33,051 nucleotides of DNA from IMG/VR virus record IMGVR_UViG_3300048625_000098, positions 1-33,051 of that record; one strand, 5' to 3'. Below the pieces are notes generated by a model. That model saw nothing but the letters and a program-made list of their open reading frames with translations. It had not been told where the DNA came from and searched no databases. Below, piece after piece: positions 1 through 33,051 of the stretch. The stretch comes from a virus. A program made the translations under genes and the position numbers. Numbering within the stretch: position 1 is the stretch's first letter; every line of letters begins with the position of its first letter.

Positions 1-127
1 AACTCATCCAATGATCGCACAATGATGTATTCGTATCCGCAATCCCTTGCTTTCTGCTCGAATACCTTTTGGTTTGGTTGCTGTGAATTGCCTTTGATTT
101 TAACCTCCACAAATAAGCCGTGAAATG
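1..127. repeat. 127-bp terminal overlap (left copy)
   Basis: Identical to 32925-33051. An exact repeat of 127 bases at contig ends is what a de Bruijn assembler with a k-mer of 127 leaves on a circular molecule. A coding frame also runs uninterrupted across the join. I read it as an assembly overlap of a circular or circularly permuted genome, not as a biological direct terminal repeat. Confidence 0.93.
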
Positions 128-308
128 TTGAATTTGGCAAAAGGATAAATAGGTCGGCCACACCAGCTTTGACTCCCTCAGCCTTTAATTTAGCGGCCAC
201 AACTTTGTTCCTCCAACCTCCGTTAGCCACTGCAAAAAATTGGTAATTGTTCAAATCTAAATATTTGGCCAAAACAGTTTGCAATCTGTGTTCATGTTCG
301 TTTCTCAT
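1..308 (-). CDS. VRR-NUC domain nuclease, N-terminal part (continues at contig end)
   Basis: ATG at 308-306. When the 127-bp end overlap is collapsed, the frame continues at 32924 and stops at 32807, giving a 141-residue protein. The sequence shows the small phage VRR-NUC pattern: an N-terminal helix (HEHRLQTVLAKYL), NGGWRNKVVAAKLKAEGVKAG, then the PD-(D/E)xK core with Asp in GVADLF, Glu and Lys in LFVEVKIKG, and Gln in QQPNQKVFEQKA. VRR-NUC enzymes are metal-dependent nucleases. Stand-alone phage versions are expected to cut branched or ended DNA during recombination or packaging, but that role is inferred here. It lies between a small membrane protein gene and a run of small unknown genes, and overlaps the next start by ATGA. 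Confidence 0.85.
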   Translation of the reverse strand, partial: MRNEHEHRLQTVLAKYLDLNNYQFFAVANGGWRNKVVAAKLKAEGVKAGVADLFILLPNSTFHGLFVEVKIKGNSQQPNQKVFEQKARDCGYEYIIVRSLDE

Positions 309-355
309 TTTATTTCGTTTTAATCAGGCTATTGCCTTAAATTTTTAAAAATAAA

Positions 356-592
356 TCAGGGTTTACCCTTATGTTTAATTTGAACCAATCCCCTGTGTTC
401 ATCAAAGTAAATCATTTCAAAATCCTCAATCGGTTCAAAGGTATCCATCATAAATGCCTGACTAACTTCTAAACCTTTGGCAATTACTTGTTTTTTGCCA
501 CCATTCTTTGATTTTCTGACCTGATTAATAATAATTAATACAATGCATCCAATCGCAATAATTAAACCATTTAAAATCAATGTCTTTTTCAT
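356..592 (-). CDS. small single-pass membrane protein, unknown function
   Basis: 78 residues. One hydrophobic segment lies at about residues 4-23 (LILNGLIIAIGCIVLIIINQ), followed by a basic stretch (RKSKNGGKK). This predicts a short N-terminal anchor with the remaining roughly 50 residues in the cytoplasm. The C-terminal half (FEPIEDFEMIYFDEHRG) is acidic. No family is recognised. It follows the XRE regulator by 55 bp and precedes the VRR-NUC gene by 47 bp, so all three are probably cotranscribed. The start ATG at 592 is preceded by A/T-rich sequence without a Shine-Dalgarno sequence. Confidence 0.6.
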   Translation of the reverse strand: MKKTLILNGLIIAIGCIVLIIINQVRKSKNGGKKQVIAKGLEVSQAFMMDTFEPIEDFEMIYFDEHRGLVQIKHKGKP

Positions 593-647
593 ATGTCCGT
601 TATTGGTATAAATTACTTGTTTATTTAAAGTCGGAATTTGTACCCTT

Positions 648-854
648 TTACTTAATTATCTGATTAGCATCAATATCCAACATTTTACAAATTCTCAATG
701 CCGTAATCAAATTCGGCACCATTTTACCTGATATCCAATTACACACCGATGAATGGGTGCTGTTTAACTCATCGGCTAATTCATGCCGGCTCATGTTCTT
801 TTTTTCTAATCCTTTCAGCACCAATGTGCCAAATTCTGTTTCGTCTGCTTTCAT
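648..854 (-). CDS. XRE-family helix-turn-helix regulator
   Basis: 68 residues, nearly all one HTH_3 fold: MSRHELADELNSTHSSVCNW forms helices 2-3, with the recognition helix around THSSVCNWISGK, and ALRICKMLDIDANQII is the closing helix. Such proteins bind operators as dimers and repress or activate. The start codon sits only 3 bases after the methyltransferase stop, in the context AAATAACCTATG that is also used by the gene starting at 5186. A tiny XRE protein next to a DNA methyltransferase resembles the controller proteins of restriction-modification loci, but no restriction enzyme is visible. It could equally be an ordinary phage transcriptional switch. Confidence 0.8.
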   Translation of the reverse strand: MKADETEFGTLVLKGLEKKNMSRHELADELNSTHSSVCNWISGKMVPNLITALRICKMLDIDANQIIK

Positions 855-857
855 AGG

Positions 858-1952
858 TTATTTATTTATGTAGTTTAAAATATGTACAATCACATCAACT
901 GTCCATCCGTTTCCTAGCATTTTGTATCGTTGTGAATCTGAAACGTGATTGGTGTAATTATCTTCTACAGTTTGTAATCTTTCACATTCAATGGGAGTTA
1001 ATCTTCTAATTCCACTTAAATTCTCTACGGCATTAGTGTTTCCTGTATCCAAACAATATGTTTTGCCATCTAATCGTGATAATGGGCCACTTCCTCCCTT
1101 TCCTGTTTTCGATGAACGTGGCATTGTGTTATGACAAATAATTAAATCCATATCTGAATGATTACCGCCTGAATTTCCTCCTGCTGTGAAACAACTTGCT
1201 TTGTCTTGATTATTTTTTATTTCTCCATCCTTACTTATTTTAGTAAAATATTGATTTGATAATATATTTGATTTATCTATTATTTTAATTTTTGATATTG
1301 CCTTTTTACTCAAAAAATATCTCTCATCAACTTCGCATTCTAATACATCTTTTAATAAAATACCTTTGTCTTTTGGCTGTTGTATTGTTGATTCTAAATC
1401 ACCAAACAACCCAGATGGGGCCAATCCAATATTTGTCCAATATAATCTTTGGCGATTTTGTGCTGATAACAATGCTGAATTTATCATTATTGGTTTTACT
1501 CCAATTGCTTTGCTCAAAACTTTTTCCCATTTTTCGCCCATCATTACATTTTCAAGCAAAAAATATTTTGGTTTTGTTTCATTCAATAAACGCATATATT
1601 CCCAAAATAAATAAGATTGCCCCTCAAATTCAAATCCCTCTGATTTTAACTGCAAATAATGGTCTAAAGTCAAAATTTCTTGTTCATCCTTTGTTGCCAT
1701 TCCTTTGCGTTTACCTGCAAATGAAAATGATTGGCATGGTGATCCACCAATTAGAATGTCAATTTTTGGCAATGAATATCCATCCACATTCACAACTGAA
1801 CCCAATTATTTCGTATTTGGGAAATTTGCCATTGTTACCTGGATGGCATATTTATCAATTTCAGATGCAAAATAATTTTCTACTTTTATTCCTGCCCTTT
1901 GCAATGCTTGTTGTCCACAGGACATTCCATCAAATAATGATAATACATTCAT
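858..1952 (-). CDS. DNA (cytosine-5) methyltransferase, interrupted by in-frame TAA at codon 49
   Basis: The frame from ATG 1952-1950 encodes 48 residues with motif I (LSLFDGMSCGQQAL) and the motif II/III region (YFASEIDKYAIQVTMANFPNTK). It hits TAA at 1808-1806 and continues in the same frame from TTG 1805 for 315 residues. The second part has motif IV with the catalytic Cys (GGSPCQSFSFAGKRKGM), motif VI (LLENV), motif VIII (NRQRLYWTNIG), a target-recognition region, motif IX (RRLTPIECERLQT) and motif X (MLGNGWTVDVI). It would transfer methyl groups from S-adenosylmethionine to cytosine, probably to protect phage DNA. Relatives usually carry a residue such as Gln at the stop position, so CAA to TAA is the simplest history. 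Reinitiation at the adjacent TTG could yield two complementing chains. Without motif I the second chain alone should be inactive. Confidence 0.85.
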
Positions 1953-1955
1953 AGT

Positions 1956-2708
1956 TTAAATTATTTGTCCGTTTTCATCTAATGTCATATCCATATCAGC
2001 CAATTGATGGCAAAACAATTTGTATGCATCCGCTTTGCATCCTGCTTTCCATAATTCAAAGTCATTGTATTTGGGCCGTAATCGTTTTGATATTTCAACA
2101 CGATCTGATTCTGGGCATTGCCAAATTTCATATTTGACCAAATAATCATATAGGTGTGCCAATCCGCCGGCTGTCCATTCAAATTTTTGCCCTGTTTGAT
2201 CCGCCAATTTTATTCTTTTAACGTATGAATTAACATTTGCAATGGCCAATGCTTTCAATTCATCATCCGTTGGAACAGGTTTGACAATTTCTGGTTCCGG
2301 CTTTTTTACATTCTTTGTTTCCTGCCTTGCATATTCAATGTATGCGTTCATTATCCGGCCAAAATATTCACACGAAAAATTCTCATAGCATTTGCAATCA
2401 GTATTCAATTTGCCTGCAACTGCCATTTCAAATGCAATGGCTATTTCCTCAGGTGTTTGGTTGCCATAATTTGATTTAATAAAGGCTAACAAAACATATT
2501 TTTCCTCATCTGTCGGCATATTTGATCCACGCAGGCCAACCATAAGCATTGCCATACGCAACACCTGTTTTAAGTCATCCTCAGAACGTGTCCTGATGTT
2601 TGGTGTGCTTTGTGCCTTTAATATCAAATTGGCTGTTCCTTTACCAATTTCTAAGGGCTTCAATTCTTGCTGCACTTGTGCCAAGTTTTTCACCGGTTGA
2701 ATTTCCAT
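1956..2708 (-). CDS. conserved phage protein next to the replication initiator, unknown function
   Basis: 250 residues from ATG 2708. I chose this start because residues upstream in the frame are a shadow of the preceding gene and because ATG 2708 has the AACAACA leader seen at two other starts (6311, 6554). The protein is mostly helical and has a Cys pair-rich segment (TDCKCYENFSCEYFGRIMNAY), followed by a Pro/Glu linker (KPEPEIVKPVPTDDEL) and a C-terminal helical half. The layout (helical domain, linker, second helical domain, directly after a DUF4373-like initiator) fits a helicase loader or replisome organiser. That is an inference from position only, and no catalytic motif is visible. 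It ends 3 bases before the methyltransferase start. Confidence 0.7.
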   Translation of the reverse strand: MEIQPVKNLAQVQQELKPLEIGKGTANLILKAQSTPNIRTRSEDDLKQVLRMAMLMVGLRGSNMPTDEEKYVLLAFIKSNYGNQTPEEIAIAFEMAVAGKLNTDCKCYENFSCEYFGRIMNAYIEYARQETKNVKKPEPEIVKPVPTDDELKALAIANVNSYVKRIKLADQTGQKFEWTAGGLAHLYDYLVKYEIWQCPESDRVEISKRLRPKYNDFELWKAGCKADAYKLFCHQLADMDMTLDENGQII

Positions 2709-3327
2709 TGTTGTTGAATTTATTTTTGTTTGCCATCCATGTGCTAATACGCCTGCTAATATCAAAGAATTTTTCTGATTGCCATCTTTCTTTGCCTTTT
2801 GCGTTTTTCTCAGTCCAATAAGATTTGAAATTTTCAAATTCTGATCCTAGTGTTTGAACGTGTGGTGACAACAGGTCACTAAACAATTTTTCTTTTACTA
2901 TTATTTCATTTTCTTTTATTTCATTTACTTTACTTTCCTTTCCTTTGTTGAACGGTCGTTGAACGGTTGTTGAAATTCGTTTTTCTGCTGATGCTTTCCC
3001 GGCCAATTTGCGTTGTTCCTTCATTCGGAAATATGGTTCCAAATACACCAACATTTTTGGCGAAAAGAATTTGTGTTCCTCATCAATTTCAAATAATTCG
3101 TATTTGATAATTGTCGTTCTAATTTTGGTTTCAGATACCCCAAATTCATCTGATAACAAATCCAAGTCATCCATTGGGTACATCAAATCCTGTTGCTCTC
3201 TTAGTGTTTCTAATAGCATAAAATAAATGCCATATCCTTCAACTCCTAGTTCCCTGCGTAATCGCCTAATTTTTCGATCGTGTCGTGCATTACAGAAATG
3301 CGGGAAATAAAATGCCTCTTTTTCCAT
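2641..3327 (-). CDS. replication initiator-like protein (DUF4373 / Lin1244-Lin1753-type N-terminus)
   Basis: 228 residues. Residues 1-100 carry the pattern typical of Bacteroidota and Firmicute phage DUF4373 proteins: EAFYFPHFCNARHD, then KIRRLRRELGVEGYGIYFML, a winged-helix-like region and the LEPYFRMKEQRKLAGKASAEKR stretch. A Lys/Glu-rich linker follows, then a C-terminal part with FKSYWTEKNAKGKERWQ and SRRISTWMANKNKF, which resembles the C-termini of DnaD/replisome-organiser type proteins. It most likely binds the origin or loads the replicative helicase, although no origin repeats are obvious inside it. Its 3' end overlaps the next start by 68 bases. It begins 1 base after the 62-residue gene, behind the structured RNA/terminator. 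Confidence 0.75.
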   Translation of the reverse strand: MEKEAFYFPHFCNARHDRKIRRLRRELGVEGYGIYFMLLETLREQQDLMYPMDDLDLLSDEFGVSETKIRTTIIKYELFEIDEEHKFFSPKMLVYLEPYFRMKEQRKLAGKASAEKRISTTVQRPFNKGKESKVNEIKENEIIVKEKLFSDLLSPHVQTLGSEFENFKSYWTEKNAKGKERWQSEKFFDISRRISTWMANKNKFNNNGNSTGEKLGTSAARIEALRNW

Positions 3328-3328
3328 T

Positions 3329-3517
3329 TTAATTTTTATTTAATATACACCAATTAAAAAAATCCATATCTGTTTGAGAATTTTGATATTCAGGATACCA
3401 TTTTTCCATAACAATTATATAAACACTATTTGGTGTGCACATATTACTGCTAGGATTTGCTATTTTATAAAGATTGTCTGATACTTTTAATAATTCATTT
3501 TGTGTTAAATATTCCAT
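3329..3517 (-). CDS. small protein of unknown function
   Basis: 62 residues, no recognised family, no membrane segment. It has several aromatic residues and three cysteines (SSNMCTPNSVY, FFNWCILNKN). Its ATG lies only 8 bases after the oligo-U run of the preceding terminator hairpin. It can therefore only be transcribed by read-through of, or regulated passage through, that structure, and it is the first gene of the replication block. The stop is 1 base from the next start, which indicates translational coupling. Confidence 0.55.
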   Translation of the reverse strand: MEYLTQNELLKVSDNLYKIANPSSNMCTPNSVYIIVMEKWYPEYQNSQTDMDFFNWCILNKN

Positions 3518-3524
3518 TTTTTTT

Positions 3525-3564
3525 AAAAAAAAAGCCTGAATGCGTAGGAGTGCAAACAGGCTTT
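3525..3564 (-). terminator. rho-independent terminator (hairpin 2 of the structured RNA)
   Basis: Perfect 8-bp stem AAAGCCTG/CAGGCTTT with an 18-base loop, followed on the minus strand by a run of about nine T. It lies between the end of the early operon (stop at 3636) and the first gene of the replication block (start 3517). Confidence 0.75.
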
Positions 3565-3620
3565 GTGGTTCTTAAACCCAATTAATCACCGGAAAACTCC
3601 TACCCTTTCCGCTGATTATG
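3525..3620 (-). ncRNA. structured RNA: two hairpins with complementary loops, ending in a terminator
   Basis: Minus-strand reading. Hairpin 1 pairs 3618-3613 with 3588-3583 and 3611-3606 with 3595-3590 (one C-C mismatch), with loop 3605-3596 containing GTAGGAGT. A short GGTT/AACC hairpin may form in the linker. Hairpin 2 is a perfect 8-bp stem (AAAGCCTG/CAGGCTTT, 3564-3557 with 3538-3531) with an 18-base loop containing ACTCCTAC and a following T-run. The two loop octamers are exactly complementary, so a kissing-loop fold or an alternative pairing is possible. A TATATTTG -7 box at 3631-3624 would start an RNA right at the foot of hairpin 1, about 95 nt long. It may act as a small RNA or as an attenuator for the replication genes. 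No known RNA family was recognised. Confidence 0.6.
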
Positions 3621-3623
3621 ACA

Positions 3624-3631
3624 CAAATATA
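3624..3631 (-). promoter_or_regulatory. putative -7 box (TATATTTG) for the structured RNA
   Basis: Exact match to the Bacteroidota -7 consensus TAnnTTTG. No clear TTTG/TTG lies at the usual distance upstream, so the -33 element is weak or absent. The box would place the transcription start at about 3620, just before hairpin 1. Confidence 0.45.
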
Positions 3632-3635
3632 ATAA

Positions 3636-3911
3636 TTAAATCATAATCACACCCTTTAATGGCTTAAATTTAAACAGGTTGCCATATTGCGGATGTTCCA
3701 ATACAAATTTTCTTGCGTAATGTGGTGCCATATTATTGTTCACCTTAAATGGATCATTGTTTGACCTGAATGAATATTCAAAACGCATTTGCTCAAATAT
3801 GTACTTTGAACCAATCTGTCTGCGACCTTCTTTTGCCATTCTGATTGCAATCATTTTGTACAACTCATAGATGTGTTTGTTGCTTTGGTCGTATTGCTGA
3901 AAGTTTACCAT
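3636..3911 (-). CDS. conserved small phage protein, unknown function
   Basis: 91 residues. It has the pattern of a widespread small phage protein family found near replication and recombination genes: NKHIYELYKMIAIRMAKEG, IGSKYIFEQMRFEYSFRS, then FKVNNNMAPHYARKFVLEHP ahead of a basic end. No enzymatic motif is visible. The Arg/Lys/Tyr-rich helical character suggests nucleic-acid contact, which is only a guess. It is the last gene of the early operon before the structured RNA and terminator. Confidence 0.7.
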   Translation of the reverse strand: MVNFQQYDQSNKHIYELYKMIAIRMAKEGRRQIGSKYIFEQMRFEYSFRSNNDPFKVNNNMAPHYARKFVLEHPQYGNLFKFKPLKGVIMI

Positions 3912-4026
3912 AATTATGTGATTTTGGGTGAATCAAATTTAATTTCTTGTAATTACTTTGTAATTCTTTGGCGATATGCGACCAAACCTGATTGAACGTA
4001 TATCCTAACTCATTTGTTTTTTCCAT
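3865..4026 (-). CDS. possible small ORF overlapping the next gene
   Basis: 53 codons from ATG 4026 (MEKTNELGYTFNQVWSHIAK...). It overlaps the preceding 36-residue gene by 17 bases and the following gene by 47 bases. The N-terminal 37 residues look protein-like and fill an otherwise empty gap. The tail is out-of-frame sequence of the next gene. No family is recognised and it may not be translated. Confidence 0.3.
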   Translation of the reverse strand: MEKTNELGYTFNQVWSHIAKELQSNYKKLNLIHPKSHNYGKLSAIRPKQQTHL

Positions 4027-4120
4027 CTTTAACCATATTTAAAATTGCCCCTAATATCGTAAAAAACATCTGGGCACAAGTCCAATAAAAAACCAAATTT
4101 ATTTTGTCATCAATGCTCAT
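4010..4120 (-). CDS. 36-residue single-pass membrane miniprotein
   Basis: ATG 4120 overlaps the upstream stop as ATGA, a typical translational-coupling arrangement. The sequence reads MSIDDKINLVFYWTCAQMFF and continues with a hydrophobic stretch (TILGAILNMV) and a basic tail (KDGKNK). The hydrophobic core of about 20 residues predicts one membrane pass. It is one of three predicted 36-residue membrane miniproteins in this genome (see 6201-6311 and 31360-31470). Function unknown. Confidence 0.5.
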   Translation of the reverse strand: MSIDDKINLVFYWTCAQMFFTILGAILNMVKDGKNK

Positions 4121-4386
4121 TTCTTTACGTATCTAATTATTGACATTATAGGTATTCCAATCAATCTGCGTTCCGGATCGGGATGCTTGAAAAACAAAGT
4201 CCGGTTCCCATCTGTTGCGTGATCCAATGTGGATTTCAAAAATAAAACCTGATTTCCCAATCGGTATTCAAGTTCATACACGGCCCCAATTTCGACATCC
4301 CTGTGCTTTAAATTTGCCGTAGCAACGGAATATATTGCTTTCAATTCTCCGTGCCTTGTGGTGTAACTATCAACGATTTTTCTCAT
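4117..4386 (-). CDS. small early protein of unknown function
   Basis: 89 residues. It is a likely beta-rich compact domain (GAVYELEYRLGNQVLFLKS, RTLFFKHPDPERRLIGIP) with basic termini. No family is recognised and no membrane segment is seen. It starts 2 bases after the SSB-like gene and ends in an ATGA overlap with a membrane miniprotein gene, so it is part of the tightly packed early operon. Confidence 0.6.
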   Translation of the reverse strand: MRKIVDSYTTRHGELKAIYSVATANLKHRDVEIGAVYELEYRLGNQVLFLKSTLDHATDGNRTLFFKHPDPERRLIGIPIMSIIRYVKK

Positions 4387-4388
4387 GG

Positions 4389-4700
4389 TTAAAATGGAAG
4401 TTCAGATGGATCATCGATTGGATTCACTTCACGTTGGATTGGCTGTGCCGGTGCTGATTGTGCCGGTTGATCCAAGATTTTCAACAATTTAAAATTTCCA
4501 ACGATTGGCAATTTCAAACCTGATTCACGTTCCTCCTTTGTCGTGTTCTGTTTTACAAATCCATTGTTTTCATACTGATCCGGTGTATCTGTCAAAACAC
4601 CTGTGATGTCCAAATACTTTGCCCCTGTCTTTTGGCTTTCAAATATGCGTGATTTGTCGATTTTTGAAAGGTCAATTTTAATGCTTACTAAACGTGCCAT
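4389..4700 (-). CDS. single-stranded DNA-binding-like protein with acidic C-terminal tip
   Basis: 103 residues. The body (residues 1-75) begins with strand-like segments (LVSIKIDLSKID, AKYLDITGVLTD, LPIVGNFKLLKIL). A Pro/Ala/Gln linker follows, ending in DDPSELPF. That C-terminus closely resembles the acidic tip (DDDIPF type) that bacterial SSBs use to recruit recombination and repair proteins. The body does not match the classical OB-fold signature by eye, so it is probably a divergent phage SSB or an SSB-tail mimic. Its position, one gene from ERF, supports a role in recombination. Start ATG 4700 follows the preceding stop by 21 bases. Confidence 0.65.
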   Translation of the reverse strand: MARLVSIKIDLSKIDKSRIFESQKTGAKYLDITGVLTDTPDQYENNGFVKQNTTKEERESGLKLPIVGNFKLLKILDQPAQSAPAQPIQREVNPIDDPSELPF

Positions 4701-4721
4701 TTGTTTTTTTATTTAGATTGT

Positions 4722-5186
4722 TTATTTAATTACTTTTTTGATTGTGGTTGTGGATGTCTTTGATGGTGGATAAAAATCCATCAATTCACCTGTTTCCTCA
4801 TCCAATGTGGATGTCTTTGATTTCAATGCTTTGCAAAATGCCTCCACATCCTTTTGTTTCTCTTTTAGGCGATCAATTTCAAATTGCAATTTGCACCACG
4901 ATTCCGTTTCTGAATAATCGTATTTTACACCACCCTCCATTTCTGAAAAGTCCACACCAAATGCAGATAATTTGCTGTCCTTATTTTGCCGTAAATCAAC
5001 AAATAAATGCTCTTTGATGTGTTTGTCCATCTCTGATGCCAACAATTGAAATTTGGCCAATTGTGCCGCCAATTTCACGGTGTTGATTGAATCTGCGTTG
5101 GCCATAAATGATTCAGCCATCTGTGCAATTTCTTTTTTGCTTAAATCTAGGATTTGGCCATCAACGGCCATCAATTCGTTTTTCAT
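4722..5186 (-). CDS. conserved phage protein in the ERF/SSB operon, unknown function
   Basis: 154 residues, largely helical, with a central Trp-containing segment (GGVKYDYSETESWCKLQFEI) followed by a charged coiled-coil-like helix (RLKEKQKDVEAFCKALKSK) and a Ser/Thr/Lys-rich end. No catalytic motif is seen. Its location between ERF and the SSB-like protein suggests an accessory role in annealing or recombination. The start ATG 5186 has the AAATAACCTATG context shared with the XRE gene. Confidence 0.65.
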   Translation of the reverse strand: MKNELMAVDGQILDLSKKEIAQMAESFMANADSINTVKLAAQLAKFQLLASEMDKHIKEHLFVDLRQNKDSKLSAFGVDFSEMEGGVKYDYSETESWCKLQFEIDRLKEKQKDVEAFCKALKSKTSTLDEETGELMDFYPPSKTSTTTIKKVIK

Positions 5187-5197
5187 AGGTTATTTGA

Positions 5198-5809
5198 TTA
5201 TTTGATTGTTAATTCTGCTTTTCTGTGGTTGAATAATTGCTGTATTTCCTTATTTGCTTTTGCCTCATCGGTTAAATTATTCCATTTGAACTTTAAATCA
5301 TCCATTGTTTTTGATCCATTTACAAAATCAATTAATTCTTTGAACTCTTTGTCAAATTGCGATAATGCCGGCATTCCTGTTTTGGCCTGTGGCTTTGATT
5401 CCTGCGATTTGCCGTGATCATTTGTTGCATCTGAATCCTTTGTGTCATCGATGGCAAATAATCCGTTTAATGCGTACTTTCTTGCGTAACTAGATGCAGC
5501 CCCTGTAATCTGTGATCCATCCATTCCCTTTTTGGTTTCTTCTTCACGTGCCAATCCTATTGAACTAAATGTTTGTTTGCCATTTGTTAATTCAGCAACC
5601 GATTTGATATACCAACGGCCCTCAGCAAAAATTAAATCATCTGTCAATGTAATCGCAAACCCCATTGGATTAACAACCTTTTTGACTGCCTCCAAAATAT
5701 CCTCTGCTGATCTGTAATGGTATTTACCAAATGAATTGAATTGCCCTTTGGGTGCCTTTAATTTTGCCTGTATTTCGGCTAATGGGTTATTTTGTTTTTC
5801 CTGATTCAT
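5198..5809 (-). CDS. erf: ERF-family single-strand annealing protein
   Basis: 203 residues. ERF hallmarks are visible. The N-terminal motif GQFNSFGKYHYRSAEDILEA is present, then a central beta region (GFAITLTDDLIFAEGRWYIK) and the conserved block containing TGAASSYARKYALNGLFAID, followed by DDTKDSDATN. A low-complexity linker leads to a C-terminal helical part. ERF proteins anneal complementary single strands and drive phage recombination and circularisation, working with SSB. It overlaps the preceding gene by 23 bases. An SSB-like gene two positions downstream completes the expected module. Confidence 0.93.
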   Translation of the reverse strand: MNQEKQNNPLAEIQAKLKAPKGQFNSFGKYHYRSAEDILEAVKKVVNPMGFAITLTDDLIFAEGRWYIKSVAELTNGKQTFSSIGLAREEETKKGMDGSQITGAASSYARKYALNGLFAIDDTKDSDATNDHGKSQESKPQAKTGMPALSQFDKEFKELIDFVNGSKTMDDLKFKWNNLTDEAKANKEIQQLFNHRKAELTIK

Positions 5810-5993
5810 CGTATAATTGTTTTGAAATTCGGTTGATTGATTCCCACATTAGGGGATAATTTAATTTTCTTGAAATGGCCATTTGCACATTGTGCGATTC
5901 CCATTTGTCTTTGCGTGGTGGCTGAATGCCTCTTTTGTTTAAATCCTCAGCCACCATTCGGTGCAATTCACCTGCGTTAATTTTTACCCTCAT
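5787..5993 (-). CDS. small basic protein of unknown function
   Basis: 68 residues, basic and helical (ELHRMVAEDLNKRGIQPPRK, then a Trp-containing segment and NRISKQLYDE). No family is recognised. The charge and its place directly upstream of ERF with a 23-base overlap suggest a DNA-related early function, unproven. It overlaps the previous gene by 17 bases. Confidence 0.6.
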   Translation of the reverse strand: MRVKINAGELHRMVAEDLNKRGIQPPRKDKWESHNVQMAISRKLNYPLMWESINRISKQLYDESGKTK

Positions 5994-6189
5994 ATCTTTT
6001 CTCTAAATTCTTTTTATATTTCTGTTCCAACATATCCTGCATGGATTCAAATTCTTCCGTGCCGATTTCTTTGCCAACATTATTGGTCAATTCGTTTTGG
6101 ATAAATTTTCCAAGTTCATCCGTGCTGTTGAATGATTTGGTCACGGTGTAATATCCTGCGTGATCTTTGAATGTGATTTTGTAAACCAT
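5977..6189 (-). CDS. small early protein of unknown function
   Basis: 70 residues from ATG 6189 (MVYKITFKDHAGYYTVTKSF...). I preferred this start to the ATG at 6237 because the longer version overlaps a membrane miniprotein ending at 6201 and adds residues unlike the rest. The core looks like a short beta hairpin plus charged helices (DELGKFIQNEL, EFESMQDMLEQKYKKNLEKR). No family is recognised. Confidence 0.6.
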   Translation of the reverse strand: MVYKITFKDHAGYYTVTKSFNSTDELGKFIQNELTNNVGKEIGTEEFESMQDMLEQKYKKNLEKRYEGKN

Positions 6190-6200
6190 TGCCGTAGTGA

Positions 6201-6311
6201 TTAAATGTTGCCAACGATGTACATGATTTTCACACATATTGCACCGGCTGTCAAACAGATGATCAAACCTGCAATGTCATTTTTGTCGATTGTTTTTAAT
6301 AGATTCCACAT
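6201..6311 (-). CDS. 36-residue single-pass membrane miniprotein
   Basis: ATG 6311 is preceded by AACAACAACAATT, the same leader as the gene starting at 6554. The sequence begins MWNLLKTIDKND and has a hydrophobic segment (IAGLIICLTAGAICV) with a short tail (KIMYIVGNI). It predicts one membrane pass. Function unknown. Its size matches two other miniproteins here (4010-4120, 31360-31470). Confidence 0.5.
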   Translation of the reverse strand: MWNLLKTIDKNDIAGLIICLTAGAICVKIMYIVGNI

Positions 6312-6335
6312 AATTGTTGTTGTTTAAAAGATTAA

Positions 6336-6554
6336 TTATAAAATAGTTACGTTTTTAATGTTTGCAATGAAAATTATTTCATCTGCATTTGGTGAATAAT
6401 CAATATCCAACATCATTCCTTCTTTTGTCATTATTTCATCATTGGCAAAAACTTCACCAAAAATCATTTCTCTTTCTAGAAATTGGAAAATCTTTTTGTG
6501 AATTGACCAACATTTTTTTGAATCGCCTGAAATGAATAATTTAAAAGATTTCAT
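6336..6554 (-). CDS. first gene of the early operon, unknown function
   Basis: 72 residues from ATG 6554 (MKSFKLFISGDSKKCWSIHK...). The longer reading from 6614 would run through the promoter, so the shorter start is chosen. It has an alternating hydrophobic pattern with aromatic residues and two short strands at the end (ADEIIFIANIKNVTIL), suggesting a small alpha/beta domain. No family is recognised. As the first product of the early transcript it is a reasonable candidate for a host-takeover or anti-defence protein, by position only. Confidence 0.6.
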   Translation of the reverse strand: MKSFKLFISGDSKKCWSIHKKIFQFLEREMIFGEVFANDEIMTKEGMMLDIDYSPNADEIIFIANIKNVTIL

Positions 6555-6574
6555 AATTGTTGTTGTTTGTGATG

Positions 6575-6605
6575 TAAATGTACGACCTTTTTTAACAACT
6601 CCAAA
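6575..6605 (-). promoter_or_regulatory. early promoter, Bacteroidota type (TTTG-N19-TACATTTA)
   Basis: The -33 TTTG (6605-6602) is separated by 19 bases from a -7 box TACATTTA (6582-6575), which matches TAnnTTTG at all but the last base. The ATG at 6554 follows after a short leader containing ACAAACAACAACAATT. Directly upstream are two tandem AATTTGTTTG decamers (6623-6604 region, overlapping the -33) and two TTGATAT heptamers about one helical turn apart, which may be operator or activator sites. Confidence 0.6.
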
Positions 6606-6655
6606 CAAATTCAAACAAATTATATCAAAAAAATATCAATTATTTATTTAATGGT

Positions 6656-6692
6656 AATAAAAAAAGGCAAATCTATCAGAAATGCCCTTTTT
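6656..6692 (-). terminator. terminator after the metallophosphoesterase gene
   Basis: The minus strand reads AAAAAGGGCA, a 13-base loop, then TGCC and a run of seven T. The stem is GGCA/TGCC plus five A-T pairs with one bulged base. It is located 46 bases after the stop at 6738 and separates late genes from the early promoter. Confidence 0.65.
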
Positions 6693-6737
6693 GCTTCAAC
6701 AACTATGAATCAATAACCTTAATCTATCGCTACAATA

Positions 6738-7724
6738 TTACACAATTTTTCCATCTTTTATTGCCTTTAATTCAACTTTTGATTTGCCATTCTCTATTGT
6801 AACAATTGCAAACCCCTGTGTATGCTGATTGTATGGCATATATTTTGGTGCAATTGTAGTCAAACACCCTGTTGAATGTGTGTGAATATATTGCCCAAAA
6901 CCTGTTTTTTTGGTGGTTGTTGTTTGGCGATGCACGTGGCCCATCAATGTATTGCAGAACATTTTGTTGAATAGCGATTGGCTCGGATTGACTCCACCAA
7001 CTCCAAAACCCTCATGGCCGTGAATCACTAATAAATCGCCCATAAACATACCTTGCCAATCAGGAACGTATTTAATGTCCAATACATCCAATCTAAACCA
7101 TTTGTCAAAATGCAATTCATGCAATTGGGCAAATTCCTCAGCCTGCTCATTCAAATATCGTTGATACCTGTTTTCGTGGTTTCCGGCCTTGAAATATATT
7201 GGGATTGCCGGGAATATGCCACGCAACGTTTGCAGGAAATTACGGCACATTTCTATTTCCTTTGGAAAATCACGTAAATCCTTTTCCTTTTCGTGTCGGC
7301 TTATGCTATAAAAATCGAATGTGTCGCCATTCAGATACAGACAATCAATTTCTTGTTCTTTTAAATGCTTAATTGCGCATACAACGGCCTCAACAGAATG
7401 AAATGGAACGTGAATATCAGAAAGGATCCCGATCTTTTTGTATTGCTCGGGCAACTTTGCTGACGTGTATTCTTTTCCGATTGATTCTTCAATCCCAAAA
7501 TTGTCTATTTCGCCAAAATCTATTGATTGAATCTGCGCTTTTGGAAGATTTTCCAATCTTATTCTTGCCCTTTCCTTGCTAACAATACCATATTTTGACA
7601 TCATTTTTTGCATCTGTGTCCCACTAGCAAAACCATAAGTTTCGCAATACTTATCTGCAAATTGTCCGATTGTTAATGGAGATGAAAAAAAATGATCTCT
7701 GATTTGATCGTGTTTTAAACCCAT
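6738..7724 (-). CDS. calcineurin-like metallophosphoesterase
   Basis: 328 residues from ATG 7724. All metal-binding blocks are present: GILSDIHVPFH (D-x-H), NGDTFDFY (GD), KAGNHENRYQRY (GNHE), VIHGHEG and LMGHVHRQ (GHxH). The fold should hold a dinuclear metal centre and hydrolyse phosphoesters; the substrate cannot be read from sequence. The first 75 residues (LTIGQFADKYCETYGFASGT and following) look like a helix-turn-helix-type N-terminal domain, often seen on phage members of this family. The gene has its own promoter-like element (7739-7763) and terminators before and after it, so it is an isolated transcription unit between the tail and early regions. Longer in-frame starts would run through the upstream terminator. 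Confidence 0.88.
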   Translation of the reverse strand: MGLKHDQIRDHFFSSPLTIGQFADKYCETYGFASGTQMQKMMSKYGIVSKERARIRLENLPKAQIQSIDFGEIDNFGIEESIGKEYTSAKLPEQYKKIGILSDIHVPFHSVEAVVCAIKHLKEQEIDCLYLNGDTFDFYSISRHEKEKDLRDFPKEIEMCRNFLQTLRGIFPAIPIYFKAGNHENRYQRYLNEQAEEFAQLHELHFDKWFRLDVLDIKYVPDWQGMFMGDLLVIHGHEGFGVGGVNPSQSLFNKMFCNTLMGHVHRQTTTTKKTGFGQYIHTHSTGCLTTIAPKYMPYNQHTQGFAIVTIENGKSKVELKAIKDGKIV

Positions 7725-7738
7725 TTGTAGTTTTTTTT

Positions 7739-7763
7739 CAAAATTAGCCAAATAACTAATTAG
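7739..7763 (-). promoter_or_regulatory. 25-bp promoter/operator element, copy 2 (before metallophosphoesterase)
   Basis: The minus strand reads CTAATTAG, TT, ATTTG, G, CTAATTTTG. The last eight bases, TAATTTTG, are an exact TAnnTTTG -7 box. The same 25 positions occur at 24536-24560 with 22 identical bases and nearly the same distance to the start codon (14 versus 15 bases between). CTAATTAG is a perfect palindrome, and CTAATT recurs as a direct repeat inside the element. I infer a shared promoter with a regulator site. Confidence 0.65.
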
Positions 7764-7779
7764 TGAAACCGACAAATAA

Positions 7780-7813
7780 AACAAAAATGGCCGTAGATAA
7801 TTCCACGACCATT
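7780..7813 (-). terminator. terminator after the distal tail gene
   Basis: Minus-strand stem AATGGTCGT/ACGGCCATT (9 bp, one G-T wobble; 7813-7805 with 7794-7786), 10-base loop, followed by TTTGTTTT. Confidence 0.65.
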
Positions 7814-7832
7814 CTGCATTCACCCTAATCAA

Positions 7833-7862
7833 CATCCGATGCACTTATTAAGTACACGGATG
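7833..7862. repeat. imperfect inverted repeat between tail and metallophosphoesterase genes
   Basis: Arms CATCCG (7833-7838) and CGGATG (7857-7862). Inner TG/CA and ACTTA/TAAGT pairing is interrupted by a bulge and a mismatch. There is no T-run, so it is not a canonical terminator. It may be an operator or an RNA processing or stability hairpin at the 3' end of the tail transcript, just upstream of the true terminator at 7780-7813. Confidence 0.4.
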
Positions 7863-7888
7863 CGCACTACCAAACCTATGAAAACAAA

Positions 7889-9817
7889 TTATTCCTGATA
7901 TGATACCCTGTAACTACTTGCCACATCCGTGTAATTATTTGGGATATGGAATTGACAGGTGTATATATTTGATTTTAATTGAACACGGATTGAATCAACA
8001 ATGGCCGAATCTGTTTCGGTTAATGTGTTGAATTTGATCCATAATTTATGGGCCATAGTCATCACGGAATAGTCATCCATGTTGTACACATCGCCTTCAT
8101 ATTGCATTGAATATTGCCTAAAATCATTTAATCTTTGCTGTGTGACTATCTGTTCCAAAAACAATCCGTTTGCATCCTGTGCACGTTTAAATGCATTGTT
8201 GTCTGTGAATGCACCAGAAAATACAACTGAATCAACATCAGCCTGAACCACATCTTTATGCTCCATCACATCTGATGTCACAAATGTGCCTGATTGCTCC
8301 CTGATAAACCATGCCTCTTTGTACACGTTTTGTTCTTTGTCAATATTACGCACGGCACAATTGTCCAAATACACACCTGTGTACAATCCTGTTGAATCAA
8401 TGTATGGCAATGCAAATCCCAATTGAATTTGACCGGGTTCCGGTGCCTCCTTTGCCGTAAATTTAAAGGATTCAAATGTGCCCGCCCCAACAACTGATTT
8501 TTCATTCCAAATTACTGATCCGGATGTTCCCCATGTTTTATTCACTTCACTCCAATATGTATATGCACCCGGTGAATATTCAATACGTAAATACCACGGC
8601 AATCTGTTGTCGCTTCCACCTTTGTCGATATTAACTGAAAACAACACCTGATATTGATTGCCTTTCACGGCATTTCCTGCCCCTGTGCTGAACAATTTTG
8701 TTTGATATACACCCAATGCACTTGTGCCTGTGAATTTGATTGCCTTACGGCCTGCAAATGCGTTTGGTTCAAATGTTCCAACGGCCCCGAATGTTGTATC
8801 CCAATTTTCGTACCCAAATTCAAACGATGCATTCAGATTCAAATCAATTTGCTGTTGTGAAATATCCACAATTTCCTGATATTTTTTGACCGGTCTGCGT
8901 GGTGTTCTGAATAGGTTTTGGCCAATTGGTTGCATATTTGTTGGCACTACCTTCAACATATTTGTTGTCACGGATGTTTGGGCCACACCTGATGCATTGT
9001 ATATCCAATATTTGATTTCCTCTGATCCGCCATTCAAAAAACCTTGTTTGGCTGTTAATATCCCGGAACCAACATATGTGCCTGCCTGAATGCCTGCAAT
9101 GATTCGTTGATCACCATACGATGAATTATTTACAATATACCAACGGCCAAACGATTGAAATAAACGGCAATTGAATCCCATAAGGATTGACCGCAATGTC
9201 ATTTTTGCATCGTTGATAATATAATAATCGTGATAAAATCCGACCTTTTTGATTGTCACTTGATCAAACACATTTTTCCATGCTGAATCGGTTGCTATTC
9301 GAATGTCATTGCTAATATAAATATCGTAATCCAAAGATAAATTGGCCAATGCATTCCACATGAATTGCCACAATGTGGGATTATCTGTGCCAACAGCCGG
9401 CATCCATGTATCATACCCATCTAACTGCCCTAAATTATCTGTGGCTGTAATTGACAATGAATATGGTGTTGATACCAATGCCTGTGAATAAAGATCGTTT
9501 ACAACCCAACCCGACCAATATGTGGCCCAATTGCCTGCCGATGATTCGTAATAAATCACCACTTTGTATTCACGTTCATCGTACAAATAAAAATCATCAT
9601 AGGTGACATCATCTGTCACCATCAGATTCAACGTGCATTGTGATCCAATTAATGGTTCATACAAATCCTCATCCGCTTTCCACTCAATTTCAACCGGCTC
9701 ACCTGTGCCAACCATAGGCAAAACGGCACCTGAATATCCGTTTTTGAAAATTTCAACCTTTCGTTTGTTGCCTTTAATATCAGCAAATTCCAAACGATAT
9801 TTCACACCGTATGCCAT
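7889..9817 (-). CDS. distal tail / tail hub-type structural protein
   Basis: 642 residues, directly after the tape measure gene with a 2-base gap, where distal tail or hub proteins normally sit. The N-terminus (MAYGVKYRLEFADIKGNKRK, then VLPMVGTGEPVEIEWKADED) is a beta-rich start typical of Bacteroidota siphophage tail proteins. A middle segment (LNLNASFEFGYENWDTTFGA ... RKAIKFTGTS ... LRIEYSPGAYTYW) resembles a carbohydrate-binding jelly-roll insertion. The C-terminal part returns to a beta-rich tail domain. It probably forms the tail tip and contacts the fibre. No enzymatic motif is seen. Exact family assignment is uncertain. Confidence 0.75.
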   Translation of the reverse strand: MAYGVKYRLEFADIKGNKRKVEIFKNGYSGAVLPMVGTGEPVEIEWKADEDLYEPLIGSQCTLNLMVTDDVTYDDFYLYDEREYKVVIYYESSAGNWATYWSGWVVNDLYSQALVSTPYSLSITATDNLGQLDGYDTWMPAVGTDNPTLWQFMWNALANLSLDYDIYISNDIRIATDSAWKNVFDQVTIKKVGFYHDYYIINDAKMTLRSILMGFNCRLFQSFGRWYIVNNSSYGDQRIIAGIQAGTYVGSGILTAKQGFLNGGSEEIKYWIYNASGVAQTSVTTNMLKVVPTNMQPIGQNLFRTPRRPVKKYQEIVDISQQQIDLNLNASFEFGYENWDTTFGAVGTFEPNAFAGRKAIKFTGTSALGVYQTKLFSTGAGNAVKGNQYQVLFSVNIDKGGSDNRLPWYLRIEYSPGAYTYWSEVNKTWGTSGSVIWNEKSVVGAGTFESFKFTAKEAPEPGQIQLGFALPYIDSTGLYTGVYLDNCAVRNIDKEQNVYKEAWFIREQSGTFVTSDVMEHKDVVQADVDSVVFSGAFTDNNAFKRAQDANGLFLEQIVTQQRLNDFRQYSMQYEGDVYNMDDYSVMTMAHKLWIKFNTLTETDSAIVDSIRVQLKSNIYTCQFHIPNNYTDVASSYRVSYQE

Positions 9818-9819
9818 AA

Positions 9820-12135
9820 TTATCCTATTCTATTTCTTTGCTTTTCTGCTCTTTGTAATGCCACCACCAAATCCTGACCTCTCAACACAAATTCGCCTGA
9901 CATTGGGCCACCGCCTCCGCCATTACCTTGATCCAACATTCCCTGCAATTTACTCAATGGTGCAATCACCTCAGGATTTGATTTTGCACCCGGATATTCA
10001 CCCATCAAACCCATTGTTGGGCCGGAAACGATACCACCTGCCGCAAATTTTGGAATGGCTGCAAATGCTGATAATACACCACCAATTGCAGTTGCAATAA
10101 ATGCCGGTGTGGTGAATATGGCTGCCGGCCCGGTTGCTGCTCCCGATTGTGATGCCCCTGCAATTGCTGATGCCATTGCTGATGCCTGATTCATTATGAT
10201 TTGTTGCAAAATCATAGTACCTAATTTAATCAATGTTTGCATCATAACCTGTGCAAATCCTTCTAATCCTGTTGATGCTAATCCCATTGAATCTACAATT
10301 GATTGCCCTAATGCACCAAATGCCTGACCTGCTGTTTCTGCAACCATTTGGCCAATTGTCATTATTTTTTCCATATGTGCCGCAATATTTTCTGATGCTG
10401 TGGCCATATCTTCTTCCGCAAATTTAGATACAATTGCACTTGTTTCATCAAATTTGGCTGTCATTGCGGCTAAATCTTCCTCATCAAATTTGGCCTGCAT
10501 TGCCGCTTTATCTGATTGGAATTTCTCATCAATTGCTGTGGTGTCCTGATGCAATTTTTGTCGCATTGCCACCTGTTCATCATATGTTGATGCTAAACCT
10601 TCATATTCTTTTTGGCGATCTGTTAGGTATTTTGATGCCATTGCATCTGATGCCGCCTGATCTTCTTTTGCAACCTGATCTTTTGCTGCCTGTAATCGTT
10701 TTGAATAATCCTGATAAAATTTAAAATCATCCTCATATGATGCCAAATTTGGATCCTTTTCTTTTTTGGCTTTTTTTACTTTTTGACTTAATGCATCAGA
10801 AACACGTTTTTGTTCTTCTTTTGCTTTTTTATCTGCTTCCTCCGTTGCTTTTTGTGCCGCTTTTGCTTCCTCTTGCTGTTTTTTCTGAATGCTTGCAATT
10901 AATGCATTATTCTGTGCCAACAATTTTTTCTGACCTTCAATCTGTGCATCAATTCCTGCGACTGAAACACTACCTGCGGCATCCATACCTGTTTTAACAC
11001 CTGCCGCCATTGCTTTTTGCTTTTTAAGCAATTCAATTGATGCAAGTATTTCGGTGTTTTTATCTTTTATCGCATTAACATCCTTTTTCTGTGCCTCTGT
11101 TAATTTATTATCCGGCTTTAATGCTTTTGCAAAATCATATGCTGATTTCGCAGCGATTCCAAGCATTGTGGCTAATGTTGCAATTCCACCTGCTGTGCTT
11201 AATGTCAAATTAAATTTAATAGCCGCAGCATTCATTAAATTGAAACCCTCAATGACTTTCGGAACAATTGTACCTACTAAAAACAACAATGGCCCGGTTG
11301 CCGCAGCAATTCCACCCAATGTCACAATTAATGTTTTTGTTGAATCATCAGCATCAGAAAAACCTGAAATCATATCATTTGCTGCACGTGTTATTGATGT
11401 AACTGCCGGCAACATAACCTGACCAATTTCGGCACTTAATTGTTTCATTCCTTCGCCAAACATACGCATCTGATTGGCTGCGTTTTCATTTGTTCGTGCA
11501 AAGTCACCCTGTGCATTTTTGGTCACGGACATCACGTATTGATAACGCAACATGACTTTTTCAGCCTGTGACATTGAATCGTATTGCTTTGTGATTCCTT
11601 GCGAAAATGCATAGGCTTTCACGTTGGCTTCGGTCATTACAATACCCAATCGCTTCAATGATTCGGTTTCACCTGTAAAAATTCCGTTTAATGCTGTTTG
11701 TGCAACATCAATTCGAATGTTTTTAAAGGATGCCATATCACCTGCCAAACCAACTAATGATGTAGATAATTTTGCAGCCTCACCAACACCTAATCCCATC
11801 GATGTTGCCATGTCACCGAAATTGGATGCCATATCCAATGCCGTACCTGATGCAATACCGTATGTTTTTAAAGATGTTTTGGCAAAATCTGTCACCGATG
11901 ATGATGCACTTTTAAATGACACATCAACTTTATTCAATGATTCATTGAAATCAGATGCCATTTTAATTGATGCCGCACCGGCCGCCAATAATGGGGCCGT
12001 CACATATGTGGACAATGTTTTGCCCATATCCGCCGCTTTCTTTGAAAATGCGACTAATGATTTCTGTGCATCCGATAATGCTAAATCAAGATCGGTTGCA
12101 TCACCGGTTATTCGTACTTTTAGTTCCTCTGCCAT
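9820..12135 (-). CDS. tape measure protein
   Basis: 771 residues, the second longest protein here. Long helical, Ala-rich sequence: the N-terminal ITGDATDLDLALSDAQKSLV and TYVTAPLLAAGAASIKMASD pattern is typical of tape measure proteins. Hydrophobic stretches follow (GGIAAATGPLLFLVGTIVP), then a charged coiled coil around residues 420-560, a second hydrophobic Ala/Gly-rich zone and a short end. It sets tail length and is threaded through the tube during DNA injection. It follows the tail assembly chaperone pair, as expected. A terminator lies just upstream, and a TAACTTTA box (12147-12140) sits five bases before the ATG, so its expression may be reduced relative to the chaperones. Confidence 0.93.
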   Translation of the reverse strand: MAEELKVRITGDATDLDLALSDAQKSLVAFSKKAADMGKTLSTYVTAPLLAAGAASIKMASDFNESLNKVDVSFKSASSSVTDFAKTSLKTYGIASGTALDMASNFGDMATSMGLGVGEAAKLSTSLVGLAGDMASFKNIRIDVAQTALNGIFTGETESLKRLGIVMTEANVKAYAFSQGITKQYDSMSQAEKVMLRYQYVMSVTKNAQGDFARTNENAANQMRMFGEGMKQLSAEIGQVMLPAVTSITRAANDMISGFSDADDSTKTLIVTLGGIAAATGPLLFLVGTIVPKVIEGFNLMNAAAIKFNLTLSTAGGIATLATMLGIAAKSAYDFAKALKPDNKLTEAQKKDVNAIKDKNTEILASIELLKKQKAMAAGVKTGMDAAGSVSVAGIDAQIEGQKKLLAQNNALIASIQKKQQEEAKAAQKATEEADKKAKEEQKRVSDALSQKVKKAKKEKDPNLASYEDDFKFYQDYSKRLQAAKDQVAKEDQAASDAMASKYLTDRQKEYEGLASTYDEQVAMRQKLHQDTTAIDEKFQSDKAAMQAKFDEEDLAAMTAKFDETSAIVSKFAEEDMATASENIAAHMEKIMTIGQMVAETAGQAFGALGQSIVDSMGLASTGLEGFAQVMMQTLIKLGTMILQQIIMNQASAMASAIAGASQSGAATGPAAIFTTPAFIATAIGGVLSAFAAIPKFAAGGIVSGPTMGLMGEYPGAKSNPEVIAPLSKLQGMLDQGNGGGGGPMSGEFVLRGQDLVVALQRAEKQRNRIG

Positions 12136-12146
12136 AATGTAAAGTT

Positions 12147-12184
12147 AAAAAAAAAGCCAACCCATTATTTGGATTGACTTTTTT
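12147..12184 (-). terminator. terminator overlapping the end of the tail chaperone frame
   Basis: Minus-strand stem AAGTCAATCC/GGGTTGGCTT (10 bp with two G-T wobbles, extended by A-T pairs), loop of seven bases, followed by a long T-run. The chaperone stop codon (12167-12165) is inside the structure and the tape measure ATG is at 12135. It probably works as an attenuator that lowers tape measure transcription. Confidence 0.7.
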
Positions 12185-12500
12185 CAATTTGTTTCAAAAA
12201 TGCCTCGAATTGTTCCGGTGTTGATTTCGGTTTGCCTTTCTCCAAATACACATCCTGTGGCAACGGGAATAATTTATCAGGTGAAATTATTTGTGATTTT
12301 TTGGTGGCATTCGAATTTACAATCATCGTGGAAATAAATCGTGTCATTTCCCAATTCAAATTGACATTAACACTCCAAGACTCCCCCAACAACGCATTTT
12401 CTTTCCAAGTGTTTCGCCAAAACTGATCCGGTGGAATACCTGCCTGACCGATATAAAAATCAAGCATTCTGTCCCACGTTAGGGGTTGATCTGCTTTGGG
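12165..12500 (-). CDS. tail assembly chaperone, C-terminal (T-like) extension made by -1 frameshift
   Basis: The frame is open from the slippery site to the stop at 12165 (111 residues after the shift: PKADQPLTWDRMLDFYIGQA...). An internal ATG at 12467 would give 100 residues, but residues upstream of it are also protein-like (PLTWDR), which argues for expression as a G-T-type fusion of about 234 residues. In lambda-like phages the shifted product binds the tape measure protein and the tail tube during assembly. The C-terminus is Lys/Glu-rich (KGKPKSTPEQFEAFLKQIEK). It is located immediately upstream of the tape measure gene. Confidence 0.75.
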   Translation of the reverse strand, partial: PKADQPLTWDRMLDFYIGQAGIPPDQFWRNTWKENALLGESWSVNVNLNWEMTRFISTMIVNSNATKKSQIISPDKLFPLPQDVYLEKGKPKSTPEQFEAFLKQIEKSQSK

Positions 12501-12868
12501 TTTTTTGTCGATTTTTCAACGTTTCTACGCACTCCGGCATTCAAGTCATTTCCCAAAATTCTTGATTCCATTAAGGTGTTCACCAATAATGTCAATGAAT
12601 CCGGTGTCATATCCTCCATCCACGATCCTACCTGAAATACATTGTAATCAATAGGATTTCCATTTTCTTGATCATATGCCAAAATACCTGCATAAACTAA
12701 TGCACGCATTGTGTTCAATGAAATACCTGATGAAAATACTTTGTCGATTTCTGAAATTTTGTGACCGCTTGCATCCTCAAATGCAACCCAAAAATTCATG
12801 CTGAAATGTAGTGTGCGATCCTTACCGCCAATATTTAATTGACAATAACCACGTTTGCGATTTTCCAT
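12479..12868 (-). CDS. tail assembly chaperone (G-like)
   Basis: 129 residues. The position between the tail tube and tape measure genes, the length and the compact helical character (MNFWVAFEDASGHKISEIDK, LNTMRALVYAGILAYDQENG) fit the short tail assembly chaperone of siphophages. Near its 3' end the codons ACA AAA AAC contain the heptamer A AAA AAC at 12506-12500, in the frame required for -1 slippage. Normal decoding adds six more residues and stops at 12479. Shifted decoding continues into the next frame. Confidence 0.8.
   Translation of the reverse strand: MENRKRGYCQLNIGGKDRTLHFSMNFWVAFEDASGHKISEIDKVFSSGISLNTMRALVYAGILAYDQENGNPIDYNVFQVGSWMEDMTPDSLTLLVNTLMESRILGNDLNAGVRRNVEKSTKNPKQINP
12500..12506 (-). 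other. programmed -1 ribosomal frameshift site (A AAA AAC)
   Basis: Canonical X XXY YYZ heptamer. Zero-frame codons AAA AAC encode residues 122-123 of the G-like chaperone. Slipping back one base gives CCC AAA GCA ..., an open frame through 12165. Confidence 0.75.
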
Positions 12869-12894
12869 TATTTTTTGATTAGGTGTTTAAACTT

Positions 12895-12925
12895 TAAAAC
12901 CCTGCACCATTTTACTGATGCAGGG
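12895..12925 (-). terminator. terminator after the major tail tube gene
   Basis: Perfect 7-bp stem CCCTGCA/TGCAGGG (12925-12919 with 12906-12900), 12-base loop, followed by TTTT. It lies 22 bases after the tail tube stop and 27 bases before the chaperone start, and would let the tube protein be made in excess of the chaperones. Confidence 0.8.
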
Positions 12926-12947
12926 GATGTATTTCTGAATCAGTAAA

Positions 12948-13358
12948 TTATGAATTTACAGATTTTGTGATTGCTCCTGTCAATGTGATTGAACCTGAGA
13001 ATGTAACCGCCGCTTCCATTTCTGCCGATTGCTCGATTGATGCAATGTATCCTTCTGCCGTGTAGATTGTATCACCTGATGCAGCCGTTCCAAATACACA
13101 CGTGATGATTGTACGGTTTAAAACGAAATCAACTAATTCTTCTGCATTTGCAGCAGATGCGTAGTTCACTAAACCATCAAATGAAATTTCACCTGAACGT
13201 AAACCGCTGATTCCCTCAGACCAACCGCCTGAATCCTTTGTTGTTGCATCTGCAATGTCTTGTGAAATAGACAATGTGCATGATGTCGTGTGTGCAATGG
13301 CCGTTCCTTCAACTTTGATCAATAGGTTCGTGCCGTTAAATACTCCCGATGTTGCCAT
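12948..13358 (-). CDS. major tail (tube) protein, TP901-1-like
   Basis: 136 residues: TSGVFNGTNLLIKVEGTAIA, then IADATTKDSGGWSEGISGLR and GEISFDGLVNYASAANAEEL. The T-K-D-S-x-G-W-x-E and S-G-x-x-S-x-x-G-L signatures are those of TP901-1-type tail tube proteins, which stack as hexameric rings. The gene has its own TATATTTG promoter box, with an inverted repeat just upstream, and a strong terminator behind it, consistent with high expression. Its neighbour upstream is a diverged paralogue. Confidence 0.88.
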   Translation of the reverse strand: MATSGVFNGTNLLIKVEGTAIAHTTSCTLSISQDIADATTKDSGGWSEGISGLRSGEISFDGLVNYASAANAEELVDFVLNRTIITCVFGTAASGDTIYTAEGYIASIEQSAEMEAAVTFSGSITLTGAITKSVNS

Positions 13359-13391
13359 ATTTTTGTTTAATTTTTATGCTCTTATTTTATG

Positions 13392-13422
13392 CAAATATAT
13401 TCAAAATGCATTATACATTTTG
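13392..13422 (-). promoter_or_regulatory. TATATTTG box plus upstream perfect inverted repeat before the tail tube gene
   Basis: The -7 box TATATTTG lies at 13399-13392, 33 bases before the ATG at 13358. Directly upstream, the arms CAAAATG/CATTTTG (13402-13408 and 13416-13422, 7-base loop) form a perfect inverted repeat that covers the spacer and the expected -33 zone. It also contains the stop codon of the preceding gene. It may be an operator or activator site in place of a -33 element. Confidence 0.5.
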
Positions 13423-13860
13423 CCATTGAATATTTAAGTTTTCCCAATTGGTAAACACCTGATTCCATATCAATCGTGTGTCTGTATAAATACGGCCCGA
13501 AATCTTAAAATCGACCGAATACGTTGAAACGTTTTCCATTTGGCTGACCTGCTCAACGTTTTGGATATACCCTAAACCATAATAAAACATCCCGGCTGTC
13601 TGAAATACCCATTGCACCTCAGATCGTGTGATTATCCTGTCAACAAATTGGTTGAAATTCATTGCATCGGAATAATCAATCAATCCTTCCGCTGTAAATG
13701 ATGCCGATCGTTTACCGGCTAACACCTCTTTCCAACCTTGTGAATCTTTATTGGTAAATTCGGCCATATCCATTTGCAAAGACATCGTGGCTGATTTGGA
13801 ATGTCCTAATGCCACATCGCCTTCATACAAAACTACATTGGTGCCGTTTACTAATGCCAT
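13411..13860 (-). CDS. second tail tube-like protein (paralogue of the major tail protein)
   Basis: 149 residues with the same signature order as the next gene: NGTNVVLYEGDVALGHSKSA, then FTNKDSQGWKEVLAGKRSAS, FTAEGLIDYSDAMNFNQFVD and a final strand with SVDFKISGRIY. It is a diverged TP901-1-type tail tube paralogue. It may form a special ring such as the tube end or completion ring, or replace the main tube protein; sequence alone cannot tell. It starts in an overlap with the preceding stop at 13860. Confidence 0.8.
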   Translation of the reverse strand: MALVNGTNVVLYEGDVALGHSKSATMSLQMDMAEFTNKDSQGWKEVLAGKRSASFTAEGLIDYSDAMNFNQFVDRIITRSEVQWVFQTAGMFYYGLGYIQNVEQVSQMENVSTYSVDFKISGRIYTDTRLIWNQVFTNWENLNIQWQNV

Positions 13861-14201
13861 TAAACCGCAGGTGATTCAATTTCCGTCAATAAGGGTTCCG
13901 GTGTTGGTGGAACCGGTGGAACAGGTGGGATATATTCGCCTGTAATTACCAAATTCAATTGCTCTGCCACCCAATCCCATGCATACGAATCAATTGTCCA
14001 TTTTTTATATGCATCACCTGTCATTATAAGATTGCCAAATGCCAATTGTTTCATCATTGTAGGATCGTTGTTTGGTTTGTACAATGAATATGAAAATGTT
14101 GCTGAATTGCCCAAAGAAACATTTGTTGCATACGCATCCAAAATTGTCGCTTCTTGTACTGATCCATTGTCCCAAATGGAAACCGGTTTGATTGTTTTCA
14201 T
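13860..14201 (-). CDS. tail-region structural protein of unknown function, Pro-rich C-terminus
   Basis: 113 residues. The N-terminal 80 residues look like a beta-rich domain (VSIWDNGSVQEATILDAYAT, SLGNSATFSYSLYK). A Pro-rich tail (YIPPVPPVPPTPEPLL) follows. Its position next to tube proteins and overlap with the following start suggest a virion component or tail decoration, which is an inference. Confidence 0.6.
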   Translation of the reverse strand: MKTIKPVSIWDNGSVQEATILDAYATNVSLGNSATFSYSLYKPNNDPTMMKQLAFGNLIMTGDAYKKWTIDSYAWDWVAEQLNLVITGEYIPPVPPVPPTPEPLLTEIESPAV

Positions 14202-14203
14202 AA

Positions 14204-14599
14204 TTATAATTCTATTTCTTCTTCTATGTTTGTAAATTCAACACCCTCAACCCAATATTTCAAGAATCCAAATTCTTCTAATCCATCCGGATTGATGATT
14301 TTGATTGGCTCATAATCAACCTCAGTCAAATTTAATGCCTTTGATTTCTCAGTCAATTTTTTCAATCCATCTTTTGTGTACGAATAGCCTCCATTTTCTT
14401 TCAAAATCAGATTGCCATCTTTATCAACTGATGCATTGTCCAATCTGTATTCTTCAGCCTGTTCCTCGTATTTATCCAAATATGGCTTTAATTTTTCTTC
14501 AATTTTAGCCAATTTCTTTTGTGCCTTTGTCTTTTGATCTCCTGCAAAATGTTTTAAAACACGTGACAAAACAATGATTTCTGCGTACTTCTTTTTCAT
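14204..14599 (-). CDS. helical protein of the tail operon, unknown function
   Basis: 131 residues. The first 60 are charged and helical, coiled-coil-like (DQKTKAQKKLAKIEEKLKPY, LDKYEEQAEEYRLD). The rest is acidic (YWVEGVEFTNIEEEIEL). No membrane segment or catalytic motif is visible. It has its own TATATTTG promoter box 28 bases upstream and ends 2 bases before the next gene. It may be a non-virion assembly factor. Confidence 0.6.
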   Translation of the reverse strand: MKKKYAEIIVLSRVLKHFAGDQKTKAQKKLAKIEEKLKPYLDKYEEQAEEYRLDNASVDKDGNLILKENGGYSYTKDGLKKLTEKSKALNLTEVDYEPIKIINPDGLEEFGFLKYWVEGVEFTNIEEEIEL

Positions 14600-14627
14600 T
14601 TTATGTTGATTTGGTTGTTTAATATTA

Positions 14628-14658
14628 CAAATATACGTATTATACCGGATTACCTAAA
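14628..14658 (-). promoter_or_regulatory. promoter before the 131-residue gene (TTTA-N19-TATATTTG)
   Basis: The -33-like TTTA (14658-14655), a 19-base spacer and the exact -7 box TATATTTG (14635-14628) precede ATG 14599. A small palindrome ATACGTAT overlaps the box. Confidence 0.55.
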
Positions 14659-15224
14659 TTACTTGAAATTGAATATGTATTCAAATGGCTTAATACCCAT
14701 GTTCCTGATGTAACTGATTTAGGCAACGTTCCTGATGTTGTTTGGTATGTTGTGGTTGATCCATTTAATACCTGAAAAATTTGTCCCCTTTGGGCCGTTG
14801 ATGTTCTTGCTGTATGTGTTAAAACAACATAAATTCCATCACCGTTCAATAAACTGATTGTCGTGCTTGTTGATCCTGCTGCACCTCCCGGTGCTGTCAA
14901 TGTCGTTTGCAATGTGTATGAACCTGTTGATGGCGATGCTGTATAAATCTGCAATGTTCCTGCATTTGATGAATCCCAAGATAATGATACAGGAATCACA
15001 ACACGGCCTACTAAATCGCTTTTAACAACTAATTGATTGGATGCTTTGTTTGCAAATGGTGGATAATATGTTGCACAATTGACATAATATGATGCCTCAC
15101 TTTTGGTGATTTGTTTTGTTCCTGTTGGAATGGTATTCAATTGCAAAAATATCATATTTGCAACCGCATCTTTTAAATTATTCAATGAAACGCATTGATT
15201 ATTTGATATTCCTGCCCAAGACAT
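14640..15224 (-). CDS. tail fibre-associated structural protein
   Basis: 194 residues. The N-terminal domain (MSWAGISNNQCVSLNNLKDA) is a recurrent head piece of Bacteroidota phage tail proteins. The rest is Thr/Ser/Gly-rich beta sequence (YTASPSTGSYTLQTTLTAP, LLNGDGIYVVLTHTARTST), resembling an Ig-like or fibre domain. It starts 1 base after the large fibre gene and is likely a fibre accessory or receptor-binding component. No enzyme motif is present. Confidence 0.65.
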   Translation of the reverse strand: MSWAGISNNQCVSLNNLKDAVANMIFLQLNTIPTGTKQITKSEASYYVNCATYYPPFANKASNQLVVKSDLVGRVVIPVSLSWDSSNAGTLQIYTASPSTGSYTLQTTLTAPGGAAGSTSTTISLLNGDGIYVVLTHTARTSTAQRGQIFQVLNGSTTTYQTTSGTLPKSVTSGTWVLSHLNTYSISSNLGNPV

Positions 15225-15225
15225 A

Positions 15226-18200
15226 TTATGCGATATTTAATTGTTTTTCTAATTCTGCAACCTTTTGTTCCAATCGTGCAATTTTAGCCGTATGAACTTC
15301 ACGATATGATAAATTTAAAAATCCATCTTCATTTTTTGTCACTGCATATGGCATTAATTTTTCAGCATCTTGCGCAAAATATCCTAATTCAATTTTGCCA
15401 TTCTTTTCGTATAATTTAGCTTGTAAATTTTCAATTCCATCAATAATTGGATTGTTTTTAATTAAAGTTTTTAAGCGAAAATCTGACGATTCGTAAAATG
15501 CTGCTGCTGTATATGATCCTGTACTCCTTGCATTACCATTTGTAAAAAATTCATGACCCGAACCATTTGATGGAGCATTACCAATATAAGTATATCCATA
15601 AATCCAATTTGTACCGCCTGCGGTTGTAATTCCATTAGGGAAAAATGCGGAATTTGCTGTGCCCCATGGATTTGGCGAGGATACATAGCCACTTGGAGCA
15701 TTAACACTAGCTGCTAATGTTAAATTTCCACTCATATCTAATTGTAAACGATTTGCAGATGCACTCCAACCGCCAATTCTAAAAACATTATCAGAATCTA
15801 AACCCATATTTACTGCATAATATCCGCCCCTATGAAATGCCATTACGGCTCCGCTTCCATTATTAGAGTAAACGTTTAATCCAATTCCTGCAACTGATCC
15901 TGTATTTCCATTTCCTACAAAATATGTTGTTCCGCTATGCGTTCCGCCTCCATTTACATTTAATGCGCGATATGCTGTTGCCGTACCTCCTTTTACTACT
16001 GCAAAATCAGGATCATTCCATGAACCAATATTAACACCATTTTGACCATCAATATTTATATATCCTTGTGAAACACCACCAACCCAAGATGTTCCAAAAG
16101 AATGAATTGTTGATCCATTATTTCCATCATTGTAAAAACGTATTCTACCATAATATGATGATGAATAATAAATTTTAGCCCCAACATTATTTCCTGAATT
16201 TGATCCTATATCAACAGAATCCGATGCCAAAATATTTGCTGCTCCTGTTATATTATACCCATTTAGATTATATCCACAATATGATTGCAATGTAACTCCT
16301 TGATTATAATATTGTAAATAAATAGTATAACCATTAAAAGCATCTATGTGTAAATTTCCTGATAAAATTATCCTTCCATTAGGATGTGTTATTGTTGAAT
16401 AATTACCGCTCATGGCAATACTACCTGTCATGGTGCCACCACTTAATGGTAATGCATACGAACTATAATTGCCCGAATGTAATAATGGATTTCCTGCCCA
16501 TGTAGGTGATCCTCCATTCCAAATTTTTAATCCTTCATAATAAACATTATTCCCATCTTTAAACCCAAGATCAAAATATCTGTTTGCTGTCGCACTATCA
16601 TATCTAACTTTCCATATAGGGCCGTTTGCAGGCCCTGTTAAAATAGTATATTCTGTTTGATTTGCATATCCATTTAATTGCAATGAATATCCTGAATATC
16701 CTGCATATGCAACCGATTGCGATCCTATATTTCCTGCGTGAATTGCTTGATAACCACTTATTAAAACAGATGATGGCATTCTAATTGTTCCACCGTTTGA
16801 TCCATCAACCGTATTTACATATAAATCTGCCCATGCAGTTAATGCATTGTTATGCGAAAAAACACCTGCAATACTTCCATAATTACCTAAAAATGATGCA
16901 ACATTAGCTGTTGCATTTTTTGATAAAATTCTACCTCTCCATATTGAACTTGTTCCGTCACTTTGTGCAGAAAAATTCAAATCAGCAACATTTGATGTAA
17001 TTAATCCGGTCATTGTTCCACCTGATAATGGCAATGCATATGAACCATAATTTGTTGCATCTAATAAACGAACCCACGATGCTGATGTTATTGCACCCGA
17101 TGTTGTTCTATAATATGCCCCTGTTCCTGCTTGAACTCCAAATGCTAATTGAGAAACCCAATTGTCTTGTGAATTTACCCAAGACATATTCAAAACATGA
17201 ACCCAATTTGTTGTGATTCCTGATGTTGTTGACATAGCAATCCAATCACCTAATGTTGTCATTGGTGTATCAATTCCCTGAATTGCTTTAACTGCATCAG
17301 TTATTCCGTATCCTGATAATGTTGTTGGCTTTCCTGTTATACCTGACCACGCAACTGATCCTGCCGAACCTGTTATATTTCCAATAAACGATGATGCTGT
17401 GACCGAATTTGTAAATGTTGCATCACCATCTGTATTGATTACAAATTTTGTCTGACCTGCCGTTTGATTATAAATTCGAAAATAACCTGCATCAACTCCA
17501 ATAAAATAATCCGGATTCTGATCTGTATCTGTAAAATATAACTTTGGTTCCGCACCGCTAATTGTCATATTTCCTGTGAATACAGGATTAGCCGCATCCG
17601 CTTTTAATGCCAATGCAGCAATTACAGCATTGCTGTTAGGATATTCTGTTGATGATGCCAATAAATTAGACACCATTTTGTCTAATCGTTGGTATGTACT
17701 TGCTGCCGTTGAAATCAACAAATAATTGGCCAACGATGCCGATGTCACGTATGTGCTTGAATCAATTGATCCGTCTGCTTTCAAAAATTGTGTTGCCGTT
17801 CCGCCTGACTTTGCAATTGTTCCCACAATTAAATCACCTGCAATGGTTGTGACACCTGATGAATTAATCACAAAACGTGTTGCACCGGCTGTTTGGTCGT
17901 ATATTCTAAAAAATCCGGCATCAGCACCGATGAAATAATCAGGGTTTTGATCCGTGTCGGTAAAATACAATTTAGGTTCTGCACCTGAAATGGTCATGTA
18001 CCCTGTAAACACCGGGTTCAATGCATCTGCTTTTAGTGCTAATGCGTTGATGACTGCGTTTGAATTTGGGTATTCTGTTGCACTTGCAAGCAAATTGGAC
18101 ACCATTTTATCAAGTCTTTGATATGTTGATGCCGCATCACCTGTGGTCAAATACGTTGAATTATCATATGAAATCGTTGTGCCTGATGCCTTTACAAATC

Positions 18201-19326
18201 CGGTTCCTGATAATTGTGCTTGTGGTGTATATCCCAAAACCGTTGCAATGCTCTTATTTTTCCATAATCCTGTTGATGTTTCGTAGAATAATCCCTGATT
18301 ATTTTGTTTGTTAGTGATTAAAACATCGTGTAATTCTTCAATTTCAAATCCATTTTGAACGTTTATAAAGATTTCACCATTGTTTTGTTGTACACGTGTC
18401 ACAACTCCAATATAAACCATGTGTGCCGGTGCCACCGGTTTATTTGCTAAACCATATAATAATGTTCCATTTGGCCCCAACCAAACCGGATCGCCTGCCT
18501 GTGCTGTTGATGTATCCAATCCGGCCAACAATCCAAAGGTCACACATTTAACCAAATCATTAGTCACACCACCTGTTTCAAGTAAACCAAACGTTTTTGA
18601 TGATGTTGCTTCCGTTGCATTTGATGATGCGGAAACAATCATATTTGTTCCATTGGCTGATGACACATATACCGGTGTGCCCTTTGCCAATATCGCACCC
18701 AATTTTACCTCATTTTTGGTTTGTGTTGCATAATTATCAATCCAATAGGCATTGTAATCGGTTGCATCAATTTTAGCCAAAATTTGACCTGTTGTGCCAC
18801 CTGTTGGTAAACCTCCCGGCAATGTTGGGAACGTAGCCAATGAACCATCACCACGAATGTATTGTGAAATCGTACCGGTTGGATTGTTGTATTTGGCATT
18901 TAAGGCCGTTTGCAAATCTGTTTGATTGCTTAATGTGCCTGAAATGTTTCCCCAAACCGCCGCTGTTCCTGCAATTGTCCACGATCTATTCGCACTCAAA
19001 TCATACGTTGTTCCATTGATTGTCAATGTGCGTGCATTGGTCACCGGTGTGAACCCTAATGCCGTGATAATTTGTGAACTTGTGATGCCGGTCAAATAAG
19101 TATTTGAATCCAATGATCCGTCCGCCTTTAAAAACTGCGTGGCTAAACCATTAGTGACCTTGTATTTGTTTGCTCTTAAAAAACCCTGTGAATCGATGAA
19201 AACATTTGAACCACCGCCAAAACCATCTGTGATTTGCTTTTCGCTTGCTGTTAGGATGTCATTGTCGATTGTTTTCAACAATGCTTTGTATGTTTCCGCT
19301 ACTAATTGACCGGTTAATGATGCCAT
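15226..19326 (-). CDS. long tail fibre with C-terminal S74 intramolecular chaperone
   Basis: 1366 residues, the largest protein. The shaft is Gly/Ser/Thr/Asn-rich and contains repeated elements: ATQFLKADGSxDSxTY (at least twice), SYALPLSGGTMTG (twice) and a long internal duplication (about residues 397-490 and 541-634). The last 100 residues are a peptidase S74 chaperone domain: SSDFRLKTLIKN carries the Ser-Asp ... Lys catalytic pair, ELGYFAQDAEKLMP is the conserved core, and KIARLEQKVAELEKQL is a trimeric coiled coil. Such domains trimerise the fibre and then cut themselves off. It recognises the host surface and lies between lysis and tail genes. Confidence 0.9.
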   Translation of the reverse strand: MASLTGQLVAETYKALLKTIDNDILTASEKQITDGFGGGSNVFIDSQGFLRANKYKVTNGLATQFLKADGSLDSNTYLTGITSSQIITALGFTPVTNARTLTINGTTYDLSANRSWTIAGTAAVWGNISGTLSNQTDLQTALNAKYNNPTGTISQYIRGDGSLATFPTLPGGLPTGGTTGQILAKIDATDYNAYWIDNYATQTKNEVKLGAILAKGTPVYVSSANGTNMIVSASSNATEATSSKTFGLLETGGVTNDLVKCVTFGLLAGLDTSTAQAGDPVWLGPNGTLLYGLANKPVAPAHMVYIGVVTRVQQNNGEIFINVQNGFEIEELHDVLITNKQNNQGLFYETSTGLWKNKSIATVLGYTPQAQLSGTGFVKASGTTISYDNSTYLTTGDAASTYQRLDKMVSNLLASATEYPNSNAVINALALKADALNPVFTGYMTISGAEPKLYFTDTDQNPDYFIGADAGFFRIYDQTAGATRFVINSSGVTTIAGDLIVGTIAKSGGTATQFLKADGSIDSSTYVTSASLANYLLISTAASTYQRLDKMVSNLLASSTEYPNSNAVIAALALKADAANPVFTGNMTISGAEPKLYFTDTDQNPDYFIGVDAGYFRIYNQTAGQTKFVINTDGDATFTNSVTASSFIGNITGSAGSVAWSGITGKPTTLSGYGITDAVKAIQGIDTPMTTLGDWIAMSTTSGITTNWVHVLNMSWVNSQDNWVSQLAFGVQAGTGAYYRTTSGAITSASWVRLLDATNYGSYALPLSGGTMTGLITSNVADLNFSAQSDGTSSIWRGRILSKNATANVASFLGNYGSIAGVFSHNNALTAWADLYVNTVDGSNGGTIRMPSSVLISGYQAIHAGNIGSQSVAYAGYSGYSLQLNGYANQTEYTILTGPANGPIWKVRYDSATANRYFDLGFKDGNNVYYEGLKIWNGGSPTWAGNPLLHSGNYSSYALPLSGGTMTGSIAMSGNYSTITHPNGRIILSGNLHIDAFNGYTIYLQYYNQGVTLQSYCGYNLNGYNITGAANILASDSVDIGSNSGNNVGAKIYYSSSYYGRIRFYNDGNNGSTIHSFGTSWVGGVSQGYINIDGQNGVNIGSWNDPDFAVVKGGTATAYRALNVNGGGTHSGTTYFVGNGNTGSVAGIGLNVYSNNGSGAVMAFHRGGYYAVNMGLDSDNVFRIGGWSASANRLQLDMSGNLTLAASVNAPSGYVSSPNPWGTANSAFFPNGITTAGGTNWIYGYTYIGNAPSNGSGHEFFTNGNARSTGSYTAAAFYESSDFRLKTLIKNNPIIDGIENLQAKLYEKNGKIELGYFAQDAEKLMPYAVTKNEDGFLNLSYREVHTAKIARLEQKVAELEKQLNIA
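17426..17706 (-). repeat. fibre internal duplication, copy 2
   Basis: Encodes ASTYQRLDKMVSNLLASSTE and following residues up to TKFVINTDG. It is near-identical in protein sequence to copy 1 (17858-18137), but the DNA differs at many third positions. Confidence 0.75.
17858..18137 (-). repeat. fibre internal duplication, copy 1
   Basis: Encodes ASTYQRLDKMVSNLLASATE up to TRFVINSSG, including SGAEPKLYFTDTDQNPDYFI, which is shared exactly with copy 2. Copies are about 430 bp apart. Confidence 0.75.
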
Positions 19327-19352
19327 TTTCTACCTGCTTATTTTATTGCAAG

Positions 19353-19802
19353 TTAAAAAATAATCAGCCTTGTTTTTATAAGTACGTAACCGATAATGAT
19401 GACTGATTCAAAAAAGATGGTGATTATGGCCCACGCAGGCACCACATTTTTGATCACTTCTTTGTTCGAAATTTGAACATTGTCCGATTTTGACAATTGG
19501 TATTTGGATTTGTACACAGATTCGATTGAATCAATATCGATTTTGGCCTCAATTCTGCCACGTGTTGAACGCAATGTGATTGTGCCTTGTGGTATTACAA
19601 ATTTGGAATAAAAGGCCGTTAAAATGCCTGCGGAATCACACGGATTTTCGATGATAATTGAATCACGGATTGCCTTTGTTTTATAGATTACATCCGATGT
19701 GTGGATGGTATCATATTTTACAATCGTGTTTTCTTTGATGATTGTTTTTGATGGTTTGCAACTTGCAAACAAAACGATTGCGATGATTAGGAATTTTTTC
19801 AT
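19353..19802 (-). CDS. putative unimolecular spanin (lipoprotein with C-terminal membrane segment)
   Basis: 149 residues. The N-terminus is a lipoprotein signal: KK, hydrophobic FLIIAIVLF, then ASC with the lipidated Cys at residue 15. The middle (about 16-118) is a hydrophilic beta/helical periplasmic region. The last 30 residues hold a transmembrane segment (AWAIITIFFESVIIIGYVLI) ending in a short basic tail. A protein attached to the outer membrane by lipid and to the inner membrane by a C-terminal helix is the layout of phage T1 gp11-type u-spanins, which fuse the two membranes in the last step of lysis. It directly follows the endolysin (1-base gap), which supports this. Confidence 0.7.
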   Translation of the reverse strand: MKKFLIIAIVLFASCKPSKTIIKENTIVKYDTIHTSDVIYKTKAIRDSIIIENPCDSAGILTAFYSKFVIPQGTITLRSTRGRIEAKIDIDSIESVYKSKYQLSKSDNVQISNKEVIKNVVPAWAIITIFFESVIIIGYVLIKTRLIIF

Positions 19803-19803
19803 T

Positions 19804-20289
19804 TTAAATTATTACGTAACCCTGTGAATCGGTTTTCTTTGCGTTTTTCAATGCTAATAAATCGGAAATCTTTTTACCGAATCCTTTTTGAAAATGTGGT
19901 GCATCTACAAATTTCCAATCACCGCCCCATTCCCATCCGTATTTTTTAAATATGGCCACAACCTCTAACCAATCTGCCTTCCCATCGCCATCAAAATCTT
20001 TTTTAATATCCCACGATGCTGATGCACCATCAATCAAAACAATGTCCAACGCAAGGCCGTAATTATGGAATGAATACCCACCTTTTGCGTTAGTAACTTT
20101 GGCACCCGGTTTTGTTCTGCCTTGTGCATACAAATCGTCCTGCTCTTTAAATGTCCGCAATGTGTATGCGAATCGACAAAATGCTTTCCCTCTTAATGCT
20201 CCACAAATTTCATCATAAATGGTTGCAACCTCAGCACGCAATTTTGGGTGCATCAATTGAATCCGTTCCAATGTCTTTTGATCTTTCAT
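19804..20289 (-). CDS. endolysin, M15 L-alanyl-D-glutamate peptidase type, with EF-hand loop
   Basis: 161 residues. M15 zinc peptidase motifs: GYSFHNYGLALDIV (SxHxxGxAxD; zinc ligands His75 and Asp82) and VDAPHFQ (His132). It cuts the peptide stems of peptidoglycan. Residues 98-109 read DFDGDGKADWLE, a textbook 12-residue EF-hand loop with Asp at 1, 3, 5 and Glu at 12, inserted between the zinc motifs, so activity may depend on calcium as in the T5 endolysin. There is no signal peptide, so a holin is needed for export. It overlaps the holin candidate and precedes the spanin-like gene. Confidence 0.9.
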   Translation of the reverse strand: MKDQKTLERIQLMHPKLRAEVATIYDEICGALRGKAFCRFAYTLRTFKEQDDLYAQGRTKPGAKVTNAKGGYSFHNYGLALDIVLIDGASASWDIKKDFDGDGKADWLEVVAIFKKYGWEWGGDWKFVDAPHFQKGFGKKISDLLALKNAKKTDSQGYVII

Positions 20290-20576
20290 TATTCCTGATC
20301 TGCTTTCTTTTTTACAGGTTTTCCGTGTTTCAAATTATGGTTTTCCTCTCTTAAATTCTCGATTTCAACCGTTAATTCATCAACTTTTTTGCTTAATTGA
20401 TCAACCTTCGCCTCCAACTTTTCATTCATTGCCGTAACCATGTCAATCACACGTTGGGAATTTTCTAATTGTATTGTACTGATGTCCGCATTCTCTTTTC
20501 GTTTCCCTAAGATCCACGAAATTAATGCTGTGATTGTCGATGATGCTAGGCCAATGATGGCATCCCTTGTTTCCAT
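20289..20576 (-). CDS. holin candidate: N-terminal membrane segment plus coiled coil
   Basis: 95 residues. Residues 6-24 (AIIGLASSTITALISWILG) form one membrane helix, followed by a basic turn (KRKE) and a long coiled coil (about 30-80, EKLEAKVDQLSKKVDELTVE) with a Lys-rich end. The stop overlaps the endolysin start. Small one-helix proteins with a cytosolic coiled coil beside an endolysin are common holin candidates in Bacteroidota phages. The assignment rests on topology and position, with no family-specific motif. Confidence 0.6.
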   Translation of the reverse strand: METRDAIIGLASSTITALISWILGKRKENADISTIQLENSQRVIDMVTAMNEKLEAKVDQLSKKVDELTVEIENLREENHNLKHGKPVKKKADQE

Positions 20577-21017
20577 TTATGCTGTTTGTTGTATTTTATT
20601 GCTTATTTCAACTATGCCACGAAAATACGTGTGATCACGTTCATCATCCACAATATAGGTTGATGATTCCTTTACGCAGGTAAATACATTGAATCCATCC
20701 GCAGATAAATCAAAGTAACCATTTGAACGTGTTCTGATTAATTCTAAAATTCTATTGATTGCCTGATTGGCTGTCAATTCACCACCTGAATCTGATTGGA
20801 AACGTGTCACCACTTCGATTCGTGTGATTGTTTCTGTGATATACGATGTCTGATTGAAATCTGTTTCATCAGATGAAATTGAATACACTAAAATGTACGG
20901 AAACGATGCCGATGATGGAACCCGGTTATAAACACCAAATGTCACACCATTAATCACCACGTTATTTGTCAAACGTGTAATGATTGCCTTGCGGATGAAT
21001 TGTATCGGTTCTAACAT
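20577..21017 (-). CDS. tail terminator (tail completion) protein, DUF3168-like
   Basis: 146 residues. N-terminal helix (LEPIQFIRKAIITRLTNNVV), then VYNRVPSSASFPYILVYS and a ferredoxin-like arrangement of strands ending in RGIVEISNKI. The VxxxxPxxxxFPYI pattern is typical of DUF3168/gpU-type proteins that form the ring capping the tail tube at the head end. Its position after the gp10-like gene is canonical. It overlaps that gene by one base. Confidence 0.8.
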   Translation of the reverse strand: MLEPIQFIRKAIITRLTNNVVINGVTFGVYNRVPSSASFPYILVYSISSDETDFNQTSYITETITRIEVVTRFQSDSGGELTANQAINRILELIRTRSNGYFDLSADGFNVFTCVKESSTYIVDDERDHTYFRGIVEISNKIQQTA

Positions 21018-21460
21018 TATTTAGTCAATTGTTTTAATTTTTGGTACAATCGTACATTTAGTAAACGTAATTCTGTGCGGATAGCAGGGAAAAAGAATGG
21101 ACGGGCATACATTGCCTGTTTCTTTATTCCTTTGCCTTTCCATTGGGCCGCATAACTTGCAGGGAATCCGGCCTCTTGCAAAAACTTCAATGTGACACCA
21201 CGACCTGTTCCAAATTCAACATATGGGGCATATGGTGCACGTGAAAAAACAACCACAGAATTTTCGTTTTGCCTTTCGAATCCGGTTTGATTTCTCAAAT
21301 TACCTGTATCATGTGGGGCCGTAGATTTCATTCTACCAACCATCTGCATTGCTGTTGTTGTCAATTCGTTTGACAATTCCTGTTTAGAGAATTTTGCCAA
21401 TTGATCCATCCGCTTTCGCAGATCATCCATTTGTTTCGAATCGACCTTTATTTTAATCAT
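21017..21460 (-). CDS. HK97 gp10-like head-tail connector protein
   Basis: 147 residues. The family signature is clear: helical N-terminus (DDLRKRMDQLAKFSKQELSN), TAPHDTGNLRNQTGFER (A-P-x-D-T-G-x-L-R) and YAPYVEFGTGRG. Gp10-like proteins sit at the neck between head closure and tail. It overlaps neighbours at both ends by single bases, indicating coupled translation of the connector module. Confidence 0.88.
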   Translation of the reverse strand: MIKIKVDSKQMDDLRKRMDQLAKFSKQELSNELTTTAMQMVGRMKSTAPHDTGNLRNQTGFERQNENSVVVFSRAPYAPYVEFGTGRGVTLKFLQEAGFPASYAAQWKGKGIKKQAMYARPFFFPAIRTELRLLNVRLYQKLKQLTK

Positions 21461-21804
21461 TACCCCTCAATTTTGGTGGCTGTCATTTTCACCCAAAAAT
21501 TCTCAAACGTTTGAAAATTTGAATTGATGCGATACAATGTTGAAAATCCTTCAACTTGCAATACATCCTCATTGGCAATCAAATCGGCTGTTTCCTTTCT
21601 GATTGTGATTTCAATTTCGGTTGATTTTAATCTGATGCCCATACGTTCATCAATATCACCCTTTGTTTCTTGCACACGGCACCACACGGTGTCAATTGTC
21701 ACATATCCGCCCGGTGTGTATCCACCATATCCATCTGCGGATTTGGCCATCCTTTTAATCAGGATGCGTTGTTTCAAAATTGATGCCGTGTTGTTTGTTG
21801 CCAT
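21460..21804 (-). CDS. head closure / head-tail joining protein (SPP1 gp16-like)
   Basis: 114 residues. Starts SILKQRILIKRMAKSADGYG, followed by the DxxWCRVQETKGDIDERMG pattern and the ITIRKETADLIANEDVLQVE beta region with RINSNFQTFENFWVKM at the end. This is the phage head-tail joining protein pattern (small beta barrel that closes the portal channel). It is encoded between the connector and gp10-like genes. Confidence 0.85.
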   Translation of the reverse strand: MATNNTASILKQRILIKRMAKSADGYGGYTPGGYVTIDTVWCRVQETKGDIDERMGIRLKSTEIEITIRKETADLIANEDVLQVEGFSTLYRINSNFQTFENFWVKMTATKIEG

Positions 21805-22313
21805 TAGATAAATACCGCTTTTATGCCATCCAATAATTTTGCCGATGCACTCGGAACCTCATTCACGGTCATCCCGGTCACAAAATCCGTGCGATTGTCA
21901 TAATAGGTCGAAACCATCATCAACAATGCCTGTTTCAATAGGCCATCACTCATTCCCTCTGTTGTGAAATCGATTTTGATATTAACCGCAGCCGGCTCAA
22001 TCTCCACCATTGGATCACCTAAGCCAAAAACGGAAAATGAAACAGATAATCCCTTCACGGTAACTGCATCAACCGATGCCACAGGGCCGAACGGAACATC
22101 AATAAATCCTGTTGTGGATTCATCAAGGTAATATGTGCGTTCCTTTGCAATAATATCACGGCTCATGTAATTTTCAGCAGCCGTGTGTGCCGCCTCGATC
22201 ATCAAATCAATCAACGTATCATCTGCCGTTGTGTCGATTCGGATGTAATTCTTTGCATCTGCACGTGAAATGATTGGAACACCAATCACATCATTAATCT
22301 TGATCTGCCGCAT
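21804..22313 (-). CDS. head-tail connector (gp6-like adaptor)
   Basis: 169 residues. The adaptor signature is ISRADAKNYIRIDTTADDTL followed by IDLMIEAAHTAAENYMSRDI. The sequence continues with a strand region (STTGFIDVPFGPVASVDAVT) and a C-terminal helix pair (LLKQALLMMVSTYYDNRTDF). Such proteins form the first ring below the portal. The gene overlaps its upstream neighbour by 20 bases and the downstream one by a single base. Confidence 0.88.
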   Translation of the reverse strand: MRQIKINDVIGVPIISRADAKNYIRIDTTADDTLIDLMIEAAHTAAENYMSRDIIAKERTYYLDESTTGFIDVPFGPVASVDAVTVKGLSVSFSVFGLGDPMVEIEPAAVNIKIDFTTEGMSDGLLKQALLMMVSTYYDNRTDFVTGMTVNEVPSASAKLLDGIKAVFI

Positions 22314-22554
22314 CTTTTTTTGCTTTGTTGCCCTTTGTCTTATAAACTATTTTTTCCTCCTTTGTTTCAACCTCTACGGCCTCCGCTACGGGTTCAATAA
22401 CCTCAATAACCGGTGTTTCTTCTTCCGGTTTAACTGCGTAGTTATGTGCCAAATAATGTCTTTCAACATGGTCTGAAACCATAATGATTTCACCGGCTCT
22501 GTGGTATCCTGTTTTATTATCAAATACCGTTTTTCTCATTAAAACTTTGCCCAT
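22294..22554 (-). CDS. small head-region protein with charged C-terminal tail, unknown function
   Basis: 86 residues from ATG 22554 (MGKVLMRKTVFDNKTGYHRA...). The longer start at 22599 would lie inside the preceding terminator hairpin. The first 45 residues form a compact domain (AGEIIMVSDHVERHYLAHNY). The tail is alternately acidic (EEETPVIEVIEPVAEAVEVE) and basic (KTKGNKAKKDAADQD) and is probably disordered. Head-to-connector genes at this site often encode small accessory or decoration-like proteins. No specific family is recognised. Confidence 0.65.
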   Translation of the reverse strand: MGKVLMRKTVFDNKTGYHRAGEIIMVSDHVERHYLAHNYAVKPEEETPVIEVIEPVAEAVEVETKEEKIVYKTKGNKAKKDAADQD

Positions 22555-22573
22555 AATTGTGCTATTTTTTGAA

Positions 22574-22581
22574 CAAATATA
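22574..22581 (-). promoter_or_regulatory. -7 box (TATATTTG) before the connector operon
   Basis: Exact TATATTTG, 19 bases before ATG 22554. It lies within the T-rich tract of the capsid terminator, so terminator and promoter share bases. No convincing -33 element is seen. Confidence 0.45.
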
Positions 22582-22611
22582 AAAAGAAAAGCCACCCAAT
22601 ATTTAGGTGGC
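22576..22611 (-). terminator. terminator after the major capsid gene
   Basis: Stem GCCACC/GGTGGC (22611-22606 with 22596-22591), 9-base loop, followed on the minus strand by TTTTCTTTTT. It would limit read-through from the highly expressed capsid gene into the connector genes. Confidence 0.75.
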
Positions 22612-22638
22612 CTCTCTTAATTTGGAATTGTATTAAAA

Positions 22639-23835
22639 CTAAACTCCGATTGCAGCGATATCCGTTGCAAATGTACCCTTAACGATTGCTAATGGTGCGT
22701 AGTTAGTCAATGCAATACGTTCCTGTAAACGTACCGTCACGAATCCATCACGTACGTTTGTTCCATCTTCACGGAAAAACTCTAATGATAAGTTTTCGCG
22801 GATCCACATTTGTGTTCCTAAACCGAAATTACCAACAAGGTATGTTCCTGCTGTAACCGCTGTATTAATTACAACCGGTACCCCTAAGAATGATGGTTGT
22901 AAACCTGCATAATATTGCTCATTCAAATACTCGTTTGTTGTTGATTTTAACAACACGATTTTAGCAAAATCCGTTGGATTTACCATGATGTAATCAGGAC
23001 GGTAATTTGACAATGCTAATTGGTTGATTGCTACCGTTAAAACATCGAATTGGTTAGCCGCAACGATTGTATCTGCAAATGCACCTGCTGCGAATGCTGT
23101 CGATCCTGATGTAACGATACCTGAAATGTTTGGTGATGTACCGTTACCATAAAGTAATTGTGTATCCTCAACGTTTAACAATTTCTCAGGTGCACGTGCC
23201 GCTAAATATGATGTCAATTGTGCTGTATCAGCTAACATCTCTTCAGAAATACGGAAATAAGTACCAATTTTCTGTACGTTTGCATCGTATGCTGTTAAAT
23301 CAAAATCTGATTCACCAAATGATGATCCCTGTGCTGTTGCTGCTGCACCATTGTCATATGCTGATTCTTTTACGAAACGTACAACCTCCGCAGATGTTGA
23401 ACCTTGTGCCAATAATTGGCGAACGTGGATTGGACGTGTTGGATCGTATTTGATACCCGGAACGTATTGTGCCGGAATAACTTCACCCGTGAATGAATTG
23501 GCAACGGTCATATCACCTGCCTTGATTTCAAATTTAGCTGAACGGCTGTTGCCATTTACTAAATTTTCTAAACCACCTTTTGTGATACCTTCAATCAAAG
23601 ATTGTTTGAAAGATTGTGCGTTTGCACCTGTTGCTGTTTTCTTTGCTGCAACCTCTGCTGCATCAATACGACCGTGAACCTCAGCAAATTTTGCCTCTAA
23701 ATTCTTGATCTCGGATTTTAATAATTCATCCGCTTTGCCTGTTGCTGATGCAACTGCCTGTCCTTCTGCTTTTGCGATTCTCGCATCAATTGCCGAATTT
23801 AATTCGTTCAATTGGTTTTTGATTTCCTCTGTCAT
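22639..23835 (-). CDS. major capsid protein, HK97 fold
   Basis: 398 residues. The N-terminal 110 residues are a charged coiled coil (scaffold-like delta domain: NELNSAIDARIAKAEGQAVA, IKNLEAKFAEVHGRIDAAEV) expected to be removed by the prohead protease. The remainder has HK97-fold features: GEVIPAQYVPGIKYDPTRPI, the spine region with AYDANVQKIGTYFRISEEML, the P-domain segment DYIMVNPTDFAKIVLLKST and the end RDGFVTVRLQERIALTNYAP. It lies directly after the protease and is followed by a terminator, consistent with high output. Confidence 0.93.
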   Translation of the reverse strand: MTEEIKNQLNELNSAIDARIAKAEGQAVASATGKADELLKSEIKNLEAKFAEVHGRIDAAEVAAKKTATGANAQSFKQSLIEGITKGGLENLVNGNSRSAKFEIKAGDMTVANSFTGEVIPAQYVPGIKYDPTRPIHVRQLLAQGSTSAEVVRFVKESAYDNGAAATAQGSSFGESDFDLTAYDANVQKIGTYFRISEEMLADTAQLTSYLAARAPEKLLNVEDTQLLYGNGTSPNISGIVTSGSTAFAAGAFADTIVAANQFDVLTVAINQLALSNYRPDYIMVNPTDFAKIVLLKSTTNEYLNEQYYAGLQPSFLGVPVVINTAVTAGTYLVGNFGLGTQMWIRENLSLEFFREDGTNVRDGFVTVRLQERIALTNYAPLAIVKGTFATDIAAIGV

Positions 23836-23836
23836 T

Positions 23837-24520
23837 TTATTTTGACTTAATTTGATTGTTTAAATATGAAAATATTTCGGAAATATCCACCTGTTTAATT
23901 TCCGGCACGGTGACAATTTCTGCCGGCCGTGTGGTAACATCAATAAACAATGATTTCAATTTCATCAACTCACTCTCAATTGCGTACCCAAGTTCATCAG
24001 ATACGTTTTCTTTCTTGATCATCTTTGCCAATACATCGAAACGTTTTGCCAATAATTCCTGATCAATTTCACCTTTTGCATCGGTAATCAATGCCATTGG
24101 ATTTGCTGCCAATGTAACGCATGAAATTTCGTACAATTTTACTTCTTTCAATTCACGCACTCCATCCGAACGATATGATTTCACAATTGGCATAATACCA
24201 ACTGAATTTTCGGTGATCACACCATTTTTCATCAACAATAAAACATCCTCACCCATTCGTGTTTTTGGAACCTCAGCCACGAAATAAAGGCCGGTGCCAT
24301 CCTCACGTAATTCCGTGAATTTACCTAATGGCTGATCGATTCTGTGTTGATTGCAATATCTAACACGTGATCCGTTTTCCTTTAACGTTTTGCTGTATGC
24401 CCCGGCCAATATGATGTCATTGTCTGAATCAATATTACCGAAAATTGAACCATAGCCGGAAACGATGCCGTTTGCCTCATCTATGTCCTCAATCCCAATC
24501 GATGTTTGTTTGTAAATCAT
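23837..24520 (-). CDS. prohead (maturation) serine protease, HK97 family U35
   Basis: 227 residues. SGYGSIFGNIDSDNDIILAG and AYSKTL form the N-terminal signature. Catalytic His59 is in RYCNQHRIDQPLGKF and Ser106 in VITENSVGIMPI. LYEISCVTLAANPMALIT closes the domain. The protease cleaves the scaffold domain of the capsid protein and itself during maturation. The C-terminal 60 residues are helical and probably act as targeting region. It has a promoter/operator element (24536-24560) and ends 1 base before the capsid gene. Confidence 0.92.
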   Translation of the reverse strand: MIYKQTSIGIEDIDEANGIVSGYGSIFGNIDSDNDIILAGAYSKTLKENGSRVRYCNQHRIDQPLGKFTELREDGTGLYFVAEVPKTRMGEDVLLLMKNGVITENSVGIMPIVKSYRSDGVRELKEVKLYEISCVTLAANPMALITDAKGEIDQELLAKRFDVLAKMIKKENVSDELGYAIESELMKLKSLFIDVTTRPAEIVTVPEIKQVDISEIFSYLNNQIKSK

Positions 24521-24535
24521 AACCTATCTTTTGCC

Positions 24536-24560
24536 CAAAATTAGTCAAATTGCTAATTAG
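24536..24560 (-). promoter_or_regulatory. 25-bp promoter/operator element, copy 1 (before prohead protease)
   Basis: The minus strand reads CTAATTAG, CA, ATTTG, A, CTAATTTTG, ending 15 bases before ATG 24520. It shares 22 of 25 positions with the element before the metallophosphoesterase gene (7739-7763). The final TAATTTTG is an exact TAnnTTTG box. A GTTT about 18-19 bases upstream of the box occurs in both copies and may be a weak -33. Confidence 0.65.
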
Positions 24561-24577
24561 AAAACGGAATAGTAAAA

Positions 24578-24784
24578 TTAATTTTCTTTGTATGCAATAT
24601 TACATCCATCCCAAATATTTGTATCGCCATATGTAAAAATGATTTCACGACCATTTGCATTTTGTAGCATTTCAATAATAATATTTATGTCAATTACATA
24701 AACATATTGTTCCGGATTTTGTGCATTAGGGTGTAAACCCATATATGCTTTAACTAATTCAGAAAATAAATCAATATCAACCAT
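24578..24784 (-). CDS. small acidic protein directly downstream of the MuF-metalloprotease gene
   Basis: 68 residues from ATG 24784, 1 base after the stop of the MuF fusion; the earlier in-frame start lies inside that gene. The product is acidic with few basic residues (MVDIDLFSELVKAYMGLHPN, NGREIIFTYGDTNIWDGC) and probably forms a small alpha/beta domain. No family is recognised. Because it follows a gene with a toxin-like C-terminal domain, it could be an immunity or anti-toxin partner. That is a hypothesis from position and size only. A promoter element for the protease follows. Confidence 0.6.
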   Translation of the reverse strand: MVDIDLFSELVKAYMGLHPNAQNPEQYVYVIDINIIIEMLQNANGREIIFTYGDTNIWDGCNIAYKEN

Positions 24785-24785
24785 A

Positions 24786-26501
24786 TTATTTTTTAATTGA
24801 TTTTGCAATTAATTCATCTAAAACTGAAATCATTTCATTAAACATATTTGGAAATAATTTTTTCATCACCTCATTCCCAACATATTTGTTTTCAAATGCG
24901 TGTGCCAAATATTCGCCATATTTTCTATTTAATGCATCAGGATCATTAAAATACGTATATCCGTGCCCAAAACCATAATTTCCACGTGAAATTGCCTGAA
25001 TTGTATCACCTGTGGCCATTAATTGTTTTCTAAATTCAATATCAGATAACAATGGAAATTGCAATCTATATTTTGCATATGCCTCATTGAATGAATTAAA
25101 ATCCTGTATTAATTCATTTCCTTGAAAAGAATATAAATTTTTTCTTAATGATACATCCACAATATCATCCACATATTTATGTGTAACCCAACCTTGTTGA
25201 TAATGAATTGCGTGACCAAATTCATGTGCCAAAACATCATTCAATGATTCTTTTGGAGTGTATTTTGTATTTATACGTAATCTGTTAAATGAATTATTAT
25301 ATGAATTACCCTCAGATTTTTTAATTGTTTTAACAAATTCAGGTTTAGTTTTTAATAATGATAAATAATCATCATTTATTGTCACACCTTTTGGAACAAT
25401 TTCATTCCAATTATCCGGCCTCATTGCCTCTTTTTGTGCCTCTGCCTCCACAACTGCTGTTTCTGCCACAACCGTTGCAATGACCTCCGGTGCCAATAAT
25501 GCAGGTGATATTGCATCCACAATTTCAGCCTGTGCCATTCCAAATCCAATGTTGGTAATTCGTGGCCCAATTGTGTTTGCTCCTGCCTTTGGTAATACAA
25601 TCATTGAACAACGGCAATTGATCACATTGCTTGCTGATCCATTAGGATCGCCCGGCCTTTGTAAAGATTCGCCACCAACTGAAAATTTGCCATTAAATGG
25701 AACCACCTGATTGTTTGCTGCCTGATGTGCCGGCCGTACTCTTGCATCATATCCCGATTTCCATGTTTTGGTCATATCTGAACCCGGAAACAGATTCAAT
25801 GCCGCTTGTTCGGTTGCATAATTGGCTGCATTCGTTGCCTCAGTCCGTACAATTCTACGTGCCTGATAATCTGCTAAATAATCAAATTTTTGTCGCAACA
25901 TTTTGGCCTGAACCTTTTCACCTGCTGACATAAATATCGGATCCGACATGAATTGTCGCAATGTATTTGTCAATGTAGCCTGTGCCGTTGATGATACCAT
26001 TGTCACCCTTTGGCCTGCCACCTGATTCCCCATGAACGCAAATGCATTGGCCCAAATGGATTGCATATTACCCGGATCGGCTTTTGGCATATATTTTTCA
26101 ACATTGCGTGAATACCAATTAGCAAATTGTAAACCAATTTTGGAATACATCCCTTCGTACATCCCAACATATTTGCTGTCCTGAAAAAACTGCTGTGCTG
26201 TTGCTGTAGTCATTGATTTGATTTTCAAATACAAATCAATTGCATCATTATATTCCGCTTTGTAAAACTCTGTGAAATCCCTGATTGATGTGCGTTCCGC
26301 TTTGGTCAATTCCTTTTCGAACTCATCAGGCCAATTATCTGTTGATTGTGCCTTTTCCTCTTTCGGTGGATTGAATAGATTGCTACACACCGCCACACGT
26401 TGATCAATAGTGCCAAAATCATTGACAATATTAGGATCAACAACACAACGGCCCATAAAATCATTTTGGCTTTCACCTTCAAATGGTTTAGGCAATGGCA
26501 T
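24786..26501 (-). CDS. MuF-type head morphogenesis protein fused to a zincin-like metalloprotease domain
   Basis: 571 residues. Residues 1-45 (MPLPKPFEGESQNDFMGRCV ... QRVAVC) are a short domain common at the start of Bacteroidota phage head proteins. Residues about 180-305 are the MuF domain (IVRTEATNAANYATEQAALN, ending SNVINCRCSM). After an Ala/Glu linker, residues 360-571 add a separate domain with HEFGH at 426-430 (HExxH zinc motif) and a downstream GEYLAHAFE whose Glu530 or Glu537 could be the third ligand. MuF proteins enter the head with the portal, and MuF fusions with toxin-like domains are a known class. This one may be an effector injected with the DNA, a capsid protease, or a host-envelope protease. 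Confidence 0.85.
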   Translation of the reverse strand: MPLPKPFEGESQNDFMGRCVVDPNIVNDFGTIDQRVAVCSNLFNPPKEEKAQSTDNWPDEFEKELTKAERTSIRDFTEFYKAEYNDAIDLYLKIKSMTTATAQQFFQDSKYVGMYEGMYSKIGLQFANWYSRNVEKYMPKADPGNMQSIWANAFAFMGNQVAGQRVTMVSSTAQATLTNTLRQFMSDPIFMSAGEKVQAKMLRQKFDYLADYQARRIVRTEATNAANYATEQAALNLFPGSDMTKTWKSGYDARVRPAHQAANNQVVPFNGKFSVGGESLQRPGDPNGSASNVINCRCSMIVLPKAGANTIGPRITNIGFGMAQAEIVDAISPALLAPEVIATVVAETAVVEAEAQKEAMRPDNWNEIVPKGVTINDDYLSLLKTKPEFVKTIKKSEGNSYNNSFNRLRINTKYTPKESLNDVLAHEFGHAIHYQQGWVTHKYVDDIVDVSLRKNLYSFQGNELIQDFNSFNEAYAKYRLQFPLLSDIEFRKQLMATGDTIQAISRGNYGFGHGYTYFNDPDALNRKYGEYLAHAFENKYVGNEVMKKLFPNMFNEMISVLDELIAKSIKK

Positions 26502-26503
26502 AT

Positions 26504-27880
26504 TTAGTCAATTTTTAGTGACTTTGGATTCTCCAATGATGGCATTGATGGATTCTGTGCCATCAAATTAGCCGGGATAAAATAATCATCCATGAATGGA
26601 TTTTCTGTGTCCATTGCGTAATTCATTGCATCACGTTTTTCGTTTGGTGTAACCCACCACGCAGATGCCAACTGATTCACCAACTTATCTACTTCCTCCT
26701 GCATCTCGCTGATGGCCGTGAAATCAAAGTCAATGAAATATTCATCACCTTTGCCGTATTTTGGTGCCAACCAACGATTCAATTCATCACGTATTTTAAT
26801 CAATTCAGGAATCACAGCATTTTGATACAATGCCTTTTTGGCTTCCTTCATGTTGTTGTATGTCGATGAATCCGTGTTGTTTAGCAACTGAACCGGGATA
26901 TTGTAGATATTACACAAATCCTTTACGGTGCCATTGTATTGCTCAATTAATGACAAATCTGATGCATTCAAACCAAAATTCACCCATGACAAATCCTTTG
27001 ATGAAATTATCACATCACCTGCATTTGATGAACCTTGATATGATTTTCTAAATTTATCTTTCAATGCCTGACCTTGCACCTCAGTTAAATTTCCATCCTT
27101 TGAAACTAACATGCCACGTGATGTTTGATTCTGTAAATATTTTAATCCGGTGGTTACGGCTTCGTTGTTGGACGATAAAACACGCAGGCCGGCACGCAAA
27201 GGTGATTGGCCATACAGGTTTGAACCGCTGCTGTCGTAATCCGGATTAAAATCTTTGATGTGGCAAACCAATTCGGGTGCCACCTCAATCATTGAATTAT
27301 ATTGAATTTTGTATCCTGCCACCGGTTGCATCACACCACCTGAAACGATTTCAACCAATTGCGATGGCAATGCATATAATTCTGTGAATTTACCTTGATT
27401 TGGCCCTGAATCAGGCCCGATGCCGTAGATGTAACGGTTTCCTGTTAGTTTACCGAATGCAACTAATTCACCCAACCATGCCGAAAACGATTGTTCCGGG
27501 TTTGGTCGTTTTAATAGTGCCTCTAATTCTGAATCCTTTACTTCTTCAAATGCTCTTTTGCGTAGTATATTGGCTTTGTACATTGCATTACCATCCATCA
27601 CACCTGATGTCATTGCCTTGTATTGCTTTGCTGATCCCTCATTTGTAACCCTGTAAACGGTCATCGGGATTGTTGTTGCTGACTTAACAATCAGGTTAAT
27701 AATTGAATAAATCGTTGCATTGCGTTGGTATCCATCACGAATGTAGGTTACATCATTATCCTCATTCATGATGATGTTTGTCCCTAGCCACGTATAAACT
27801 AATTTGTTGTATGCCGGATTTGTTCCTGTGGTCAATGCTTTGGCAATGGTCTGCCGGAATGTATCAATCAATGATGCCAT
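26504..27880 (-). CDS. portal protein, HK97 family
   Basis: 458 residues. N-terminal half: TYIRDGYQRNATIYSIINLI, PMTVYRVTNEGSAKQYKAMT and LLKRPNPEQSFSAWLGELVA (typical L-x-x-P-N-P). The sequence continues with GNRYIYGIGPDSG and the stem/clip region (VCHIKDFNPDY, YGQSPLRAGLRVLSSNNEAV), and ends with the C-terminal helical crown (MQEEVDKLVNQLASAWWVTP, MDDYFIPANLM). It forms the dodecameric DNA channel and docks the terminase. It ends 2 bases before the MuF gene. Confidence 0.93.
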   Translation of the reverse strand: MASLIDTFRQTIAKALTTGTNPAYNKLVYTWLGTNIIMNEDNDVTYIRDGYQRNATIYSIINLIVKSATTIPMTVYRVTNEGSAKQYKAMTSGVMDGNAMYKANILRKRAFEEVKDSELEALLKRPNPEQSFSAWLGELVAFGKLTGNRYIYGIGPDSGPNQGKFTELYALPSQLVEIVSGGVMQPVAGYKIQYNSMIEVAPELVCHIKDFNPDYDSSGSNLYGQSPLRAGLRVLSSNNEAVTTGLKYLQNQTSRGMLVSKDGNLTEVQGQALKDKFRKSYQGSSNAGDVIISSKDLSWVNFGLNASDLSLIEQYNGTVKDLCNIYNIPVQLLNNTDSSTYNNMKEAKKALYQNAVIPELIKIRDELNRWLAPKYGKGDEYFIDFDFTAISEMQEEVDKLVNQLASAWWVTPNEKRDAMNYAMDTENPFMDDYFIPANLMAQNPSMPSLENPKSLKID

Positions 27881-27899
27881 CTGTATTGCTTTTTTTTCT

Positions 27900-27907
27900 C
27901 AAAAATA
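27900..27907 (-). promoter_or_regulatory. possible -7 box (TATTTTTG) before the portal gene
   Basis: Matches TAnnTTTG exactly, 19 bases before ATG 27880. It is in the only gap of the packaging region (32 bases between terL stop and portal start). A TTTG occurs 13 bases upstream, too close for a standard -33, so support is moderate. Confidence 0.35.
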
Positions 27908-27912
27908 ACGAA

Positions 27913-29991
27913 TTAAACCACAAAAAAATCAGAACGATTTTTGTATTTGGTATAAACCCCATATCGGATTGCATCCATTAGGTGATTGTGTTTGTCTATT
28001 GGCTTATTTATAATCGTTCCATCCTTTAATTGTTCCCAAAAATAAAACTGAAATTCATTGTGCAAATTGCTTGATTCCTTTGAACAAATCACCTCGTGTT
28101 CCTTTAATAAACTAATCCCGGCCTTGATTGATCCTTCACCTTTGATTGCAGGAACGGCCAAAATATCCATCTGCCTTAATTCCTCAATTGATTTGGGTTC
28201 CGCAGATTCACAATAAATTATGTGTTCATTTATTTTCTTTTCTTTTAGGAAATCGGCAATGTCACGATTGGTCATGCCCTTTTTGTACATGATTTCATGG
28301 ATGTACAATTTATCCCCCACCTTTGCCAACTGCACAATGGCCGTTGGATCGTGACTGAATCCAAAATCCAATCCGTAGAACACATCATCAAATTCAGGAA
28401 ATTCCGCCTTTGGAATGAATTGCCAATTAGGGAATATTTGGCGATCACTAAACACGGCACGTTTCCCCTCTCCGTAAACTCTCCAATAATCCGGATCCTT
28501 TGCCTTTAATCTTTCGATTTCATTAACCAATTCAGCCGGTAAAAACTTATTATCCAAATACGTTGTGATCCACGTGTCGCAATCATCACGTGTGATGACC
28601 TCATCATAAATCCAATGCACCGGATCGGATGGGTTGAAATCGCAAATCATTTCATCCGTTGTCCGCATCAATAACTGCCTGAAATCCTCATGATCTAATT
28701 CATTTACCTCATTGCAATAGCAGATATTTCGTTTCCGGCCCCTGATCTTTTGTGGCTCATCAACTGAAAGAAATTCAACAACGTGGTTCCCAAACGTGTA
28801 CGTGTTTTCCGATTTGTTGTGTTGGCCCACATACAGGATGCCCAAATTATCGAGAATTTCAAGAAAGTCACGTTGAACTGATCCTTTCAATGCCGGCAAT
28901 GTTTTCCGTACAATTGAAATGACCAATGGTTTTTTGGATGATGTAAGTTTATAAATCAGGTATTGACACAGGGCATAGGTTTTCCCTGAATTATGTGAAA
29001 TAATATTGTCTGTTGTGGCTAAAAAATTGTGAAACTCATCAACCTCAATATCATATACATTTTCATGTATATTTTCAAAAATTACATCTTTTATTAAATT
29101 TGAATTTAAAGCAAATGCCTCCACGTTCGATTCCCCACAATATCTTTTATTAGTGAAATTGACACGTTGTATTTTTTTGCTAATTCTTGTTTCTGAACTA
29201 CATATGGCTTGTATTCTTGACGGATTGCTAAAACCTGACTTTCTGTTAATTTGGCCATTCCATTTTTCGATCCGTTGTTTAATGATTGTCGATTCTGATT
29301 TAACATATGATCCAAATTTTCCCTTCTTGTAACCCATTCCAAATTTGAAATGCGATTGTCGTCCCTGTTGTTGTTTATGTGATTGACTTCTAATTTGTTC
29401 AATGGATTTCGAATAAATGCCTGTGCCACTATTCTGTGCACTTTTATTGTACTTAATTTTCCATTGATTATAATCATAGTTCGATAATATCCGTTTGCAT
29501 CTTTTGCCGGCTTCATAATTCGAACCTGATGTGAATTTTTGTAATTCATTGTGGCAATTCGGCCTAAACTGCTTGCCTGATAACGGCCGTTTGTTTGCGG
29601 AATTTCTTTCCACAATTCGTTTGGCAATGTCAATTGCTTTAACATATCCGTTTTTTGTAAACCATTTGTGATCATATGTACACGTTATTTTTTGATTATT
29701 AATTAATACAAATGTAATACATTTATTACCAATATGTTCACCCGTGTATATAAACTTATTTATGATTTTACGTTCAACGATTTTGTCATCATCGCTTTTG
29801 CAATATACCATTTGCCCAATTTCTATTTCAGAAATGGGTATGTATCCATCAATAGTATTGATCAAAGTATCACCTTTCAGGCAACGTGTTCCGCCCTGAT
29901 GTACTTTGATTCTTTTAGTGCTGTTTAATGTCTGATAAAACTGAATGTTGCATTTCTGCCCTATTCGTTTTCGATTGTCGCCGGTGTCCAT
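27913..29991 (-). CDS. terL: terminase large subunit with an intein in the Walker A motif
   Basis: Precursor of 692 residues; the spliced protein would be 394, a normal TerL length. The N-extein ends ...KVHQGGTR and the C-extein resumes SGKTYALCQYLI, so removing residues 37-334 restores the Walker A loop GGTRSGKT. Further TerL motifs: NICYCNEVNEL (Walker B region), ICDFNPSDPVHWIYDE, and the RuvC-like nuclease with YGLDFGFSHDPTAI, IYCESAEPKSIEEL and HNHLMDAIRYG supplying acidic residues. It cuts and pumps DNA into proheads. It cannot hydrolyse ATP until the intein is removed. ATG 29991 overlaps the small subunit gene by 31 bases. Confidence 0.93.
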   Translation of the reverse strand: MDTGDNRKRIGQKCNIQFYQTLNSTKRIKVHQGGTRCLKGDTLINTIDGYIPISEIEIGQMVYCKSDDDKIVERKIINKFIYTGEHIGNKCITFVLINNQKITCTYDHKWFTKNGYVKAIDIAKRIVERNSANKRPLSGKQFRPNCHNELQKFTSGSNYEAGKRCKRILSNYDYNQWKIKYNKSAQNSGTGIYSKSIEQIRSQSHKQQQGRQSHFKFGMGYKKGKFGSYVKSESTIIKQRIEKWNGQINRKSGFSNPSRIQAICSSETRISKKIQRVNFTNKRYCGESNVEAFALNSNLIKDVIFENIHENVYDIEVDEFHNFLATTDNIISHNSGKTYALCQYLIYKLTSSKKPLVISIVRKTLPALKGSVQRDFLEILDNLGILYVGQHNKSENTYTFGNHVVEFLSVDEPQKIRGRKRNICYCNEVNELDHEDFRQLLMRTTDEMICDFNPSDPVHWIYDEVITRDDCDTWITTYLDNKFLPAELVNEIERLKAKDPDYWRVYGEGKRAVFSDRQIFPNWQFIPKAEFPEFDDVFYGLDFGFSHDPTAIVQLAKVGDKLYIHEIMYKKGMTNRDIADFLKEKKINEHIIYCESAEPKSIEELRQMDILAVPAIKGEGSIKAGISLLKEHEVICSKESSNLHNEFQFYFWEQLKDGTIINKPIDKHNHLMDAIRYGVYTKYKNRSDFFVV
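28990..29883 (-). other. intein (298 residues) inserted in the TerL P-loop
   Basis: Starts at Cys (CLKGDTLINTIDGYIPISEI, block A) and has block B (TCTYDHKWFTKNGYVKAIDI), block F (NVYDIEVDEFHNFLATT) and block G (NIISHN followed by Ser of the C-extein). The boundaries are the codons 29883-29881 (Cys1) and 28992-28990 (Asn298). The stretch between blocks B and F (roughly 29640-29115) is Lys/Arg/Ser/Asn-rich with no recognisable domain in this frame, because the same DNA encodes an HNH endonuclease in the +1 frame. The splicing halves together are only about 120 residues, the size of a mini-intein. Confidence 0.9.
29106..29675 (-). CDS. HNH homing endonuclease encoded out of frame inside the TerL intein
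   Basis: 189 residues from ATG 29675 (a second ATG at 29645 would give 179), in the +1 frame relative to terL. NUMOD4 motif: LPNELWKEIPQTNGRYQASS and LGRIATM. HNH core: STIKVHRIVAQAFIRNPLNK, EVNHINNNRDDNRISNLEWV and TRRENLDHML. C-terminal DNA-binding helix-turn-helix: KLTESQVLAIRQEYKP and ELAKKYNVSISLIKDIVGNR TWRHLL. A stop (TAA, 29687-29685) closes this frame just upstream, so it is a separate gene with its own start and stop. It should cut intein-free terL alleles and so spread the intein. Confidence 0.88.
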   Translation of the reverse strand: MITNGLQKTDMLKQLTLPNELWKEIPQTNGRYQASSLGRIATMNYKNSHQVRIMKPAKDANGYYRTMIIINGKLSTIKVHRIVAQAFIRNPLNKLEVNHINNNRDDNRISNLEWVTRRENLDHMLNQNRQSLNNGSKNGMAKLTESQVLAIRQEYKPYVVQKQELAKKYNVSISLIKDIVGNRTWRHLL

Positions 29992-30326
29992 TCTATTACA
30001 GCAGATTCAATGCCGGTTTCGTGTACAACCTCCGTGCGTTCTACGTAACCACGTTTCTTGCCTTTGGTCTTTAAATAAAATATTGTGGCCGTTGTGTTGC
30101 CATCTTTGATTTGTCTGTGTAACTGCGATTCGGCAAAATCCAATGTCATGTCGGCCAATGCCTCCACAGCCTCACGATATTCCGGATCCTTTTGCATCCA
30201 CTCATAATGCACCGATCTAGGGATTTCCGTTGCCTTCGATGCTGTGGTCACAATGCCCAATGATTTTTCAAGGGCATCCAACATCCGTTTTTTATTCAAC
30301 TTTGTCACACGTGCATTCACCGCCAT
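29961..30326 (-). CDS. terS: terminase small subunit-like protein
   Basis: 121 residues. The N-terminal DNA-binding helix-turn-helix (MLDALEKSLGIVTTASKATE, IPRSVHYEWMQKDPEYREAV) is followed by a helical oligomerisation region (LADMTLDFAESQLHRQI) and the conserved ATIFYLKTKGKKRGYVER end, as in phage terminase small subunits of the phBC6A51/HTH type. It recognises the packaging site and regulates TerL. It overlaps terL by 31 bases and starts 3 bases after the ParB-like gene. Confidence 0.85.
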   Translation of the reverse strand: MAVNARVTKLNKKRMLDALEKSLGIVTTASKATEIPRSVHYEWMQKDPEYREAVEALADMTLDFAESQLHRQIKDGNTTATIFYLKTKGKKRGYVERTEVVHETGIESAVIEWTPATIENE

Positions 30327-30329
30327 ATT

Positions 30330-30842
30330 CTATTTTTTTAGTCTGCAATTTAAACCATTTTCAATGAAATGATTGTATGCCATTTGCCTTTGTTCCTCTG
30401 ATTCAAATACCACCTCAATCAAAAATTGATCTTTGGGATCGGCCGTTGGATCAACAGGTAATTCAAATCCTAATTCCTTATAAACAGGCAAATCAACCCC
30501 CCATTCAGTCAAATCATCCATCTCCCATTGATTGGCTAACATATCCCAATCCCATTCACCATACCCAACATTGTCGGTGATAATGAAACGTTTCTGTTGT
30601 TCGGCTGTTAATGCTGATGCTTTAATAATCGGCACACGTTTCAACCCGGCTTCAATGCAGGCACGTAAACGCATATTGCCACCCAATACAATCATATTAT
30701 CATCAACAACGATTGGTCGCAATTGTAGCATTTCAGGGAATTCCTTAATTGATTGCACCAATTTTTTGAATTTGTCATCCTTAATCAATCGGGGATTGTT
30801 TGGATGTGGAATGACTAATTTGATGTTTATTTCCTCTATCAT
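30330..30842 (-). CDS. ParB/Srx-like nuclease-domain protein
   Basis: 170 residues from ATG 30842, chosen because its A is shared with the upstream stop (TAATG overlap). ParB N-terminal domain: LVIPHPNNPRLIKDDKFKKL, MLQLRPIVVDDNMIVLGGNM (the GGNMR loop) and RLRACIEAGLKRVPIIKASA. The next part (FIITDNVGYGEWDWDMLANQ) is typical of the versions next to phage terminases. ParB-like folds bind CTP or ATP and some act as nucleases or transcription factors. Here a role in packaging-site recognition or as a partner of DNA modification is plausible but not shown. Confidence 0.85.
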   Translation of the reverse strand: MIEEINIKLVIPHPNNPRLIKDDKFKKLVQSIKEFPEMLQLRPIVVDDNMIVLGGNMRLRACIEAGLKRVPIIKASALTAEQQKRFIITDNVGYGEWDWDMLANQWEMDDLTEWGVDLPVYKELGFELPVDPTADPKDQFLIEVVFESEEQRQMAYNHFIENGLNCRLKK

Positions 30843-31162
30843 TATGCTGTAAACAAACGGCCTTCGCAATCCGTGTTTTCGTTTATTTTATCAATCTGTT
30901 CCTGATTATTATCATAATGGATTCCAATGTCCAAACGTTTGATTGTTTCCCATTTGTCGGCTCCATTTGTGAAATATATCCGTGTGTGTGGAATGCCTAA
31001 TTTATCTGCAACCTCATAAACACCGGCTGACATTCTGCGTTGCCTTGCTGTTATGATGTACACGGTTTTACCTTCATCAATGAAACGTTTTGCCATTTCC
31101 TGACCTTTTTCTGTTGATAATGTGTCATCAAAATCAAAGGATATTTTATTTTTATCCGCCAT
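30842..31162 (-). CDS. HAD-superfamily phosphatase
   Basis: 106 residues. Motif I is ISFDFDDTLS (nucleophile Asp10, acid/base Asp12), motif II is VYIITARQRR (Thr in the T/S position), followed by LGIPHTRIYFTNGADKWETI with a motif III-type Lys and GIHYDNNQEQI as motif IV (one Asp visible). This is the compact cap-less HAD form often encoded by phages, possibly a 5'-nucleotidase or polynucleotide 3'-phosphatase. The substrate cannot be inferred. It overlaps the upstream gene by 11 bases and the downstream one by a shared A. Confidence 0.8.
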   Translation of the reverse strand: MADKNKISFDFDDTLSTEKGQEMAKRFIDEGKTVYIITARQRRMSAGVYEVADKLGIPHTRIYFTNGADKWETIKRLDIGIHYDNNQEQIDKINENTDCEGRLFTA

Positions 31163-31358
31163 TTTTTAAATCATTAATTCTATATTCTAATGCAAAAAAA
31201 TATAATTGCATTGCATTAAATTGATTAACTAATAAAATTTGCTGAATATCAGATACTTCACCAAATTTTGGATTATTATCAATAAAATCCTCCAATTTGT
31301 TCATTTTATCTTTTAATTCGGAGCATTCAATTATTAATCTGTCTATAAATGTTGTCAT
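31152..31358 (-). CDS. small helical protein, Acb2/Tad1-hairpin-like (possible anti-CBASS sponge)
   Basis: 68 residues, two amphipathic helices. The pattern FIDRLIIECSELKDKMNKLE, DFI, F then QQILLVNQFNAMQLYFFALE and YRI resembles the small phage family typified by Acb2 and crAss001_48-related proteins (helix with E..EL..K...L..FI, turn, helix with Q.LL..Q..AM..Y...L..RI). Acb2 proteins form hexamers that sequester cyclic di- and trinucleotides and so block CBASS immunity. Recognition is by pattern only and the ligand-binding residues are not verified. The start lies 1 base after a membrane miniprotein gene and the end overlaps the HAD gene. Confidence 0.55.
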   Translation of the reverse strand: MTTFIDRLIIECSELKDKMNKLEDFIDNNPKFGEVSDIQQILLVNQFNAMQLYFFALEYRINDLKNGG

Positions 31359-31359
31359 A

Positions 31360-31470
31360 TCAATGTTTATTATTTTGTTCGTTATAAATTAAATATGCTA
31401 ATACTAGCACCATAATACATTCCAATCCACCAACCCACCAAGCCATTGTCACCAAATGATTCTGATCCAT
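31360..31470 (-). CDS. 36-residue single-pass membrane miniprotein
   Basis: ATG 31470 shares its A with the DUF3310 stop (TAATG overlap) and the stop at 31360 is 1 base before the next ATG, so the frame fits perfectly between its neighbours. The sequence begins MDQNHLVTMAWWVGGLEC and continues with a hydrophobic run (IMVLVLAYLIY) and a polar tail (NEQNNKH). It predicts one membrane pass. Function unknown. Confidence 0.6.
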   Translation of the reverse strand: MDQNHLVTMAWWVGGLECIMVLVLAYLIYNEQNNKH

Positions 31471-31688
31471 TACCCTTTAAATTTAGATAATTCCCGATTA
31501 ATATACCACAACGACTTTTCCAAGTCCTGTTTTTTATTACCCTTCTTTTCGGCCCTTAAAATATATTTGATTGCGTTTCCTAAATTGAAACCTAATTCGA
31601 ATGATTCGATTACATCAATTGCCTCAATGCCTCCATCAGATTGGTAATGTTGCGGAGAATGAACCATTTCACGGCTGTCATTTTTCAT
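31470..31688 (-). CDS. DUF3310 family protein
   Basis: 72 residues with the full DUF3310 pattern: VHSPQHYQSDGGIEAIDVIE, the Phe/Gly segment FNLGNAIKYILRAEKKGNKK and QDLEKSLWYINRELSKF. These small phage proteins are often annotated as nucleotide kinase-like, but no P-loop is present here and the true function is not established. They commonly sit among nucleotide-metabolism genes. The length is that of the isolated domain. Confidence 0.88.
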   Translation of the reverse strand: MKNDSREMVHSPQHYQSDGGIEAIDVIESFELGFNLGNAIKYILRAEKKGNKKQDLEKSLWYINRELSKFKG

Positions 31689-31761
31689 ATTTTATTGATT
31701 AGGAATATTTGTGCTTTTGTTTCAGGCAGTTATTCATCACCCAACTGCTCCACAAATTTAT

Positions 31762-32148
31762 TTAATTTTTCCATAGGTTTGACATTGGTTTTTCCCAACA
31801 ATCAATCCCATAAGATTTTAGCAGAATATTAATCTGTGTGTTCAATGAATCTTTCTTTGTTTGATCCATCACATCCATTTCCATCCCAAGCATAAAGAAT
31901 GACTCCATAGCCGTGCACGCATTTTGGAACGTATCCAATGCATCAGGCAATTCAGGATCATCATTTCTATTTGCCGGGAACAATACGGCCATTGTTTTTT
32001 CCAACTCCCTGACCATTTGTTTTGTCACCATCTTAACGGCCTGTTTGTTTGCCGGATGGCCTTGCCACGATCCATCAATGAAATCCAACATATTTTGGCA
32101 CAATGCAAAGAATGTCAATAATCTGATTTTGTCTTTTGTAGTTTTCAT
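31762..32148 (-). CDS. helical protein of unknown function
   Basis: 128 residues, mainly helical (LLTFFALCQNMLDFIDGSWQ, VTKQMVRELEKTMAVLFPAN, ACTAMESFFMLGMEMDVMDQ). It contains three cysteines that do not form a zinc pattern. No family is recognised. It resembles small cytoplasmic accessory proteins in the unknown blocks of Bacteroidota phages. It is followed by a 73-base gap before DUF3310 in which I see only a 14-codon ORF. Confidence 0.6.
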   Translation of the reverse strand: MKTTKDKIRLLTFFALCQNMLDFIDGSWQGHPANKQAVKMVTKQMVRELEKTMAVLFPANRNDDPELPDALDTFQNACTAMESFFMLGMEMDVMDQTKKDSLNTQINILLKSYGIDCWEKPMSNLWKN

Positions 32149-32193
32149 CGGTTTGTTTTTTTGTTAATTCCGGGCATTTATTGCCTTGTATTT

Positions 32194-32385
32194 TTATAGG
32201 TTTTGAATATCTAGTAAATCTTTCGGGAATTTGTATGGATCAATGCAAAGGTCAATTTTGATAATCTTATGGAATATCATTATTTCCTGTATATCCTCAA
32301 TTATTTCCAATGCCTCCTCACGTGTTATGCCATTGGAACATTTGATGTCACCATGCACAAAAATGTGTTCATCGTTGTATGTCAT
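32194..32385 (-). CDS. small protein of unknown function
   Basis: 63 residues, acidic, with a central helix (TREEALEIIEDIQEIMIFHK) and short strand-like segments (KIDLCIDPYKFPKD). No family is recognised. It overlaps the upstream gene by 17 bases, the usual spacing in this block of small genes. Confidence 0.5.
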   Translation of the reverse strand: MTYNDEHIFVHGDIKCSNGITREEALEIIEDIQEIMIFHKIIKIDLCIDPYKFPKDLLDIQNL

Positions 32386-32593
32386 TATAAAACATTTTTA
32401 GGCTTCTAACACGATTATAAACAACACGTTTTTCCCTTTCTGATCCGTACATCAGCCGGGCCACACAGGTTTCCAAGAATAATTTTGGATTCTCAATCAG
32501 TTCCCATGCGTTTACCCTGATTGGCTGTTCGCTAAAATCAGGATCTGCAATTCTTTCATTGGCCCAATCGATGGCCTTTTCACGGTTTGTCAT
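32369..32593 (-). CDS. small protein of unknown function
   Basis: 74 residues, helical and charged (NREKAIDWANERIADPDFSE, WELIENPKLFLETCVARLMY, REKRVVYNRVRSLKMFYND). No family is recognised. It overlaps both neighbours (14 and 17 bases). The start codon has the AAACCTATG context seen at other starts in this genome. Confidence 0.55.
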   Translation of the reverse strand: MTNREKAIDWANERIADPDFSEQPIRVNAWELIENPKLFLETCVARLMYGSEREKRVVYNRVRSLKMFYNDIQR

Positions 32594-32810
32594 AGGTTTT
32601 TTTAATTTTAATTACATAATTAATATACGCAGGCAGATGATTATTTTTATAATCATGATGATATTCAATGAATGAATTAATAATTTCAATATTACCACAA
32701 TTTAATTCAGCCATAAAATCTTCATGCCTTTTCATTCCACTTGTTCCTGTTTGAAATGCAATATGCTTGTATTGATATTTTGGGAATAGCTTTCTAAATA
32801 ATTTTTTCAT
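32580..32810 (-). CDS. small basic protein of unknown function
   Basis: 76 residues, basic and His/Tyr-rich (LFRKLFPKYQYKHIAFQTGT, FIEYHHDYKNNHLPAYINYV). No zinc pattern is clear. The ATG overlaps the VRR-NUC stop as ATGA, so the two are coupled. Function unknown. Confidence 0.55.
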   Translation of the reverse strand: MKKLFRKLFPKYQYKHIAFQTGTSGMKRHEDFMAELNCGNIEIINSFIEYHHDYKNNHLPAYINYVIKIKKTYDKP

Positions 32811-33051
32811 CGTATTGTCATTTGATTTTCAAGTTTCCCATCTGTGTATCCCTCCCGGTATGCTCTCATTAATTTATCCTGTTCAATAAATTTCTGCGAT
32901 TCGTAATATTTCAATTTCTCAATCAACTCATCCAATGATCGCACAATGATGTATTCGTATCCGCAATCCCTTGCTTTCTGCTCGAATACCTTTTGGTTTG
33001 GTTGCTGTGAATTGCCTTTGATTTTAACCTCCACAAATAAGCCGTGAAATG
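32807..33051 (-). CDS. VRR-NUC domain nuclease, C-terminal part (begins at contig start)
   Basis: Second piece of the gene that starts at 308; the bases 32925-33051 duplicate 1-127. This part holds the end of the nuclease core (EVKIKGNSQQPNQKVFEQKA, then CGYEYIIVRSLDELIEKLKY), followed by a charged helix and the stop TGA at 32809-32807. An apparent start (GTG) near 33034 is only an artefact of the linear ends. The true start is ATG 308. Confidence 0.85.
   Translation of the reverse strand, partial: FHGLFVEVKIKGNSQQPNQKVFEQKARDCGYEYIIVRSLDELIEKLKYYESQKFIEQDKLMRAYREGYTDGKLENQMTIR
32925..33051. repeat. 127-bp terminal overlap (right copy)
   Basis: Identical to 1-127; assembly closure of a circular map. 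Confidence 0.93.

Follow-up and report, generated by a model that had tools for sequence, protein, structure and literature searches.

A conserved RNA with complementary hairpin loops, probably a kissing-loop attenuator, upstream of the replication genes of putative flavobacterial siphophages

The window, i.e., the whole stretch of DNA analysed here, comprises 33,051 nt of the virus record IMGVR_UViG_3300048625_000098. The element under study lies on the minus strand, which also carries the main genes of this 33-kb record, and consists in the 5′ to 3′ direction of a promoter box, hairpin 1, a small hairpin 2, the terminator hairpin 3 and a U-tract. The features of the locus are the following:

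3636-3911, minus strand: 91-aa gene located 5′ of the promoter (phrog_13625)
3624-3631, minus strand: promoter -7 box TATATTTG, identified by sequence, fitting the Bacteroidota consensus TAnnTTTG (PMC7366714)
3583-3618, minus strand: hairpin 1, by folding; 6 bp, a G.G mismatch, 6 bp and a 10-nt loop
3596-3603, minus strand: loop-1 octamer GTAGGAGT, kissing strand 1, Watson-Crick with loop 2 across related RNAs
3567-3578, minus strand: small hairpin 2, GGTT-TAAG-AACC, fold -2.4 kcal/mol; comparative support is weak
3531-3564, minus strand: hairpin 3, the terminator stem, fold -16.4 kcal/mol
3544-3551, minus strand: loop-2 octamer ACTCCTAC, kissing strand 2, in the loop of hairpin 3
3525-3533, minus strand: U-tract of the predicted intrinsic terminator, identified by sequence; a U-rich tract is present in every related element kept
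3329-3517, minus strand: 62-aa ORF, the first gene after the leader, starting 7 nt past the U-tract; an insert specific to this phage
2641-3327, minus strand: replication initiator of the Lin1244_N family (Pfam PF14297, 1.9e-15; phrog_2562, replication initiation protein)
1956-2837, minus strand: second gene of the replication operon, cluster C0, conserved and found 3′ of the RNA in most loci

Hairpin 1 reads TAATCA-G-CGGAAA-GGGTAGGAGT-TTTCCG-G-TGATTA (3618-3583), and the 5′ end of the RNA is predicted to lie near 3618. Hairpin 3 reads AAAGCCTG-TT-TGC-ACTCCTAC-GCA-TT-CAGGCTTT (3564-3531), with an 8-bp outer stem, an internal loop, a 3-bp inner stem and an 8-nt loop. The loop octamers of hairpins 1 and 3 complement each other at all 8 positions, and neither has a further copy in the 33-kb genome, even as a 7-mer. 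Compared with dinucleotide shuffles, the fold of the region is 4 SD better (z -4.06; 0/200). In an energy model that lacks kissing loops, a plain nested duplex of the octamers can be had only at a cost of about 11 kcal/mol, so that pairing between the intact hairpins is preferred. The initial annotation had described two hairpins with an 8-base loop complement, a T-run and a promoter box. All of these are present, on the minus strand; its two hairpins correspond to hairpins 1 and 3, but as a description of the whole structure it had missed the small third hairpin at 3567-3578.

As for the surrounding genes, the C0 ORF as listed overlaps the initiator ORF and its start codon is therefore uncertain; the C0 protein has no Pfam match. 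Relatives of phrog_13625 occur in phages whose hosts differ widely (Mesorhizobium, Acinetobacter, Mycobacterium and Prochlorococcus). Elsewhere in the window, the 692-aa ORF of the terminase large subunit (27913-29991, minus strand) carries an intein-like insert ahead of the Terminase_3 domains (PT-HINT; Pfam Intein_splicing 5.5e-7, which is below the curated cutoff). In related loci, the RNA is followed by a Lin1244_N or other initiator-like gene and then by C0 or a helicase-like gene, and these replication-operon genes were found 3′ of the RNA wherever enough sequence is present. The slot between terminator and initiator is a cargo site that holds a different small ORF or a methyltransferase-like gene in different phages, or none; examples are positions 3329-3517 of the window and loci L002, L003, L007, L013, L049 and L059. 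Since cargo genes separate the RNA from the initiator in some phages, the initiator need not directly follow the leader.

The occurrence of the element was analysed using the initiator as search query, which gave 68 IMG/VR loci, a set independent of the type A sequence pattern described below. One of the loop pairs is found in 65 of them. The three exceptions are L061 and L062, whose initiators are merely 50% identical, and L067, whose contig starts 32 nt 5′ of the gene. A scan that made no use of the window sequence and looked for two hairpins with a U-tract and at least 7 matching bases between the loops returned 90 matches in 590 kb of related loci; shuffles gave 4-8 and the antisense strand 22. 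Most of the sense-strand matches lie directly 5′ of a replication gene, and in the majority of the 68 loci the RNA was recovered in this way before the initiator. Many further elements came from two pattern scans in which loop pairing was not demanded, while 11 unique type A pattern matches without loop pairing were rejected as unrelated DNA lacking promoter and terminator. The region used as a DNA query in a distant search against cultured phages gave chance matches only. Likewise, no match was found in 5 bacterial genomes with distant initiator relatives, and no convincing one in 396 genomes of a single bacterial order, although few candidates were scored per genome in both cases and this evidence is weak; the single match from the bacterial-genome search (L228) is a plain terminator without a partner loop and was discarded. 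One 59-kb contig (IMGVR_UViG_3300027969_000114; L079 and L173) carries two initiator genes, different from each other and each preceded by its own, distinct kissing leader, and perhaps represents two ~30-kb phages joined in assembly, or a tandem prophage. Overall, the carriers appear to be flavobacterial siphophages in which the leader RNA is conserved before the replication operon.

The related RNAs were then compared base pair by base pair. Among the 65 distinct RNAs of type A, the type found in the window, the 7 loop-loop pairs are Watson-Crick in 455/455 cells, a figure conditioned on the filter, which retained only elements with 7 or more matching loop bases. The three central loop pairs vary, with both sides changing together (AU33/GC27/CG3/UA2, GC41/AU24 and GC57/UA8), and the central triplets AGG, GAG, CAG, GGT, TAG and CGT each occur with their complement. 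Shuffled and slid controls gave far lower loop complementarity. The pattern fixed the GT and AG of loop 1 as well as parts of the stems, and invariance at these positions is thus partly imposed. In the type A alignment, compensatory changes occur in 7/12 pairs of the hairpin 1 stem, whose G.G mismatch is missing in L037 and L052. Hairpin 3 has double changes in 5/8 outer pairs, where the alignment is imperfect, and in 3/3 inner pairs, and hairpin 2 is paired in 76% of cells with one doubly changed pair, its alignment being uncertain. Type B comprises 18 distinct RNAs with other stems and another loop layout; here RNAalifold itself chose the loop pairing as the consensus (8 pairs, 5 double-changed, 0 broken). 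Compensatory loop changes in related phages, proposed at the outset as the decisive test, are therefore strongly in evidence in both types. Taken together, these comparisons indicate that a real conserved RNA with loop pairing is almost certainly present.

The asymmetry of folding between sense and antisense was used in place of G-U/A-C counts, which are 9 vs 6 in hairpin 1 and blurred by the alignment in hairpin 3. Folding is better on the sense strand for 65/65 RNAs of type A and 16/18 of type B. These results bear on the idea of an ordinary terminator next to a chance hairpin, or of a DNA element such as an origin. Replication genes do follow directly, and hairpins are common at origins too; against this, both loops and stems covary, the U-tract and the promoter are found on one strand only and the sense strand is the more stable in every type A RNA, which makes such an explanation scarcely credible.

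The spacing of the parts is equally regular. A TAnnTTTG or TAnnTTG box is present in 106/117 related elements, nearly always 4-8 nt 5′ of hairpin 1, and most of the others read TATATTTA there. The linker between the kissing hairpins measures 14-19 nt. In 116/117 elements an ORF lies no more than 23 nt away, with a median of 10 nt from the end of the U-tract to its ATG. A sigma-70 promoter scan gave nothing useful, its model being outside Bacteroidota promoters. Promoter, terminator and gene thus stand in the order of an attenuator leader, and a further promoter is absent as judged by inspection only. As far as the sequence can tell, the layout of box, hairpins, terminator and ORF is the anatomy of a 5′ leader. 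Box, spacing and covariation together bear out the earlier description of a compact RNA that runs from promoter box to terminator, has kissing loops and occupies a leader position before the replication block.

That description had left open a small RNA or an attenuator. The two are not mutually exclusive, because termination gives a short RNA and read-through an mRNA; both parts of the proposal therefore stand, and the constant spacing of about 10 nt to the first ORF favours the attenuator. A purely trans-acting small RNA would be a terminated 95-nt molecule that acts on host or phage targets and whose loop pairing serves only to fold and protect it. Its own promoter box and terminator and its compact, stable fold would suit this role. 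However, the loops vary freely among close relatives, which makes a conserved loop target unlikely, they have no other 7-nt match in the phage genome, and the terminator always ends about 10 nt before the operon start, as that of a leader would. We consider this explanation unlikely. The variability of the loops also leaves unsupported a ribosomal targeting or mimicry, once thought conceivable from the AGGAG and CTCCT of the window loops. This is one of about 14 loop variants, and the others are unrelated complementary pairs such as GTGGTAG/CTACCAC, CTCACTAC/GTAGTGAG and CTCTCGAC/GTCGAGAG; as loop sequences are not conserved, Shine-Dalgarno mimicry was rejected.

A third architecture was found in a cultured virus, Flavobacterium phage 11b (NC_006356). 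Upstream of its gene 63, at about 33.62-33.72 kb, TATATTTG is followed by a hairpin containing CGGGCAGG, by a terminator hairpin containing CCTGCCCG, and then by a U-tract and the ORF start. Relatives of gene 63 display the same layout with altered stems, and two of them have other loop pairs (GGTAGAG with CTCTAC, and GTGCAG with CTGCAC). Another relative of this locus (L241) has a promoter box before an initiator-like gene, together with an inverted repeat resembling a terminator, AATGAGAC...GTCTCATTTTT; the scan found no loop match there. Candidate leaders with GGTGGAA/TTCCACC are present in the Polaribacter phages Freya_1 and Danklef_1, directly 5′ of regulator/replication genes. They are to be taken as leads only, and phage 11b is the sole cultured-phage case backed by relatives. 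When five cultured phages were scanned under strict promoter-plus-kissing criteria, 2 matches came up against a shuffle mean of 0.5, which alone proves nothing. Freya_1 has a second candidate kissing leader, likewise a lead only, CCGCCAAG/CTTGGCGG (L232, around 32550), before gene 46, which is not a replication gene, and this leader type may serve other operons too.

We then considered how the loop types, of which there are at least 14 across the group, are distributed. On a tree of 69 initiators we count at least 25 changes of loop type and at least 9 of architecture, rough figures given that the tree comes from a short search and many of its forks are weakly supported. Close relatives can differ sharply: L038 and L040 are of different architecture despite 94% identity of the initiator and 91% of the upstream region, and L045 and L051 have different loops at 96% and 93%, respectively. 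Average identity among RNAs that share their loops reaches 97%, vs 80-90% for the flanking genes. The swapping of RNAs between conserved flanks suggests cassette exchange among discrete RNA types. In silico, loops bind their own partners with -10.4 and foreign ones with -1.5 kcal/mol on average, with strong foreign exceptions (A5 with A3, C2 with A4 and B3 with B4).

These observations raise the possibility of a self-recognising trans regulator, whose loop types are alleles: released RNAs would pair with nascent leaders of the same type and drive their termination. This reading, which we hold only tentatively, is a refinement of the attenuator and compatible with it, and might give copy-number control and superinfection exclusion. 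The near-orthogonality of the variants, their frequent change on the initiator tree and the exchange of RNAs between kept flanks all speak for it, and termination of replication genes driven by an RNA has a precedent in P4 CI (PMC4825925). On the other hand, the loops would be concealed by intramolecular pairing, and swapped variants could result from recombination and drift alone.

Known systems offer partial parallels. Rfam 15, a scan suggested with the initial annotation, gave no match above the gathering threshold in the window, the type A and B loci or phage 11b, Freya and relatives; the best sub-threshold match had an E value of 0.19 and 15 bits vs the 100 needed. We found no description of this leader type in the open-licence literature, the motif lists of microbiome scans (e.g., PMC8040213) being outside this comparison. 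The closest architecture is that of the guanidine-IV riboswitch (GGAM-1/mepA leader), in which a hairpin loop likewise kisses the loop of the terminator hairpin; the pairing is proposed to hinder closure and can thereby lead to read-through, and the length of the linker is critical (PMC11611296, PMC7736828). The likeness is one of architecture and not of membership: that riboswitch has highly conserved nucleotides suggesting a ligand site, whereas the loops of our element vary and pair throughout, and conserved ligand-site nucleotides or an invariant aptamer-like core were not found. The seqA-seqC immunity system of P4 shares with our element a leader RNA, short-range complementarity and termination before replication genes (PMC4825925). 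There, however, a processed CI RNA pairs with two leader sites elsewhere, whereas here the complementary sites are the loops of one terminator-containing 95-nt RNA, and the Rfam model of P4 CI / C4 antisense immunity RNA matched none of the sequences scanned. In the Gifsy-1 IsrK phage locus, too, the terminated transcript is a small RNA and the read-through product an mRNA (PMC4825925); the gene context differs, and the passages cited describe no kissing loops.

Finally, the prohead RNA of phi29 is a phage RNA with two mutually complementary loops (PMC7357161), and a structural RNA of this kind would use them to join copies into dimers, chains or rings. The prohead RNA serves in packaging, pairs its copies by 4 bp and is not a replication-gene leader; our element always precedes the replication operon, never packaging genes, has 7-8 loop pairs instead of 4 and keeps its second loop inside the terminator. 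An oligomer-forming role is thus very improbable.

On balance, we favour the reading that flavobacterial siphophages have this element as the leader RNA of their replication operon, probably working as a kissing-loop attenuator. Comparison among the phages establishes the structure of the RNA, the pairing of its loops, its orientation and its position before the replication genes. According to the proposed mechanism, transcription would begin at hairpin 1, and hairpin 3 would act as an intrinsic terminator ending about 10 nt before the first ORF. The replication genes would be reached from this promoter only upon read-through by the polymerase, the RNA of about 95 nt being released otherwise; a working terminator makes read-through necessary for their expression unless another promoter exists. 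The loops of hairpin 1 and of the terminator hairpin would join by 7-8 Watson-Crick pairs. Most likely, pairing during formation of the terminator would strain the short linker and compete with closure of the outer terminator pairs, thereby tuning read-through. Such a competition would resemble that in the guanidine-IV riboswitch, presumably without a ligand, since the loops vary, are paired throughout and show no invariant pocket. The balance might be shifted by polymerase speed, by a phage or host protein recognising the kissing shape, or by RNA from other copies. Pairing might either raise or lower read-through, and the covariation would fit pairing within one RNA and between RNAs alike. 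Alternatively, the terminator could be unconditional, with the replication genes expressed from elsewhere.

The present analysis adds a strongly covarying RNA family, absent from Rfam. The phages concerned are widespread and belong to Bacteroidota, a phylum with little-known phage regulation, and the RNA appears to gate their replication genes. Owing to its third architecture in the cultured Flavobacterium phage 11b, the family is open to test now. Its loop variants, which pair well with themselves and mostly poorly with others, are ready-made orthogonal parts for RNA attenuators and would provide a clean test of self/non-self recognition by phages through RNA loops. It is conceivable, if somewhat doubtful at present, that every lineage bears a single loop pair out of at least 14 near-orthogonal ones, exchanged as cassettes, and that the RNA set free by one genome controls termination on other genomes that have the same loops. 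If true, RNA alone would control copy number and set up superinfection exclusion groups among Bacteroidota phages.
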